Position numbers and translations under genes: made by a program
DNA from: Nitrospirales bacterium
GTDB taxonomy: Bacteria > Nitrospirota > Nitrospiria > Nitrospirales > UBA8639
NCBI GenBank assembly: GCA_031315865.1
Contig: JALDRJ010000002.1
Span: forward strand, 3,446,001-3,510,000
Length of the DNA stretch: 64,000 bases
Reading direction: 5' to 3'
Part shown: in pieces, positions 1 to 64,000 of the stretch
How positions within the stretch are numbered: the stretch's first letter is position 1
How the letters are laid out: each line of letters starts with the position of its first letter
The notes under the pieces: model-generated
What the model was told of the DNA's origin: nothing
Databases searched by the model: none
Seen by the model: only the letters and a program-made list of their open reading frames with translations

Positions 1-200
1 CGTTTTATTCATATGGGTATCTCTAAAAACGAGGATTTTTCTGGGAAGGCAAGGAAGCCGCGCGCGGATAACCGCAGTATATGCAGGAATACATGAGGGT
101 TTGAGCACGCAGTTGACACCGCCATCGCGGAAAAGAACAGTGTTTAGAGGTACCCATAACATGTTTTGTGGGCCGGGACGATAGCCAAAGGAGTTCAACG

Positions 201-1007
201 ATGACACGGATATCTCGCGTAGGACTGATCGGCTTTATGTGCACCCTGGGATTCTGGTCTGCCACATCGGCTTACGAAATCGTCGAGGTGAATGATCCAG
301 GCAAACTCACGGGAACGGTATCCTTTTCAGGACATGTCCCGGCTCCACGAACATTCGAGGTCCAAAAAAATCCGGAGATTTGCGGGTCACAACGATCCTT
401 AACCAAGGTCTCCGTACACAATGGACGGTTACAGGGAGTTGTACTGGCCCTGCAACATGTGACAGGCGGAAAAGCCTTTGAAGAAAAAACGCTGCATGCG
501 AATCGTCCTGGAAAAGGAGAGTTTCATTATCAGGCAGGTAAGCAGCTCGCATTGAACGTTCGGACTGAGAACTGTAACTTTGGCCCCTTCACGGGGGTCG
601 TGGCGCGTGATCAGCCGGTTCGCTTTTCAAACCGGGACTCGATCAAACACACGCTTCACACCTACGTCAAGCGAGGAACGAAGGCTACGATCCTGAAAAC
701 GGTGCACAACCGCGGCATTCAACCCTCCTCGACTATCGAAGAAACGTTCACCGAACAGAAGTTGCCTGATCCTGGCGTCGTAGCTCTTACCTGTGACCGC
801 CATGACTTCATGGAAAATTGGCTCTACGTCGTGGACAATCCCTATTTTGCCGTTTCCGATGAGAACGGACAGTTCCATATCGACGGCATCCCTCCTGGTG
901 ATTATCACCTTGTGGCCTGGCACCCGATCCTGGGAACCCAAGAACACACAGTCACCATTGCGCCACAAAGGGACACAGCGCTCCATTTTAGCTTCAAGAA
1001 GCCTTAA
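201..1007 (+). CDS. Exported cupredoxin-like protein with C-terminal carboxypeptidase-regulatory-like domain
   Basis: 268 aa. I chose the ATG at 201 because AAAGGAG lies at 187-193 and the protein then begins with a signal peptide ending near residue 24. Residues about 110-215 look like a blue-copper fold: His150 in NRDSIKHTLH, then Cys198-x2-His201-x2-Met204 (CDRHDFM), the order of type 1 copper ligands. Residues about 218-265 (GQFHIDGIPPGDYHLVAWHP) match the beta-sandwich of carboxypeptidase regulatory-like domains. Extra cysteines at 61 and 125 could form a disulfide. It should act in the periplasm or on the outer surface, perhaps binding copper or passing electrons; no substrate can be named. 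A diverged paralogue lies at 9022-9816 on the other strand. Copper binding is inferred from residues only. Confidence 0.75.
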   Translation: MTRISRVGLIGFMCTLGFWSATSAYEIVEVNDPGKLTGTVSFSGHVPAPRTFEVQKNPEICGSQRSLTKVSVHNGRLQGVVLALQHVTGGKAFEEKTLHANRPGKGEFHYQAGKQLALNVRTENCNFGPFTGVVARDQPVRFSNRDSIKHTLHTYVKRGTKATILKTVHNRGIQPSSTIEETFTEQKLPDPGVVALTCDRHDFMENWLYVVDNPYFAVSDENGQFHIDGIPPGDYHLVAWHPILGTQEHTVTIAPQRDTALHFSFKKP

Positions 1008-1227
1008 AGCCTTTTGCTGTACCACCTCATCGTTTTTTGACATCAACCGCCTGTCTCGTCAATGTTTCCTCAGTCGAGTTCTACGCCTGAGCCTCGACAT
1101 AGAATCACGCATTCTTCTTCTTTCAACTGTCTCCCTTCTTGAAAATATGCTATATTCGCGGCGCATTCATAAATCGCAGACCATTCTTTGAGACACCATC
1201 ATACGTTGCGCAAGAACAGGAGGCCTC

Positions 1228-2073
1228 ATGACCGACATTCCATCAGCCCGCGTCGCTGATTTCATGCAAGAAACCCTCGAAATGGTGAACGAGCAAACAA
1301 GTCTCATCGAAGCGGCTCAAAAGATGACTCAACACAGGATCGGTTGTCTAGTCGTGCACGATAAAGAGTCGGAGGCTCACGATCACCAAATTACCGGCCT
1401 GGTCTCCGAGACTGACCTTGTGCGGCGGGGCATGTCACATGACTCGACTGAAAAGGGGTGGACGGTCCGGCAGATCATGGCGAGCCCCCTACAAACGATC
1501 GAGTCTCACCGTTCCATGCTCGATGTCAGTCATGTGATGGAACGCCAAGGCGTTCGCCATCTGTGTGTCACTGACGGAGATGAAATCGTCGGAATGATTT
1601 CTATCCGTGATCTCGTCAGGCATTTTGTTTACGCGGAATCCGGCCCAATTCGCGACTTGGATGACGTCTATCGCCCACTCAGCGTGCTCATGCAAACAGC
1701 CATTGAGCAGATCGCGGGAGAAGAAACCGTCGCCACGGCAGCGGCTCACATGGCGAATAAACATATTGGAGCCCTACTCGTGACGGAAAACGGTGAATGG
1801 GCGGGGATCGTCACTGAACGAGACCTCATTCAAAAGGTCATCGCAGAAGAATTGGATCCACAACAGATCAAAACCCGCACGATCATGAATAAGCCCATCA
1901 TTGGGATCGATATCAACCGAACGGTTCATGATGCCAGCGACCTCATGGCAGAAAAGTGGATCCGACATCTCCCAGTCACCGAAAACGGAAAAATAGTCGG
2001 CATCCTGTCAGTGCGGGATTTAATTCGCATGGTGGCCCTTCGCGATCGCCCTAGATTTCTGCGCCAACGATGA
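1228..2073 (+). CDS. Four-CBS-domain protein
   Basis: 281 aa made of two tandem Bateman modules (CBS pairs), roughly residues 8-135 and 150-275. Each repeat shows the typical pattern of a G-x-hydrophobic-VV strand followed by D-hydrophobic-(V/I)-R, for example GMISIRDLVRHF and GILSVRDLIRMVALRD. There is no fused enzyme or channel domain, so this is a stand-alone adenine-nucleotide sensor. Such proteins bind AMP, ATP or related ligands and usually regulate a partner protein; the partner is not evident here. The start at 1228 is well supported by AGGAGG at 1218-1223. A shorter two-CBS protein lies at 63102-63542. Confidence 0.9.
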   Translation: MTDIPSARVADFMQETLEMVNEQTSLIEAAQKMTQHRIGCLVVHDKESEAHDHQITGLVSETDLVRRGMSHDSTEKGWTVRQIMASPLQTIESHRSMLDVSHVMERQGVRHLCVTDGDEIVGMISIRDLVRHFVYAESGPIRDLDDVYRPLSVLMQTAIEQIAGEETVATAAAHMANKHIGALLVTENGEWAGIVTERDLIQKVIAEELDPQQIKTRTIMNKPIIGIDINRTVHDASDLMAEKWIRHLPVTENGKIVGILSVRDLIRMVALRDRPRFLRQR

Positions 2074-2137
2074 TCCACCGATCTTTTCACGCCTGAGCAC
2101 CAATATGTCCCTGGCTCACGAGTAAGTCCTGTTCGGT

Positions 2138-3946
2138 ATGTCTGCCCTCATTTACGGACAGCAGTTGTCCAAGGCCTTTGGCGTTCGTCAACTCTTCAAC
2201 AACGTCACAATCGGGGTCTCTGAGGAGGATCGCATAGGTCTTATCGGACCGAACGGCTCGGGAAAGAGCACGTTGCTCAAAATCCTGGCCGGGCAAGAAT
2301 CATCCGATGCAGGTTCAGTCACTCGCCGGCAGCATCTCCGCATCGCCTATATTCCTCAACAGCCGGTATTCAGGCCCAATGCCACGGTCCGAGAAGAGCT
2401 GGAACGTTTCGCAACGGCTTCTGGCGTGCCTTCAGAAGAGGCGAGCATTCGTGTGGGAGAACTCTTAGGGCGAAGCGGATTTGATGATACCCATCAACTG
2501 ACGCACACCCTGTCGGGTGGATGGAAAAAACGACTGGCGATTGCTTGCGGCGAGATCCAAAATCCGGATGTCATGTTGCTGGACGAACCGACCAACCATC
2601 TCGACTTTGAGGGCTTACAATGGTTGGAGCAGGTGATGACCCGCGCACCATGGCCCTGGATTATGGTCAGCCACGACCGGTGGTTCCTTGAACATGCCAC
2701 CAATAAAATCGCTGAAATACATGCACGATACGTCAATGGAATGTTTTTCGTGACAGGAACCTATACCCAGTTTCTTAAGCAACGAGAAGCCCATCATCAC
2801 ACTCAGAGACAACAAGCTCAAAGTTTGGAAAATAAAGTCCGTCGAGAAGAAGAATGGTTGCGACGTGGGCCAAAGGCCCGAACGAGCAAGGCCAAATTTC
2901 GGATCGATTCCGCTCACGCATTGCAGGCAGAACTCGCGGAGACCGCGACACGTCTGCGCCAACACGAGACGACGATCGATTTCGTCTCTTCGGGACGGCA
3001 GACTAAACAGTTAATCGAAGCCACGGCACTCTCTAAAGCCTTCGGAGCACGAACGATCATTCGAAACCTCGACATCCTCCTCACACCCGGCACCGCGATG
3101 GGCATCGTGGGGCACAACGGTTCAGGGAAATCCACGCTTTTAAAATTGCTCGCCAAAGAACTCGAACCGGATCATGGGAGCGTTCGATATGCTGAAAAAC
3201 TTCAGGTCGTCTATTTTGATCAAAACCGTGAGCGCATCGATCCGGAGACCACATTGCGTCGGATGCTTTCGGATACCGGACAATCGGTCGAGCACCGCGG
3301 CAAAGCCATTCACATCACGGCCTGGGCAAAACGGTTTCGTTTCCAGCCTGAGCAACTGGATCTGACGATGAAATCGTTGTCGGGGGGTGAACAGGCTCGC
3401 GCAGTCATCGCCCGGCTCATGTTGCAACCAGCCGATGTGTTAATCGTGGATGAACCCACCAATGACCTTGATATCCCCACACGCGAAACCTTAGAAGAAA
3501 GCCTTCTCGAGTTTTCAGGGGCCTTGCTCCTCGTCACGCATGACCGCTACATGCTCACCCAAGTATGCTCACAATTCATCGGGCTCGATGGTCAGGGCGG
3601 GTTTGGACTGTTCGCAGACTACGCACAATGGGAATCATGGCTTCGGAACCGACAAGCCAAGCCTAAGAAACCAGAGAAACAAGAACCGCTCGAAGACCAC
3701 CGACAATCGAAAGCTAAGACCAAGAAATTGTCATTCCACGAACAACGGGAATACGACTCGATGGAAGCTCGCATCATCGAGGCCGAAACCAAACGCGATG
3801 CCTGCCTGAAAGAAATCGAGAGATCGGACGTGGTCACGAATCATACGAAATTGCAAGACGCCATCCACGCTCTCTCCGCCGCCGAGCAGACTGTCGAACG
3901 ACTTTATACTCGTTGGACAGAGCTGGAAAATAAAAAGTCGAATTGA
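2138..3946 (+). CDS. uup: ABC-F ATPase, Uup type
   Basis: 602 aa soluble protein with two ABC ATPase domains and no membrane segment. Domain 1 has Walker A GPNGSGKST (37-45), signature LSGGWKKRLAIA and Walker B VMLLDEPTNHLD. Domain 2 has Walker A GHNGSGKST, signature LSGGEQARAVIA and Walker B VLIVDEPTNDLD. The linker between them is charged and helical, and residues about 500-600 form a basic coiled coil, which is the hallmark of Uup among ABC-F proteins. ABC-F proteins act on ribosomes; Uup has also been linked to DNA branch processing and suppression of transposon excision. The ribosome binding site is weak, so the exact start is less certain than the identity. Confidence 0.9.
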   Translation: MSALIYGQQLSKAFGVRQLFNNVTIGVSEEDRIGLIGPNGSGKSTLLKILAGQESSDAGSVTRRQHLRIAYIPQQPVFRPNATVREELERFATASGVPSEEASIRVGELLGRSGFDDTHQLTHTLSGGWKKRLAIACGEIQNPDVMLLDEPTNHLDFEGLQWLEQVMTRAPWPWIMVSHDRWFLEHATNKIAEIHARYVNGMFFVTGTYTQFLKQREAHHHTQRQQAQSLENKVRREEEWLRRGPKARTSKAKFRIDSAHALQAELAETATRLRQHETTIDFVSSGRQTKQLIEATALSKAFGARTIIRNLDILLTPGTAMGIVGHNGSGKSTLLKLLAKELEPDHGSVRYAEKLQVVYFDQNRERIDPETTLRRMLSDTGQSVEHRGKAIHITAWAKRFRFQPEQLDLTMKSLSGGEQARAVIARLMLQPADVLIVDEPTNDLDIPTRETLEESLLEFSGALLLVTHDRYMLTQVCSQFIGLDGQGGFGLFADYAQWESWLRNRQAKPKKPEKQEPLEDHRQSKAKTKKLSFHEQREYDSMEARIIEAETKRDACLKEIERSDVVTNHTKLQDAIHALSAAEQTVERLYTRWTELENKKSN

Positions 3947-4373
3947 TATTCGATACCCATCCGCTGCCTGACTCCCCGGTACGATCGAAGACAATCACAA
4001 AAAACATCACGAAAAAGCATAGAATATTCCCCGTTGAACAAGCCCTGGGTTCTTCCTTCATCTCCCATTGATATCCTCCTAGGCCTTTCCACATTCCTTC
4101 AACGACCGCATTCGATCGCAATTTCCCGTATATTCATGAATCTTTGCACATCATGGTGAATAGTCATCTCCGTAGCGAGAGATTGGTCACGCCACCACTC
4201 TTTCGAGGGATGGTGAGCGACGAGGTCGACTGCCTACCGTGACTGGACATTCACGAACCAGGGAGAATCATCGAGCATTCCCTCTGTGACGAATGAGGCA
4301 TGTCAACCAAGAAGTCAGTTTAACGGGAAAAGTCCCCAACAGACAGTCCACACCATTGCAAGAGGAGAACACC
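3947..4373. other. 427-bp intergenic region
   Basis: No supportable gene, tRNA or clear terminator was found. The short antisense reading frames here have no ribosome binding site and no recognisable protein motif. The 3' part must carry the promoter of the haem peroxidase gene, but no convincing -35/-10 pair stands out. Confidence 0.5.
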
Positions 4374-6020
4374 ATGTTACGTTACCGATCGCATGTACCA
4401 CGAACACCATGTGGCTCTGCTACCAGTACGCACATGTTCATCGCGGGTCTTACACTGACGACTCTATTGGGACTCGGGGCATCAGAACTTCATGCGTTCG
4501 AACCCCGTTCGATAGATGGAACCCACAATCATCTTCACAATTCTGAGTGGGGAAGCACGAATACTCCACTGATGCGACTCATGGATGCTGACTATGCGGA
4601 CGCACAAGGTACTCCGTCAGGAGCCACACGGCCGAGCGCCCGTATGATTTCGAACATTGTCGTGTCGCAAATGCAGTCAACCTACAATTCGAAACGGGCA
4701 ACAGACTTTCTCTGGCAGTGGGGACAATTTATCGATCATGATATTGACCTGACAGAGAGCGCACACCCAAACGAACCATTCGACATTCCTGTCCCAACCG
4801 GTGATAGATACTTTGATCCTAGTGCCACCGGCACTAAAATCATCCCGTTCGTCCGCTCGGAATATCGTCCCGACTCCAGTCCACGACAACAAATGAATCA
4901 GATTACTGCATTTCTCGACGCATCCATGGTCTACGGATCGGATCCGGTTCGCGCTCAGGCTCTTCGCACCAATGATGGAACAGGCAGACTGAAAATGAGC
5001 GCAGGACGATTCCTTCCTTATAATATTGACGGGTTGCCGAATGCCGGAGGACCGGACCCAACTCTCTTCTTAGCCGGGGACATTCGGGCCAACGAACAAA
5101 TCGGCCTCACCGCCATGCACACCCTGTTCGTTCGAGAGCACAATCGTCTTGCGAACAAAATCAGAAAGCGACATGAAACCCTGACGGGAGATGAAATCTA
5201 CGAGAAAGCACGACGGCAAGTGGGCGCGCTTATTCAAGTCATTACCTATAACGAATTTCTTCCGGTATTGCTAGGCAAACATGCGCTTCGCCCGTATCGT
5301 GGGTACAGACCTTGGGTAAACCCGAGCATCGCGAATGTTTTTTCGACTGCAGCCTATCGACTGGGTCATAGCATGCTGTCTCCACAGCTTTTGCGATTAA
5401 AGAAAAACGGCAAACCGATTCAGGCCGGTCATTTGGCACTTCGTGACGCATTTTTTGCTCCCTGGCGAATTACTGACGAAGGAGGCATCGCCCCCATCCT
5501 CCGGGGACTCTCCCAGCAGCAGGCGCAAGAAATCGACCCCTACGTAATCGACGATGTCCGAAACTTTCTATTCGGTCCTCCTGGCTCTGGCGGATTCGAT
5601 CTGGCATCCCTCAACATTCAACGCGGTCGCGACCATGGCTTACCCAGTTATAACGATGCCCGCATTGCCATGGGATTATCACCCGCTACGACATTTGCTG
5701 ATATAACTTCCGACACTCAGCTACAGCAGCGGCTCGCCGACGCCTATATTTCCGTGGAACAAGTCGATCTCTGGGTAGGAGGTCTCGCCGAGGACCAGTA
5801 CAGACAGGCCATGGTGGGAGAGCTGTTCTTTGCCATTCTCACAGACCAGTTCGAACGCTTAAGAGATGGCGATCGATTCTGGTACCAGAATGCCTTTTCG
5901 CCCAAACGTATTGCCCGTTTCAATAGAACCACCCTCGCTGATGTGATTCGTCGAAATACGCCTATTAAGCGTGAAATTCCCGACAACGTGTTCCTCTACG
6001 TGAAACACACAGGCAAGTAA
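4374..6020 (+). CDS. Animal-type haem peroxidase, exported
   Basis: 548 aa. The ATG at 4374 follows AGAGGAG (4361-4367) and gives a signal peptide ending around ASELHA. The mature part is a member of the peroxidase-cyclooxygenase (animal haem peroxidase) superfamily. It shows the distal-side motif WQWGQFIDHD containing the Asp-His pair (Asp can bond covalently to haem), LFVREHNRLA, the proximal-histidine segment TAAYRLGHSM, and the signature QRGRDHGLPSYNDAR. Such enzymes use hydrogen peroxide to oxidise halides or phenolics; bacterial members are usually secreted, and the substrate here is unknown. Its length fits a single catalytic domain without extra modules. It is convergent with the aldo/keto reductase downstream. 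Confidence 0.9.
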   Translation: MLRYRSHVPRTPCGSATSTHMFIAGLTLTTLLGLGASELHAFEPRSIDGTHNHLHNSEWGSTNTPLMRLMDADYADAQGTPSGATRPSARMISNIVVSQMQSTYNSKRATDFLWQWGQFIDHDIDLTESAHPNEPFDIPVPTGDRYFDPSATGTKIIPFVRSEYRPDSSPRQQMNQITAFLDASMVYGSDPVRAQALRTNDGTGRLKMSAGRFLPYNIDGLPNAGGPDPTLFLAGDIRANEQIGLTAMHTLFVREHNRLANKIRKRHETLTGDEIYEKARRQVGALIQVITYNEFLPVLLGKHALRPYRGYRPWVNPSIANVFSTAAYRLGHSMLSPQLLRLKKNGKPIQAGHLALRDAFFAPWRITDEGGIAPILRGLSQQQAQEIDPYVIDDVRNFLFGPPGSGGFDLASLNIQRGRDHGLPSYNDARIAMGLSPATTFADITSDTQLQQRLADAYISVEQVDLWVGGLAEDQYRQAMVGELFFAILTDQFERLRDGDRFWYQNAFSPKRIARFNRTTLADVIRRNTPIKREIPDNVFLYVKHTGK

Positions 6021-6042
6021 GTTTTCGTGGTGATTGTGATCC

Positions 6043-6071
6043 GGTCGCTTCAGGACAAAACTGAAGCGACC
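6043..6071. terminator. Hairpin between convergent genes
   Basis: A perfect 11-bp stem (GGTCGCTTCAG paired with CTGAAGCGACC) with a 7-nt loop lies between the ends of two convergent genes. It has no U-tract on either strand, so it is at best a bidirectional pause or a protective 3' hairpin rather than a textbook intrinsic terminator. Confidence 0.5.
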
Positions 6072-6085
6072 CGGCTCTGTGCGGT

Positions 6086-7057
6086 TCACCAGGCATAGGC
6101 TTCCGGCGCAGGGCCGCCAGGACCAGGAAAAATTTCATCCAATCGCTCGAGAGTAGTATCTGAAAGTGAAATATTACACGCGCTTGTTATCCCGTTTAGC
6201 TGTTCGATAGTCCGAGGCCCAACGATGGGTGATGTCACGGCTTTCTGATAAAGCAGCCAGGCCAAAGCGACATTGGCTGGTTCTTCGCCTAACTCTCCAC
6301 ATAGATTTTCATAAGCCTCCAAGCGAGGACGGTATTTCTCAACATCTTTTTGTAAATCCTCATCCGCTCTGCGGCCGCTCTTGACATGGTTGAGTGATCC
6401 AGCCAGTAATCCGCGTGCCACGGGGCTCCAGGGGATGAGGCCAATGCCATACGCTTCACAGGCAGGGATGACTTCAAGCTCAATCATACGATCGTTGAGA
6501 TTGTACAAACTCTGCTCTGACACCAGGCCAAGAAAATGCCGGCTCTTGGCCATTTCCTGCGCCTGCGCAAGGTGCCATCCGGCGAAGTTACTGCTCCCAA
6601 CATACAAGATCTTCCCTTCGCGGCATAATTGCTCCATGGCCTGCCAGATTTCCTCCCAAGGTGATTCACGATCCACATGGTGCATTTGATACAGATCAAT
6701 GTAGTCAGTCTGTAAGCGTCGTAAGCTCCCTTCACAGGCTTGCTTGATGTGACGGGCCGAAAGCCGTGATTGATTCGGCCATTCCCCCATTCGACCAAAT
6801 ACCTTCGTGGCTAACACGATCTTGTCTCGACGGCCCTGTCCTTGCGCCAACCATCGCCCGACGATCTGTTCGGTAATCCCCTCCCCCGTTTTCCACCCGT
6901 AGACATTGGCGGTATCAAAAAAATTGATACCCAACTCCAGCGCACGATCCATGATGGCAAAGCTATCTGGTTCCGTCGTATGGGGGCCAAAATTCATCGT
7001 CCCCAAACACATGCGGCTGACTTTTAATCCCGATCGACCAAGATGCACATAACGCAT
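6086..7057 (-). CDS. Aldo/keto reductase
   Basis: 323 aa TIM-barrel oxidoreductase of the aldo/keto reductase superfamily. The catalytic tetrad is visible: Asp in FFDTANVYG, the Tyr of the same motif, Lys in LATKVFG and His in YQMHHVD. The C-terminal SPIVGPRTIEQLNG segment is the NADPH-binding region. It resembles the YghZ / voltage-gated potassium channel beta-subunit-like group, which reduces aldehydes such as methylglyoxal; the precise substrate is not predictable. The start at 7057 has a G-rich site (GAGGGGG) upstream. It is divergent from the alcohol dehydrogenase at 7190, so the two promoters share 132 bp. Confidence 0.88.
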   Translation of the reverse strand: MRYVHLGRSGLKVSRMCLGTMNFGPHTTEPDSFAIMDRALELGINFFDTANVYGWKTGEGITEQIVGRWLAQGQGRRDKIVLATKVFGRMGEWPNQSRLSARHIKQACEGSLRRLQTDYIDLYQMHHVDRESPWEEIWQAMEQLCREGKILYVGSSNFAGWHLAQAQEMAKSRHFLGLVSEQSLYNLNDRMIELEVIPACEAYGIGLIPWSPVARGLLAGSLNHVKSGRRADEDLQKDVEKYRPRLEAYENLCGELGEEPANVALAWLLYQKAVTSPIVGPRTIEQLNGITSACNISLSDTTLERLDEIFPGPGGPAPEAYAW

Positions 7058-7189
7058 AACGTTCCCCCTCTTAGGCGTGAGTTTCTTATTGAACTCGACG
7101 ATTCATCAGCCAGTATGTCATGATGAAGGCTCGTTCTCATCAATTCAACACGTGCTTCACACATTCCATTCTCCAACTAGGAGCCTCCA

Positions 7190-8239
7190 ATGTCTTCGAC
7201 AAATGGTTACGCAGCATTAGAAGCCGGAAAAGCCCTTGAACCCTTTCGTTTTGAACGGAGAGCCATTGGACCAAATGATGTCCACATTACGATCAGCCAT
7301 TGTGGTATCTGTCACTCTGATATTCATCAGGCACGAGACGAATGGGGTGGATCGATCTTTCCGATGGTCCCTGGCCACGAGATCGTAGGGACAGTGCTCG
7401 CCATTGGGACCGATGTCAAAAGCTTCCATCCGGGGGAAACGGTTGGCGTTGGCTGTCTAGTCGATAGCTGTCAAACCTGTCATTCGTGTCAACGGGGACT
7501 CGAGCAATATTGCCAGGATGGGCTCGTCTTTACCTATAACAGCCGAGATAAAGCGGGAGAGCCGACATACGGAGGGTATTCGACTCACATTGTCGTCGAT
7601 CAACGGTTCGTTTTCCATATTCCGACTTCTCTGACTGCAGCTGGGGCAGCGCCCCTCTTATGTGCCGGCATTACGACCTATTCGCCTCTGAAGCATTGGA
7701 ACGTGGGACACGGCCATAAACTTGGCGTGCTCGGACTCGGGGGTCTCGGACACATGGCCGTGCAACTCGGAAATGCCCTAGGCGCTGAAGTCACCGTCCT
7801 GAGCCGTTCGAGCTCCAAACAACCAGATGCCGCACGGTTAGGAGCCAAAGACTTTGCCCTGGTGAATGGACAAGCGTCGAACGCATCGTTGGCCGGTCGT
7901 TTTGACTTTATTATCGATACGGTCTCTGCTCCTCATGACTATACCAGCTGCCTGGAAATGCTCAAAACTGATGGGACATTGATCCTGGTTGGAGCACCTG
8001 AACAACCTACACCCCTTGGCGCTTTTCCACTCGTCATGAGAAGGCGTCGCATGGTGGGCTCACTCATTGGCGGAATACCGGAAACGCAAGAAATGCTCGA
8101 CTTCTGCGCTGAGAATCGCATCGAATCAGAGGTGGAAATCATCCCGATTCAAGGAGTGAACGAAGCCTATGAACGGATCATGCGCGGCGATGTTCGCTTT
8201 CGATTCGTGATTGATATGTCGTCACTGGGTCGCGAATAA
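7190..8239 (+). CDS. Zinc-dependent alcohol dehydrogenase, YahK/CAD-like
   Basis: 349 aa medium-chain dehydrogenase. Catalytic zinc ligands are seen in HCGICHSD (Cys) and PGHEIVG (His), and the structural zinc site in SCQTCHSCQRGLEQYC. The Rossmann fold has GLGGLGHMAVQLG. The pattern is that of the cinnamyl-alcohol/YahK-type NADP-dependent aldehyde reductases. It probably reduces aldehydes in the cytoplasm, perhaps together with the divergent aldo/keto reductase. The ATG at 7190 is preceded by AGGAG at 7179-7183. Confidence 0.9.
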   Translation: MSSTNGYAALEAGKALEPFRFERRAIGPNDVHITISHCGICHSDIHQARDEWGGSIFPMVPGHEIVGTVLAIGTDVKSFHPGETVGVGCLVDSCQTCHSCQRGLEQYCQDGLVFTYNSRDKAGEPTYGGYSTHIVVDQRFVFHIPTSLTAAGAAPLLCAGITTYSPLKHWNVGHGHKLGVLGLGGLGHMAVQLGNALGAEVTVLSRSSSKQPDAARLGAKDFALVNGQASNASLAGRFDFIIDTVSAPHDYTSCLEMLKTDGTLILVGAPEQPTPLGAFPLVMRRRRMVGSLIGGIPETQEMLDFCAENRIESEVEIIPIQGVNEAYERIMRGDVRFRFVIDMSSLGRE

Positions 8240-8281
8240 AGAGGCGATTTACACGATGAGCCATGAGTTGGGGAAAGGTTC

Positions 8282-8599
8282 TTATTCCGTCGGTGGGACG
8301 ATCGGGCCAGCCCATGTCCCTTTTATCCGTTGCACATCCACAAGGTGGTGAGGTGGACCCAAGTCCGCCATCAGTTTCGTATCGATACGGCCATGACTGA
8401 CGAGCAGTAATTTCGGATCGCTCACGCCTGGAGCCTTGTACCAATACCAACCGGGACAATCGGGGATGTTCTCACTCCAATGAGGGACGATATGTCGCAG
8501 TCCACGTTCAAGCTTCGCTTGCACCAGCTCTGAGTCATGGGTCCCGAGTAAGGCACGCAGGCCTTCGTAGATCGCTTCTACATGAATCCGTAAACTCAT
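8282..8599 (-). CDS. Conserved-looking small hypothetical protein
   Basis: 105 aa with no signal peptide or membrane segment. The ATG at 8599 has AGGGAG just upstream. The most distinctive stretch is the aromatic PGWYWYKAPG followed by a P-K-L-L-L-V-S strand, a pattern seen in short uncharacterised soluble proteins. It lies 21 bp downstream of the exported protein gene at 8621 and may be the last gene of that minus-strand cluster. I do not recognise the family and assign no function. Confidence 0.6.
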   Translation of the reverse strand: MSLRIHVEAIYEGLRALLGTHDSELVQAKLERGLRHIVPHWSENIPDCPGWYWYKAPGVSDPKLLLVSHGRIDTKLMADLGPPHHLVDVQRIKGTWAGPIVPPTE

Positions 8600-8620
8600 G
8601 ATCTCCCTAAAAAGGCTCAG

Positions 8621-9013
8621 CTAGGGCTTCCTTTCGAATTCTTCACCGGACACCGGCAAAGAGTCAAACGTCCCCTCCCCTCCGCGATGGAGTATAAAGG
8701 TAATGATTGAGAACTTTCCATCCGTTTTCGCCACCGTAAATCTCGCGCTCTTGGTGTAGGTATATTCTTTGGCACTATCTCCGTACCGTACAAGAATGTG
8801 GTACTCGCCGAATTTCACCCGGACCGTACGGGTTTCATCACGCTGCATTTTAGCAACGGTTTTGGTCGGACCGATGATTCTGACGACGGCATTTCGACCC
8901 GATTGATTATCGAACTTGATAATATTGGGAGCTGAATCTGAGGCCAAACAATCGCCTGTGAGCATCAGCACGATGCCAATAACGTTCACTAATAATTTTG
9001 TCTTCGTCTTCAT
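8621..9013 (-). CDS. Exported hypothetical protein
   Basis: 130 aa. I prefer the ATG at 9013, preceded by AGGA, over the TTG at 9019. Residues 1 to about 25 form a signal peptide ending near CLASD. The mature part is beta-rich (NAVVRIIGPTKTVAKM; RTVRVKFGEYHILVRYG), suggesting a small periplasmic beta-sandwich. It starts 8 bp after the stop of the copper-site protein gene at 9022-9816, so the two are almost certainly co-transcribed and may work together. No enzymatic motif is visible. Confidence 0.75.
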   Translation of the reverse strand: MKTKTKLLVNVIGIVLMLTGDCLASDSAPNIIKFDNQSGRNAVVRIIGPTKTVAKMQRDETRTVRVKFGEYHILVRYGDSAKEYTYTKSARFTVAKTDGKFSIITFILHRGGEGTFDSLPVSGEEFERKP

Positions 9014-9021
9014 GATCAATC

Positions 9022-9816
9022 CTATTGAACCTGATTCTTTTCAGGATGTGTCGTGTGAAATTGAAATGTCAGCGATTGCTGTTCATTGGCCCCGACGGTT
9101 AAGGGCTGCTCGAGATATCCGAGGGAAGGGTGCCAAACACTCACTGTATAGGTACCGGGTGGAATGTCGTCAATCTGAAACTGACCGTCCTCATCGGTTT
9201 TGGAAAAATATGGATTGATCGGAACAAGAATCCACGCTTGCATGAATCGATGTTGATCACATTCAACCTTCACCATTCCGCTGCGTCGAGTCGTGAGTTT
9301 GGCGGATTGTTCTTCCCCCGTTTCCATGGTAGGAAAATGAAACAAGGGAATTCGTCCCTCATTCAGCATTTCCCATCCCCGTAACGGATGCAGGACCGTG
9401 TCATTCATCACCAGGGACAATGCCGTTCCATCCATTCCAGCTAACACCAATTGATCAAACTGGCAACGATTGACCGTCAGCTTTGGCCCTTCTTTGCCTT
9501 GTGGCTTTCCACGCTCCAGTCCCTGAATGAAGACGACAGCATCTTGAACATTCTGGTCTTTTGATACCCTGGCACGAGGCAACAAGACATTTCCATCCGT
9601 ATCCGCAAGAGGCCGGCAATGTTCCGGATACGCGCCCATCGTCAGTCTGAAACGAAGAGGCGATGGCACCGGCCCGGATAACTTCACAGTCCCTTTCACC
9701 GACGCTCCATTGTTCACAGGAATTTCTTCATACGCGCGAACGCCCCCAACTGCGAACTGCGAAATCAAGAAAAACACGAGCATGGATCGATACAGTTGCT
9801 CCTTCAACCTATTCAC
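9022..9816 (-). CDS. Exported cupredoxin-like / carboxypeptidase-regulatory-like protein, paralogue
   Basis: 264 aa, with GTG as the likely start at 9816 because AAGGAG lies 7 nt upstream. A signal peptide ends near GGVRA. It is a diverged paralogue of the protein at 201-1007 with the same layout: a C-x-H-x-M site (ECDQHRFMQAW), an upstream His in NDTVLHPL, extra cysteines in EHCRP and NRCQF, and a C-terminal GQFQIDDIPPGTYTVSVWHP domain. It is predicted to be a periplasmic copper-site protein. Unlike the first copy it heads an apparent operon with 8621-9013 and perhaps 8282-8599. Confidence 0.75.
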   Translation of the reverse strand: MNRLKEQLYRSMLVFFLISQFAVGGVRAYEEIPVNNGASVKGTVKLSGPVPSPLRFRLTMGAYPEHCRPLADTDGNVLLPRARVSKDQNVQDAVVFIQGLERGKPQGKEGPKLTVNRCQFDQLVLAGMDGTALSLVMNDTVLHPLRGWEMLNEGRIPLFHFPTMETGEEQSAKLTTRRSGMVKVECDQHRFMQAWILVPINPYFSKTDEDGQFQIDDIPPGTYTVSVWHPSLGYLEQPLTVGANEQQSLTFQFHTTHPEKNQVQ

Positions 9817-9853
9817 AGCGCAACTCCTTGTAAATAAAGACAGTATATCAAAT

Positions 9854-10246
9854 CTAACCAGAATTTTTCCGCTTACGAAACTTCGCTTGTCTTATGAAAT
9901 TTTCGTTTTTTGAATACACGACAGCGTATATTCCAAGATTCATCAGTAGAACAACACAACCCAGAACCCATTGAACGGTATCAGTCAGTCCCTTGGGATA
10001 GATGATGGGCGTTATATAATGCTCAATGAAGCCTCCCGCGTACCCAGCCTCACCACTGGCCTGCCTGAGCCAATTCTCCAGAGGGGTCAGTGGACAGATC
10101 CACCCCCCGAATTCCAGTGCGACGGCCCAGAGTACCGCAGGAAGGTGAATCCAGGGAATCCACCACCAGCGCAAGGCAAACAGTCCTCCTAACAACACGA
10201 AGACGATGAATGCAAGATGAACAAACAAAACCAGATCTGCCAGCAT
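9854..10246 (-). CDS. DUF2784 family membrane protein
   Basis: 130 aa integral membrane protein. It opens with LVLFVHLAFIVFVLLGGLF and has the conserved DUF2784 pattern HLPAVLWA, EFGGWICPLTPLENWLR and FIEHYITPIIYP, followed by a last hydrophobic helix (VLGCVVLLMNLGIYAVV). About four membrane helices are expected. The family is widespread in proteobacteria and Nitrospirota; its role is unknown. It is separated by 37 bp from the copper-protein gene on the same strand and may be transcribed with it. Confidence 0.85.
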   Translation of the reverse strand: MLADLVLFVHLAFIVFVLLGGLFALRWWWIPWIHLPAVLWAVALEFGGWICPLTPLENWLRQASGEAGYAGGFIEHYITPIIYPKGLTDTVQWVLGCVVLLMNLGIYAVVYSKNENFIRQAKFRKRKNSG

Positions 10247-10577
10247 TCGGAAAGAGGAACCGTGCGTTCTCCCTGAGGTTCACGACGCGTTATTCAAGAA
10301 CATCCTCGACAGCCTTCTGAAGAGCGTTTTGACACAACCGTCTGCCATGCCGGCACGCATCATGCTTTATCTTCCGCATCTGCAGACAGAATCCAGCACC
10401 CGACACCAAAGATATTGGCCGAGATCATGAATTGGCCTCATTTTTCCGAAAAAACCGTAGAGACTATTTTCTATTGTCCATCATATCTCATCATACATTC
10501 CTGTTGCTGTCATATTGATGAACTCGTATGGTACAAACAAGCGGTTGCAAACCGCTGGTAAACATGGAGAGTAAATA
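10247..10577. other. 331-bp divergent intergenic region with a small palindrome
   Basis: No gene is supportable here. It separates the DUF2784 gene from vanZ, so it should carry both promoters. A perfect 7-bp inverted repeat with a 3-nt spacer (AGCGGTT-GCA-AACCGCT, 10540-10556) ends 21 bp before the vanZ start and could be an operator or just a short hairpin in the leader. Confidence 0.4.
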
Positions 10578-11159
10578 GTGGACGGATCATCAAAAAAGCC
10601 CGTTAAAAGAAACAGCTATGACATCGCGGAGAACGCGGAAAATCTCCCGCCTCCCAACGGTCACATGCAAGAAAATGATATCGTCCGCCTCATCGGCTAT
10701 TGGCTTCCGCTCTTACTCTATGCTGGGACAATTACCCTATTCTCATCGCTCTCGACTCCCAAAATCCACTTGGAAAATTTCAGTCACGCCTTTTTTTCCG
10801 TTCCAATTGGAGTGTTCACGAGAATCAACGACAAACTCTATCATCTTGCCGAATATACGATACTCGGATTACTCATGTACCGCGCGATCCGTGCTACATG
10901 GGGTCCTCAGCTTGGAACCGCTGCTGCGTTCACCACGGTTTGTGCGGTCACCATCTTTGGACTCGCCGATGAATTTCATCAAATGTTCACTCCCCTTCGG
11001 CAATTGGAAGCCCTGGATCTGATGGCCGATACGTTTGGAGGATTTTTAGGGGTGATGCTCTGGGAATGGGCCCTCTCATTCTCGACTATCCGGCAACTCG
11101 AAGAACAGATTTCTATGAAGCTGCAAGCACTCAGAACGCTGACCATCACAAAGTTTTAA
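10578..11159 (+). CDS. VanZ-like family membrane protein
   Basis: 193 aa. The frame opens with GTG at 10578 (GGAGA 7 nt upstream); an internal ATG near 10665 would also give the full domain. Four hydrophobic helices are visible with the VanZ landmarks NDKLYHLAEYTILG, ADEFHQMF and a following DLMADTFGGFLG. VanZ-like proteins sit in the inner membrane; the prototype gives low-level teicoplanin resistance, but most chromosomal members have no known role. The C-terminal 25 residues are soluble and charged. Confidence 0.82.
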   Translation: MDGSSKKPVKRNSYDIAENAENLPPPNGHMQENDIVRLIGYWLPLLLYAGTITLFSSLSTPKIHLENFSHAFFSVPIGVFTRINDKLYHLAEYTILGLLMYRAIRATWGPQLGTAAAFTTVCAVTIFGLADEFHQMFTPLRQLEALDLMADTFGGFLGVMLWEWALSFSTIRQLEEQISMKLQALRTLTITKF

Positions 11160-11204
11160 CACAAGATTGTGATTCGGCGTGAACTCTCCGCTTGAATTAG
11201 CGAA

Positions 11205-12203
11205 TTAGTAGTGAGCTGGTACGCAAGTTGTCGGTGCAGGGCAGGAAAAAGGCGGAACACCCCTCCAACGGGGTTCAACGGGGGAGATGCCTAGTGAGTG
11301 GGCGGCCTGCATCGCGACATCAGGGTGATCGACCAGGACAAAATTGACTCGGCGCTCAAAGAGGTCACCTAATTCATCTCGCAATGACGATTCGTTATCC
11401 TCGCGAAGCCAGGAATAATTGACGAAAACCCCTGCCTGCTTCAAACGGTTGACAGTATCCTCACATGGCTTGCCGCGGAACAAAAGAGGAAGATTGACGA
11501 GCTGAATAAATTCATCGCATGAAGCAATCGTGGTATCGACGTACTGGCGACGGAACAGCCTGCGACTCATGTTTGAAATCCAAACAGGCTTGCCTGTTTT
11601 TTCCTCGAATTGACGAATGGCTGGAGCCGCCTTGTCACGCACACTAAAGATAACTTGTGGTAACCGATTGGCGTGAGACACCACTTCGACCGCCAGGCGA
11701 CCGGCCTCAGGGTGATTTTCCTTCACATCAAGATTGACCCAAATATTCAGCGGCATCATGGCAAGGACTTCCTCGAGCGTCGGAATATGCTGATCGCACA
11801 TTGCCCCATCCGTGCACGCCCCAAGGTTTAACCGTCGAACCTCCCATAGAGTGGATTGAGAGATACGCAGGACATTTCCATCCACATCTGCCATCACATC
11901 ATCATGGGCTATGACCAGCACACGGTCCTTGGTCATCCGCGCATCTAACTCTATCTGATGCACGCCAAGACAAATGGCCCGCTGAAATGCCCCAAGCGTA
12001 TTGCTTGGACATCCCATACGGCCTCCACGATGCGCGGCAATCCCGCGCGTGGGAAGATCATCAATGTGTGGAGTAGAAGTATGACAGGAAACCGTTACGG
12101 GCTGCGCCGCACATCCAATCCAAAGCGTTGTGCCGAGAAAGGCCACGAGCCAGAAACGAGCCCGACTCAATACCATAGATTCTCGATAGAGCGTGCACAC
12201 CAT
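11205..12203 (-). CDS. Glycerophosphodiester phosphodiesterase family protein, exported or lipoprotein
   Basis: 332 aa. The ATG at 12203 overlaps the stop of rsmJ (TGATG), implying translational coupling; an ATG at 12176 would start right at the hydrophobic signal. The signal ends at LWIGC, a slightly atypical lipobox. The catalytic GDPD features are present: AHRGG near residue 57, the E-x-D metal site in QIELDAR and the second histidine in VIAHDD. The enzyme hydrolyses glycerophosphodiesters to sn-glycerol 3-phosphate and an alcohol, here presumably in the periplasm. The C-terminal third is less typical, so the substrate could differ. Confidence 0.85.
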   Translation of the reverse strand: MVCTLYRESMVLSRARFWLVAFLGTTLWIGCAAQPVTVSCHTSTPHIDDLPTRGIAAHRGGRMGCPSNTLGAFQRAICLGVHQIELDARMTKDRVLVIAHDDVMADVDGNVLRISQSTLWEVRRLNLGACTDGAMCDQHIPTLEEVLAMMPLNIWVNLDVKENHPEAGRLAVEVVSHANRLPQVIFSVRDKAAPAIRQFEEKTGKPVWISNMSRRLFRRQYVDTTIASCDEFIQLVNLPLLFRGKPCEDTVNRLKQAGVFVNYSWLREDNESSLRDELGDLFERRVNFVLVDHPDVAMQAAHSLGISPVEPRWRGVPPFSCPAPTTCVPAHY

Positions 12204-12835
12204 CAGTGTGAGGCTGACTTTGCGGAGGTGAGATATATATCAAATCGGTGTTTTCTGGTTTTGACCGACGTGTGAGGTTTGATATGTCCGAGAAACTCCG
12301 CATATGCCGGTCGCTTGATGACGACGCGGTTAGTCGCAATTTTTCTTGCCAAGAGAAGTAATTCAGCAGCATCATGATCTGGCCCGACGATCTGCTGCAA
12401 GAGTCGTATGTCCTTTTTCACGAGTGCTGATTTTTGTTTGGGAGGGTACATTGGATCCAGATAAATCACCTCGGGGTTAAAGGGAACGAGCCACATGGCT
12501 TTTCGACTATCCCCATACGTCAGTGATAACTTTTCCTGAATGAGCGAGCCAATCGTTTCATCCTTCGCGGCTCGACTTAACGCCCCGTCAAGGAGACGAG
12601 CGATAACGGCTGAGCGCTCAATCATATGTACGCAACAACCCATCGTCGCCAGAACAAACGCATCGCGCCCTAATCCAGCCGTCGCATCAATAACATTGGG
12701 CCGATAGCCACGCTTGATCCCGACCGCCCGACCAATTGCTTCTCCCCCTGCATGACCGTATTTTCGACGGTACGTCCTCTCACCGGAGAGAAAATCAATG
12801 ACAGGATATGGGATAGAAGGTATCGTGTGGGCCAT
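12203..12835 (-). CDS. rsmJ: 16S rRNA (guanine-N2) methyltransferase RsmJ
   Basis: 210 aa SAM-dependent methyltransferase. RsmJ-specific motifs are present: DATAGLGRDAFVLA (SAM loop), MIERSAVIARLL, the YLDPMYPPKQKSALVKK block with the NPPY-like DPMYP motif, and VVIKRPAYAEFL near the C-terminus. RsmJ makes m2G1516 in 16S rRNA. It is somewhat shorter than the about 250-aa gammaproteobacterial enzymes, mainly at the N-terminus. Its stop codon overlaps the start of the GDPD gene. Confidence 0.88.
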   Translation of the reverse strand: MAHTIPSIPYPVIDFLSGERTYRRKYGHAGGEAIGRAVGIKRGYRPNVIDATAGLGRDAFVLATMGCCVHMIERSAVIARLLDGALSRAAKDETIGSLIQEKLSLTYGDSRKAMWLVPFNPEVIYLDPMYPPKQKSALVKKDIRLLQQIVGPDHDAAELLLLARKIATNRVVIKRPAYAEFLGHIKPHTSVKTRKHRFDIYLTSAKSASH

Positions 12836-12916
12836 GGCACGAATTCTGAGAAGCAGCGATCGTTACGACCTACGTAGCCTCACAAAGCATGAAGTCCATT
12901 CATAACTCTTCATCAA

Positions 12917-13330
12917 CTAATAGCCTCGCCCACTCCGGCCACCGGTCCCCATTCGATCGAAGGGAAGAGCCTCATAGCGTTTCTTCAAGTCCGGATGCTG
13001 ACTCAGAAAATCTTGCACCGTCGCGTTATCGGCAAAGATGCCGGAGCTTTCCCGGGTATACTCCTCTAACGTCAACCCATGTTTGCCTAACAACTGGCGT
13101 AATTTCGCATTGATATCCTCTCGCATATCACGCATCTGATCAGGCGATGGACGTCCGCCTCCATACCCCCGTCCTCCCGAAAAATAATCCGTCATCATTT
13201 CGCCTATCTCAATCCGGGCCTTGACGAATTGCTCTACCTTCTCCGGCTCTGCACTCAATCCGGTTCCCCCGAGGAAAAAGAGATTAAACGCAAAACCAAG
13301 CAAGATGATTGGAGTTAAGATGAGCAGCAT
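12917..13330 (-). CDS. Exported Gly-rich hypothetical protein
   Basis: 137 aa. The ATG at 13330 follows AAGGGG. A signal-anchor or signal peptide (LLILTPIILLGFAFNLFFLGG) is followed by a helical region and a Gly-rich loop, FSGGRGYGGGRPSPDQMRDM. The C-terminal part (FLSQHPDLKKRYEALPFDRM) resembles short periplasmic DUF4168-type or chaperone-like helical proteins, but I cannot assign a family. It is on the same strand as the ferritin-like gene at 13397, 66 bp apart. Confidence 0.6.
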   Translation of the reverse strand: MLLILTPIILLGFAFNLFFLGGTGLSAEPEKVEQFVKARIEIGEMMTDYFSGGRGYGGGRPSPDQMRDMREDINAKLRQLLGKHGLTLEEYTRESSGIFADNATVQDFLSQHPDLKKRYEALPFDRMGTGGRSGRGY

Positions 13331-13396
13331 CACATCCCCTTCACATAAAATGGCTGGCCCCACGTCCCCAACGCGGCATCGTTGAGACGAAAAGCA

Positions 13397-13684
13397 TCAG
13401 TCATGCCCAAGTGGCTTGGTCGTAAATAGATATTCTTTTAATTCCTTATGAAAGGTCGCATCTTGCCGACAGATCCATTCTAGAACCATAGCAGCATGCT
13501 CCTTTTCTTCATCACGGTTATGTTCTAAAATCGCACGCAACTCGGCATCCTTACAGACATGCACGCGTTGGTTATACCAATCCACGGCTTCCAACTCTTC
13601 CATAAGGGAAGTGATAGCCCGATGCATATCTCGTGTCTCATCGTTCAACTCGGAAACTGGTTCGTGGTACCCTTCATTTGCCAT
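13397..13684 (-). CDS. Encapsulated-ferritin-like (EncFtn) protein lacking a cargo-loading tail
   Basis: 95 aa. The ATG at 13684 has AGGGGA 7 nt upstream. The sequence follows the EncFtn family: MEELEAVDWYNQR (residues 28-40) and HNRDEEKEHAAMVLEW (55-70), with ferroxidase-centre residues equivalent to Glu32, Glu62 and His65 of the Rhodospirillum rubrum protein found here at 30, 60 and 63. EncFtn forms ring decamers that oxidise Fe(II) and pass it into an encapsulin shell. This protein ends at residue 95, just after the second helix (YLFTTKPLGHD), without the C-terminal encapsulin-targeting extension, and no shell gene is visible in the window. It may work as free ring complexes. Confidence 0.85.
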   Translation of the reverse strand: MANEGYHEPVSELNDETRDMHRAITSLMEELEAVDWYNQRVHVCKDAELRAILEHNRDEEKEHAAMVLEWICRQDATFHKELKEYLFTTKPLGHD

Positions 13685-14107
13685 AAACAATTCCCCTTTG
13701 TTGCTGACCCGAATGAATAAACAACCCCAGTGACGGCATTGCCAGTTTTTGAGAAATTATAGGGGCATGCATCTTTGACCACAGCTTTTGTTAGCACCAT
13801 AGCCTACAACCATGTTCCTTCGAAAAAAGTAGACAGAGACGAACGGACTCAAGTGCCGAAGAGTATGCCATATCGGTGAAGCTCAAGGATAGAGAACAGC
13901 GATGACATGAGACCTTGGAGGTCAAGACATCCACACGGCAATTGCACGTATCGTTGTCGCTACCCAGACTGGGCATACGTTTGGCTTTTGATTTCCGGTT
14001 ATCCTAGCAAGGCTGACTCCCTCAGTGTCTCTACATTTTCTTCATTGAGATCCTTTGTCATAGGATACAATCCCGCGTAAGATGACAGAAAAGCTTGCCT
14101 CACGATC
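13685..14107. other. 423-bp divergent intergenic region
   Basis: It lies between the EncFtn and leucine dehydrogenase genes, which point away from each other, so promoters for both are expected. No RNA gene, strong hairpin or convincing short ORF was seen. Confidence 0.4.
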
Positions 14108-15145
14108 ATGATCAACATTCAACGCCTAAAGATCAAAGGGTTTGAAACCGTCGTAGCGGGGAAAGATCCGTCCAGCAATTTACATGCGATTATTGCCGTC
14201 CATTCCACCCGGCGCGGTCCCTCATTAGGAGGAATTCGCATGTGGCCCTACAACTCTGAAAGAGAAGCCCTCCACGATGTCCTTCGCCTGGCAGAAGCCA
14301 TGAGTAAAAAAGCTGCAATCTCAGGGTTAGAAATTGGCGGCGGGAAGGCAGTGATTATTGGCAATCCCGAAACTGACAAAACGCGTCCCTTGCTGCTCTC
14401 GATGGGCAAATTCATTGATTCACTCGATGGAAAATACATCGCGGCGAAGGATTCCGGGATTCTCCCTGAAGATTTAAATGTGGTGTCGGAACAGACCCGC
14501 CATGTCACGGGAACGACAGGAAAGCATGGCGGCAGCGGAGACCCGTCCCTCTCAACAGCTAAAGGCGTGTTGGCGGGTATGCAGGCCGCCAGTCAGCTCG
14601 TCTACGGCACTCAAGATCTGCGCGAAAAAACCGTGGCGATTCAGGGAATCGGTCATGTGGGATGGCATTTGGGAAGCCTTTTGTCTAAACAAGGCGCCAG
14701 GCTGATCGTCGCCGACTTACATCCGAAACGTACCATGCGGGCACAGAAAGCTTGGAATGCCTCCATTGTTCCAATAGAAAAAATTCATCGCGTTTCCACA
14801 GATTTTTTTGCGCCGTGCGCTCTCGGAGGAGTCTTGAATGCCAAGACCATTCCGTCACTCAAAGCCAAAATCATCGCCGGAGGAGCGAACAATCAATTTT
14901 CCGATGAAGAACATGACCCACATCGTGTCATGAAACGCGACATCCTTCATGTGCCGGATTACGTCCTGAATGCCGGGGGGCTCATCCAGCTCGTGGTGCG
15001 CGAAATTTTGCACCAACGACGAGTGGCTCCTTGGATTGCCAAAATCCACCATACCGTTCATCAGATCTTAACGACGTCACTACGCGATCACCTACCTCCC
15101 TTGACTGTCGCTAACCGCATGGCTCTGGAACGCATCAAGGCGTAG
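14108..15145 (+). CDS. Leu/Phe/Val (branched-chain) amino acid dehydrogenase
   Basis: 345 aa, the usual length of leucine dehydrogenases. The N-terminal substrate domain has the hallmark GGIRMWPY followed by EAMSKKAAISGLEIGGGKAVI, which carries the two catalytic lysines; the Rossmann domain has AIQGIGHVGWHLG. It catalyses NAD-dependent reversible oxidative deamination of branched-chain or aromatic amino acids to 2-oxo acids. It is monocistronic as far as can be seen. No good ribosome binding site precedes the ATG at 14108. Confidence 0.88.
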   Translation: MINIQRLKIKGFETVVAGKDPSSNLHAIIAVHSTRRGPSLGGIRMWPYNSEREALHDVLRLAEAMSKKAAISGLEIGGGKAVIIGNPETDKTRPLLLSMGKFIDSLDGKYIAAKDSGILPEDLNVVSEQTRHVTGTTGKHGGSGDPSLSTAKGVLAGMQAASQLVYGTQDLREKTVAIQGIGHVGWHLGSLLSKQGARLIVADLHPKRTMRAQKAWNASIVPIEKIHRVSTDFFAPCALGGVLNAKTIPSLKAKIIAGGANNQFSDEEHDPHRVMKRDILHVPDYVLNAGGLIQLVVREILHQRRVAPWIAKIHHTVHQILTTSLRDHLPPLTVANRMALERIKA

Positions 15146-15575
15146 ACCATGCTCTCCACTTGACGGTCCAGCCATACCCTCTGGCCTTGGCCAGTTTGCA
15201 CGTCATAAGAAGAAACCTGCCCTTCAACTCGTGATAGGCCTCGCTATAGCCGTTTGAAATAACTTCCGTACGGTTCAACATCTACCGCGCGGGTCTTGTC
15301 GTATTTGCCGATTAGAGCTTGAGTGGAGCGAATGCGAACACCGAGAACGTGGGAAATCGCACGGCTTGACGAGTTCAAGGCCATATCGCACATGTAGCAC
15401 TTCCCTAAATTTTCTCTGAATTTATACGATTTTCGTGAAAAATCTCATCCTGAAACATCTGGTATAGAATTTGATATTCAAGAACATTAAGAAACAATGG
15501 TTAAACGTCTTAGTCGTTGCGAGAAAGACGTAATAGAGGAAATTTTATTCCCATTATCTCAAAGGGGGTCGGCCG
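15146..15575. other. 430-bp intergenic region
   Basis: No gene is supportable. A 90-codon reading frame starting at 15497 overlaps the real lipoprotein gene in another frame and was discounted. The last 100 bp are AT-rich (around 15420-15490) and are a plausible promoter area for the lipoprotein/SPFH pair. Confidence 0.4.
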
Positions 15576-15947
15576 ATGAATACGTATCGATTTTCTCAAT
15601 CGTGTATGACAGGCGTGTTATTCATCTTGATCGCGATCAGCGTAGGATGTCATGGACCAAGCAAACCTCCCATCTCACTAAACAATTTAGACCCGTCCCA
15701 GGATCAACAGTTCATCGTGAAACAGTATTTGCAACAGGCAGTTCGCTTGGTGCAGAGGGCACATGATTTTAATGCAAAGGCCGAACGCTATGCACAACTC
15801 TTCGGCCCGGACTCGGAATGGACTACCAGTGCAAGGATGCTTGAAAACTACTACATGAAAGCGGCCTACGAACGAGAACACATGGCCGTTGGACATGTGG
15901 GATTGCTCCCGCTCAAGACTAGCAAGGTCAGTTTGAAAACCCGCTAG
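15576..15947 (+). CDS. Small lipoprotein of unknown function
   Basis: 123 aa with a type II signal ending in the lipobox AISVGC. An AAAGGGGG site precedes the ATG at 15576. The mature part (about 95 residues) is mostly helical and contains QQFIVKQYLQQAVRLVQRAHD. It is followed after 37 bp by the SPFH-domain lipoprotein gene, so the pair is likely an operon with both products anchored to a membrane by lipid. No family was recognised. Confidence 0.72.
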   Translation: MNTYRFSQSCMTGVLFILIAISVGCHGPSKPPISLNNLDPSQDQQFIVKQYLQQAVRLVQRAHDFNAKAERYAQLFGPDSEWTTSARMLENYYMKAAYEREHMAVGHVGLLPLKTSKVSLKTR

Positions 15948-15984
15948 GGATAAATATACGGACCGGATAGAGATGGAGAAAACA

Positions 15985-16857
15985 ATGAAATCGCTTTCAT
16001 GGATTTTATACAGTGGGCTTATTATCGGTATTCTGTCCTCTGTGGGCTGTGGAGTGTCAGTGAAACCGGGCGAACGGGGACTGCGATGGCACCCTCTATC
16101 TGAAGGCCTCATGAAAGAACCGCTCAAGGATGGGTTTTATTGGCGAGCCCCCTGGAATGACATCTATGTGTATCCGGTTCAGTGGGGAAGTTATAATGAA
16201 AAGGTTGATGCGCTAAGCTCGGATGACCTTCAGGTAAATTTAAAAAGCGCCATTATCATCAGGCCAATCCCGGAAGAAATTTACTTCCTCGTTCAGGAAG
16301 TCGGCTCGAATTGGTACACCAAGGTCGTACAACCAGAGTTTCTTTCTGCGGTGCGGAGTGTAATTTCAGGGTATCCCATGGTCAGCATACCCGAAAGGAG
16401 CACAGAAATTGCCCATAAAATTCAGGCAGTCTTGGATGAAAAGTTAACAGATCGGCATCTTGAAATTCGGAGTGTCGCTCTGTCAGACATCGAGTGGCCT
16501 CAAATGGTGCTCAAATCCATTGAACTGAAGCAGGCCAAAGAACAGGAAAATGAGCAAAAAGACTTTGAACTGATCATTGCGAACAAAGATGCAGAAATTG
16601 CCAGAAGGCGGGCAAAGGGGGAAGGCGACTCGTTAAAAATCCGCGCAGAAGGGGAAGCCGCCAGTCTGCGTATTCGAGCAGAGGGACAAGCCAAAGCCCA
16701 AGAAACTATCGCAAAAACATTGACCGATGGGTATTTGCGTTTCAAACTCTATGATTCGAGTAATTCCAAATTCGTCCTTTTGCCCAACAATCTTCAAGTT
16801 CCTCTTGTATTGAATCCAAGCATGGCATCAGCTCGTCAGGAAGAAATGGCGCCATGA
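15985..16857 (+). CDS. SPFH/Band 7 (prohibitin-like) protein with lipoprotein signal
   Basis: 290 aa from the ATG at 15985 (GGAG at 15975-15978); an in-frame ATG at 15973 adds four residues. The N-terminus is a signal ending in LSSVGC, a lipobox. Residues about 40-200 form a Band 7/SPFH domain (PGERGLRWHPLSEGL; DGFYWRAPWNDIYVYPVQ). It is followed by a long charged coiled coil with repeats RAKGEGDSLKIRAEGEAASL and a C-terminal segment like that of prohibitins. SPFH proteins scaffold membrane microdomains and often bind AAA proteases. Most have a transmembrane anchor, so a lipid anchor that places the domain outside the cytoplasm is unusual. Confidence 0.85.
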   Translation: MKSLSWILYSGLIIGILSSVGCGVSVKPGERGLRWHPLSEGLMKEPLKDGFYWRAPWNDIYVYPVQWGSYNEKVDALSSDDLQVNLKSAIIIRPIPEEIYFLVQEVGSNWYTKVVQPEFLSAVRSVISGYPMVSIPERSTEIAHKIQAVLDEKLTDRHLEIRSVALSDIEWPQMVLKSIELKQAKEQENEQKDFELIIANKDAEIARRRAKGEGDSLKIRAEGEAASLRIRAEGQAKAQETIAKTLTDGYLRFKLYDSSNSKFVLLPNNLQVPLVLNPSMASARQEEMAP

Positions 16858-16969
16858 CCCGTATTGCGATGCTGACGAGTAATGATCGCCAACGCTAAAC
16901 GTATTTTTTGTGCGCAATGCTCTTGGCTTGCCTCCTCCAGAGAACGGTGATGAGTTCATGTCACATGGA

Positions 16970-17004
16970 CAGGCTTTGGCAAAACCCAATTTTGCTAAAG
17001 CCTG
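16970..17004. terminator. Strong hairpin 113 bp downstream of the SPFH gene
   Basis: A 15-bp stem (CAGGCTTTGGCAAAA against TTTTGCTAAAGCCTG, one wobble pair) encloses a 5-nt loop. There is no poly-U run after it, so it is a candidate rather than a proven terminator of the lipoprotein/SPFH operon. Confidence 0.4.
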
Positions 17005-17265
17005 CCAAAACCTGTTTGACCAGTTTGAATAGTTCGAGTTGACTGATAGCCTTTTTGTACTTCTTAACTTGCCTTCGCCCGTCTTACTGCTTCCATAGAT
17101 CGCTAACGACCCCGTGATCTCGACCTCGAATACCTACATGATGCAATTCCATACGCAGCACCTCCGCCAGAGGCAAATCTAACTTATAACTCTCTTGGCA
17201 AGAGATACTCCCTTCTTGTCTACCCCCTGTCTCATTAGCTGAAAATAATGTGCCATCGCACACAC

Positions 17266-17298
17266 AACTTAAAGTTAAAGCTACTTTAACTTTAAGTT
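17266..17298. repeat. Perfect 15-bp AT-rich inverted repeat
   Basis: The arm AACTTAAAGTTAAAG is followed by CTA and then the exact complement CTTTAACTTTAAGTT. Each arm itself contains the nested pattern AACTTTAAGTT. It could be an operator for a dimeric regulator, an element end or a hairpin; no gene starts nearby in an obvious relation. Confidence 0.6.
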
Positions 17299-17562
17299 AT
17301 AAGTAATTGAATTTACATTAAAATAATCGAACGCCAAGAATCGCAATGCCAATGAGCGAGCAAAATATTCAAGCTTAAAGACGCGTGTAGCCGCCACACG
17401 AAGGATGGGAAAAGCACTGCCCAGGATCTGCTGGGGAACCACTGCTTCCCTCAGAGAGAATTTGCCTTGAGTCTATGATAGAGAAAAGTACAGACCTGGA
17501 TACGGATCGATCGGTAGTCTAGCACTGCCAACTCATAAACCCTGAAGAGATAGCGAAGAAGT

Positions 17563-17831
17563 ATGAGCGGTTTACTTGCCTGCCCGACGATATTGCTGCA
17601 ATTCTCAAATTGGCAGCCGCTCAACTCGACGACATGGCCTCACAGACAGTTAAGGTTGGAAGCAAGACAGCTGGAGTCGTGGTTGCCGGTACAGCCGTCA
17701 CCCCCAATATACAACTGGACATCCAGCGGCCCGTGAAATTCCAATTACTGCAAAGATCGCCAGCAGGTCTCTCTTCAATAAGCTCGTCATCCTTTTGCCA
17801 GCCCTACTGATGTTACATGTATTGGCACCAT
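17563..17831 (+). pseudogene. 5' fragment of a DUF808/YedI-type membrane protein gene, split by a transposon
   Basis: ATG at 17563 gives MSGLLA, then a single-base loss shifts the frame to LPDDIAAILKLAAAQLDDMA and SKTAGVVVAGTAVTP, the recognisable N-terminus of the DUF808 (YedI) family. A second shift near 17735 leads to EIPITAKIASRSLFNKLV and ILLPALLMLHVLAPW, matching the membrane region of the family. The reading then runs straight into the inverted repeat of the Tn3-family element at 17832; the rest of the gene resumes at 21111. So the gene was dead or died both by insertion and by frameshifts. Confidence 0.85.
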
Positions 17832-17864
17832 GGGTCTGTTCACGAAAACGGAGAATAATTCCCG
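17832..17864 (+). repeat. Left terminal inverted repeat of the Tn3-family element
   Basis: 33 bp, identical to the complement of 21077-21109. The internal motif ACGGAGAATAATTCCCG is probably part of the transposase binding site. Confidence 0.93.
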
Positions 17865-17896
17865 GAAACTCAGAAAAGCCTTGAGGTTTCGCGGAG

Positions 17897-20800
17897 TTAC
17901 CCAACCAGTTCTGCCAGCTTCGAGGCTTTGGCGTGGAGCCATGTGGCCGGTAAGATACCCACAGAATCTTCGAGGCGTTTATCGGAGAAGTCATACTCCC
18001 CGAGCAGGTTAATATGTTGCCACGAGATGGGCGACCCGTGTCGGATGGCTTGCACTAACAGGTGTTGATGAGTTGGGTCAGCGGTCCCGAGCAAGCGTTT
18101 GGCTAAGTAGACATAATTCCAACAGGTCACCGCGTTTTTGATCAAACGGCGACAGCCTTCCTCGATTTCTTGTCCCTCTTTATCCACGCTCAAAAGCTCG
18201 CGTGGATGCCCCACAGATAGTGCCCGCGCAAAGCGATGCGATTGTTCGACTTTGTTGAGTTGCTGGGTAATGCGTTGTCGCAATTCGACGTCATCAAGAT
18301 ACCGGAGTAAAAAGAGCGATTTCAGAATTTGGCCAAAGGCTTTCAAGGCGCGATAGAGCCCATATTGCGAGGAGTAGGAATTGAGCCGACGAAACAGGGC
18401 GGAGGGCGTGGTGACTTTCAACTTCAAGGAGACAAGCAACCGCAAGATAGCATCCCATTGTGCGAGAATCAGGGGAACATTAATAGTGCCCGACGGCTTC
18501 ACCAGGAACGAGGGATACGCGTCATGACGGCGAAGGCCTTTAAAGGCATACAGCCGCTGGCGTTGAAAATGTTTGATCCGGGGTGCGTAGGTGAACCCGA
18601 GGAGGTGCATCACTCCAAAGACGAGTTCACTATACCCATGGGTATCCGTGGAGTGAACCTCGCTGTGCACCACGTTGTTGTGGAGGAGGCCCTCTAAGAC
18701 ATAGGCACTTTCGCGTTCGGCGGCACGAATCACCGTGGAATAGAAGAGCAGATGACGTTCGTCCATAAAACTGTAGACACTGACGCCTTGGCCTTTGCCA
18801 AAGTATTTAGAGGAGTAATTCGCGTTGAGCGATTCAGCGGGGATTTCAAACTTTTGCCCATCACTGGACGTCTGAAGGGAGTCGACCGATCGGCGATAGA
18901 TCGTGGGTAACGGTAAGCGATCAATCATCTGGGGAATGCGATCATTCGCAGCTTGCAGATTGGTAGGGGTAAAGTACCAATTGACCGCATGTTCGACCTG
19001 GGTTTCTTGAACATGGCGGAATATGCGGGCCAGTTTCCGTATGCCGATTCCGCACCCTACCCCCAACAAACCGGCTAAAAATGTTTGTACGGGTGGGCGG
19101 GCCACGGTCGGATGGTGTTGCCCATGGGTAAATTCAGCGAGGAAGTGGGTGAGCTGATTCACGGTTGCAAGGATTTCTGTTAACGCAATGTACTGGCGAC
19201 CTGGGAAGAACGTGGCCAACGTCTCGGTGTGGTCCCGCCGTTGCGGTGGCGTCCGAACGAGTAACGTCTCATCCGATTTGGATTGAACAAAGGGATTGCT
19301 GCGCGCCTCCAGCCGGGCATTGGTTGTAACGTATTGCTGGTGAAGGTCGACTTCTAACTGCTGTAACATGTTGTGAGGATCAGCCAGGCGCTCAAGATCA
19401 GCGAGATGAACGTAATGTGTCCGACGAGTCTGCCATTGTTCGCGCTCAAGCAGATACCCTTCCAGTGCCCGATACTTATAGGATTGTTCGAGATACACAG
19501 TGCCGGCTTTGAGTCCCTGGGCCACGTGCCCAAAGAGTAAGGCCTTATACAACGACACCCGAAAAGGTTGGGTCGCGGAACTCACCGCTTTGCGTTCGGC
19601 GGCCGTGAGAAAGTGTTGTGGCGCATCTGAGCCCACCGTGCCTTGGTGGTCTTGCACGTACCGTATCGCGGTCCAAGGCGTGATCCGTCCCTGCCCACGC
19701 CAGGCTTTTGAGAATCGGCATTAACCGAAATTGGAGGCGAAGGGATCGTCGTTCAAGTGTCTGATCATACGTGGCGTGTTTCTGGGTGTCTTCCACGCTG
19801 CTCTTCAACGGCGTCATGGCCTGGGTGAGTTCCTGCTGGGAGGTCTGCTGTGTCACAAACAGTTGTTGAATCTGTTGCACCTTTTCATCGCTGGTGAGCG
19901 TGGAGGACTCCACAATACGTTGGATGGCCTTAAAGGCCGTGAGGACATTCGTCTCCAGGAGCGTGAGGAGAGCTGTTAGGCTCATCGCGTGGGTGTCTCG
20001 TGTGGCATAGTATTGGGCCATATGCTCACGGCGGACACTATTCATCATGGACGAGAAGACCTGTAAAAAGACATCGGCCAGATTGTCTTGTAAGCGAGCG
20101 TAGTGATGTACCACAAACGCGAGGAGATGAAGCACCCGATCGTGTTCGGGACGGCGGATCAGATCGAAGGGGGCGAGGTTAAGCGTCAGTTGGGCGTAAG
20201 AGACGATACCGGCTTGAGGAATCTGCAGTTGGTGGAGCAGAGGTTTCGTCTGTTCATAGATCATTCGAACGAAGGTCAGGTCCTCAAGGCGGGCACGCAC
20301 TTTAGCGAGCTTGGTTGATTGCGAGAGTCGTTTGAGTTGCGTCAGGCGATACTGGATCCCTCGTTGAGGCTGAGGTGGGGCCACGATCAGGGTGAGTAAG
20401 CTTTCCCGAAGCAATGGACTGATATGCTCTCCAACTTGACGGGCAAGTGTTTGACGATGTCGAGTGAGGGCGGTGGCGACAATCGGGCTGAGTACAGCAG
20501 AACGGGGGACGGCAATCCGTGCCGTGACTAACCATTCGACCAAGCGAAAAAAGATCTGTCGAGGCTCCCAATAGAGTTGAGCCAGGGTTTGGGCCTCGGG
20601 TTGGAGGAGCCGGAGAATCGCTCGATTCCATGCACGAAACTGACAAAGTCGGAGGATGCGCTGGCGATGTCGTGCTTGTGTTTCGTGTGCGTACGTGTGT
20701 GGGTGGATGAGTTTCAGGGAAACGCCTAACTCTTGGGAGACATAGCGAATGTCAGTCGGACGAAACTGGGAAGCGGTGAAAAACCGAGAGGTGGCGAGAA

Positions 20801-20975
20801 AATAGCCATAGGCCAACAGAAAATAGACTTGATTGGTTGGCGTTTTGAGGCGCTTCAATGCGCGAATAACTGGTAAGGATGGCTCAAAATACTGCTGCTG
20901 TTGAGCCAAGGTAAAAAGCGGTGGGCTATCAAACTCCTCGCATTCAACTGCACTCAGAATATCCATTCTTGGCAT
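17897..20975 (-). pseudogene. Tn3-family transposase, frameshifted
   Basis: The gene starts at ATG 20975 behind a strong AAAGGAGG and runs to the stop at 17897, about 1,020 codons, the normal Tn3 TnpA length. The N-terminal part (DUF4158-like DNA-binding region) is open until about 19690; there a one-base shift breaks the frame, and the second frame restores RYVQDHQGTVGSDA and continues to the end. The catalytic DDE residues are recognisable: SSDGQKF, HSTDTHGYSE and the Glu in KVEQSHRF. The shift should abolish a full-length product, so the element is probably immobile unless helped in trans. Confidence 0.92.
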
Positions 20976-21076
20976 CAGAACCTCCTTTGGAAAAAAGAAG
21001 GTATTCTGATGCCCTCACAGAAAAATTTCGAGTGGAGAGGGAACACAACTGCGCTGGCAAGTTATCCACAGTGAGG

Positions 21077-21110
21077 CGGGAATTATTCTCCGTTTTCGTG
21101 AACAGACCCC
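21077..21110 (-). repeat. Right terminal inverted repeat of the Tn3-family element
   Basis: 33 bp perfect match to the left repeat plus one further outer G, giving the GGGG end typical of the Tn3 family. Confidence 0.93.
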
Positions 21111-21460
21111 ACCATGCATGATCGCACCGCGTCTCATGTTGAGTGGGGCATGCTTGGCTTTGAAGGTGCCGAGAAAACCTGGCACGCCCTCACACATCAT
21201 CACGAAAAAGGCCTGTAACAAATGACAACCTTCAAGGCTGCACCTGTTGAAGAGCAGCGCGTGAAAGGGGCGATTAAGACCAACTTCATTCTGTCTCTGA
21301 AATTATGACCATTGCGTTGACGTCTATCAGCAATGGCAGCATTCGGGAAATGGCAGGTTTGCTTGCGGTTGTCGGCATCTTGATGACGGTCTGGTCTATG
21401 GCGTGCCGCATTACTCGTCAACATTATCGAGCCAGATACTTGTCAGTATCTGGCTAGAGG
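21111..21460 (+). pseudogene. 3' fragment of the DUF808/YedI-type gene
   Basis: The continuation of the interrupted gene across the transposon. In successive frames it reads MIAPRLMLSGACLA, GFEGAEKTWHAL, EEQRVKGAIKTNFIL, EIMTIALTSIS, MAGLLAVVGILMTVWS and AALLVNIIEP, all in the right order for DUF808. At least three frameshifts and one stop (taa after EKGL) show decay beyond the insertion. A 10-bp perfect hairpin (21430-21455) lies in its 3' end. Confidence 0.8.
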
Positions 21461-21720
21461 GTATACTCCCCATTTCGAAGCCGCGTAACCATCAAATCGA
21501 GCAAACGGATTGTCTAGAAGTTTGCCATGCACAAAAACGGCATCTCGGACGTGGCCCGGCATCCCGGAAAGGCCTCTGCACATCGGGGAAAATGCCGGCC
21601 CTTATGCCCACACAAGCTAATGACATTTCCTGCTTTCAGTTCGTTCAAGTCAGAAAGCTGACCTCATTGACCTTTCGACGAACGCGAACTCCCTGGAGTC
21701 GGTGACACGCTGAATGAGGG

Positions 21721-22839
21721 CTAGCCAGCTTTACGACCGGAAGTCGCGCGTGCCTTTGGACGTCCGTCGCATTCAACCGAAGGATCGTCTTGGACTGCAG
21801 TCCCGGCCTTGACCACTCCACCAAAATCCGCACCGACACCAAATCCGGGAGTGATCGTGAACCCTTGAAAGACATTATCATAATTGAACCAAAGGCCAAT
21901 CCCGAGCGAAGGGCCTTTCTTAAGAGAAGCTGCTCCAACATAGGCTAAAGCGAGATCATCCACTCCAAACTCAACCCCCCAAGAGTCCCCACCAATTTTA
22001 TTGTTCTGACAAACCCAGAACCCCACATCAATTGCCCCTCCCGCAGCAAGGCCAGGGCCAACGCCATAGTCGCCGGTCGCATAGGCATAAGCGGGCCGCT
22101 CCCCTTTGAGATCGATCGCTGCTCCAGCGCCGCCTGAGGTACCGACAAATAGAAACTTGCCACCCACCGACGCTCCTACGGTGAGCGTCCGTAACAAATA
22201 ACCATCCGGCATTTGCGTCTTCCCGACTTCCGACGCGTTCACGACTTTTGCCACAGAAGTCTTGTCTTCAGCATTCAACCTATTCCGGACTTTTTGGTTA
22301 TTCGCTACCCGAGTTGCAAACGCAACTTTTGAGGCGACAAACCCACCTATTTTCTTCAGTTTTTGCGCTGCAATCAGATGACGCTTAGCATCTGCATTCG
22401 GGACACATTTTCCTTTGAGGAAATCTTCGACCAAGCCCTTATCGCAGGATGGGATTCGTTCTGACAGTTTGCAGGGTTTTTGGTAACGCTTGCCACATTT
22501 GAACTTGTTGCCTAGATCGGCTTGAGTTGTGCACCGATTGGACGGGAAGTGCTCCACCAGCCCCTTATCGCACGACGGGATGCGTTCCCAAATTTTGCAC
22601 GGCTTTTGGTTACGCTTGCCACATTTGAATTTTTGGCCAGGAGCAACTTTGGCGACACACCGATTGATCTTAAAATTCTCTACCAATCCCTTGTTACAAG
22701 ACGGTATCCGTTCCCAAATTTTGCAAGGCCGTTGATTTGTCCCACCGCAATTTCCCGCATGGGCTGAAGGAGAAGACACGATTCCCATACCAAGAAAGAC
22801 TGCTGTGAAAAGTAAAATTTTAGAAAGACAAATTTTCAT
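21721..22839 (-). CDS. Secreted protein with three Cys-rich tandem repeats and a Gly-rich beta domain
   Basis: 372 aa; AAGGAG lies 7 nt before the ATG at 22839. A signal peptide ends near SAHA. Residues about 31-145 hold three copies of a roughly 40-residue unit, C-G-x4-(Q/R)-x-P-C-K-(I/L)-x-E-R-I-P-S-C-(N/D)-K-G-L-V-E-x-F-x5-C, each with four cysteines likely to form two disulfides. A helical linker is followed (from about 210) by a Gly/Ala-rich beta region (GASVGGKFLFVG; GVGPGLAAGGAIDVGFW). I know no family with this combination. It sits between two mobile-element scars, which suggests acquisition, but its frame is intact and it has a good ribosome binding site. Confidence 0.75.
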   Translation of the reverse strand: MKICLSKILLFTAVFLGMGIVSSPSAHAGNCGGTNQRPCKIWERIPSCNKGLVENFKINRCVAKVAPGQKFKCGKRNQKPCKIWERIPSCDKGLVEHFPSNRCTTQADLGNKFKCGKRYQKPCKLSERIPSCDKGLVEDFLKGKCVPNADAKRHLIAAQKLKKIGGFVASKVAFATRVANNQKVRNRLNAEDKTSVAKVVNASEVGKTQMPDGYLLRTLTVGASVGGKFLFVGTSGGAGAAIDLKGERPAYAYATGDYGVGPGLAAGGAIDVGFWVCQNNKIGGDSWGVEFGVDDLALAYVGAASLKKGPSLGIGLWFNYDNVFQGFTITPGFGVGADFGGVVKAGTAVQDDPSVECDGRPKARATSGRKAG

Positions 22840-23144
22840 TACTGATACTCCTTCTGCCGTAGAACATTATACCTATGAAAACGAGTGTTATTGGGCTAGG
22901 AAAATCCAGTTTAGAGACATTGACCTCGAACCACAACCAAAATAGAAAGGAATGGCATCGAGTGATTATTGAGTTGAGTCGGGTTCACTTTCCTGAGGGT
23001 TCAAACGCATTGAAAAAATCAGGAGCAATAGACAAGACAAGAAAACCTAACACCGGGAAGGGTCGGGGTTGATTGAAGGGCGCATCAATTTAATCTTGAT
23101 GACTAGGACAATACTGATCTTCTCCCACAGGATCGGATAGGAAG
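22840..23144. other. 305-bp region between the Cys-repeat gene and the IS3 remnant
   Basis: A 65-codon frame (22875-23072, plus strand) has no ribosome binding site and no similarity that I recognise; I do not call it. The region also has to contain the promoter of the minus-strand Cys-repeat gene. Confidence 0.4.
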
Positions 23145-23697
23145 TTAAGCTACCCGCTCAAAGATCATCGGAATTTCATCGCCAATTGCCGAATGCCTTT
23201 TCTGTCGATTGTTACAGGGTTCAATGTATTCAACGATATTGACTTGAGCTTAACGCCGCGTGCCATACCGCTCTCGGTGAATCAGTTTGTCTTTCAGTGT
23301 GTACAAGAAGCGCTCCGTCACCGCGTTATCATAACAGGTGGCTTTGCGCCCCATGCTGCAGTAAAGCGGCATTGCTTCTGCATAATTGTTGATAGCCCGT
23401 TGAACAATACTGGCTCCCCTGACCAGAGTGGACGATGTTGTTCTTCGGGAACTGACGATGCAACACGGTTATGGTCAGAGCCCCACTCACCAGGTGCTGT
23501 GTCATGCGACAGTTTATGGCCCAGCCCACAATGGCGCGCGCGTACCGGTCCAACACCACGGCCAGATACAACCATCCTTCAGCGGTCCACACGTAGGTGA
23601 TATCCGTGGTCAATTTCTTGGGAGTGCCGGCGTGAAAGTCCTGCTTGAGCAGATCGGAGGCCACCGGCTTCGAGTGCTGCGAATCCGTCGTAATTAT
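23145..23697 (-). pseudogene. IS3-family orfB (DDE transposase) remnant
   Basis: Only the C-terminal two thirds of an IS3-type integrase-core transposase remain. In order they read TTDSQHSKPVASDLLKQDF, TDITYVWTAEGWLYLAVVLD, SGQGSQYCSTGYQQL, then in other frames CYDNAVTERFFYTLKDKLIH and VEYIEPCNNRQKRHSAIGDE, ending at a TAA at 23145-23147. At least two frameshifts are present. The upstream part of orfB and orfA are missing because an IS200-like element abuts at 23698. Confidence 0.85.
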
Positions 23698-24062
23698 AGA
23701 GTACCACGCCCTTACGGACGTGGTACTCTCAAAATTCAAGCTGCGCTTGTCCGGTGCCCTGCTTGCCTTGATCATGAATATACCGCTGGATGATGGCCTC
23801 ATTAATGCCTACCGTTGACACGAAAAATCCTTAGCTCCAGACCACCCCCATCCCAATAGACTTCCTGCAACCTCATCTGAAGATAAACTGCCACGCCCTT
23901 CCCCAGGATTTTTCGTCGATACCGCATCACCCAGACAATATGATATGGGGTCTTGTAGACCCTGTGGGCAGCCTTCTGAAGTTTCATCACCGCCCACTAT
24001 ACCGCAGGACACCGGATCTGGCTCTTCTCCCCGCCCTTCCGGACGGGGAGTTTTCGCTGAAT
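23698..24062 (-). mobile_element. Internally deleted IS200/IS605-like element (MITE-like)
   Basis: A short minus-strand unit keeps both ends of an IS200-type element. The right-end hairpin is at 23698-23729 (11-bp stem AGAGTACCACG) and the left-end hairpin at 24027-24050 (7-bp stem CTCCCCG); the loops CCCTTACGGA and CCCTTCCGGA differ by one base. Between them is a shrunken Y1-transposase gene. The left end directly abuts the ligA copy at 24063 and the right end abuts the IS3 remnant. With the ends kept and the gene deleted, it could be moved only by a transposase supplied in trans. Outer boundaries are approximate. Confidence 0.75.
23729..23990 (-). pseudogene. Truncated IS200-type TnpA (Y1 transposase)
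   Basis: Starts at ATG 23990 with KTPYHIVWVMRYRRKIL, the conserved N-terminus of IS200 TnpA. After about 45 residues the central part, including the HUH and catalytic Tyr region, is missing. In another frame the C-terminus resumes as FFVSTVGINEAIIQRYIHDQ and ends at the TGA at 23729-23731. Deletion plus frameshift make it non-functional. Confidence 0.85.
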
Positions 24063-24716
24063 TAATGCCCCATAGTACTTCGCTAACACCTGCGCGATAT
24101 GCGACCCGACATTTCGAATTCCCAATCCATAAATAAACCGAGCCAACGGGGCTTGCTTGCTCTGTTCAATCTCTTCCAACAACTGTGTAGCCGATTTATC
24201 CGCGAATCCTTCGAGATCCAACAGCTGCGCTTTCGTTAATGTATAAAAATCCGCCAGGTCCTTCACGAGCCCTCGATCCACGAATTGCGCAATAGTCTTT
24301 CTGCCAAGACCCTCGATATTCAACGCCCCCTTTGAAGCATAAAGCTCAAGTGCGCCTTTAAGTTGCGCAAGACAAACCGTGTGTCCTGTGCAGTAGAGCA
24401 CCGGCCCCTCCTGCATGGTTCGTGAATGACAGACCGGGCATTCAGTGGGCGGTGTAAACGGTTGTGAACGGACTTCCCCAGGCACTTCGATGCGTTCTAC
24501 GACATCGGGAATTACATCCCCTGCCCGTTCAACTTTGACTGTATCGCCGGGACGAACATCCTTCCTGGCCACTTCGTCTACATTATGCAATGAAGCACGG
24601 CTGACCGTGACGCCACCAATCTCTACAGGATTGAGCAGGGCGATGGGAGTCAGCGCTCCGGTTCGCCCGACCGACACCATAATATGGTGCACTTTCGTGA
24701 TTTCTTTGCGAGGAGG
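24063..24716 (-). pseudogene. Internal fragment of ligA (duplicate of 26930-27583)
   Basis: 24063-24704 is identical, base for base, to 26930-27571 in the intact ligA. It encodes residues about 325-541: the OB-fold part, the zinc finger (CPVCHSRTM...) and the helix-hairpin-helix region, with neither the adenylation domain nor BRCT. Over the next 12 bases the two copies still match at 10 positions, and both differences are synonymous in the ligase frame (PPRKE). The fragment ends exactly where the IS200-like element begins. It cannot make a working ligase. Confidence 0.95.
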
Positions 24717-24850
24717 TTGGGATTGTACTGTTTATACACGATGTGGGAGGATGAGGTCATTTTTTTCAACACAGTTTGCCCCACCAGGGAGGGTTATGGA
24801 AGGCGTGCTGTATTCATTTCTTTATTCATATTCTAAGGAGCTACAAGCAA

Positions 24851-26341
24851 ATGGTTCGTTCACTAACACTATCCCGCACATCCCTTTGCATCCCTGCGTT
24901 ACTGGGGTTAACCACTTTGCCATTGAGCGCAATGGCTGCGGCTCCCAAAGAGTGCCCACCCGGACTCGAAGCAGATGCACCAATCATCGCTCAGTCCATT
25001 GAACAGGCCGACATTAACAGCGGCGTGTTCAGCTTCAAAGAGGTCAACGAACACGGTAAGGCGCTATTCATTGCCAGGTTCAATCGCTGCGACGGGTCAG
25101 GTCGTCCAGAGACCACCGGCGGCGGCGACAAGCGGAACATACCGATCTTCTCAGAAGATGGCGAGACGATTTCTGAGGGACAAGTCAAGAAGTTGCGCAC
25201 CTCGGCCCCGGATTCTGATGCCTGCGCTGGCTGCCATAATCAACCGGAAATCGGTGGTGCGGGTGACTTTGTCGCCAACGTGCTTGTGCTAGCACAGACA
25301 CTGGATCCGGTCACGCTGTCGGTAAGCCCCTCCAAGAGCAACAGCCGCAACACACTGGGCATGCACGGTTCAGGTGGCATTGAAATGCTAGCTCGCGAAA
25401 TGACTACGGACCTGCAAGCCCATGCCGCCGGTCTTCCTGATGGCACACACACGATCAGTTCCAAAGGTGTCAACTTCCAAATCAAGGTAAACGGCGGCGC
25501 TGTAGTAGCCACCGACGGTGGCGTCGATACGGACTTGATCATCAAGCCGTTCCACCAGGTGGGTAAAGTGACTTCATTGCGTGAATTCTCCATTAACGCT
25601 ATGAACCATCACCACGGTATGCAGGCAGAAGAACGTTTCGACCTGAATCCAGACAAGAACTATAATCCCGACTATGACGCCGACGGCACGGAGCGCGAGC
25701 TAACCCTCGGTGACCTCACAACGATCTCCATCTGGCAGGCCCAGCTGGATGCGCCGCAGCAAGTTATGCCTAAGAAAAATACTGATCGCAACCTGGCCGA
25801 ACAAGGGGAAAAGGTGTTCGATGACATCGGTTGTAACTCCTGCCACAAACCGAAAATGGTGCTACACACCCGCACCTTTGTCGAGCCCAACCCGTTTAAC
25901 CCACCAGGCACCTGCAACAATCAAGCACCTAACTTCAAGGACGCGTGTCCTCCGATTTCTTTCGACCTCACGAAAAAGGCTGGGTTTAAAGAAGACGCCA
26001 AAGGCACCATCATCGTGCGCGCCTACACCGACCTGAAGCGCCACAACCTGTGTGACGCGGACATCAATTTCTTCTGCAACGAACTGCTGGCACAGGGGCG
26101 TGAAGATGCCATCGATGGCACTCCTGGCACATATTTTTTCCTTACCCGTAAGCTGTGGGACGTTGGAAACACTGCGCCTTACGGTCACCGCGGTGACGTC
26201 AGCACTATCACCGAAGCCATTCTGTTCCATGGCGGGGAAGGACGAGCCTCTCGTGACGCCTTCATAGCAAGGTCTATTGAGGATCAGAAGTCCTTGGTAA
26301 TGTTCCTGAAAACTCTTCAGGTTGTACCGGATGCAATGTGA
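24851..26341 (+). CDS. Di-haem oxidoreductase (DHOR, DUF1111-type), periplasmic
   Basis: 496 aa. I chose the ATG at 24851 because AAGGAG lies 10 nt upstream and a signal peptide (ending near SAMAAA) follows. Two c-type haem motifs are present: CAGCH at 125-129 and CNSCH at 328-332. The C-terminal TRKLWDVGNTAPYGHRGD and TITEAILFHGGEG blocks are typical of the DHOR/thiol-oxidoreductase-like family related to MauG and di-haem peroxidases. It probably transfers electrons or oxidises an unknown periplasmic substrate. It lies alone between a ligA fragment and ligA, opposite in direction to both, with its own terminator, and looks like inserted cargo. Confidence 0.88.
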   Translation: MVRSLTLSRTSLCIPALLGLTTLPLSAMAAAPKECPPGLEADAPIIAQSIEQADINSGVFSFKEVNEHGKALFIARFNRCDGSGRPETTGGGDKRNIPIFSEDGETISEGQVKKLRTSAPDSDACAGCHNQPEIGGAGDFVANVLVLAQTLDPVTLSVSPSKSNSRNTLGMHGSGGIEMLAREMTTDLQAHAAGLPDGTHTISSKGVNFQIKVNGGAVVATDGGVDTDLIIKPFHQVGKVTSLREFSINAMNHHHGMQAEERFDLNPDKNYNPDYDADGTERELTLGDLTTISIWQAQLDAPQQVMPKKNTDRNLAEQGEKVFDDIGCNSCHKPKMVLHTRTFVEPNPFNPPGTCNNQAPNFKDACPPISFDLTKKAGFKEDAKGTIIVRAYTDLKRHNLCDADINFFCNELLAQGREDAIDGTPGTYFFLTRKLWDVGNTAPYGHRGDVSTITEAILFHGGEGRASRDAFIARSIEDQKSLVMFLKTLQVVPDAM

Positions 26342-26382
26342 AAACGATCGGGATTCCCCTCCCTGCATCGCCTCGCCTTCAG

Positions 26383-26420
26383 AACGAGCCCGTGGCCATC
26401 GTGTCATGGGCTCGTTTTTT
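26383..26420 (+). terminator. Intrinsic terminator of the di-haem oxidoreductase gene
   Basis: A 9-bp perfect stem (AACGAGCCC with GGGCTCGTT), a 16-nt loop and a run of T at 26415-26420 lie 42 bp after the stop codon. Confidence 0.85.
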
Positions 26421-26518
26421 GCCTGGTGATTTCTCTAAAAATGGATCAATCAAGCAGAGTGTGACAGCAATGCAACTCGATGCGAATTCCGAAAGGGGCT
26501 TCTTACCCATCTTCGGAC

Positions 26519-28582
<2,064 letters not shown>

Positions 28583-28761
28583 TTACATGGCTGGCAATTT
28601 TGCATCAGCCCAGTAACTGAAGTAGTTTTCTGAATCCACAATCATGCGCCGAATGATACTTCGGTCTGAAGATGATATCGGATATGTCACCTTCTGCCGG
28701 AACCTAGATATTGATTCCATATGGCAAGGTATCAGACCTTAAAAAGGTTGTCGTATCGTCG

Positions 28762-30654
28762 TCAGTCACGAATGAACTGAGAGGCATAGCTTCGAATCTC
28801 GTGTCCATTCAGCACATGAAACTGTCGAAGGCGGTTCACGGTTTGTCCAGAGAACCGGCTGAGTGGGATGGGAATCAACGAACGTCCATACCGTCGCGCA
28901 ATTTGCCGCCATCGCGCTTTGGGAGGAATAGGAGAGATGAGGGCGACATGGGGCTCCAATGAATGCCGGCAGGCTCCGGCCAGAAGCCGTTCTTCGAGCG
29001 ACTTGGCGTAATCCAGGTGCGGGTCGGTCCAGATATCGGGGATCGGTCGTGGAGGAAAGAGAAACATCGTCCCCCCGTACTGGGACTGTCCAATTCCCGG
29101 CCCCACCATATTTTCCAGGAAAGGCGTCGCGTAAAAACAGAGCGTGGACTCCTCTTCATGTTCGGCATACCAAGTAGCCTGCCATGAAAACCTCTCACGA
29201 TCTGCCGGCACTTCAAAGAGAAAGACGATGACTTCCAGCGTCCCCCTCGATGGCGGAATTTCTTTGACATAAATTTCAAGGTTACGCGATTTCGAGGTGA
29301 TGGAATGCCGAAGCGTTTCCCGTAAATCTATCCCATCCCGCATGGAGGTCGTGAATTTTTCGGCTTTGGCCAATTCCGCGCCGATGAGAGATTTAGCTTG
29401 CTGACGGACATGAGACGCAAAGGATTCGATCTTGTCATCCTCAGGCGGCCAGGAACATTGACCGTACGGATTCCACTGGAAGACCCAATGGCGTTTTTGT
29501 CGTTTGGGGGGAGCCGGTCGTAATGCGAGAGACCGCCATTGCAGAGGCTGCCCGGCTAACCGGTTTTTAGCCTTGGCGACACGCCCATCAGGCAATTGCA
29601 CTTCGCCCAAGCCCACCATGATGGGAGGATCGTCCCACGGAAGCCTGTCCTTTTCTTGAAACGCATAGTGTTTCGCCGTCTCCAGGAGTCTCAAAGCGAA
29701 CTCATCCCCCGCCAATTGCTTGGCCGCCAGAACAAGCGTGTACAAATCCGGTGTCAGGCGGCGATCCAACAGAGAGAGATTCCTGACGTACTGCAAGTAC
29801 ATTTGCAGGAGTTGCGGCGTGACCCAATTGGACTCTTGGACACGTTCGGCAAGCCAGCTATGCTGCCAGCGCGTCCGCGTTTCCATTAACAGTTCCTTGA
29901 TCGCATCAATTGACACATGTCTGTCATCCCGGGCTTCGCGCCGACGGGTTTCGTACAACTGAGTCACGAACGGTAACTCGCCAAGGACGAAATACAGGGC
30001 TTCTGTCTTGACGGAGAATACTTCCGGCTGTGTGGTTAAGGCTTCGTGGGGTTCGTACGAAGTACGATTCTGATAAGCCATCCTGATCCACGGCCAATCT
30101 TCCAGGGGACAGAGACCAAGGATCGATTCAGAGTAGAGTTCTAATTCATGCAGACGAAACGCCATCCAAGCAATGCGATACGCTCGTTGAGTGTCAGGTA
30201 AAGGCGCCGGGAGCGATGGCAACATGGCCGCGGCATATGCGGCCAAGGACACCTGCTTGAGCGCGTAGGGATCGGGCATAGGATAGGCGTGCGGCTCAAA
30301 CAGCTTGACTTCACGGTCGATATACGCACGAGGAATGCCTTCGCTCATCGCGACACGGATACCCATAATGACTGCTTGACACGGATCAATCGGCACGAAG
30401 GAATAACTGGGTCGGTCATCCTGTCCGTCTTCCTGGATTAAGACAAGCTGGATATGCGGGAGGCGGGTAATCGCCGTCTCAACCGCCTCTTCTATGGAAG
30501 GTGGCAGCGGCACCGCCAGACAATCGATAGGATGCTCAAGCAGGTAGTCTCGAACCTCCTGTGCCACATCGCCACTTCCATTCCGAATGGGCAGAAGTGT
30601 CACACGGGATGAGAGTTCGAAAACGACTTTTGTGTGACCTTTGTGGTGTGTCAT
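28762..30654 (-). CDS. Unknown 631-aa protein paired with an AAA+ ATPase
   Basis: I prefer the ATG at 30654; a TTG at 30702 would add 16 residues. There is no signal peptide and no membrane helix. Residues about 20-130 read like an alpha/beta domain (HPIDCLAVPLPPSIEEAV; FVPIDPCQAVIMGIRVA; EGIPRAYIDRE), which is faintly like TraB/ChaN-type domains. The middle (about 200-400) is helical. The C-terminal half mixes beta strands (LEIYVKEIPPSRGTLEVIVF) with basic helices (RWRQIARRYGRSLIPIPLSR). No von Willebrand MIDAS motif, nuclease or protease motif is visible. It follows the AAA+ gene closely on the same strand, implying a joint function, perhaps as client or partner of the ATPase. Confidence 0.65.
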   Translation of the reverse strand: MTHHKGHTKVVFELSSRVTLLPIRNGSGDVAQEVRDYLLEHPIDCLAVPLPPSIEEAVETAITRLPHIQLVLIQEDGQDDRPSYSFVPIDPCQAVIMGIRVAMSEGIPRAYIDREVKLFEPHAYPMPDPYALKQVSLAAYAAAMLPSLPAPLPDTQRAYRIAWMAFRLHELELYSESILGLCPLEDWPWIRMAYQNRTSYEPHEALTTQPEVFSVKTEALYFVLGELPFVTQLYETRRREARDDRHVSIDAIKELLMETRTRWQHSWLAERVQESNWVTPQLLQMYLQYVRNLSLLDRRLTPDLYTLVLAAKQLAGDEFALRLLETAKHYAFQEKDRLPWDDPPIMVGLGEVQLPDGRVAKAKNRLAGQPLQWRSLALRPAPPKRQKRHWVFQWNPYGQCSWPPEDDKIESFASHVRQQAKSLIGAELAKAEKFTTSMRDGIDLRETLRHSITSKSRNLEIYVKEIPPSRGTLEVIVFLFEVPADRERFSWQATWYAEHEEESTLCFYATPFLENMVGPGIGQSQYGGTMFLFPPRPIPDIWTDPHLDYAKSLEERLLAGACRHSLEPHVALISPIPPKARWRQIARRYGRSLIPIPLSRFSGQTVNRLRQFHVLNGHEIRSYASQFIRD

Positions 30655-30758
30655 ATCGCAAAGAGAGTCAGTTGCCTCTCGTCGCTCGAATCTCGCAGCC
30701 AAAGAGTTTCGGATTCGTGCCTCAACGAGAGATGGATAACGGACGACGAAAGGTCGCC

Positions 30759-31715
30759 CTATGAGTCCGGATGAAGCGGATTTCCTTCATCAAAAAAGAA
30801 ATCCCCTAGCCCCCGTGGGGTGGATTCTCCACCAATCGCCCGACTTCGACGTCGCGCCAGCGTATCCAAATCGGCAGCGTCTTGCCCCAGCACCTTAATG
30901 AGCGCTTCCTGCCATGCCGCATCTTGAGCCAAAGGGTGCGTTGGATCCTGAGCGACGCGTTTCAATGCGTATTGTACGATGTGGATACCATCCCGGACAG
31001 AAAACTCCAGGTCGAGTTCATGGGCTTTTTGAAGAAAATCGACCGTTAGATTCAAGATTTCCGCAGGCGCAAAGGGTAAATGGTATTGGAGAATAGCTAG
31101 TTCATGTTCACGGGCGGGAAATTCCACCTTGAGCGTCGGTTGTAGCCGGGACAGTATATAATCGGGAATTTCATAGGTAGAGGCATCTTCATTCATCGTA
31201 ATACAGCACCGAAAATCATCATGGGCCCTAATCTGGATACCGGCAATGATCGACTCAACGGTTCGTCGATAGTCAAGTAGGGAAGCCAGGGAAGCCCAAC
31301 TTTTCTCATTCATGCGATTGCCTTCGTCCAACAGACAGATACTTCCGGTCAGCATGGCCGTGACGAGAGGAGAAGCCTGGTAGGAAATCGTCCCCCCTTC
31401 GGAAATCACTGGTGATACCAACAGGTCTTCCGGTCTCGTGTCCGCCGTGCATTGAAAGATGTAGAGGGCTTGCTTCTTTTCTTTTGCCGCCGACATGGCC
31501 AATGTGGTTTTTCCCACTCCAGGCTGTCCGGTAATGCGTGGAGACAAGGGCAGATCTCTGGGATCGACCACCAGCCAGCAGGCCAGCAGTTGCTGCAACA
31601 GTTCGCGGTCTCCGATCCACTCTTGATTCAGCGGCACCGATTGCGCTAACCGGAGCGTCACTTGATCAACAACATGCGTACGAGATGCTCGTGAAGAATC
31701 TGTCATCTGCGACAC
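30759..31715 (-). CDS. MoxR/midasin-like AAA+ ATPase
   Basis: 318 aa, opening with GTG at 31715 (an ATG three codons later is possible). Walker A is GQPGVGKTT (63-71), Walker B is ICLLDEG (126-132), sensor 1 is CCITMNED, and an arginine occurs in [11 protein letters not shown]. The order and the NRMNEKSW segment after Walker B fit the AAA_5 / MoxR-like clade, whose members usually pair with a von Willebrand factor A protein to insert metals or remodel complexes. Here the adjacent downstream gene encodes an unrelated-looking 631-aa protein instead. The two genes are 56-104 bp apart and form a likely operon. Confidence 0.85.
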
Positions 31716-31996
31716 CTGGGCAAAAGTCCTTTCAATAAAGTCTACGTGCCACTACCACCGGATCATCAATTGGCGAATTAGTAGCACACCATTTTTCTTA
31801 CGGTCAATCGAGTAGAGGCCGCGCTGGGCTGACATGGATTAAGCTACAGAAATGTTTGACATTATACGTAACTCACACTATTCTTTATCATGTATTTGCC
31901 CACGAGCAAATTTCAACTATCTTACGAACATAACGAAGAAAATCGCTCGCCCGAAAGGGAAGCGCCCATGACCTTACAATTTATGGAGGACAGTGC

Positions 31997-32668
31997 ATGA
32001 TGTCGCGACCTAGGATATGTGAAACGAGTTTGCAATCTTACCTACCTGCAACATGGTTAACGATGTCACGGATCATGGGGGTCGTCATTGTAGTCAGTGG
32101 ATTGATCAGCGGATGCGTAAGCAGTGAAAAGTATGAAGCTGAAAAAGCGCGAGCCCTCAACTTTCAACGACTGCTCGCTCAAGAAGAGAAGCGAACGGGA
32201 GAGATTAACGCCAAATATCAAGAAGTCCAACAAGAGCTCACGAACATACAATCACAAAACCGGGACTTGACGTCCGAACTTGACACGATGCGTGATCAAT
32301 TTACGAACACCCAAGATGAATTAACCCGACTTCGCGATAGTAAAGTCGATGGTGCAAAAGCTGATGATTTAACCCTTTCCGAACCATCCATTTCTGAGTT
32401 TGGTTTAGAAGACATCGAATTTAAAGACTCTGATTTTGCCGATATCAGCGCGGACCTCAGTGGAGATTTAGGTGCAGACCTTGGGGAAGAACCGCTCTCT
32501 CCATCCGTTATGGATAGCGGAAACAAGTCCCATACGGTGGCCAAGGGAGAAACCCTCTTCAGTATCTCCCGGCAATATGGTATCTCCGTGAATAATTTAA
32601 AGTCCTGGAATAATCTCCCCAGCAATTTGATTAAACCTGGCCAGAAATTAGTCGTCAGTCGCCCATAA
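31997..32668 (+). CDS. LysM-domain lipoprotein with coiled coil
   Basis: 223 aa. GGAGG at 31984-31988 supports a start at 31997 or 32000; an inner ATG at 32066 sits just before the signal. The lipobox is LISGC. Residues about 45-115 are a coiled coil (EEKRTGEINAKYQEVQQELT). An acidic linker contains DLSGDLGADLGEE. Residues 177-223 form a LysM domain (SHTVAKGETLFSISRQYG ... PGQKLVV) that binds peptidoglycan. The protein probably tethers the outer membrane to the cell wall or assists division or wall hydrolysis. Confidence 0.88.
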   Translation: MMSRPRICETSLQSYLPATWLTMSRIMGVVIVVSGLISGCVSSEKYEAEKARALNFQRLLAQEEKRTGEINAKYQEVQQELTNIQSQNRDLTSELDTMRDQFTNTQDELTRLRDSKVDGAKADDLTLSEPSISEFGLEDIEFKDSDFADISADLSGDLGADLGEEPLSPSVMDSGNKSHTVAKGETLFSISRQYGISVNNLKSWNNLPSNLIKPGQKLVVSRP

Positions 32669-32718
32669 AGCATCATCAGATCTTCAACCAACCGGCTTCA
32701 CCTAGGCAAGTTCGGCTG

Positions 32719-32746
32719 ATAACAGGCCGGGCTGTTACCCGGTTAT
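32719..32746. terminator. Bulged hairpin between the LysM gene and trpE
   Basis: ATAAC-(AGGC)-CGGG pairs with CCCGGTTAT around a short loop, a 9-bp stem with a 4-nt bulge. No U-run follows. It could end the LysM transcript or fold in the trp leader. Confidence 0.35.
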
Positions 32747-32777
32747 TCGTTTGCCTACCATCCAGCACTGACCTCAC

Positions 32778-32795
32778 ATTGATTTTAAAATCAAT
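32778..32795. promoter_or_regulatory. Perfect 18-bp palindrome just upstream of trpE
   Basis: ATTGATTTTAAAATCAAT is a perfect palindrome that ends 19 bp before the trpE start. Its position suits an operator. The leader shows no short ORF with tandem Trp codons, so repression rather than classical attenuation would be the simpler model. Confidence 0.5.
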
Positions 32796-32814
32796 CGTGT
32801 GCTACGGTCAGGCC

Positions 32815-34311
32815 ATGAAAAAACCTTATTATTCAGTAAGTTTTGAGGATTTTTGCGAGCTCGCGCAAAAGGGAAACCTCATCCCGATCTATCGCGAGAT
32901 TCTGGCAGATTATGAAACGCCCGTCTCCGCATTTTCAAAGATCAACACGGGTCCAACGGCGTATTTATTAGAAAGCATCGAAGGTGGAGAAAATTGGGCA
33001 CGATACTCCTTTCTCGGAAATCATGCCAAGGCGGTCATTTGGCAGGACGGTGAAGATGTATTGATTCAAGAAGGCAGAAAAGCCCAACGCCTCCCACTCG
33101 GCAAAAATCCACTCCAACATATCGAACGTCTCTTACAAGATTACCGTCCCGTGTCTGTACCGGGACTTCCTCGTTTTACTGGAGGCGCCGTCGGATATCT
33201 CAGCTATGATATCGTCCGCTACTTCGAACCCATACCCGAATGTCCCAAAGACGATGCCAGGCTCCCGCAGTTGGCATTCCTGCTCACAGACACCCTAGTG
33301 ATTTTTGATAATGTCGCCCATACGATGAAAGTCGTGGCAAATGCGCACATCACGACTCAAACCAAGACGGCGCTGCGTCAAGCCTATTCCGATACCAAGA
33401 AACGAATCGATGAAATGATCGAACGGTTACGGAAACGAGTGCCACGCCCCAAATCCCAGTCCCGCCGATCGCCTCTTCGATTTACGTCCAATATGAGTCG
33501 TGAGCATTTCGAAAAGATGGTGATGCGAACCAAGGAGTATATTCAAGCTGGAGATATCGTCCAGGGAGTCATCTCACAACGCTGGACGACCAAGATTCAA
33601 TCCGACCCGTTTGAAGTGTATCGCGCGCTGCGCGTGCTCAACCCTTCGCCGTACATGTATTATTTGCGTGTCGCGGGCGTCGAACTGGTGGGATCATCGC
33701 CTGAAGTCCTCGTTCGCTGCGAAGAAGACCAGATCGTGGTTCGTCCGATCGCCGGAACTCGACCACGCGGCAAAACAGCGGAACAAGATCAGGCCTTTGC
33801 CGATGAGCTGCTCGCCGACACCAAGGAAATCGCTGAACATATCATGCTGGTGGATCTGGGCCGCAACGATGTCGGGCGTGTTGCTCGTGCCGGGACAATC
33901 GTGGTCGACCCGTTCATGACGATCGAACGCTATTCGCACGTCATGCATATCGTATCGCAAGTGACCGGGCGTCTCAAAGAGAGACAGTCCGTCTATGATG
34001 TCATGAAAGCCTGCTTCCCGGCAGGCACCGTCTCCGGCGCGCCAAAAATCCGGGCCATGCAAATCATTGAAGAATTGGAACCCACCCGACGCGGTCCCTA
34101 TGCCGGAGCTGTCGGCTATTTTAGCTTCTCAGGAAACATGGATACCTGCATCAACATTCGAACCATCGTCATCAAAGATCAGCAGGCCTATATTCAAGCC
34201 GGCGCGGGAATCGTGGCTGACTCGGATCCGTCTCGTGAATATGAAGAAACATGCAGTAAGGCAGGAGCGATGATGCGTGGAGTAGAAATGGCGGAGATGG
34301 GACTCGAGTAA
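32815..34311 (+). CDS. trpE: Anthranilate synthase component I
   Basis: 498 aa. I use the ATG at 32815, since an upstream in-frame start would lie inside the palindrome at 32778-32795. The chorismate-binding C-terminal domain has GDIVQGVISQRW, VGSSPEVLVR, RPIAGTRPRG, HIMLVDLGRND, CFPAGTVSGAPK and YAGAVGYFSFSG. The N-terminal region has the feedback element LLESIEGGENWARYSF (the LLES motif binds tryptophan). It converts chorismate to anthranilate with TrpG. It is the first gene of trpEGDCFBA. Confidence 0.96.
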   Translation: MKKPYYSVSFEDFCELAQKGNLIPIYREILADYETPVSAFSKINTGPTAYLLESIEGGENWARYSFLGNHAKAVIWQDGEDVLIQEGRKAQRLPLGKNPLQHIERLLQDYRPVSVPGLPRFTGGAVGYLSYDIVRYFEPIPECPKDDARLPQLAFLLTDTLVIFDNVAHTMKVVANAHITTQTKTALRQAYSDTKKRIDEMIERLRKRVPRPKSQSRRSPLRFTSNMSREHFEKMVMRTKEYIQAGDIVQGVISQRWTTKIQSDPFEVYRALRVLNPSPYMYYLRVAGVELVGSSPEVLVRCEEDQIVVRPIAGTRPRGKTAEQDQAFADELLADTKEIAEHIMLVDLGRNDVGRVARAGTIVVDPFMTIERYSHVMHIVSQVTGRLKERQSVYDVMKACFPAGTVSGAPKIRAMQIIEELEPTRRGPYAGAVGYFSFSGNMDTCINIRTIVIKDQQAYIQAGAGIVADSDPSREYEETCSKAGAMMRGVEMAEMGLE

Positions 34312-34893
34312 ATGTTGCTCGTCATCGATAATTACGACTCGTTCACGTACAACGTCGTCCAGTACCTGGGTGAACTGGGGGCCGATGTCCACGTGTACCG
34401 AAACGATAAAATCACGACAGCGGATATCGAACGCCTGTCGCCAGAGCGTATCTTGATTTCCCCCGGACCCTGTACGCCAAACGAGGCCGGCGTCTCCGTC
34501 GACGTGGTTCGCCGGTTTGCTGGACATCTCCCACTCTTGGGAGTGTGCCTGGGACATCAATCCCTGGCCTATGCCTTCGGCGGGGAAATCATCCGAGCCG
34601 ATCGATTGATGCACGGAAAGACTTCGATGATTCATCATGACGGCAAATCGATTTTTCAAGGGCTGCCCAATCCCTTTGAAGCCACACGCTATCATTCCTT
34701 GATTGTGAATCGTCATACGCTGCCAGATTCGTTTGAGGTCTCAGCTGAAACGGCAGAAGGTGAAATCATGGGTATTCGCCACAAAGACACAGAAGCCGAA
34801 GGCGTGCAGTTTCACCCCGAGTCCATACTGACGACCTCTGGCATGGATTTATTCAGAAATTTTCTGTCTCTGCCCACGCCAGCGACCCGGTAA
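34312..34893 (+). CDS. trpG: Anthranilate synthase component II (glutamine amidotransferase)
   Basis: 193 aa class I glutamine amidotransferase. The nucleophile Cys is in [12 protein letters not shown], and the His-Glu of the triad is in [11 protein letters not shown]. It supplies ammonia to TrpE. Its ATG follows the trpE stop directly (TAAATG), so translation is likely coupled. In many bacteria the same subunit also serves para-aminobenzoate synthase (PabA). Confidence 0.95.
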
Positions 34894-34914
34894 TCTTCTG
34901 ATGGACATGCGCAC

Positions 34915-35934
34915 ATGATACGAGAGAGCATCGAAAAATTATCCGAGAAGACGAATCTCTCAGAGTCCGAAGCCAAGGACACTATGCTGGAAATCATGCA
35001 AGGGGAAGCTTCCGAAGCACAGATTGCGGCCTATTTGATGGGCTTACGATTAAAGGGTGAAACCGTCGATGAAATTCTCGGATCGGTCAAAGCCATGCGG
35101 AGTTTAGCCCAGCGAGTGCATGTATCAGATCCGTTGGTGGTCGATACCTGTGGGACGGGAGGCGATAAATCGAACACCTTCAATATATCCACAGCCGCAG
35201 CGTTTGTGGTTGCGGGTGGAGGCATGACCGTCGCCAAGCATGGCAATCGCTCCGTTTCGTCGAGGTCAGGCAGCGCCGATGTTTTAAACGCTTTAGGGGT
35301 CACCATCGACCTTCCGATCGAACAAATCGAAGACTGCGTAAATGACGTAGGGATCGGATTCCTGTTTGCTCCCCTGTATCATGGCGCCATGCGGCATTGC
35401 GCGAAACCACGAGCGGAGATGGGTATTCGGACGATGATGAACGTGCTCGGCCCGTTGTCCAACCCGGCCAATGCCTCCATACAAATCCTGGGTGTGTACC
35501 GAAAATCACTCACGGAAAAGCTCGCACAAGTCCTTATCGGATTGGGGACACAACATTGTTTCGTGACCCATGGCCTCGATGGTTTAGATGAAATCACCAT
35601 CACCGGTCCCACGTACGTGTCGGAAGGCAAAGCCGGTCGAGTTTCCAGCTATACGATCAGCCCGATGGATTTTGATCTGGAGACCGTGAATCTGAAGGAA
35701 GTAAGCGGGGGCAGCCCGGAAGACAATGCCAGGATTATTCAGGATGTGTTGCGCGGGAAAAAAGGCCCGAGGCGAGACATCGTGCTCATGAACGCCGCCC
35801 CGGCCTTTGTGGCCTGCGGAAAGGTCAAGACCTTACAAGAAGGCTATCTGGCGGCCTCGCAATCTTTAGACAGCGGCGCAGCCTATGAAAAACTGGAAAA
35901 GCTCATTCAATACACCAAGCAGCATGCTTCATGA
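34915..35934 (+). CDS. trpD: Anthranilate phosphoribosyltransferase
   Basis: 339 aa. Hallmarks are DTCGTGGDKSNTFNIST (PRPP site), KHGNRSVSSRSGSADVLNA, GPLSNPA and the DEITITGPT segment. It joins anthranilate to PRPP. Its stop codon overlaps the trpC start (ATGA). It is not fused to TrpG, unlike in enterics. Confidence 0.96.
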   Translation: MIRESIEKLSEKTNLSESEAKDTMLEIMQGEASEAQIAAYLMGLRLKGETVDEILGSVKAMRSLAQRVHVSDPLVVDTCGTGGDKSNTFNISTAAAFVVAGGGMTVAKHGNRSVSSRSGSADVLNALGVTIDLPIEQIEDCVNDVGIGFLFAPLYHGAMRHCAKPRAEMGIRTMMNVLGPLSNPANASIQILGVYRKSLTEKLAQVLIGLGTQHCFVTHGLDGLDEITITGPTYVSEGKAGRVSSYTISPMDFDLETVNLKEVSGGSPEDNARIIQDVLRGKKGPRRDIVLMNAAPAFVACGKVKTLQEGYLAASQSLDSGAAYEKLEKLIQYTKQHAS

Positions 35935-36779
35935 TCCTCGATCGTATACTCGAACATAAAAAGGCGGAATTGCGTCATAAACAAAGCCGCGCGTACATCG
36001 CGGAACTTAAAGGTCGGATAGCCGATCGGTCAGCCCCACTCGGCTTTGTCGACGCATTGGAACGTGGCGTGACGGATGATTCCCCGGCTCTGATCGCTGA
36101 AGTCAAGAAAGCCTCTCCCAGTCAAGGACTCATGCGTCCGGAATTTGAGCATCGCTTTGATCCGGTGGCGATTGCCAAACTCTATGAGCAGGCTGGAGCC
36201 TCGGCTCTATCGGTCCTCACCGATCAGGAATACTTTCAAGGGTGCCTAGACTATTTAGCTTCGGTGAAAGACCATATCGGACTCCCTACTCTCAATAAAG
36301 AATTCATGCTCGAAGAGATTCAATTCTATGAAGCGCGTGCCTATGGAGCCGATTGCGTGCTCTTGATCGTTTCGGCCTTGGATCGCATCCAATTAGAAGA
36401 CCTCTTTAGCGTGGCGCAGGGCCTGGAACTGGATGTGCTTATTGAAACCCATGATGAACGCGAACTGGACCTGGTCTTAGAACGACTCCCCTCCGCACGA
36501 TTCATCGGAATCAATAACCGTGATCTCAAGACGTTTTCCACTGACCTTGGCGTCACTGAACGCCTGGCGAAACGAATTCCCCCAGACAAACTGATCGTGA
36601 GTGAAAGTGGTATTCACAAACGTGATGATGTGATCCGAATCAAGGAAGCTGGGGCAAAAGCCATGTTGATCGGCGAGTCATTAATCAGAGCTGATTCGAT
36701 CAAAGAGAAAGTTCACGCATTACTTCATACACATTCAAAGAATACGACTCCTTCGGAAACCGCCACTCGTTGGGTCTGA
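35931..36779 (+). CDS. trpC: Indole-3-glycerol phosphate synthase
   Basis: 282 aa TIM barrel, slightly longer than usual because of a C-terminal tail. Catalytic motifs are present: IAEVKKASPSQGLM (Lys), SVLTDQEYFQG, TLNKEFML (Lys), IGINNRDLKTF and VSESGI. It closes the indole ring. The ATG overlaps the stop of trpD. It is a separate gene from trpF, not a TrpCF fusion. Confidence 0.96.
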   Translation: MILDRILEHKKAELRHKQSRAYIAELKGRIADRSAPLGFVDALERGVTDDSPALIAEVKKASPSQGLMRPEFEHRFDPVAIAKLYEQAGASALSVLTDQEYFQGCLDYLASVKDHIGLPTLNKEFMLEEIQFYEARAYGADCVLLIVSALDRIQLEDLFSVAQGLELDVLIETHDERELDLVLERLPSARFIGINNRDLKTFSTDLGVTERLAKRIPPDKLIVSESGIHKRDDVIRIKEAGAKAMLIGESLIRADSIKEKVHALLHTHSKNTTPSETATRWV

Positions 36780-36814
36780 TCTCACTATTTCCATATAAGG
36801 CTGCCCAAACTTCC

Positions 36815-37444
36815 ATGATTCCAAAAATCAAAATCTGCGGCATTACCAATCTGGAGGACGCACAAACCGCCATTCGAGAGGGCGCAGATGCGTTAGGCTT
36901 TATTTTTCACTCGCAAAGCCCGCGTTTTGTGGAAGTCAATATGGTCAAGTCCATCGTGAATCAACTCCCGCCATTTATTATTCCCATCGGGGTCTTCGTG
37001 AACGAAGGACTGACGATCGTGCGAAACATGATGGATCAATGCGGACTGGCGGTCGCACAACTGCATGGCGACGAGACTCCCTCATACTGTGAAACACTCG
37101 GACGCCCAGTACTCAAGGGCATTAGGTTAAAAGACCGCAGTAGCTTTCTCTCCCTTGCCGAGTACAAAGGACGGGCGGGAGTCAGAGGATTTGTGATTGA
37201 CGCCTTTTCCGAATCCGAATATGGCGGAACGGGTAAAGTGGCAGACTGGAATCTCGCGCAGGAAGCGGCTGAAGTGGCGCCCATTCTCTTGGCCGGAGGT
37301 CTGACGCCCGACAATGTGCAGGAAGCCATCAAGAAAGTCCATCCCTACGGGGTGGATGTCAGTAGCGGGGTCGAGGCCAGTCCTGGAAAAAAAGACCGCA
37401 CCAAGGTCAAGGCCTTTATCCAAGCGGTTCAACTTGTCTCCTGA
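36815..37444 (+). CDS. trpF: Phosphoribosylanthranilate isomerase
   Basis: 209 aa. I use the ATG at 36815, giving MIPKIKICGIT with the catalytic Cys of the KICGI motif; an upstream TTG would add an unlikely tail. Further motifs are FIFHSQSPR, VAQLHGDE, LAGGLTPDNV and GVDVSSGVEASPG (catalytic Asp region: VIDAFSESEYGGTG). It isomerises PRA to CdRP. Confidence 0.95.
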   Translation: MIPKIKICGITNLEDAQTAIREGADALGFIFHSQSPRFVEVNMVKSIVNQLPPFIIPIGVFVNEGLTIVRNMMDQCGLAVAQLHGDETPSYCETLGRPVLKGIRLKDRSSFLSLAEYKGRAGVRGFVIDAFSESEYGGTGKVADWNLAQEAAEVAPILLAGGLTPDNVQEAIKKVHPYGVDVSSGVEASPGKKDRTKVKAFIQAVQLVS

Positions 37445-37552
37445 AGAAGCCCCCCGCTATACTCTTGTTTCCCCGGCGGATTACGCATTGCCAACATACG
37501 ACGCATGGGTCATGAGATACGTTTTGCATTTTTCTATAGATGAGTTTTCGGC

Positions 37553-38746
37553 ATGGCGATGATTCCTGACTCTCGAGGACGATTCGGTCGGTATGGGGGA
37601 CAATATGTCCCGGAGACACTCATGCCTGCCATGTTAGAGCTGGAGGCAGCCTATCAGAAGGTCAAACGCGATCGGTCCTTTCAAAAAGAATTTCATGAGT
37701 ACCTCAAACAATATGTTGGACGCCCGACTCCTCTGTACTTCGCCAAGCGGCTGACCAAAACGCTGGGCGGAGCCAAGATTTACTTAAAACGGGAAGACCT
37801 CTGTCACACGGGCGCGCATAAGATCAATAATACGGTGGGACAGATTTTATTGACCCGCCGCATGAAAAAGCATCGGATCATCGCGGAGACTGGCGCCGGC
37901 CAACATGGAGTCGCCGTGGCCACAGTCTCGGCGATGTTCGGGCTTGACGCAGAAATCTACATGGGCACCGAAGACATGGAACGTCAAGCGCTCAACGTGT
38001 TCCGCATGCGCCTTTTAGGGTCGAAAGTCACGGGTGTCGATGCCGGGAGCCGAACGTTAAAGGATGCCATCAGCGAAGCGATGAGAGACTGGACGACGAA
38101 CGTCAAGACCACGCATTACCTCTTGGGATCGGTATTGGGCGCACACCCCTACCCAATGATGATTCGCGATTTTCAATCAGTGATCGGTCGAGAGGCCCGG
38201 AGGCAAATTTTAGCAGCGGAAGGCCAATTACCGCAGTGCCTGGTGGCCTGCGTCGGTGGAGGCAGTAATAGCATTGGCCTCTTTTATCCATTCATCAAGG
38301 ACTCCAAGGTCAAAATGATTGGCGTGGAAGCCGGCGGCATGGGACTGGCCAGCGGAAAACATGCCGCTCGTTTTTCCGGTGGCAAACCCGGCGTGCTCCA
38401 TGGCACGATGACCTACCTGCTCCAAGATCAGCATGGTCAAGTCAATCTCACGCATTCCGTTTCGGCGGGATTGGACTATCCGGCCGTCGGGCCGGAACAC
38501 AGCATGCATCACGACACAGGACGAATCCACTACACCTCCGCGACCGACGAAGAAGCTCTGGCGGCCTTTGATTTCCTTTCGCGAGAAGAAGGAATTATCC
38601 CAGCACTCGAAAGTGCGCATGCAGTCGCCGAGGTGATGAAACTGGCTCCGACGATGAAAAAGAATCAAGTCATCATCATGAATCTTTCCGGCCGCGGCGA
38701 TAAAGACGTCCAGCAAATCGCCCGTATGCGCGGCATTCCATTATAG
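37553..38746 (+). CDS. trpB: Tryptophan synthase beta chain
   Basis: 397 aa PLP enzyme. Motifs are [17 protein letters not shown] at the N-terminus, the PLP lysine in [20 protein letters not shown], the phosphate-binding VGGGSNSIG and [16 protein letters not shown]. It condenses indole with serine. The 108 bp between trpF and trpB is the largest gap in the operon before trpA; no terminator is evident in it. Confidence 0.97.
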
Positions 38747-38777
38747 TTTGTCTTCGTCTTTTCCAGGATACACCTTC

Positions 38778-39584
38778 ATGAGCAATCGAATTCAGACGGC
38801 ATTTTCGGCGTTAAACAAGAAAGACGAGAAGGCGCTCATCCCCTATATCATGGCGGGCGATCCTACAATGGCCGTGACGGAAACGCTTGTCTTGGAACTT
38901 GAACAAGCAGGCGCCGACCTCATTGAATTGGGTGTGCCTTTTTCTGACCCCATTGCCGATGGACCCGTTATCCAGAAAGCAGCCGAACGAGCGTTACGCT
39001 CCGGCACGTCACTCAATTCCATTCTGACTTCAGTCAAATCACTTCGCGCCAAAACGCAAATTCCTCTGATTCTCATGACCTACTACAACACCATCATGGC
39101 TATGGGGGAAGAGAAGTTTTGTGCACGGTGCGTCGAGGCTGGAATCGACGGGGTCATCGTTCCTGACATGCCGCCCGAGGAGTCAGACATATTATGCCAG
39201 GCGTCTGAGAAATTCGGTGGCCCAACTGTCATTTTTCTTCTAGCTCCGACCAGCACCAAATCGCGCCAAAAGGATGTGATCACTCGGACTCAAGGGTTTA
39301 TCTATTATGTTTCGTTGACTGGGATCACTGGAGCGCAAATCCGTGATATGCAACACGTTCAAGAGAATGTCCAGAAAATTCAAAAAGCCAGTAAACAACC
39401 AGTAGCGGTTGGGTTTGGCATCTCAACGCCGGAACACGTCCAGGAAGTCTCGCGCTTCGCAGATGGTGTCATTATCGGTAGCGCGCTCGTCCGCCATATC
39501 GGTACGTATCAAGATCGTCCTGACTCTCTCGAAAAGATTCGACAATTTGTGTCAGAGCTCAAACACAATACTTGTCGTCATTAA
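38778..39584 (+). CDS. trpA: Tryptophan synthase alpha chain
   Basis: 268 aa TIM barrel starting at ATG 38778. Catalytic Glu lies in LIELGVPFSDPIADGP and the Asp in GVIVPDMPPEES; loop 6 is seen in YYVSLTGITG. It cleaves indoleglycerol phosphate and channels indole to TrpB. It is the last gene of the operon; no convincing hairpin terminator follows in the 277-bp gap. Confidence 0.96.
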   Translation: MSNRIQTAFSALNKKDEKALIPYIMAGDPTMAVTETLVLELEQAGADLIELGVPFSDPIADGPVIQKAAERALRSGTSLNSILTSVKSLRAKTQIPLILMTYYNTIMAMGEEKFCARCVEAGIDGVIVPDMPPEESDILCQASEKFGGPTVIFLLAPTSTKSRQKDVITRTQGFIYYVSLTGITGAQIRDMQHVQENVQKIQKASKQPVAVGFGISTPEHVQEVSRFADGVIIGSALVRHIGTYQDRPDSLEKIRQFVSELKHNTCRH

Positions 39585-39861
39585 TTCCTTCCTTCGAGAC
39601 CTCAGCCTCTCATATCCTGTCTGTTTTATCTCCTGAATTCACTTCCATACATCACTGAAGGCCGTACCGGCTAAATTTGCCTAGTGCTGTACGAATTTTC
39701 CTACCAAGAGAATTCATTGATCAATTGCCCGCGTTGGTCCAAGTTGCTGTTTTTTCGAGAGGTTTATGCATTGGTCGCCAAAGATCTCAATCTGAGACTA
39801 TGGCATAGGTCTTGAAGCACAAAAGATTGTCAAATCGGTCAACCCAGGAAACCACTTCACC

Positions 39862-40062
39862 ATGTATAAAGAAGAGTATTTAGACCCTGAAGATGAAGAC
39901 AAGGCCGTAGAAATTCGTTTGGACGATGTCGTCTACCGCAATGATGAAAGTCCCGCGGTCGTCCTCTCGATTAAACGCACCTGTTCTCTCAGCGGCGAAA
40001 CCAAAGTCGGCCACGTGACCTTGGGTCAAGAAAATACCCTACGCCTCTACCTCGAAAATTAA
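39862..40062 (+). CDS. Small acidic hypothetical protein
   Basis: 66 aa with a very acidic N-terminus (EEYLDPEDEDKAVEIRLDD) and a beta-rich rest. AGGAAA lies about 10 nt before the ATG. No signal peptide. I do not recognise it, but it is the only frame in the gap after trpA that has a plausible start and even composition. Confidence 0.5.
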   Translation: MYKEEYLDPEDEDKAVEIRLDDVVYRNDESPAVVLSIKRTCSLSGETKVGHVTLGQENTLRLYLEN

Positions 40063-40355
40063 GTCGAGACGTTCATTTCCCTTCCCTTCCTATTTCATCT
40101 GCAAATCATTTCCCATGTTCCGTAACATATCGTGTTCCGCCAGAATGTAGAGACCATGTCATATGCCCATTGATCAATCGACTGTAAGTTGAATCAGGTG
40201 GCAAGCGTGATCTTCCCCTGTCGAATTTCACTAGCGTCCTAACTCCCCGATGTATCGGCCCAACGGTTGGGTGTACCTGCTCGGAAGGGCAGGAAGCAAA
40301 ATTTACGGGTAGCTTGTCACGTGCGATTGAGGCTCGAAAAGAACAATGAAAGAGT

Positions 40356-40586
40356 TCAGGTATCCGGGGCAGTAACGGAATCGGAAGTCTGTTGACGCAA
40401 ACAGGCTTCACATTGAACACGGCCGAGAATTTCAGAAATATAAAAAACCGTAAAATGCTCAATTCCACATACTTCGCATACTACGGACGCCTGATGTGAA
40501 GCCGGTGGAACCCAACGCGCTGGACGGTATTTCATAGAAATCTCACGACTGCGTCTTACAGTCGTCTCTCTTTCAATGCTGGACAT
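40356..40586 (-). CDS. Small zinc-ribbon-like protein (paralogue B)
   Basis: Up to 76 aa (ATG 40586); an ATG at 40535 would give 59 aa. Two CxxC pairs, CEVC and CEAC, are separated by 18 residues, a treble-clef or zinc-ribbon spacing. The spacing and the pattern C-x2-C-G-x4-T-x-F-x3-S-x2-L-G match the tiny protein encoded just upstream at 40660-40836, so the two appear to be tandem paralogues. Such proteins often bind nucleic acids or act as small adaptors; no target is evident. Confidence 0.6.
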   Translation of the reverse strand: MSSIERETTVRRSREISMKYRPARWVPPASHQASVVCEVCGIEHFTVFYISEILGRVQCEACLRQQTSDSVTAPDT

Positions 40587-40659
40587 TCGAGAGAGAAGTG
40601 TGCGTGAAAAAAGTAGGAATGTAGCAAGACAGGCAAGGGAGAAAAACTTTCTTTCTGTA

Positions 40660-40836
40660 TTAACCTTCTTTGGCGAGTCCGCGATCGACTCGTGAATGAA
40701 AACATATCGGACACAACTGAAGCCCTAACGCATGTGACGTAAAAAACTCCGTGAGATTGTCCGCCCCGCATTCTGAACACGAAACGGGATAACCTCCGAT
40801 TGAGTACGGCAGATTCAGTGTAACAGGGCCTTCCAT
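40660..40836 (-). CDS. Tiny zinc-ribbon-like protein (paralogue A)
   Basis: 58 aa from ATG 40836 to TAA at 40660, short enough to be missed by many gene callers. It contains CSEC and CPIC separated by 18 residues, with T, F, S, L and G at the same positions as in the protein encoded at 40356-40586. The ribosome binding site is weak (GAAGA 7 nt upstream). The shared layout with its neighbour is the main argument that both are real. Confidence 0.6.
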   Translation of the reverse strand: MEGPVTLNLPYSIGGYPVSCSECGADNLTEFFTSHALGLQLCPICFHSRVDRGLAKEG

Positions 40837-40993
40837 ACGTTCGTCTTCACTTTCTAACTCTTCTTTCGGTCATACGCGCCGATTCTTTAAGTTTTTGTCG
40901 ACCGGCAAAAATGCTACACTCGTCCCGTGATACTTCCTAGCGGGTCATGAGACAAGCCGAGGTCATAACATCCAGACGAGAAAGGAGACTGTC

Positions 40994-41398
40994 ATGTTTG
41001 GTCCCATCACCATTCCATTTGGGGTGAAAATGTTGATGAATACGGTGAAGCTGAAACCTGAGATCGCGTTTGATCAGGTAGAAATGGCGTTTGGAGAACT
41101 CTGTATGGTGGTCAAAGAAACCTACGGAGGAGACAAAGGCGGATTCATTGCCGGGCAAGTTTTTAAATTTTCTGGGTTTCTCTCAGAGGAAGGGTCTTTG
41201 GGGCCAATGCAAGGCACTGACGAGCACTATGCGATCGTGACCTATTGGCGTTCCTTTGAAGAGCATGAACGATCCCATGCCGATGAAGTATTTAAAAAAA
41301 CATTCTCATCACTCGCCAGCATGTGTTCGGACACGAAAGAACTGGGGTATGAATTGCTTTGGCAGGGAGAGGCCAAACCGTCGCAACCGTCCACCTAG
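40994..41398 (+). CDS. Hypothetical protein, possible dimeric alpha/beta-barrel fold
   Basis: 134 aa; AAAGGAG lies 8 nt before the ATG at 40994. The pattern [20 protein letters not shown] resembles the strand-helix unit of antibiotic biosynthesis monooxygenase-like or EthD-like ferredoxin-type barrels, in which a strand ending in a Trp is followed by a helix rich in E and H. The first half lacks obvious motifs. It overlaps the convergent ychJ-like gene by 4 bp through a shared CTAG. The fold assignment is tentative. Confidence 0.6.
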
Positions 41399-41880
41399 AC
41401 GCCACAACATTTTTTATATTTTTTCCCGCTTCCACAGGAGCACGGATCGTTTCTGCCGAGTTTTGGTTCTGTCCGTCTGTAAGGTTGCACTGTGGGATCG
41501 ACAGCATCCGTAAAGAACCATGTGCCCTGACGTTTCGTAAACTGACTCAGCTCATGATGCTGCTGTGGGCCCTCATCCGTTTCATAGGTCGCGGTAAACA
41601 GCACGGTTCCCGTCTCATCATGCGCTTGCCCATCTTGAGTGTCCAAGATTTCTAATCCTGTCCATTTCGTGGACTCGGCCCATTCCTGGCTGGCCTTCAT
41701 GTCGATACCGCTTTTCGTTTCCGGATCGTGGGTGGCCTCGATAAATCCCATGTTGATTTGTGTGTAGGCCGAATAGCGTGCGCGCATTAGCTGCTCGGCA
41801 GTTTCCGCCTTTTTGAGTCCATCGATAATGGGTTCGCAGCATTCGTTGAATGGCTTTCCACTTTGACAAGGACACAGCAT
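41395..41880 (-). CDS. YchJ family protein with two SEC-C zinc motifs
   Basis: 161 aa. The N-terminal [13 protein letters not shown] and C-terminal [16 protein letters not shown] are SEC-C (SecA C-terminal-type) zinc motifs. The middle (residues about 30-130) is an NTF2-like YchJ domain with [20 protein letters not shown]. The family is widespread and functionally unassigned. The ATG at 41880 has a moderate upstream site. Confidence 0.92.
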
Positions 41881-42080
41881 TGGTTACTCCATAAGAATCA
41901 TGAGCCAAGTTTCCTGGATCACAACATTCCAATTTATCGCGAACGAGACATACTCTGGCTAAGCCCCGAGCAGAAGCGAAACGATGCGTATTTCCCCACT
42001 CTTTATCTTTACGTGAATGATTGGGTATGGTGTGAACATCTCAGGACACAACGTCAGCAAAAGGATCTTTTCGGTTACCC

Positions 42081-42239
42081 ATGTTTGTTACCAGTTTCTT
42101 AAATCGAAGACTCTCCTGGGTCTTTCGCCTCCTCATCCTATCATGCCTTTCCACAAGCTGCGCCACAGTACGTGAGCTGAGTGCATCAGTCAACAAGGCC
42201 TTCAAGGGACAAACTCTTTCTCACCAGATTCTCTCATGA
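42081..42239 (+). CDS. Tiny lipoprotein translationally overlapping rqcH
   Basis: 52 aa. A positively charged N-terminus and hydrophobic stretch (LNRRLSWVFRLLILS) end in the lipobox LSTSC at residues 23-27, leaving only about 25 mature residues. Its TGA overlaps the ATG of rqcH as ATGA (42236-42239), the arrangement of coupled genes. The ribosome binding site is poor (AAGGA is 17 nt upstream). A membrane lipoprotein next to a ribosome quality-control factor has no obvious link, so it may serve mainly as a leader. Confidence 0.5.
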   Translation: MFVTSFLNRRLSWVFRLLILSCLSTSCATVRELSASVNKAFKGQTLSHQILS

Positions 42240-43813
42240 TCATCTCTCTCGCAGAATGTGCTGCAGTCGTTGAAGAACTTCAACGGACACTCACCGATGG
42301 GATTATTCAAAAGATCCATCAACCAGATCCGTGTATCCTGACGCTGAACGTCCGCATTCCAGGTGATACGCACTGCCTTTTTATCTCCCTTGAGCGCGGC
42401 TATGCACGCATCCACCTGTCCTCACTCAAATTTCAAAACCCTCAAACTCCGTTACAATTTTGTCAATATCTTCGCTCTCACATTGAAGGAGGACGCATAA
42501 CGAGGATAGCGCAGGAGCCGGATGACCGTATTCTGTACCTCACCATCACGAAATCCTCGATGACCTACACCGTGGTGGTAGCCCTCACCGGAAACCAATC
42601 AAATGTTCATGTTCTGAATGAATCCTGGGAAATTTTGCGGTCCTTGAAATCCTCAAAGATAGAAACCGGTCAAGTCTACATGGCGCCACAGCGTTCCGCC
42701 AGGCATGTTCCATCCAGTCCCACGACTCTGTCAGATATTTGCGAACAAGAACAACCGACACAAGATAAACAAGGCAAGTCCGCCCCGAATACCTTTGCCA
42801 AGCGATTTCCCGTTTCCGCAAAGCTCGAAGAACAACACCAGTTCGCACAAGCATCCGATAAAAGGCTAGCATGGTTTCGAACCCAATCGGCAACGCTTCG
42901 AAAAAAACTCAAGCAAGCCGTACGGCGTGAACGGACGCTTGAAGCTGACCTATTGAAAGCTGAAACCTACCGTGAATATCGACGGTACGGAGAGCTGCTA
43001 AAAAGCCAGTTGCATGCGATCGAACCACGCCAGACCGTCGTTCAGGTTGTTGATTATTTTGACCCCTCGATGCCCACTCTCTCGCTTCCGCTCAACGCGT
43101 TACATGATGCCGTGTGGAATATGGAAGATTACTTTCGGAAATACCGGAAATACCTCTCGGCTCAGGAACATCTTCAGCCCCGATTAGAGCGGACACACGA
43201 TGAAATTAAAACGGTGAAGGCAGAACTCTCAAAATTAGAACAGGAGGAACTGGAGGTGCTGGTTAACGGACCGCCGTCCGATCATCCAAAAGACGACAAC
43301 GCGTTTCAGCTTGCTCCAGAACATGCCAAAAAAGAACGACCTCACACAAAGAAGGCAGACCCACAACCGGCACAGGCAATACGAACGCAACACAAGGCCG
43401 CTGAAAAGGAAAAGGCTTCGGTACGAGCCAAACCCTATCGCCTATTCGAATCGTTTGACGGCTTGCTGATATTCGTCGGGAAAAGCGCGAAAGACAACGA
43501 CACACTCACCCTAAAAATCGCCAAACCTGACGATCTGTGGCTTCATGCACGGGGCTGCCCTGGTTCCCATGTGGTCGTCCGGCTTGAGAAAGCCACGGAA
43601 GTCCCGCATGAAACATTACGCGATGCGGCCACGTTGGCCCTGTTTTACAGCGACCTCAAGAAAAGTGGAAAGGGCGAAGTGATTTACACCCTTCGCAAAT
43701 TCGTCAAGAAACCGAAAGGGCTAAAAGCCGGAGCCGTGCATGTCACACGGGAAAAGAGCCTTTGGATCGAAGTCAAAAAAGAACGACTGGACCGATTGAA
43801 GGGAGGATGCTGA
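42236..43813 (+). CDS. rqcH: Rqc2/RqcH homologue (NFACT protein)
   Basis: 525 aa. Layout: NFACT-N domain (1 to about 150), a coiled-coil middle (about 220-370, with a helical hairpin around QAVRRERTLEADLLKAETY), and an NFACT-R/DUF814 domain (about 400-525) with DDLWLHARGCPGSHVVVR. Asp97-Arg98 (PDDRI) match the DR pair that Bacillus subtilis RqcH needs to recruit tRNA-Ala for C-terminal alanine tailing on stalled 50S subunits. It is shorter than Firmicutes homologues (about 570 aa). Older names are fibronectin-binding protein or FbpA, which are misleading. Confidence 0.9.
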   Translation: MIISLAECAAVVEELQRTLTDGIIQKIHQPDPCILTLNVRIPGDTHCLFISLERGYARIHLSSLKFQNPQTPLQFCQYLRSHIEGGRITRIAQEPDDRILYLTITKSSMTYTVVVALTGNQSNVHVLNESWEILRSLKSSKIETGQVYMAPQRSARHVPSSPTTLSDICEQEQPTQDKQGKSAPNTFAKRFPVSAKLEEQHQFAQASDKRLAWFRTQSATLRKKLKQAVRRERTLEADLLKAETYREYRRYGELLKSQLHAIEPRQTVVQVVDYFDPSMPTLSLPLNALHDAVWNMEDYFRKYRKYLSAQEHLQPRLERTHDEIKTVKAELSKLEQEELEVLVNGPPSDHPKDDNAFQLAPEHAKKERPHTKKADPQPAQAIRTQHKAAEKEKASVRAKPYRLFESFDGLLIFVGKSAKDNDTLTLKIAKPDDLWLHARGCPGSHVVVRLEKATEVPHETLRDAATLALFYSDLKKSGKGEVIYTLRKFVKKPKGLKAGAVHVTREKSLWIEVKKERLDRLKGGC

Positions 43814-43889
43814 ACCAACCACACTCGCCTACACTACTCCTTCTTGCATCAATGTGTATTCGTGTGCATTTTAAAGCATAGATGACCGC

Positions 43890-44072
43890 ATAAACAGCAA
43901 CGCTCTCATCAAAGCGCTCAAAAAGAACGGATGGGTTCAGGTTGCCAAGAAAGGCAGTCACAGCCAATTTGCACATCCCAACAAAAAGAGTCGAATAACC
44001 CATCCCAAATGCCACATCCCGATCGGAACACTGAAGAGTATTGAAAAACAGAGCGGCCTTGTACTGCGGTAA
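43890..44072 (+). pseudogene. hicA: hicA toxin gene without a canonical start codon
   Basis: The frame from 43890 reads ATA-AAC-AGC, then NALIKALKKNGWVQVAKKGS and HSQFAHPNKKSRITHPKCHI, ending PIGTLKSIEKQSGLVLR before TAA at 44070-44072. This is the dsRBD-like HicA mRNA interferase with the catalytic His of GSHSQF. The family start would fall exactly at the ATA; there is no ATG, GTG or TTG in frame before the upstream TAA. Two residues of the usual VP-H-P loop also appear to be missing. Either the toxin gene is inactivated or it is started at ATA at low level. hicB follows after 27 bp and is intact. Confidence 0.82.
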
Positions 44073-44099
44073 GCCACTCACAAGGAGAGGAAGAACACA

Positions 44100-44483
44100 A
44101 TGGACTATGTTGCGATTATCCACAAGGACGAAGGGAGTCACTACGGAGTCAGCTTTCCTGACTTTCCAGGTTGTGTCATAGCAGGAGGAACCGTCGATGA
44201 CGCAAAGAATATGGCCGCTGAGGCACTGGCCCTTCATGTTGAAGGGTTGCAAGAAGACGGTATAGCTATTCCCAGACCTTCGAGCCTGGAAGTCATCATG
44301 AAATCGCCGGACTTTGCCAACGGAGTGGCGTTTCTCGTGAGCCTTCAACAACCTGACAGAACGGTGCGGGTCAATCTGACGATGACTGAACGCGAATTAC
44401 CGGCCATTGATGCAGCCGCAGCGGCACAAGGAATGAAACGTTCCACCTATCTAGTGAAAACCGGGCTTCAATCCGCTCACTAA
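44100..44483 (+). CDS. hicB: HicB-type antitoxin
   Basis: 127 aa. The N-terminal partial RNase H fold is recognisable in YGVSFPDFPGCVIAGGTVDDA and AAEALALHVEGL; the C-terminus holds a ribbon-helix-helix-like DNA-binding part (VRVNLTMTERELPAIDAAA). It neutralises HicA and probably represses the locus. A strong AAGGAGAGG precedes the ATG at 44100. Confidence 0.9.
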   Translation: MDYVAIIHKDEGSHYGVSFPDFPGCVIAGGTVDDAKNMAAEALALHVEGLQEDGIAIPRPSSLEVIMKSPDFANGVAFLVSLQQPDRTVRVNLTMTERELPAIDAAAAAQGMKRSTYLVKTGLQSAH

Positions 44484-44516
44484 GAGTTCGCCCAACCATT
44501 CGCCTGACAGTCGGCT

Positions 44517-44870
44517 CGGTTACCGTACAAACATTACCCTCGTCAATTTTTTATTGTAGCATGGGGGCTCATTCATCAATGAATGAACACGCTAGTTGAA
44601 AACCAAAACTCCTTACAAGCTAATTATTTCGAACACAGGCAGCAAGGCTCCAGACATTGAACCTTACCTAAAGAAAAGTCTCAAAGACATGTTGGAGACC
44701 GAGACCAAAGCCGCGGAGAAACCACAAAAATCAGCGCAATTTCTGCTTCTTGGATAAATTATTGGAGCTCCAAGATACGTTATGTCTGTACTCGAAACAT
44801 TGCCCTCGTCCTGGTTTGAGGAGGACAATGCTTACGAAAACTGTCGAATAAGAATGTAACAACAAAAGAC
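44517..44870 (+). repeat. Long direct repeat, copy 1
   Basis: 354 bp, about 94% identical by eye to 46292-46643. It begins CGGTTACCGTACAAACATTA and ends at AACAAAAGAC. Copy 2 has an 81-codon open stretch (KTKTPYKLIISNTGSKDPDI...) that is frameshifted here by one extra A near 44730, so the repeats may be decayed gene copies. Confidence 0.9.
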
Positions 44871-44994
44871 CCGTATTTGAGTGGCCTGAAGGGGGAGACT
44901 CTTTTCGCTTTGCCTATCTACCGGCTGTTTTCTACCATCTATAATCACTTTCCTGAGCAATTCTCTGTTGTTCTCACTTCTATATACGACAAAT

Positions 44995-45010
44995 ATTGAC
45001 GATATTCAAT
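44995..45010. promoter_or_regulatory. Possible parDE operator
   Basis: ATTGA-CGATAT-TCAAT is an inverted repeat 45 bp before the parD start, a usual place for the antitoxin-bound operator. Short arms make this tentative. Confidence 0.3.
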
Positions 45011-45054
45011 GTACGGGTCATAATGAAGAAAATGGAAAAGGAGGCAAAAGGCCA

Positions 45055-45312
45055 ATGAGTAGCAGTCTCAATCTGACATTAACCGATGAACTACGGGCAT
45101 TCATCGATCGGAACTGTGGCGATGGAACTCTGTATGCCACACCTACAGAATTTATGCGAGATGTCCTGCGAGAAAAAAAACAACGTATGGAAGCAGCTGA
45201 ACTGCGTGCGGGAATCCTCGAAGGGTACCAAGATGCCATTGCAGGCCGAACCTCGTCATTTTCGGGAGACTTAAAAGCTGATATGGCCAGATTTCGAAAA
45301 CGTAGGGTGTAG
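45055..45312 (+). CDS. parD: ParD-type antitoxin
   Basis: 85 aa; AAGGAGG lies 11 nt before the ATG. The N-terminal SLNLTLTDELRAFIDRNCGD gives the ribbon-helix-helix pattern, followed by the helix of ParD-like antitoxins (PTEFMRDVLREKKQRMEAAE). The C-terminal half should wrap the toxin. The toxin gene starts 2 bp after its stop, the usual antitoxin-first operon. Confidence 0.85.
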   Translation: MSSSLNLTLTDELRAFIDRNCGDGTLYATPTEFMRDVLREKKQRMEAAELRAGILEGYQDAIAGRTSSFSGDLKADMARFRKRRV

Positions 45313-45314
45313 CC

Positions 45315-45704
45315 GTGTCGGTTGTCATCAAACTTACCGATAGAGCCCACTACGATCTTCAAGAAATCCAAGACTATTCGATCCAACGATGGGGAAAGAG
45401 AACCGCCGACCGATATCTTAAAGACATTCAAACCGCCTTATCACTCTTACAGGACCAGCCAGAGTTGCTACGCCACAAGCTTGAAATTTCCCCTCACCTG
45501 AAGTTCTATCGAGTTCGAGAACATTTTCTGGTTTGCATTGAAATGAAAAGGGCCATTATCGTTCTGACAATCAAACATGGACAAATGGATTTACCGACGC
45601 GTATCAGCGAGCTGGAGCCCACATTAGTTCAGGAAGCGGACTTCCTGCATAATCGACTCTTGGCTGCACAAAGAAAGCCACCAGCATCATCCAGAAAAAA
45701 GTAA
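45315..45704 (+). CDS. parE: ParE/RelE-superfamily toxin
   Basis: 129 aa with GTG start at 45315. The ParE fold pattern is clear: LTDRAHYDLQEIQDYSIQRWG, the Y/L-rich helix TADRYLKDIQTALSLLQDQP, then KFYRVREHFLVCIEMKRAIIV. The C-terminal tail of about 30 residues is longer than in most ParE proteins. ParE toxins poison gyrase, while close RelE relatives cleave mRNA. The module lies between the two long direct repeats. Confidence 0.85.
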   Translation: MSVVIKLTDRAHYDLQEIQDYSIQRWGKRTADRYLKDIQTALSLLQDQPELLRHKLEISPHLKFYRVREHFLVCIEMKRAIIVLTIKHGQMDLPTRISELEPTLVQEADFLHNRLLAAQRKPPASSRKK

Positions 45705-45957
45705 AACTGACACCTAATAATGAATACGTATGAGAAAACGCCCCTTTTCTCACCATGCGTAAGCTTCATATTCCCCTATAGAGAACAGAACTTGAAGGCT
45801 GAGAATAGTTAAAGAATCGTTAGTCCTCAGAGCTGTAATCTTTGCCCACGTTTGTATATTTTAGGAGAGTTGGGGGGAACTGTGGGAGTCCTGGGGGCTC
45901 AGTAAAATGTCAATATTCATCCCTGCCTCCAAAGTTCATGTCAAATGACGAATCGAA

Positions 45958-46305
45958 TCAATATTGAGGCGCAGGGCATAGTTCCTTCAACGCTGCAGAA
46001 CATCCACCGATATTTTCATAGTCCTGATCATTCCACAAACAACTTTGCATGAAACATGAGTGTTCATTGTCGTATTGCAGAACAGGATAAGACTGCGGCT
46101 TAAAAAATTTTGAACATTTACGTGTATCCTCCTTTGAGCAAATCCCAAGAATTTCCTTTACATAACAACCGAACTCACATTTGGTATATCCGTCCTCAAA
46201 GCTTTCCTTGCCTTTGTTAAAGACTGGAGGAGGACAATGCTTACGAAAACTGTCGAATAAGAATGCAATAACAAAAGACTTGACCCCCTTCCGGTTACCG
46301 TACAA
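45958..46305 (-). CDS. Cysteine-rich hypothetical ORF sharing its N-terminus with the repeats
   Basis: Up to 115 aa; it opens with TTG at 46305 and has no clear ribosome binding site. It contains nine cysteines (KCEFGCYVKEILGICSK; CSKFFK; CFMQSCLW). Its first 20 codons (SFVIAFLFDSFRKHCPP) lie in the partial repeat 46227-46279, and the same peptide can be read in the matching place of both full repeats, after which the sequences differ. It may be a captured C-terminal cassette or a gene remnant. No function is assigned. Confidence 0.4.
   Translation of the reverse strand: MYGNRKGVKSFVIAFLFDSFRKHCPPPVFNKGKESFEDGYTKCEFGCYVKEILGICSKEDTRKCSKFFKPQSYPVLQYDNEHSCFMQSCLWNDQDYENIGGCSAALKELCPAPQY
46227..46279 (+). 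repeat. Partial third copy of the repeat end
   Basis: 53 bp corresponding to the last part of the long repeat (GAGGAGGACAATGC ... AACAAAAGAC). It is separated from copy 2 by only 12 bp. Confidence 0.9.
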
Positions 46306-46643
46306 ACATTACCCTCGTCAATTTTTTATTGTAGCATGGGGGCTCATTCATCAAGAATGAACACGCTAGCTGAAGACCAAAACCCCCTACAAGCTAATTA
46401 TTTCGAACACAGGCAGCAAGGATCCAGACATTGAACCTTACCTAAAGAAATGTCTCAAGGACATGTTGGGGACCAAGACCAAAGCCATGGAGAAACCGCA
46501 AAATCAGTGCAATTTCTGCTTCTTGGATAAATTATTGGAGCTCCAAGATGCGTTATGCCTGTACTCGAAACATTGCCCTCGTCCTGGTTTGAGGAGGACA
46601 ATGCTTACGAAAACTGTCGAATAAGAATGTAATAACAAAAGAC
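46292..46643 (+). repeat. Long direct repeat, copy 2
   Basis: 352 bp matching 44517-44870 in the same orientation. Together the copies flank parDE and the Cys-rich ORF. It is followed by CGACCCCCTTCC, nearly the same sequence that follows the partial copy. Confidence 0.9.
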
Positions 46644-47211
46644 TCGACCCCCTTCCCATTGAGAAGATTCCCAAACAGCAACGCAATCGCGTGCTCAAAC
46701 AAATTCTCTTCGAGGCCTTACCAGCACGCGTGAAGCGCCAGAAGGCGGTCAAACCGTTGCTCACATCGAGTGTCTCTCCAGTGCCCCAGGATCCGCACAG
46801 CGGGAAAACCCGACAGCTGTCCTCCACGCTCACGGACCGCCTGAAGCCTGTTCTTCCATCAAATTCTCTGGAGAGTCTGCAGCAGGCACTCAACAAGATT
46901 CCATTAAAGAGAAACACCTGAATACATGGATCTTCACCCAAAACGTTGAAAACATATTGCCACTGGTGAGGTCAACGTCGGCGATATGAGAGGGATGATG
47001 TATTCTCAATACTACGGCTGCTGTATCGTTTTTTAGACGCATTGTATCTGTTTCGTTATTCCGACTGTCCATCGCCTTCTCTCCCGACTCCCTTTCTTCA
47101 AGAAAACCAAGCCTTGTCTTGGTCTCTCGGATTGGTACATCTCTTGCTCTATGAGAAACATGGGAGGACATCATTTTTTCTTTCTTGTGTGCTCAACGAA
47201 AGGAGTAGGCC
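46644..47211. other. 568-bp region with an orphan open stretch
   Basis: A plus-strand frame runs from 46655 to 46921 (IEKIPKQQRNRVLKQILFEA and LPARVKRQKAVKPLLTSSVS at its start) but has no ribosome binding site and directly follows repeat copy 2. It reads like the tail of a lost gene. The last 250 bp show no feature except the AAAGGAG that belongs to the next gene. Confidence 0.4.
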
Positions 47212-47724
47212 ATGGCTACGATTAATAACCTCGTCTTACGTTTCGATCCGTTCCAACCACGCGCAGGCCACGTCCGAGCCCAGGTCACGGGGCAAGTGAT
47301 CTTTAGCACTGAGGATCAACGTGCCAACACGCAATTTCGTCTCAGTCTCGAACTGAGAGCCAGTGATGCAGGGGAACTGCCATTGAACTGGGAATGGCCC
47401 GCGTATCCCCTCCACACTTTTACATTTCTCCAAGGGTTTCTTCCCTTTTCTTATGCCGTCATCCAGGCGGGGCCGGACCCGTATGAGATTAATGTGACGA
47501 ATGATATTTCGTTAGAAGATCTCGATGAGGACCCTGGAGCTGATCGACGCGTGCGAGCGTCCATACTTGGTCCCCGCTTTTCTGAACTCGTCACACGTCA
47601 AGACGAGGTGTATGCACTCGCGATCTTAGCGTCAACGCCAGGGCAAACTGCAACATCTGCCCCACAGGTCGTGCCGGGTAGTGAGATGGTAGTTCCAGGA
47701 AGTCGACGGTCGGAAGAATTCTAA
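47212..47724 (+). CDS. Hypothetical beta-rich cytoplasmic protein
   Basis: 170 aa; AAAGGAG precedes the ATG at 47212. No signal peptide. The first 110 residues alternate polar and hydrophobic positions as in beta-sandwich proteins (TINNLVLRFDPFQPRAGHVR; FRLSLELRASDAG), and the C-terminal 30 residues are low-complexity (Ser/Pro/Thr). I do not recognise the family. Confidence 0.65.
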   Translation: MATINNLVLRFDPFQPRAGHVRAQVTGQVIFSTEDQRANTQFRLSLELRASDAGELPLNWEWPAYPLHTFTFLQGFLPFSYAVIQAGPDPYEINVTNDISLEDLDEDPGADRRVRASILGPRFSELVTRQDEVYALAILASTPGQTATSAPQVVPGSEMVVPGSRRSEEF

Positions 47725-48291
47725 AGCAATCGTGTGCCTGGGCATGTCTATCGTGGCCGGGCACACGGACTTACTCCATCGACATAATACAATTCGGCCC
47801 ATCTTGCCGCACATTATTGACAGCGAGACTCACGGGATAGCAGGTGAGATCGTTTTGTGCGTACGGGGTGAGAAGTTGTTCAAGAAAGGCAGTGTCTTGG
47901 TAGGTAGGATCGATCCACGCGTCATAGTCTTACTGGAATTACTGGAAAAGGGGTCAAATCTTTTGTTAGTGTATTATTCCTCGACAGTTGAGTCCCCATC
48001 TCTCTGGTGGCAAATAAAAAAGACGCAGGGGCAACGTTGTTGTTTCGCTCATCCTTGGAAGATGAGAGGGGAAATGGGGAGTTCCCCTTGTTGAATGCCT
48101 TGACATTTTTGTTTTCTATGAGCTCCTGACTCTTTTCTCATAAGTGTCAATTCGGACATCGTATTGGTGTTGCTCCAGTTTTTGCAGGAACGATCGTAGA
48201 GATTGCGGCTTATTTGTCAAGACAAGATAGGTCAGGGAGGAGGATGAGCGGTCTGATAGCAGGATGAACGTGAGCGAAAGGCTTCGAGGTG
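47725..48291. other. 567-bp gene-poor region
   Basis: A plus-strand frame at 47732-48094 lacks a ribosome binding site and family features. A minus-strand open stretch just after the cupin stop (about 48290 to 48126, ending QSLRSFLQKLEQHQYDVRID and a TAG) may be a gene tail but has no start. 47944-47985 is an inverted, diverged version of the repeat end seen at 46227-46279. Confidence 0.4.
47944..47985 (-). repeat. Inverted diverged copy of the repeat end
   Basis: On the minus strand it reads GTCGAGGAATAATAC, ACTAACAAAAGATTTGACCCC and TTTTCC in order, close to the end of the long repeats plus the GACCCCCTTCC that follows them. Confidence 0.6.
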
Positions 48292-48657
48292 CTATTCGGG
48301 ATCTCGGTGAACCGTGTCGGGCGAGAAGGCTGGCACACAGACGGCGATGTATTCAGCTCCACATTGTTCGGGGGAACTATACCGGACCCATTCTCCCGGA
48401 GAACAGACGATCGCTTGTCCGGCGTAGACATCAAACGCGCCCTGCTCATGTTCGACGCGTAGCATGCCCTTTAAGACCACGGTCGTCTCCGTAAAGTCCG
48501 GCCGCTGGCCTGGCTCTGCCCAGCCTTGAGGCGCGACCATCCGTGCCACACTGATCGATTCATCTTGCGTCGCAACTCTTCCCGCGTATTCTTCAATCCG
48601 CTTGGGCTTGTTTCCCGCTGAGGTAATGACAGAAGGATCTTCAATTAATTTCGGCAT
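48292..48657 (-). CDS. Cupin-fold protein
   Basis: 121 aa from the ATG at 48657 (AGGAG 11 nt upstream). A small single-domain cupin: TETTVVLKGMLRVEHEQGAF and a second strand block GQAIVCSPGEWVRYSSPEQC. The first metal-binding motif lacks the usual HxH pair, so metal binding is doubtful. The overall pattern recalls EutQ-like or sugar-binding cupins. Function is unknown. Confidence 0.8.
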   Translation of the reverse strand: MPKLIEDPSVITSAGNKPKRIEEYAGRVATQDESISVARMVAPQGWAEPGQRPDFTETTVVLKGMLRVEHEQGAFDVYAGQAIVCSPGEWVRYSSPEQCGAEYIAVCVPAFSPDTVHRDPE

Positions 48658-48859
48658 CGTATCTCTTCTCCTCTCTACGAATGTGTATTGACTGGCGACC
48701 CACACTAGATGGTCCATGCACGGGTGTCAAGAATAACCTTGGACCATAGATTCACGATGGCCTTTTTCGCTTCCTCTTTTAATGAAAGCTTGATGGCGGT
48801 GTACTATGCTATGTTCACATTCTATTCATATTTTTAACCAGAAGGACTTACGGACTGTC

Positions 48860-51031
48860 ATGTCTTCAGAATTGCTGACCACGATCATTGCATCAGAATT
48901 GGGTCTTACGAATAACCAGGTGCGCGTCACGGTCGAGCTTCTGGACGAGGGCGCCACGGTACCGTTTCTGGCCCGCTACCGAAAAGAAAAAACTGGCGCT
49001 CTGGACGAAGTAGCGATCACCACCATTCGGGATCGTATCGCCCAATTGCGGGATTTGAACAAACGTCGCGCAGCGATCCTGTCGTCGCTTGAAGAACAAG
49101 GACATCTCACGGACGATGTAAAGGAAAAAGTGCAGGCTGCCAGTTCGATATCGGAGTTGGAGGACCTATATCTCCCCTATCGCCCCAAACGCCGCACTCG
49201 CGCGATGATCGCGAAAGAGAAGGGCTTGGCCCCTCTCGCCCAAACACTGTGGGAACAAGATGCACGGCTCAATGTGGATACCGAAGCCGCAAAATACCTC
49301 GATCCAGAGAAGAAGGTGGATTCCCCGGAAGACGCGCTGTCCGGTGCACGGGATATTATGGCTGAATGGGTTAACGAAGATCTGAATGCCCGTGCATCCA
49401 TGCGGACACTCTACTTGGAACAGGGGCGGTTTCACACGACCGCGATACGCGGCAAAGACCTCCAAGACAGTAAGTTTCGCGACTATGCTGACTGGGAAGA
49501 ACCCGTAGCGACGGCTCCCTCGCATCGCGTACTCGCCATGCGCCGTGGCGAGCAAGAAGGCCTTCTCAGTCTTCGTGTGATCGTACCCGAAGAATCCGCG
49601 TTCGCGATACTTCATCGACTCTTCGTCAAAGGAACAAGCCCTGCGTCGAATCAAGTCGTGCTGGCCATTCAGGAAAGTTTCAAGCGGCTGCTCTCTCTTT
49701 CGATGGAAACCGAAGCTCGCGTCATCACCAAGGCCCGTGCCGATCAAGCAGCCATCGAAGTCTTCAGCCAAAACGTTCAACAGTTGCTCATGGCTTCTCC
49801 TCTGGGACAGAAGTCGGTCTTGGCTATCGACCCTGGATTTCGCACGGGGTGTAAGGTGGTCTGTCTGGATCGGCAGGGGACATTACGGCATACTGAAACG
49901 ATCTACCCTCATCAGGGTCCGGGGAATGCCTCTCAAGCGGGAAAAACGATCCAAGAACTGTGCAAACGTTTCACGATTGAAGCGATCGCCATAGGCAATG
50001 GAACGGCAGGGCGGGAAACGGAAACATTCCTGCGCGAGTTAGACCTGCCAGAGGACATCCCGCTCATCATGGTCAATGAAAGCGGTGCGTCCGTCTATTC
50101 TGCATCAGCCGTCGCGCGTGAAGAGTTTCCTGATCACGATGTCACCGTACGCGGCGCCGTCTCCATTGGCCGGCGTTTGATGGATCCCCTCGCCGAACTG
50201 GTAAAAATCGACCCTAAAGCCATCGGCGTCGGACAGTATCAACACGACGTGGATCAAGGTCTGTTAAAACAGCGCCTGGAAGACGTGGTCGTCAGTTGCG
50301 TCAATCGCGTCGGAGTCGACGTCAATATCGCCAGCCCGCAACTCTTGACCGCCGTATCGGGTATCGGTCCGCAACTGGCCCATAACATCGTCGCGTATCG
50401 ACAAGAACATGGGCCATTTCCCAACAGAACCGCTTTAAAGAAGGTGCCCCGATTGGGGGCTAAAGCTTTTGAACAAGCCGCAGGCTTTTTGCGGATTCCT
50501 GCTGGAGAGCACCCGCTCGACGCGAGCGCCGTGCATCCCGAACGGTATGCGGTGGTGACCACTATGGCGCAAGACGTGGGCTGCACCGTGAAGGAATTGA
50601 TGAAGGATTCGACGCGACAACAATCGATCGACCTCGATCGCTACATCACAGCGGAAGTCGGCAGGCCAACGTTAACGGATATTCTCAGCGAATTAGCCAA
50701 ACCCGGGCGCGACCCCCGCGAACGATTTGAAACCGTGCGTTTTCACGACAAGGTACAATCCATCGAGCAGGTCGAACCCGGAATGATTCTGAATGGCGTC
50801 GTCACTAATGTGACTGCTTTTGGCGCTTTCGTGGACATCGGGGTACATCACGATGGCCTCGTCCATATCAGTCAACTCGCCAACCGGTTCGTCAGCGACC
50901 CCAATACGGTCGTCCACGTTAGTCAACATGTCACAGTTTCAGTCTTAGAGGTCGACAGGTCAAGAAAACGCATTTCTTTATCGATGAAGGCCGTCACCGG
51001 TAAATCCTCAGAAACGACGCAATCCAGATGA
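48860..51031 (+). CDS. tex: Transcription accessory protein Tex
   Basis: 723 aa. The start at ATG 48860 gives the typical Tex N-terminus with EGATVPFLARYRKEKTGALDE; an earlier in-frame start adds 18 atypical residues. Domains in order: helical N-terminal region, YqgF-like RNase H domain (SVLAIDPGFRTGCKVVCLD; AIAIGNGTAGRETE), helix-hairpin-helix pair (LTAVSGIGPQLAHNIVAYR) and a C-terminal S1 RNA-binding domain (GMILNGVVTNVTAFGAFVDI). Tex binds RNA and associates with transcription. Its stop overlaps the next start (ATGATGA). Confidence 0.95.
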   Translation: MSSELLTTIIASELGLTNNQVRVTVELLDEGATVPFLARYRKEKTGALDEVAITTIRDRIAQLRDLNKRRAAILSSLEEQGHLTDDVKEKVQAASSISELEDLYLPYRPKRRTRAMIAKEKGLAPLAQTLWEQDARLNVDTEAAKYLDPEKKVDSPEDALSGARDIMAEWVNEDLNARASMRTLYLEQGRFHTTAIRGKDLQDSKFRDYADWEEPVATAPSHRVLAMRRGEQEGLLSLRVIVPEESAFAILHRLFVKGTSPASNQVVLAIQESFKRLLSLSMETEARVITKARADQAAIEVFSQNVQQLLMASPLGQKSVLAIDPGFRTGCKVVCLDRQGTLRHTETIYPHQGPGNASQAGKTIQELCKRFTIEAIAIGNGTAGRETETFLRELDLPEDIPLIMVNESGASVYSASAVAREEFPDHDVTVRGAVSIGRRLMDPLAELVKIDPKAIGVGQYQHDVDQGLLKQRLEDVVVSCVNRVGVDVNIASPQLLTAVSGIGPQLAHNIVAYRQEHGPFPNRTALKKVPRLGAKAFEQAAGFLRIPAGEHPLDASAVHPERYAVVTTMAQDVGCTVKELMKDSTRQQSIDLDRYITAEVGRPTLTDILSELAKPGRDPRERFETVRFHDKVQSIEQVEPGMILNGVVTNVTAFGAFVDIGVHHDGLVHISQLANRFVSDPNTVVHVSQHVTVSVLEVDRSRKRISLSMKAVTGKSSETTQSR

Positions 51032-51921
51032 TGAATCAAGACCTCGTCATCCGCATCACCGCATTTGTCGGCGTCTTGGTGGTGATGGCCATATGGGAAC
51101 TCATGGCTCCCCGCCGTCGATTGCACACGTCCAAAGCTCAGCGCTGGGTGATCAATCTGTCGTTAGTCGGCATGAACGCTCTTCTCATTAGAATTCTCCC
51201 AGCTTCGGGAGCCTTCGGGGCGGCGATAGTAGCGGGACAGCACAAGATCGGACTCCTCCATCAGCTTGACTGGCCTTCGTGGATAGAAGTCATGCTGGCC
51301 GTTATCCTGTTGGACTTGGTGGTCTATTTTCAACATGTGTTGATGCATGCCGTTCCCATTCTCTGGCGATTGCACATGGTGCACCATTCCGATTTGGATT
51401 TTGACGTCACCACGGGCATCAGATTTCACCCGCTGGAAATTGTCCTGTCCATGTTCCTGAAAATAGGAATCGTCATCGTCCTGGGCGCGTCACCGCTTGC
51501 CGTGCTCGTCTTCGAAGTGTTGTTGAACGCTACAGCCATGTTCAACCATAGCAATGTGTACATTCCGGCACAGGTCGACCGAACGCTTCGATGGCTTGTG
51601 GTCACTCCGGACATGCATCGCATTCATCATTCGGTTATCCCGCGGGAGACCAATCGCAACTTTGGGTTTAACCTTCCATGGTGGGATCGACTCCTCGGTA
51701 CATATCTTGACCGTCCCAGCAAGGGTCAAGAACGTATGTCCATCGGACTGGAAACATACCGCAATCCCGCCAAGCTTACCTGGCTGAGACTTATGATCTT
51801 ACCGTTTACGGGCAGCACTGGGAATTATCCAACCTGGCACGATGAACACCATCATGTCACGGCAGAAGAAAAGGCAGAAGAAAAAAAGGAAAAGGAAGAC
51901 TTGCCTAAGCGCGTCCGATAG
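51028..51921 (+). CDS. Sterol desaturase / fatty acid hydroxylase family membrane protein
   Basis: 297 aa integral membrane protein with about four helices. The di-iron histidine clusters of the superfamily are present: HVLMHAVPILWRLHMVHHSD, NHSNVY and MHRIHHSV, plus a late HDEHHHV. These enzymes hydroxylate or desaturate lipids or sterols using oxygen; the substrate is unknown. The gene overlaps tex by 4 bp and its last 17 bp overlap the convergent hydrolase gene. The tail is Lys/Glu-rich. Confidence 0.9.
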   Translation: MMNQDLVIRITAFVGVLVVMAIWELMAPRRRLHTSKAQRWVINLSLVGMNALLIRILPASGAFGAAIVAGQHKIGLLHQLDWPSWIEVMLAVILLDLVVYFQHVLMHAVPILWRLHMVHHSDLDFDVTTGIRFHPLEIVLSMFLKIGIVIVLGASPLAVLVFEVLLNATAMFNHSNVYIPAQVDRTLRWLVVTPDMHRIHHSVIPRETNRNFGFNLPWWDRLLGTYLDRPSKGQERMSIGLETYRNPAKLTWLRLMILPFTGSTGNYPTWHDEHHHVTAEEKAEEKKEKEDLPKRVR

Positions 51922-52633
51922 CCTTTCGAATCCATTCACAGACAGGCTTCACCATGTCGGGCGTATGTTCGGAGAACACGTGGTCGGCGCCATCAATCTG
52001 CACGAGCTGCTTGGGCTCATTGGCCCGTTCAAAGATATCGAATGAATCTTGAAGAGGGACGACGTCATCCACCGTGCCGTGGACGAGCAGCCAGGGCACC
52101 TGAATCGAAGGAGCGCGGGTCACAACAGTTGTAATCGCCGCCATATCGTCAATATATGCCTGAGACAGCGGACACGTCGGCTCATCCCACATGAAACCCT
52201 CTCCCGGATTGACACCGTTAAATTCGCGTTGCGCAAACGCTTCCGTGTGAACCATACCGGCAAGTGAAACCAGCCCCGTGATGCGCGAGTCTTCGCTAGC
52301 CAGTAGAACACCCACCGCTCCCCCCATGCTGTGGCCAACATATATAACCTTCCATTCCGCAAGCGCATCAATCACACTTCGCAGGTCTTCGGCTTCTTTA
52401 GAGATGGTGGAATCCTCGAATCGACCATCCGAGCTGCCATTCCCGGAAAACGACATCCTGAGCGTTGGAATCCCGTTCAATGACAAGGCTTCCGCCAGCG
52501 CGACAAGAAACGGACGGTCCTTATTGCCCGTGACCCCATGCCCGATCACGACGATAGTTTTCTGATCTTCCTCTCCCGGATGGAACGTGTAGTCGAGTGT
52601 TTCATCTTGTCGATTGCGGATGATTCCAAACAT
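51905..52633 (-). CDS. Alpha/beta hydrolase
   Basis: 242 aa from ATG 52633 (AAAGGA 5 nt upstream). The triad is visible: Ser in VGHSMGGAVG, Asp in HGTVDDVVP and His in GADHVFSE. The oxyanion region is VVIGHGVTGNKDRPF. The family resembles cytoplasmic serine aminopeptidase S33 / YitV-like esterases; the substrate is unknown. Confidence 0.88.
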   Translation of the reverse strand: MFGIIRNRQDETLDYTFHPGEEDQKTIVVIGHGVTGNKDRPFLVALAEALSLNGIPTLRMSFSGNGSSDGRFEDSTISKEAEDLRSVIDALAEWKVIYVGHSMGGAVGVLLASEDSRITGLVSLAGMVHTEAFAQREFNGVNPGEGFMWDEPTCPLSQAYIDDMAAITTVVTRAPSIQVPWLLVHGTVDDVVPLQDSFDIFERANEPKQLVQIDGADHVFSEHTPDMVKPVCEWIRKAIGRA

Positions 52634-52931
52634 GGGTTCCTTTCTACTCCATAACAAACAAGCCGCTCGTCCGTTCCTCAATCTTATCAATTCCAACATT
52701 CAACATATCAAGCCGGCATATTCGATGTTATTATTCGTTTCCCGGCACATCATACATCCGTTCTCAACAGTATCCTAATGGTTGCATCCTCAAATCAGGC
52801 TTATGCTTATTTTCATTTCGCGCAACGACGTCTTGGGCAATCATTTCCCTTCAGCTCATTCGCAGCGGTCTGAGATGGTTTGATATACTGACACACGATC
52901 CTTCACCCATGCATGTGACTGTTCCCGCATC

Positions 52932-53543
52932 GTGAAAACACCTCTCGTTAAAATCACGATCATCGGCCTTGCAATGTTGCTCTCTGGGTGCCGTACGTAC
53001 TATCCCAGCAACCTCGATAACCTGTGCGATATTTTCTGGGGTGAAACGGACTGGTACGAAGCGGCCCGTGACGCGCAGCAAAAATGGGGTACGCCTATTT
53101 TCGTGATGATGGCTATCATGCATCAGGAATCGCGGTTTATCGATGACGCCCAACCGCCCAGAGACTGGTTTTTAGGACTTATTCCCTTGCCCAGGGATTC
53201 GTCTGCTTATGGATACGCACAGGCGCAAGATCCTGCCTGGGAAGACTATACCAAACAAACAGGCAATTCAGGCGCCGATCGCGATGAGTTTGAAGATGCC
53301 ATCGACTTTATCGGATGGTACACCAATGGCACTCAGCGAAGACTCAAGATTTCCAAGTGGAATGCCTATGACCAATATCTTGCCTACCATGAAGGCCGCG
53401 GTGGGTATGAACGAAAAACCTATCAACGCAAACCGTGGCTCAAAACAGTCGCCAAGAAAGTGAAGTTCCGCGCCACCCGGTACAGTCAACAACTTAAGAC
53501 TTGTAAGCCTGAGCTGGACGATGAAATCGATAGTTGGTTTTGA
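52932..53543 (+). CDS. Lysozyme-like transglycosylase lipoprotein
   Basis: 203 aa with GTG start at 52932 (no clear ribosome binding site). Signal with lipobox LLSGC. The SLT-like core has the catalytic Glu in IMHQESRF and the following SSAYGYAQAQDPAWEDY block, and later YDQYLAYHEGRGGY. It likely cleaves peptidoglycan from the inner face of the outer membrane, as EmtA/MltE-type enzymes do. Confidence 0.82.
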   Translation: MKTPLVKITIIGLAMLLSGCRTYYPSNLDNLCDIFWGETDWYEAARDAQQKWGTPIFVMMAIMHQESRFIDDAQPPRDWFLGLIPLPRDSSAYGYAQAQDPAWEDYTKQTGNSGADRDEFEDAIDFIGWYTNGTQRRLKISKWNAYDQYLAYHEGRGGYERKTYQRKPWLKTVAKKVKFRATRYSQQLKTCKPELDDEIDSWF

Positions 53544-53567
53544 AGATGGAAGCGATCTACTTCAATG

Positions 53568-54149
53568 TTACGTCCCATGTGACTCGTGATACGAGGCCAC
53601 GACCTGCTCAAAAATCGGCAAATCTTCATCGAAATAGATACGACTGACGGCTCTGTACGTTAAACGGGTCAGGGTCTTGTCGTGTAAGTAGCCATATTGA
53701 AGAATACGATACGTCAACCCTTCTGTTGTCTTAAAAGACAGGAGTAGTCGGTAACCGGGATGTCCCGCCAGTTGTGCCAGCCCCATTGTCAACACACGCT
53801 GATTCATGATGCGCGTATCGGCAAGAAAACCGTCTTTGCTCCACTGCGCGACTTCATGCGGAAGCATCGTAGCGGTCAACGTCTTTTTGGCATGTTCATT
53901 TAATTCTTCTAGCTCTTTTTTAGAGACACTGATTTGCTGAAGACCTAGGCCATGCTTCGTAAAAATAAGGTCGTCCTGACCGTCTCGAAATCGATACCAG
54001 TCTGACGGCAGTTCAATTTCCACGTTCAGCGTGTCCTCTCGAACCGTACCAGCAACCGGTTCCCAGGTGGGAGAGATACAGCCACTGGTAACGAGGACCA
54101 TGAAACAACAGACGCGAAAGTTAGTGATGTTGCTGTAGCTGTTCAACAT
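53568..54149 (-). CDS. Lipoprotein downstream of the M48 protease
   Basis: 193 aa. The ATG at 54149 overlaps the M48 gene end by 29 bp; an in-frame start at 54167 is also open. Lipobox VTSGC. The mature part contains LNVEIELPSDWYRF near its start and then an alpha/beta pattern, as in small surface-associated lipoproteins that carry a PsbP/Mog1-like fold. It is the third gene of a three-lipoprotein operon (56137 to 53568). Confidence 0.72.
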   Translation of the reverse strand: MLNSYSNITNFRVCCFMVLVTSGCISPTWEPVAGTVREDTLNVEIELPSDWYRFRDGQDDLIFTKHGLGLQQISVSKKELEELNEHAKKTLTATMLPHEVAQWSKDGFLADTRIMNQRVLTMGLAQLAGHPGYRLLLSFKTTEGLTYRILQYGYLHDKTLTRLTYRAVSRIYFDEDLPIFEQVVASYHESHGT

Positions 54150-55317
54150 AACTTTGAATAAACTCACGATCGGGGGCAGTTGGAGAAAGTTCGAGATAGC
54201 GATGGAATTGGTTTTCTGCTTGACTCCACTCTTGACGTTTCATGTGAATGATTCCCAGGCTCCTATGTGGATCCGCCAACACTGGCGATACTTCGATCGC
54301 CTTCGTCAGCGACTGGACAGCCATCGCTTCATCCCCCTCATCTCCTCGTTGGCGATAGACTTCTCCGAGCCAGTAATGCCCACGTGCATCATCGGGTTGG
54401 CGGGACAGATAGCGCTTGAAGCCCGCTTCAGCTGAGATGAATCGACCTGTCGCGAGATCAAGTTTTGCATTCTCCAAGAATACTGGCTGCATCATCGAGA
54501 GAAAAATTTCTTGATGCGTTTCCCCTGATGTATTCGAAAAACGTTCTTCAAGACTTTCCTGATATTGCTCGATACGATCAGTCAGACGAGGGTGCGTTCC
54601 GAAGAAAAAAGGCTCATCAAGGTCCTGTTCTTCAAGATCTTGCTTAAGATGTTCGAAGAGCTTCGGGGACTCATGCGGGTCGTACCCGGCCGCCACCACG
54701 AGCTCTAATCCGACTCGATCGGCCTCTGCTTCAAACGAACGTGAATACCCCGTCACCGCCGCCATCCCTCCAATATTCCCCAGTACCATCGCCAGTCCTC
54801 CCAAAGGGCCGAATGGAACAAGAACGACGCTAACAGTCCCAAGCGTATTGGAGGTCGTTTTTATCGTCCGCATGTTCTGAATCGCATGCCGATGGCTGGC
54901 GTGGGTCATCTCATGTCCCAACAAAGTCGCCAGCTGCGCTTCATTTTCCATGCGAGCCAATATACCTGTGTGGAGATAAATCACCCCATGTGGAAATGCG
55001 AAGGCGTTCAACAAAGGATTGCGTAAAATTCGCACCTGCACCTGTAACCCGGCTGTCCTGAGTGACTCAGGCATCACGTGATCCGCGACCTGATTCACGT
55101 ATGTTGTAATGACTTCGTTGTCGTAGACCTGATCGCTACGATCCAAACGAACCTGTTCCTCTTGAGACAGCCGCCAAATTCGCTGTTCGTCATCCAGGAG
55201 ATTCAAAGCCGGTTGCTCTCGAGACCCAAAAGGATGCAAATCCCCCCCCGCACATCCCATGCCCGGGAGCCCCAATAACGTGATAATCACAATACGAATC
55301 TTGAGCGAGTCCGTCAT
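54121..55317 (-). CDS. M48-family metalloprotease with TPR repeats, lipoprotein
   Basis: 398 aa. The signal ends in the lipobox GMGC. The zinc site is HEMTH (135-139), and the third ligand lies in the FEAEADRVG segment. A C-terminal TPR region (about 290-398) includes ARGHYWLGEVYRQRGDEGDE and HRSLGIIHMKRQEWSQAENQ. This layout matches periplasmic BepA/LoiP-type M48 proteases that check outer-membrane protein assembly. It is preceded after 19 bp by another lipoprotein gene and overlaps the following one. Confidence 0.9.
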   Translation of the reverse strand: MTDSLKIRIVIITLLGLPGMGCAGGDLHPFGSREQPALNLLDDEQRIWRLSQEEQVRLDRSDQVYDNEVITTYVNQVADHVMPESLRTAGLQVQVRILRNPLLNAFAFPHGVIYLHTGILARMENEAQLATLLGHEMTHASHRHAIQNMRTIKTTSNTLGTVSVVLVPFGPLGGLAMVLGNIGGMAAVTGYSRSFEAEADRVGLELVVAAGYDPHESPKLFEHLKQDLEEQDLDEPFFFGTHPRLTDRIEQYQESLEERFSNTSGETHQEIFLSMMQPVFLENAKLDLATGRFISAEAGFKRYLSRQPDDARGHYWLGEVYRQRGDEGDEAMAVQSLTKAIEVSPVLADPHRSLGIIHMKRQEWSQAENQFHRYLELSPTAPDREFIQSYVEQLQQHH

Positions 55318-55336
55318 GACGTCAGTTGCAACCTAC

Positions 55337-56137
55337 TCACCACGTCTCCAGCAAGTGCTGAATCAACGCCCTAGCCCCTTCTTCCGTCCTGATATCATAT
55401 CCACCGCGACGAGCCAAGGAATTTAACCACAACACAGCACCGGTTTTCGCATCGACCACTCCAAGCACTCCAGTCGTCACTCCTCCCTGCGGGACCGTGG
55501 CCACCCCCAAGATTGCTAGCAATAATGTCGTGACCACTTGTTTGGCCTTTCGCCCTCCCGAAGAAATTTGATCAAAGCCATGGAGTAAGACGTATGCATC
55601 GGCATCTTCCTGAAGCTTGGCCAAGTCGTCTCCAAGCGTATAGTCGGAAATGCTCCTGCCGATAAAATGCGATTCGCCATAGTTTTTAACATGTTGTTGA
55701 ATGCTTGGTGCGACGACATCAAAAAGAGCTTGCATTTCCAGTAGAATCTCCGTCTGCTCGACAGAGAATTGTTCCACCGAAAGTTCGGAAACCCTGGAAA
55801 AACCATGAAACGAAAATCGGTTTTTCAATGCCTGCAACAGATGGGTTTGAGCCTGTCTGGACCAATCGGGCATTTCCTCCGTGACTTCACCAACGGATGT
55901 TTCATAGACCTTAAATTGCAAAGGCACGATGACCAGATGCTTGTACTCGGTCAACGAACGCTTGGGAGGCGTTTGTTTGATTTCTTGCGAGGCGTTCACC
56001 TCGGACGAAGGGGCAGTGGTCTTTGAGTTCGAACTCGCGCAGCCAGCGACAACAGCACCTGCCATCATCACGCACAACACCCATGGCATGGCCTCATGAC
56101 GCTTCTTCGCGGAGAGAACTAGGGGTCTTCGAATCAT
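55337..56137 (-). CDS. Lipoprotein of unknown function, first gene of the M48 operon
   Basis: 266 aa. Signal with lipobox VVAGC. The mature domain opens with YKHLVIVPLQFKVYE and later has ADAYVLLHGFDQIS, a hydrophobic Gly-rich segment (VVTTLLLAILGVATVPQGGV) and KTGAVLWLNSLARRGGYD. The alternation resembles CsgG/TolB-N-like periplasmic folds, but I cannot assign a family. Likely co-expressed with the M48 protease and a third lipoprotein. Confidence 0.7.
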   Translation of the reverse strand: MIRRPLVLSAKKRHEAMPWVLCVMMAGAVVAGCASSNSKTTAPSSEVNASQEIKQTPPKRSLTEYKHLVIVPLQFKVYETSVGEVTEEMPDWSRQAQTHLLQALKNRFSFHGFSRVSELSVEQFSVEQTEILLEMQALFDVVAPSIQQHVKNYGESHFIGRSISDYTLGDDLAKLQEDADAYVLLHGFDQISSGGRKAKQVVTTLLLAILGVATVPQGGVTTGVLGVVDAKTGAVLWLNSLARRGGYDIRTEEGARALIQHLLETW

Positions 56138-56432
56138 CAGTAACTCTTAATCAGAATAGACTGTTGCCTAATACTCTTATGGTATCAATACATTCAGAGA
56201 TGTACAGCGACAACGCGCTCGACTACGATGAGTGATATAAGGGAGGGAAGACGCTACAACAAGTAGGCAAGAGGGACTGGCTGACTCATCGCATAAGCCC
56301 CCCTGTTGCAAAGCCAAGGTTGGAGCTCAACGCGATACGATCGTGGGAAATAGCTTCTGGGAGCTTGGGAGACAAGGAGCTACCTCCCCTCTCTCACAGA
56401 CGTTCCCACGACCGCATAGCCGTTATTCAGAT

Positions 56433-56867
56433 TTAGTCCTCGTCGTCTTGTTCACCATTCTGCTGCTGATGTTTATTCTTGTGATTTTTGCCATGCCGGC
56501 CTTTGCCCTTTTTCTTTCCATGGCCCCCTTTTCCTTGACGCTTTTTGAATTTTTCTGCTTGCTCGGGGGTTAATTGGGCTTCAATTTGAGATCGAGCCTG
56601 TTTTCGGACTTCTTGGATTTGCTTGTGCAGTTCTTCGATCTTTTGATGTTTTTCCTGCAAAATGGTTTTTACCTTGCTTTGCTGTTCAGGGCTAAGACCC
56701 AACCGCTTCGTTAACTGCTCAAGCTTCTTTTCTGGATCGTGGCCATGATGGGTACCTTTGCCATCAGCCAAGCTTGGAACAGCCATCAGCATACTCACCA
56801 TAAGCATCGTGATAATGCTGACCGCCATTCGCTCGATTCTGACGTTGACGCATGGACGCTGTGACAT
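56433..56867 (-). CDS. Spy/CpxP-like periplasmic protein with a basic His/Lys tail
   Basis: 144 aa. A near-perfect AGGAGGTGAAT places the start at ATG 56867. A signal peptide ends near SLADG. Two LTxxQ-type motifs, LGLSPEQQSKVKTIL and QLTPEQAEKFKK, give the cradle-forming Spy/CpxP pattern. The last 40 residues are extremely rich in Gly, His and Lys and end in an acidic patch (QDDED), perhaps for metal binding. Spy proteins are ATP-independent chaperones induced by envelope stress or metals. Confidence 0.85.
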   Translation of the reverse strand: MSQRPCVNVRIERMAVSIITMLMVSMLMAVPSLADGKGTHHGHDPEKKLEQLTKRLGLSPEQQSKVKTILQEKHQKIEELHKQIQEVRKQARSQIEAQLTPEQAEKFKKRQGKGGHGKKKGKGRHGKNHKNKHQQQNGEQDDED

Positions 56868-57074
56868 ATTCACCTCCTCAGTAAATTTGGACAACCTATT
56901 TTCGTAGTATACTACAGAATCAGAAATGACGAGATACGCTACTTATGCGGGTTGTCATCGAAAACTGCATTACAAAGAGCTTGCCGGAGGAGTGTGGGTG
57001 ATGGACCCGCCAAGCAGAAAAAGCCTGACGTGCATTTCCAGAAAGGTAGGATGTCCCTTTTTCAAGCTAGGACA

Positions 57075-58133
57075 TCAAGGAAGGATCACACGGGCAATGG
57101 TATTGGCATCAGTACCAAACCACACGGTTTGTGTTGTCTGATGATAGAACATATGACGGACGGTGCCACCGCCACTCTTGATTGCGGTCATACTGATAAC
57201 CTGTTCAGTTTGCGTATCGAATCCAATCAATCGATTGGGAAGCACTCCAGTTTCGACGAACCAGATTCGATCACGGTCATCGACTGCTATCCCATACGGG
57301 CGACTGTCTTCGTTTGATGGAGCCGGCCATTCTTTCACGGTTGCCGTCTGAGGATTGAATCTCCCGAAGTATCCTCCCGCGTAATCGACATACCACACGC
57401 CTCCATCCGAGGTAATGGCCAAACGCCTCGGGCGGACCTCAGGACGAGGCAATGAGATTTCCTGGACTGAATTCGTCTGAGGATTAACCGTTCCCAGTTT
57501 ATTCGTGCCGAATTCAGTAAACCACGGCACCTTGGCTTCGTCCACCACGATGCCATAAGGCCGTGCATTCTGTGATAGCAGTGGCGTCAAGAGAACGCTT
57601 CCCGAGTTCATGGTCAATCGGCCAATGTAGTTTCCATGCTGAACGGTAAACCAAATCGTTCCAGGTTCTCCGAACACCAGCGTATGGGGGTCCATGGCGC
57701 TCGCGTTGGGCATAGGATATTTAACGATGCGGCCCGTCGAAGGATTCAGTTTTCCGATATGGGCTGTCCGATTCCCCGCGTACCACACGAACCCTTCCGG
57801 ATCAACGATGAGATTATGAGGACCTGTACCAGGGTCCAAGGGATATTGACGGAACGTGCCGGTTTGAGGGTCAAGAACGGCCAGGTAATCTCCAGCCTGC
57901 CCGACAAACCACACACGGCGGTCAGTCGCCACAAAGGGGTCACGTGGACGAGTTCCCTCCCAAGGAACGGTCCATTCGGTGATATCAACAGGGTGAAGTT
58001 CAGCTTGCGCTGCGTGCGACACGCTGTTGGTATAGGTAATAAAACCTAACAAGCCTCCCCAGATCATGAGCAAGGACGTGATTGTGATCACAGCTACATG
58101 AGACCCTGCCTTTTGAATTCGACCAAATGTCAT
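57075..58133 (-). CDS. Virginiamycin-B-lyase-like (Vgb/streptogramin lyase family) beta-propeller
   Basis: 352 aa with an N-terminal signal or anchor (residues about 15-40). It has six to seven repeats of the NHL/Vgb kind, each with a W-(F/Y)-(V/T)-(G/E) strand and a P-x-G or R-P-Y-G-I loop, for example GTIWFTVQHGNYIGRL and RPYGIAVDDRDRIWFVE. Vgb opens the thioester-like ring of streptogramin B, but most chromosomal relatives have other, unknown roles. Being exported, it more likely binds a periplasmic ligand. Confidence 0.85.
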   Translation of the reverse strand: MTFGRIQKAGSHVAVITITSLLMIWGGLLGFITYTNSVSHAAQAELHPVDITEWTVPWEGTRPRDPFVATDRRVWFVGQAGDYLAVLDPQTGTFRQYPLDPGTGPHNLIVDPEGFVWYAGNRTAHIGKLNPSTGRIVKYPMPNASAMDPHTLVFGEPGTIWFTVQHGNYIGRLTMNSGSVLLTPLLSQNARPYGIVVDEAKVPWFTEFGTNKLGTVNPQTNSVQEISLPRPEVRPRRLAITSDGGVWYVDYAGGYFGRFNPQTATVKEWPAPSNEDSRPYGIAVDDRDRIWFVETGVLPNRLIGFDTQTEQVISMTAIKSGGGTVRHMFYHQTTQTVWFGTDANTIARVILP

Positions 58134-58149
58134 AACAGCCAGCTCTTAC

Positions 58150-58248
58150 TTACCCCTTTTTCTTGGCTTTCTTCTCAGCCCTCTTCTCTTTCATCGTTTT
58201 GGTCGGCTTTTTCTTGGTTTCCTTGCGAGAATCCTGACTTTTTGCCAT
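58150..58248 (-). CDS. Tiny lysine-rich basic protein (32 aa)
   Basis: ATG 58248 to TAA 58150, with AAGGAG 7 nt upstream. The protein starts MAKSQDSRKETKKKPTKTM and is about half Lys and Arg, helical, and similar in style to short uncharacterised basic proteins seen in other bacteria. It may bind nucleic acid or ribosomes. It is too short for most gene callers, but the good ribosome binding site and clean composition argue that it is real. Confidence 0.65.
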   Translation of the reverse strand: MAKSQDSRKETKKKPTKTMKEKRAEKKAKKKG

Positions 58249-58873
58249 CAGTAACACTCCTTATTCGTTAGGTTTTTGCTCAGTTTACGTTTTCAATTTT
58301 CGCGCGGCATCCTACCCAAATCATGCCTGAAAAGTATAGGGATAAACCGTTTGTTCCCATTCTTTCTCGATTAAAAAGGAAAGAAAGAACAACTTTGTTG
58401 GAGAACACACATGCAAGACGTCTTGCGTTTACATGTTCCTTACACATTCCTTTAACCTCTTAAAGACGAGCAACCCGACGAAAATTAAAAAATTCACTTT
58501 ATTATCAACAATATACATAATTTCACCTTTACAATATTCGTCCTCCGGAAGCTCAAGCATCATTCTTGACTAAGCAGAGCGGTGATTTGACTCATCACCA
58601 GTAGAATGTTACTTTAAAGCACGGTTCGAACTACGGTTAATTCCTCCAATCTACATTATCAGGGGTGCTTCCCTTCATTCATGTAAATTCCGTAGTGCTC
58701 GTTTCGTAGAAACCTAGGTATTTATAGGCATGGGAATCTCATGCTCGGATTGGTGTATATGCGATCAATTCCAGAGAATTATAACGGGTATCATTATCAT
58801 CAACACCATCAAAATCAGTGACTGAATAGCGCCTTAGCAGATACCCATATTCAGTTAATAAGGAGAGAGACAG
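58249..58873. other. 625-bp AT-rich intergenic region
   Basis: No gene, tRNA or strong hairpin was identified. It separates divergent tiny-protein genes (58150-58248 minus; 58874-59173 plus), so it should hold both promoters, and it is markedly AT-richer than the flanks between 58450 and 58800. A small RNA cannot be excluded. Confidence 0.45.
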
Positions 58874-59173
58874 ATGAAGATGACAAAAGGATGGCCTGCT
58901 CACAAACGACCCCACAAAATAGTCCGGATCAAAGATAATCGCAGCATTCCCTGGAAAACTCTAGGACTCACCGACCCCACTGAAGAACAACGGTCCCGGT
59001 CGATGGATGAAATCCGGCAACAAGTCCTGATGATGTCGGCTCAGGAAATCGGACAGGGATTTGAAGAAATTGAGTACGAGGAAAGCCCGAAGTCATCTCA
59101 GGCGTCTTCCCGCTCCAAAACTGAACATAAAACTCGTACGAGAGCGTCGAAGAAACAAACGGCTGAACGGTAA
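58874..59173 (+). CDS. Small hypothetical protein with a basic tail
   Basis: 99 aa; AAGGAG lies 9 nt before the ATG. The N-terminal half is basic (WPAHKRPHKIVRIKDNRSIP), the middle holds a helix (EEQRSRSMDEIRQQVLMMSA), and the tail is Lys/Arg/Ser/Thr-rich. It is not recognised; it could be a nucleic-acid-associated protein. Confidence 0.65.
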   Translation: MKMTKGWPAHKRPHKIVRIKDNRSIPWKTLGLTDPTEEQRSRSMDEIRQQVLMMSAQEIGQGFEEIEYEESPKSSQASSRSKTEHKTRTRASKKQTAER

Positions 59174-59213
59174 AAACCCTAGACTATTTCCTTAAAGAGA
59201 TCCAACGGAAAAT

Positions 59214-59405
59214 ATGGGGAAAATAAAAAAAGAGACGCAGGGTAAACGCTTTCGCGAGCAGGCTCAACGTCTCAAACGTCAGGAAAAAGAGGTGCGTCGC
59301 GAACAGCGTAAAGCTCAAGCGGCCACCGAAACACGTCCGGTTGTTGAAGGCGAAGACCCGGATCTCTATGGTCTTCGCTGTGGCCCCCAACCACCTCTTT
59401 TCTAA
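59214..59405 (+). CDS. Small basic coiled-coil protein
   Basis: 63 aa starting at ATG 59214 (weak site upstream). Nearly the whole first 40 residues are a Lys/Arg/Glu/Gln helix (RFREQAQRLKRQEKEVRREQ), followed by a short acidic segment ending GLRCGPQPPLF. It follows the 99-aa gene by 40 bp and may be co-transcribed. Function unknown. Confidence 0.55.
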   Translation: MGKIKKETQGKRFREQAQRLKRQEKEVRREQRKAQAATETRPVVEGEDPDLYGLRCGPQPPLF

Positions 59406-59684
59406 TCGCCACTATAGCTCGTCCTCCTCACGTCCTTCGTAGTCCTTCCGCCACGAGAACTCGCAGTCCTCTCTTTCAAATTTCAGTAACAGACCTGCAT
59501 CCGTTCTCCCCCCCCAACCATGGGAATCTTCTGAAACTCACGGCAACAGATGTCAAAATGCTGCCCTTGTGGCTTAATACTTTCCGTAATCCCACCGATA
59601 CAATACAGAATAAAGAACTGAGTGGCCGATCATCGATAGATCGTTAACCGGCTGCTCATTCATCGCCAACTAGCCAATGCATCT

Positions 59685-60101
59685 ATGATTGTCCACTCTT
59701 CAATCTGCCGAATCGGGATTATTACGATTGGATGGGCCAGTCTCATTCTTGGTGTGATCGGGATCTTTCTCCCCCTCCTCCCGACCACGCCCTTTGTCCT
59801 TCTTTCGGCTTACTGCTTTTCCAAAAGTTCTCCGAAGTTACACCAATGGTTACTTGGACAACCAACTTTAGGTCCGATGATCCGCAACTGGGAATGTTAT
59901 GGAAGCATTAGTCGAGGGGCGAAAATCACTGCAACCGTCTTGATGGTCGTTCTCTTTAGCCTTTCTTTTTTCGTGTTATCCATAAGCATGACGCTGAAAA
60001 TCGGACTGCTCGCAATCGCAGGCGCCGTGTTGTCGTACATCTGGACCAGACCTTCCCAGACCCACCCCTCAGCCATTCCCGAACCAGTCACCATCAAATA
60101 A
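59685..60101 (+). CDS. DUF454 / YbaN-type inner membrane protein
   Basis: 138 aa with four hydrophobic segments. The family motif LGVIGIFLPLLPTTPFVLLSAYCFSKSSP is clear, as is the later IRNWECYGSISRGAK. The family is common and unassigned in function. Convergent with the 122-aa gene at 60123. Confidence 0.9.
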   Translation: MIVHSSICRIGIITIGWASLILGVIGIFLPLLPTTPFVLLSAYCFSKSSPKLHQWLLGQPTLGPMIRNWECYGSISRGAKITATVLMVVLFSLSFFVLSISMTLKIGLLAIAGAVLSYIWTRPSQTHPSAIPEPVTIK

Positions 60102-60122
60102 AGCACACCCGCGGACGTTCCA

Positions 60123-60491
60123 TTACAGAGAACGAAATACCGCCAGCAGATCGCTCAGCGCTACGGTTTTTACACGTAAGACTTCTCGTTCTTTATCCAC
60201 TTGCGCCTTCAGTTCGGCATCTTGAGGATTCTTGGATAAGGCATCTCCACTCTTGAGCACTCGTTCGTATTCTTGCTCCACCTTTTCGGGCACAATGCGA
60301 TTAGTCGATAGCCAATTAGCCGCCTCGGCCCGCGTCTCGCGCAGGTGCTTCTGGAATTCTTCTTCTGACAATGGCGCGCCCTTCTCATCACAGGCCAAGC
60401 ATCGATCAAGGTACTGAGATAACAGGACATAAAGTCTGAGCAGAGTCTCTGTGATTTTGATGTGTTCTGGCGTAAGCGTTTCTTGTGACAT
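60123..60491 (-). CDS. Helical cytoplasmic hypothetical protein
   Basis: 122 aa from ATG 60491, which follows GAGGAGG. It is all helical (ITETLLRLYVLLSQYLDRC; AEAANWLSTNRIVPEKVEQE; DALSKNPQDAELKAQVDKER) with a lone Cys pair CLAC near residue 37. No family recognised. Confidence 0.65.
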   Translation of the reverse strand: MSQETLTPEHIKITETLLRLYVLLSQYLDRCLACDEKGAPLSEEEFQKHLRETRAEAANWLSTNRIVPEKVEQEYERVLKSGDALSKNPQDAELKAQVDKEREVLRVKTVALSDLLAVFRSL

Positions 60492-60635
60492 GGTGTCCTC
60501 CTCTAGCGATGCGTACATAAGGGAATGAGATCAAACCGACTTTGCCGACTCTTACTTCTGGTCTATTGTATCACGTACTTTGATTGTCGAGTTTCCCCAA
60601 AATGCACATTGATGCTCAGGCCTCATACCCAGACT

Positions 60636-62948
60636 TCATGACCGTAAATGGGCAAGCAACCACTCGGCGATTGTTTCGGCAGATTCATTCGCAGATTCAA
60701 TCAACAAGCAGCCAGCCGCCCCTGCCCGGTCGTACGCAGCCCGCGCTCTTTGATACGCCGCCTCTACTTGTCGACCGCCAGCTGGACGGTTTAGACCGTC
60801 TACCAACCTTTCCAGCCTCAAAGGCCTGGGAACCAACGCGGCGGCGATATCGGGGAGATCTGCGACTTCTAAAATTCGACGAATGATCGCATCTGCCGGC
60901 AGGTAGGCAAATGGATGATCCAAGACCGAGGCATAACTCAAGAGACCTCTATGAACATACACGGCGAGCACATCCGGTTCATACAATGCCGCCAGAAGCG
61001 CCACCACACCTCCAAACGGTTCACTTCCTTCCGGATAGGGAGACGCATCCAAGGGAACCGCCAAAGAGGGACGAGAAGAATTTGTTGGCGCTAGTGCCTC
61101 ACCCCATAGAGCGAATCGCTTGCCATCGAGTGCCTTGTGATTCCTGAGATAGGCTATCACAGTCCGCAGATCGCGAATTCGAGAACTGAGCAAACTTTCT
61201 CCGAGCATCAAACTGTTCGCGGCTACACCGGCGCTTGGACTGATTCGGCCTCGATACAATTCTCCGTGGCGTCCGTCCCCGATTCCTCGCGGCTCCACTA
61301 AGCACACGGCAATTCCGCACGCTCGAAGCCCCTGAATTAACGAACGACGTTTCTTCCGTAGCTCAAGATTGCCCTCCTGCGCCAAACCGACCACCACCGG
61401 CGGACTCGTATCACTCAGGCCCGATGGCCAGAGCAGTTGCATGCGTAGGGAGATATTCTCTTCAAATACTTCCAACACCACATATTCCGATCGACCGATC
61501 CCATGGCGCTTGGAGCGAACTCGATACGTCGAACAGGGCGCTAGAGGACCCAGAATGTCCTGTAGTTGATGTTGCAGGTAGGCAGAAGAAGCATTGGCCG
61601 CTTGCGACTCTCTTTTTACACGAGATGCCTCGAGTTGCTCGTGACACACTTCCCTGCACACTTCATGCACTGAGCGAGCACGGACCGTCTGTCGTGACTC
61701 CGGCGTAAGACAGTACAGAGCTTCTTCGTCCAAAGGAGGCGACAATTCTCGCGCAGGAATGGAAATGCCAAACCATTCTTGGAAAATAGGATATATTTGC
61801 TGACGATGGATAGGCCCGATGTTGGTACAATGGCTGTCCAAGGGACCATGCCCCGATACCCTTCCTGAGCCGTGAACTGATCGCAACGAATCACGGCTGT
61901 CATAGAGGGCATAGATCTGTCGTAAACACTTCCAAGTCAGGTCCTGTTCAGAATTCCAGGCAAACTCTTTTCCATAGATCAGGCGGCGAGGGGCAAGCGA
62001 ACCAAGGATAACCCATGGCCAAAATCCACCACGAGCGGTGTCAGGAAGATTCCTCGTGGAATCCCAGTCACCGGCCGGCACTCCTCCGAAATTAAAAGCC
62101 ACAACTGCCGTCACACGATCATCTAACGCTCCGGCGACGGCGGCGATGTCCCCTCCCCCGGCCACGGCTCCGATAAGGATCATGTGCTCCTGGTTGACCT
62201 GAGGATCCGCACACAAAAGATCAATGCCTCTCCTGATATCTTGCACCATCCACCCCATGAGGCTTTCTCCGACCATATTCATCTGCATGCCGAGCACGTA
62301 CCGGAAATAGTAGTCCTGCCGGTCCACACGACATGTCCTCCACTCGTCGTGATGAGCCGCGAAAGGATGCTGTCGTCGCTCGCCATGGCCGAGCAAATCC
62401 ATGATCAAAACCGTGCAGCCTTGTTGGGCGAATGTCATTCCTATGCATTGCAGTTCGATTTCAGTTTTTGGATGATGATGACTATGGCAGATCAGGACCG
62501 CAGGTGTTTTTCCGTGAACTCCGACAGGACGATAGAGGTTAGCGGTGATAGGAATTCTCTTATGTCCTGGAAAAACAAGGTTGTCAATTTGATAGTGCTC
62601 ATTCTGAATAATGTTCGTCACGATTCGCTCAGCAATCTTTGCGCGCTCTGGCTCTGCACACTCTGGCTCCGCGCGCCCTCTCTCTCTATACTCTCGGCCA
62701 ATGCCTAAAGAACGACGAAGAGCATCACGACGTGTATCTCGAAAAAGCTCCCACTCGGCTTTTGTGCGTATGCGCATCAGTTCAATCAAGTCTTGTTGCG
62801 CTATTTCATGAATCCGCTGGGAGAGGCGTTTCCCCAATTCTCGAATCCGGCGATTGCCCATGGCCACCTTCCGTTCCCATAGCCATGTCCGCATCTGGGG
62901 AGAAAGCCTCGCATTGACCAAATGCTTCAATTCCATAAGTCGGCTCAT
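60636..62948 (-). CDS. Tandem alpha/beta-hydrolase-fold protein with both nucleophile serines replaced
   Basis: 770 aa, no signal peptide. Residues about 110-400 resemble the acetyl-xylan-esterase / Abhydrolase_7 fold (HKRIPITANLYRP; VLIMDLLGHGERR; the elbow region MILIGAVAGGGDIAAVAGAL). Residues about 500-770 are a second hydrolase-like domain (GIAVCLVEPRGIGDGRHGEL; FALWGEALAP). In both elbows the expected Ser is Ala: AVAGG instead of GxSxG in the first, and GEALA instead of GxSxG in the second. The first 100 residues are basic helical. The frame is intact, so loss of catalysis seems specific. It may bind sugars or esters or act as a scaffold. Confidence 0.75.
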   Translation of the reverse strand: MSRLMELKHLVNARLSPQMRTWLWERKVAMGNRRIRELGKRLSQRIHEIAQQDLIELMRIRTKAEWELFRDTRRDALRRSLGIGREYRERGRAEPECAEPERAKIAERIVTNIIQNEHYQIDNLVFPGHKRIPITANLYRPVGVHGKTPAVLICHSHHHPKTEIELQCIGMTFAQQGCTVLIMDLLGHGERRQHPFAAHHDEWRTCRVDRQDYYFRYVLGMQMNMVGESLMGWMVQDIRRGIDLLCADPQVNQEHMILIGAVAGGGDIAAVAGALDDRVTAVVAFNFGGVPAGDWDSTRNLPDTARGGFWPWVILGSLAPRRLIYGKEFAWNSEQDLTWKCLRQIYALYDSRDSLRSVHGSGRVSGHGPLDSHCTNIGPIHRQQIYPIFQEWFGISIPARELSPPLDEEALYCLTPESRQTVRARSVHEVCREVCHEQLEASRVKRESQAANASSAYLQHQLQDILGPLAPCSTYRVRSKRHGIGRSEYVVLEVFEENISLRMQLLWPSGLSDTSPPVVVGLAQEGNLELRKKRRSLIQGLRACGIAVCLVEPRGIGDGRHGELYRGRISPSAGVAANSLMLGESLLSSRIRDLRTVIAYLRNHKALDGKRFALWGEALAPTNSSRPSLAVPLDASPYPEGSEPFGGVVALLAALYEPDVLAVYVHRGLLSYASVLDHPFAYLPADAIIRRILEVADLPDIAAALVPRPLRLERLVDGLNRPAGGRQVEAAYQRARAAYDRAGAAGCLLIESANESAETIAEWLLAHLRS

Positions 62949-63101
62949 ATTTCCACACGTACTACATCTACGACATTTGAGACTACGAACGTATCAGGCC
63001 TGGTGAAGGAAAGAGAGTCTATTGAAGAAAGGAATGCGCCATCTGAAGGACCGGAAAGGAAAGGCGGCTGCCATCATGAACCGAAAAGAAACACATGGAG
63101 A

Positions 63102-63542
63102 CTATCCGCCACTCCCAACATCTGTGGCTTTAATGTATCCCAAAATGACATCGCCACGAGCAAGAATACCGACTAGGGTGGTTCCACGAACCACAGGCAC
63201 ACGCAACAAATGGTATTCCTGTAGCAGTTTGACGATTTCCATAAAGCTTGTTTCCTCGGTCACAGAAACCACCCTGGGATTCATGATCGTCGAAACAGGG
63301 ATCTGGAGCAGATTTTGTTCAGTCTCGATGGCGCGAAGAATATCAAACTCTGTCACGATACCAAGCAAAGTTTTTTGGGCGTCAATGACAGGCAAACTGC
63401 CAATGTTGCCATCATACAATTTATGCGCGACGGTGATCGCCTTATCTTCCGGCTGGCAAGTGGTCACCTGATCTTCCATCAATTGATGAGCGGCCAGAGT
63501 CTTTGGATCACACCGCTGCGAAATCCATTCAACTTTTCGCAT
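63102..63542 (-). CDS. CBS-pair (Bateman) protein
   Basis: 146 aa with one pair of CBS domains (LMEDQVTTCQPEDKAITVAH and IMNPRVVSVTEETSFMEIVK starts; ILRAIE and GILARGDVILGYI ends). A GGAG site lies about 10 nt before ATG 63542. It probably senses adenine nucleotides and is related in kind, not closely in sequence, to the four-CBS protein at 1228-2073. Confidence 0.88.
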   Translation of the reverse strand: MRKVEWISQRCDPKTLAAHQLMEDQVTTCQPEDKAITVAHKLYDGNIGSLPVIDAQKTLLGIVTEFDILRAIETEQNLLQIPVSTIMNPRVVSVTEETSFMEIVKLLQEYHLLRVPVVRGTTLVGILARGDVILGYIKATDVGSGG

Positions 63543-63723
63543 CTGCGTTCTTCTCCATGTGTCCGCTTCATCAGATCGTCTCTGACGCCGGGAAAATTCA
63601 ATCGTCAGAGAGAAGGCGAGGACTGCGTCAGGCTTGTGACCTGAATGAGGCGTACCGAAGCTTTTAGGGTATTTTCATTACATATCATAACAGGCTCAGA
63701 CTCGACAGGCCATTCAAAAGAAC

Positions 63724-63999
63724 TTACTTACGGCCTGCGAGAGCGTAGCGTCTCCTAAGATACCCCAACACCAGCATTCCCGTCGCCATGAGAATCCAGG
63801 TCGCTGGCTCTGGACGAGCAATATTGGCAGAACCGCTCGTCCGAGCTTGATAGTCGAGAAACGCTTGCTCACTCGCAATACCCGTCCATCCCCAATGACG
63901 AGCGAAGTCGCCGTTGATCGAAAACCATGTGTCTTGATGGATCACCCCAAGATACCCACGATGTAACAAACCAGGATACACATCCAGCGGATCGGTGAG
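63724..63999 (-). CDS. PEP-CTERM sorting-domain protein, 5' end outside the window
   Basis: Partial: the frame is open to the right edge. The C-terminus is a PEP-CTERM signal, PEPATWILMATGMLVLGYLR followed by Arg residues: PEP motif, hydrophobic helix and basic end. Such proteins are cut and anchored by an exosortase and are common in biofilm-forming Gram-negative bacteria. The preceding 55 residues (NGDFARHWGWTGI) cannot be assigned. The exosortase gene is not in this window. Confidence 0.85.
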   Translation of the reverse strand, partial: LTDPLDVYPGLLHRGYLGVIHQDTWFSINGDFARHWGWTGIASEQAFLDYQARTSGSANIARPEPATWILMATGMLVLGYLRRRYALAGRK

Positions 64000-64000
64000 A

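Follow-up and report, generated by a model that had tools for sequence, protein, structure and literature searches.

MoxR ATPases are widespread, yet little is known of their clients and coupling partners. They are chaperones in which an ATPase ring remodels a client bound by a partner protein (PMC9976466, PMC7159879), and VWA proteins go with most of the subfamilies that have been named (PMC11432383). The window analyzed here, a whole stretch of 64,000 nucleotides from a Nitrospirales bacterium, contains an ATPase gene of this type next to a gene encoding a large protein of another kind. What does this ATPase act with, and what might the two proteins do together? The features of the locus are the following.

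30759-31715, minus strand: MoxR/midasin/CbbQ-like AAA+ ATPase, assigned from its AAA_5 match, its profile relatives and its motifs
28762-30654, minus strand: large partner protein of 630 aa, without any family model above threshold, conserved beside the ATPase
30058-30633, minus strand: predicted TraB/TIKI/EreA-ChaN-like domain of the partner (residues ~8-199), assigned from structure matches, the DUF5682 profile and a residue table
29671-29922, minus strand: predicted helical bundle of the partner (residues ~245-328), with a weak likeness to AAA+ lids
28765-29652, minus strand: C-terminal part of the partner (residues 335-630), delineated by a separate model and by conserved residues
26519-28552, minus strand: presumed ligA, intact, the next gene after the partner

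The ATPase and its pairing with a large protein

The ATPase comprises 318 residues if translated from the GTG at 31715 and 315 residues from the ATG at 31706, the latter start being no less plausible. It matches AAA_5 (PF07728) above the cut-off (67 bits, E=2e-18), as it does the AAA_3 model (31.5 bits); the GvpN model scores far under its cut-off. The best matches of its profile among solved structures are midasin, CbbQ and NorQ. The Walker A motif GxPGxGKT, the Walker B motif LDE, the sensor-1 residue N175 and R190 are kept in 78/78 relatives; the signature is intact and contains the Walker A, Walker B and sensor 1 elements that define the MoxR-type class. An earlier note on this DNA had called the protein a MoxR/midasin-like AAA+ ATPase, and the AAA_5 score and the profile matches bear this out.

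The partner ORF lies 104 bp downstream on the same strand. The earlier note had located it correctly but counted 631 residues, whereas the protein has 630. Searches of the partner against Pfam, NCBIfam and PADLOC report no family match above threshold, and a direct search against the sequences of solved structures gave nothing usable. Scans for a DxSxS MIDAS motif and for a membrane-like stretch return neither, in agreement with the soluble, MIDAS-less protein that had been proposed. Structure prediction of the full protein from a 53-sequence alignment yields a mean pLDDT of 84.8 and a pTM of 0.75. Across several phyla, over 100 loci keep the two frames open, a conservation far beyond chance. 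In one close pair of genomes, the partner has a dN/dS of about 0.08 and the ATPase one of about 0.04, values that indicate strong purifying selection on both genes. Promoter and terminator scans report nothing above chance.

The earlier note had proposed a two-gene module and a survey of its co-occurrence across genomes. In the Nitrospirales, the ATPase gene is upstream of the partner gene, with the same strand and order, at 30/30 loci. A wider genome scan covering several phyla finds the two genes adjoining at 62/80 loci, and 16 of the other 18 genomes encode an orthologous ATPase elsewhere; in single-contig Planctomycete genomes, such unlinked genes are hundreds of kilobases to megabases apart. 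At several loci, genes unrelated to one another are found between the ATPase and the partner; they are taken as insertions. Among 294 Planctomycetota genomes, 45 possess the partner and 47 the ATPase, all 45 being shared, and the two ATPase-only genomes (G323 and G469) are devoid of the partner on a second look too. The corresponding counts among 295 Nitrospirota genomes are 47 and 46. The single mismatch, the single-contig genome G177, carries a partner pseudogene with an internal deletion (L192 2298-2915), in which only residues ~20-150 and ~466-492 are left, and the ATPase is missing from between this remnant and the LysM gene. The ATPase and the partner are a near-obligate pair, co-occurring even when unlinked, and the module proposed earlier, with both ORFs intact, is upheld by these counts. 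The pairwise distances of the two proteins correlate over 78 loci with r=0.95, a value uncorrected for the species history that both share. At the loci examined, the pair has no third neighbour that is conserved from phylum to phylum, and the recurrent neighbours at divergent loci are not common to different phyla.

The partner protein, domain by domain

The model of the N-terminal domain matches the solved structures 8b6h_DQ (Z 10.9), ChaN (2g5g, Z 8.0), HopBA1 (5t09, Z 7.6) and PMT (2ebf, C2 domain, Z 6.2). ChaN, HopBA1 and the PMT C2 domain are named members of the TIKI superfamily (PMC6254334). In a viral structure library, a TraB family protein from a marseillevirus ranks second, with a Foldseek probability of 1.00. 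In its predicted structure, the domain has the core fold of the TIKI/TraB/EreA-ChaN superfamily, and the faint TraB/ChaN likeness suspected earlier is confirmed by this model and by profile comparison.

The latter connects the domain to DUF5682 (PF18934), which we take to be YehM of E. coli. The profile of the main branch of partners, which includes the window protein, matches DUF5682 over the N-terminal domain with E=3.6e-4 and a score of 42.7, as compared with 26.3 at most for 150 column shuffles and 25.6 for the reversed profile. With a profile of 19 divergent relatives, hhalign reports E=3e-9 (96% probability, 207 columns). The motifs HGR, VAVELP and CGLAHW of the divergent relatives align with RHH, EGP and GAxH of DUF5682, their E49 and H186 falling on its E and H. 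Together, these alignments show the two N-terminal domains to be homologous. Every tested member scores below the Pfam cut-off of DUF5682 (26 bits), the best reaching 16.3 bits, and a DUF5682 search of the window's genome returns no match. The motifs RHH, EGP and GAxH are themselves of the TraB/TIKI type, and a link between DUF5682 and TraB/TIKI was not found in the literature searched.

Active TIKI enzymes possess a 2His/2Glu active site (PMC6254334). About 20 divergent relatives of the partner retain H25, E49 and H186, together with an RE motif. The window protein has N25, P49 and D186 at these positions, all three signature residues being replaced; in the main branch as a whole, position 49 is P, A or G and position 186 is mostly D. 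The tree requires at least two changes at position 49 and four at position 186. Because the H/E/H signature is common to DUF5682, the E and H appear to have been lost in the main branch and not gained elsewhere. The N-terminal domain most likely descends from a TraB/TIKI-type hydrolase, and in the window branch it is probably a binding module. It resembles the TIKI/TraB/EreA-ChaN superfamily in its predicted fold, but differs from it by the absence of the active-site E and H and by its location within a 630-residue protein that has an AAA+ partner.

The genes encoding DUF5682 invite a further comparison. At loci of Planctomycetota (L180-L184), an ATPase gene is followed by the DUF5682 gene and then, mostly, by a gene whose product contains DxSxS. 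As in the pair, an AAA+ gene comes directly before the gene of a large protein, and the TraB/TIKI-like N-terminal domains of the two large proteins are homologous. However, most of the DUF5682 loci read have the DxSxS gene next door, whereas no such gene is conserved beside the pair, and their ATPases are only remotely like the window type and belong to a clearly different branch. Furthermore, DUF5682 keeps the E and H that the window branch does not, and its C-terminal part fails to align with that of the partner.

The helical bundle in the middle of the partner returns dynein and MCM lids as weak matches (Z ~5.5-6.2). The ensuing C-terminal part holds most of the near-invariant residues of the protein, including polar ones such as D440, E498, E502-S503-T504 and H613, and reaches a mean pLDDT of 88 when modelled alone. 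Its predicted fold is made up of antiparallel strands, then of helices and strands in alternation, with an α/β domain of RNase H-like topology from residue ~475. Its weak matches are mostly RNase H-like, namely actin-like kinases, RuvX, integrase and PIWI (Z of 4.1 at most, Foldseek E of at least 0.016). No close structural relative was found, in keeping with the novel look attributed to this half in the earlier note.

Two kinships were considered for the C-terminal part and rejected. A VWA-like domain is disfavoured by the lack of any VWA chain in the list of fold matches and by a strand order that resembles RNase H and not VWA, which is a weak argument. Short Argonautes (SPARTA) head the Foldseek list, but their TM-scores are near 0.1-0.2 and their E values at least 0.016, and the resemblance is therefore ascribed to shared topology only.

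A putative remodelling machine

The two proteins probably make up a machine dedicated to protein remodelling, which is not represented by any database model. The reading that we favour, with some confidence, is a two-component AAA+ chaperone in which the 630-residue protein is a dedicated adaptor with a TraB/TIKI-derived N-terminal domain. The MoxR/CbbQ-like ATPase would be the ATP-driven motor, presumably a hexameric ring as in its family, and the 630-residue protein would contact it as an adaptor replacing the usual VWA protein. This adaptor would hold a client via its TraB/TIKI-like N-terminal domain and its C-terminal α/β domain, and its remodelling by the ring would result in a client complex being assembled, matured or taken apart.

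Alternatively, the pair might be an ATP-dependent hydrolase, the ATPase feeding substrates to an enzymatic partner whose active site would be located either in the TraB/TIKI-like domain, in the divergent relatives, or at an unrecognised site in the C-terminal half. The H25, E49, H186 and RE residues of the divergent members are what a TIKI/TraB site predicts, and the dense near-invariant polar residues of the C-terminal half would suit an enzyme as well. We nevertheless consider a hydrolase unlikely: the window branch has replaced the residues at positions 49 and 186, and the window protein that at position 25, while in the C-terminal model the catalytic acids of RNase H-type enzymes are not recognised at the expected strands.

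The adaptor would occupy the place of a VWA protein. No conserved VWA gene is found beside the pair at the loci examined, across phyla, and the earlier proposal of a MoxR-like ATPase with an undescribed partner in place of a VWA/MIDAS protein stands. The pair is similar to NorQ/NorD and CbbQ/CbbO in its ATPase class, its two components and its expected function as an ATP-driven remodeller (PMC9976466), but its partner has neither a MIDAS motif nor a VWA-like match. A conventional MoxR-VWA chaperone, with its VWA protein encoded elsewhere and the 630-residue protein as a client or an accessory subunit, seems to us quite improbable. Such a chaperone could draw on the PF00092 protein (about 1013-1044 residues, with a DMSGST motif where read) that occurs in exactly one copy in all five genomes of a single genus (g2) that were found to bear the pair, and on a similar VWA protein beside mdh in the window's genome. 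However, the PF00092 protein is unlinked to the pair at the loci examined and, in G081, the genome inspected for this, no AAA gene adjoins it, and the VWA_CoxE and VWA_2 models find nothing in the five genomes, VWA_CoxE returning nothing in 11 genomes examined. This unlinked protein may nevertheless be the real co-chaperone.

As a separate observation, the large VWA protein located next to malate dehydrogenase (L190 1663-4704, 1013 residues; L191 38-2542) carries a DMSGST motif, is conserved in Nitrospirales relatives and has no NCBIfam match.

If the adaptor reading is true, the pair would provide an alternative means by which a MoxR ring is coupled to its client, without a linked VWA gene. 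We advance more tentatively, as a possibility that may well not hold, that the pair represents an undescribed MoxR-type AAA+ class present in several phyla, in which the VWA co-chaperone gave way to an adaptor of TraB/TIKI origin bearing a new C-terminal domain, an ancestral AAA+-hydrolase pair having turned into an AAA+-pseudoenzyme chaperone. The partner can be followed from a form that bears the signature and looks like a hydrolase to one that is apparently a pseudoenzyme. Tying DUF5682 to the TraB/TIKI superfamily leads to predictions for both. The pair is open to experiment, since Nitrospira carries it and so do cultured Planctomycetes, Singulisphaera acidiphila among them.

Descent, the question of defence and the window neighbourhood

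Nearly all Nitrospirota with the partner belong to the window's order, Nitrospirales. Bins with the labels Nitrospinota, Gemmatimonadota, Latescibacterota and Omnitrophota contain the partner too, and a Neochlamydia plasmid carries a remote copy, which likewise comes straight after an ATPase gene. In a tree, 103 partners group closely by phylum, with the labelled Planctomycetota on one side of a branch, as suits a mostly vertical descent; the pair is present in single copy. Presence is patchy within genera, and the module is therefore regarded as dispensable in some lineages.

The earlier note had left a choice between a remodelling and a defence-like system; remodelling would fit best, and the defence-like part finds no support. 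Predicted conflict systems do make use of MoxR ATPases (PMC7159879), and an anti-phage or conflict role like that of the MoxR-vWA ternary systems would be consistent with the patchy presence, the plasmid copy and another copy on a viral contig, near an integrase and a portal-like gene. Like these ternary systems (Kaur et al. 2020, PMC7159879), also found in Planctomycetes, the pair combines a MoxR-like ATPase with an additional protein, but neither a vWA gene nor a third component is conserved beside it, and no variable effector genes were seen there. PADLOC reports no match for the partner and generic weak matches only for the ATPase. Moreover, 50,697 phage records contain no match to the pair and 72,556 plasmids a single one, the mobile cases seen amounting to the one plasmid and the one viral contig, and the strong purifying selection also speaks against such a role. 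Because descent is mostly vertical, in single copy and with a synteny frozen in Nitrospirales, and because phages and plasmids are nearly devoid of the pair, we hold a defence role to be very unlikely and retain the adaptor-based chaperone.

On the viral contig (L178 1-8254), a divergent pair directly precedes a tyrosine-type integrase gene, and the portal-like gene lies at a greater distance. A tRNA was looked for without success, and the pair may be either cargo of the phage or flanking host DNA.

The frozen synteny of the Nitrospirales involves ligA and trp genes. A ligA-sized gene follows the pair at 31 loci, all of them in Nitrospirales. In the window, a LysM-type gene in divergent orientation and the trp genes lie ahead of the ATPase gene. 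The names ligA, LysM-type and trp are those that we presume for the window neighbours from their sequences. The pair had been described as intact beside a decayed region; it is intact, but the decay is not immediately adjacent, the intact ligA intervening. The damage is found farther on: beyond a cytochrome-like gene (24776-26341), a truncated second ligA copy is present at 23997-24692, and a 654-bp ligA stretch is duplicated with 99.7% identity (24063-24716 and 26930-27583), which may reflect either a recent event or an artefact of the assembly. Further along, the window contains two tandem 126-bp units that are 73% identical (22419-22670).
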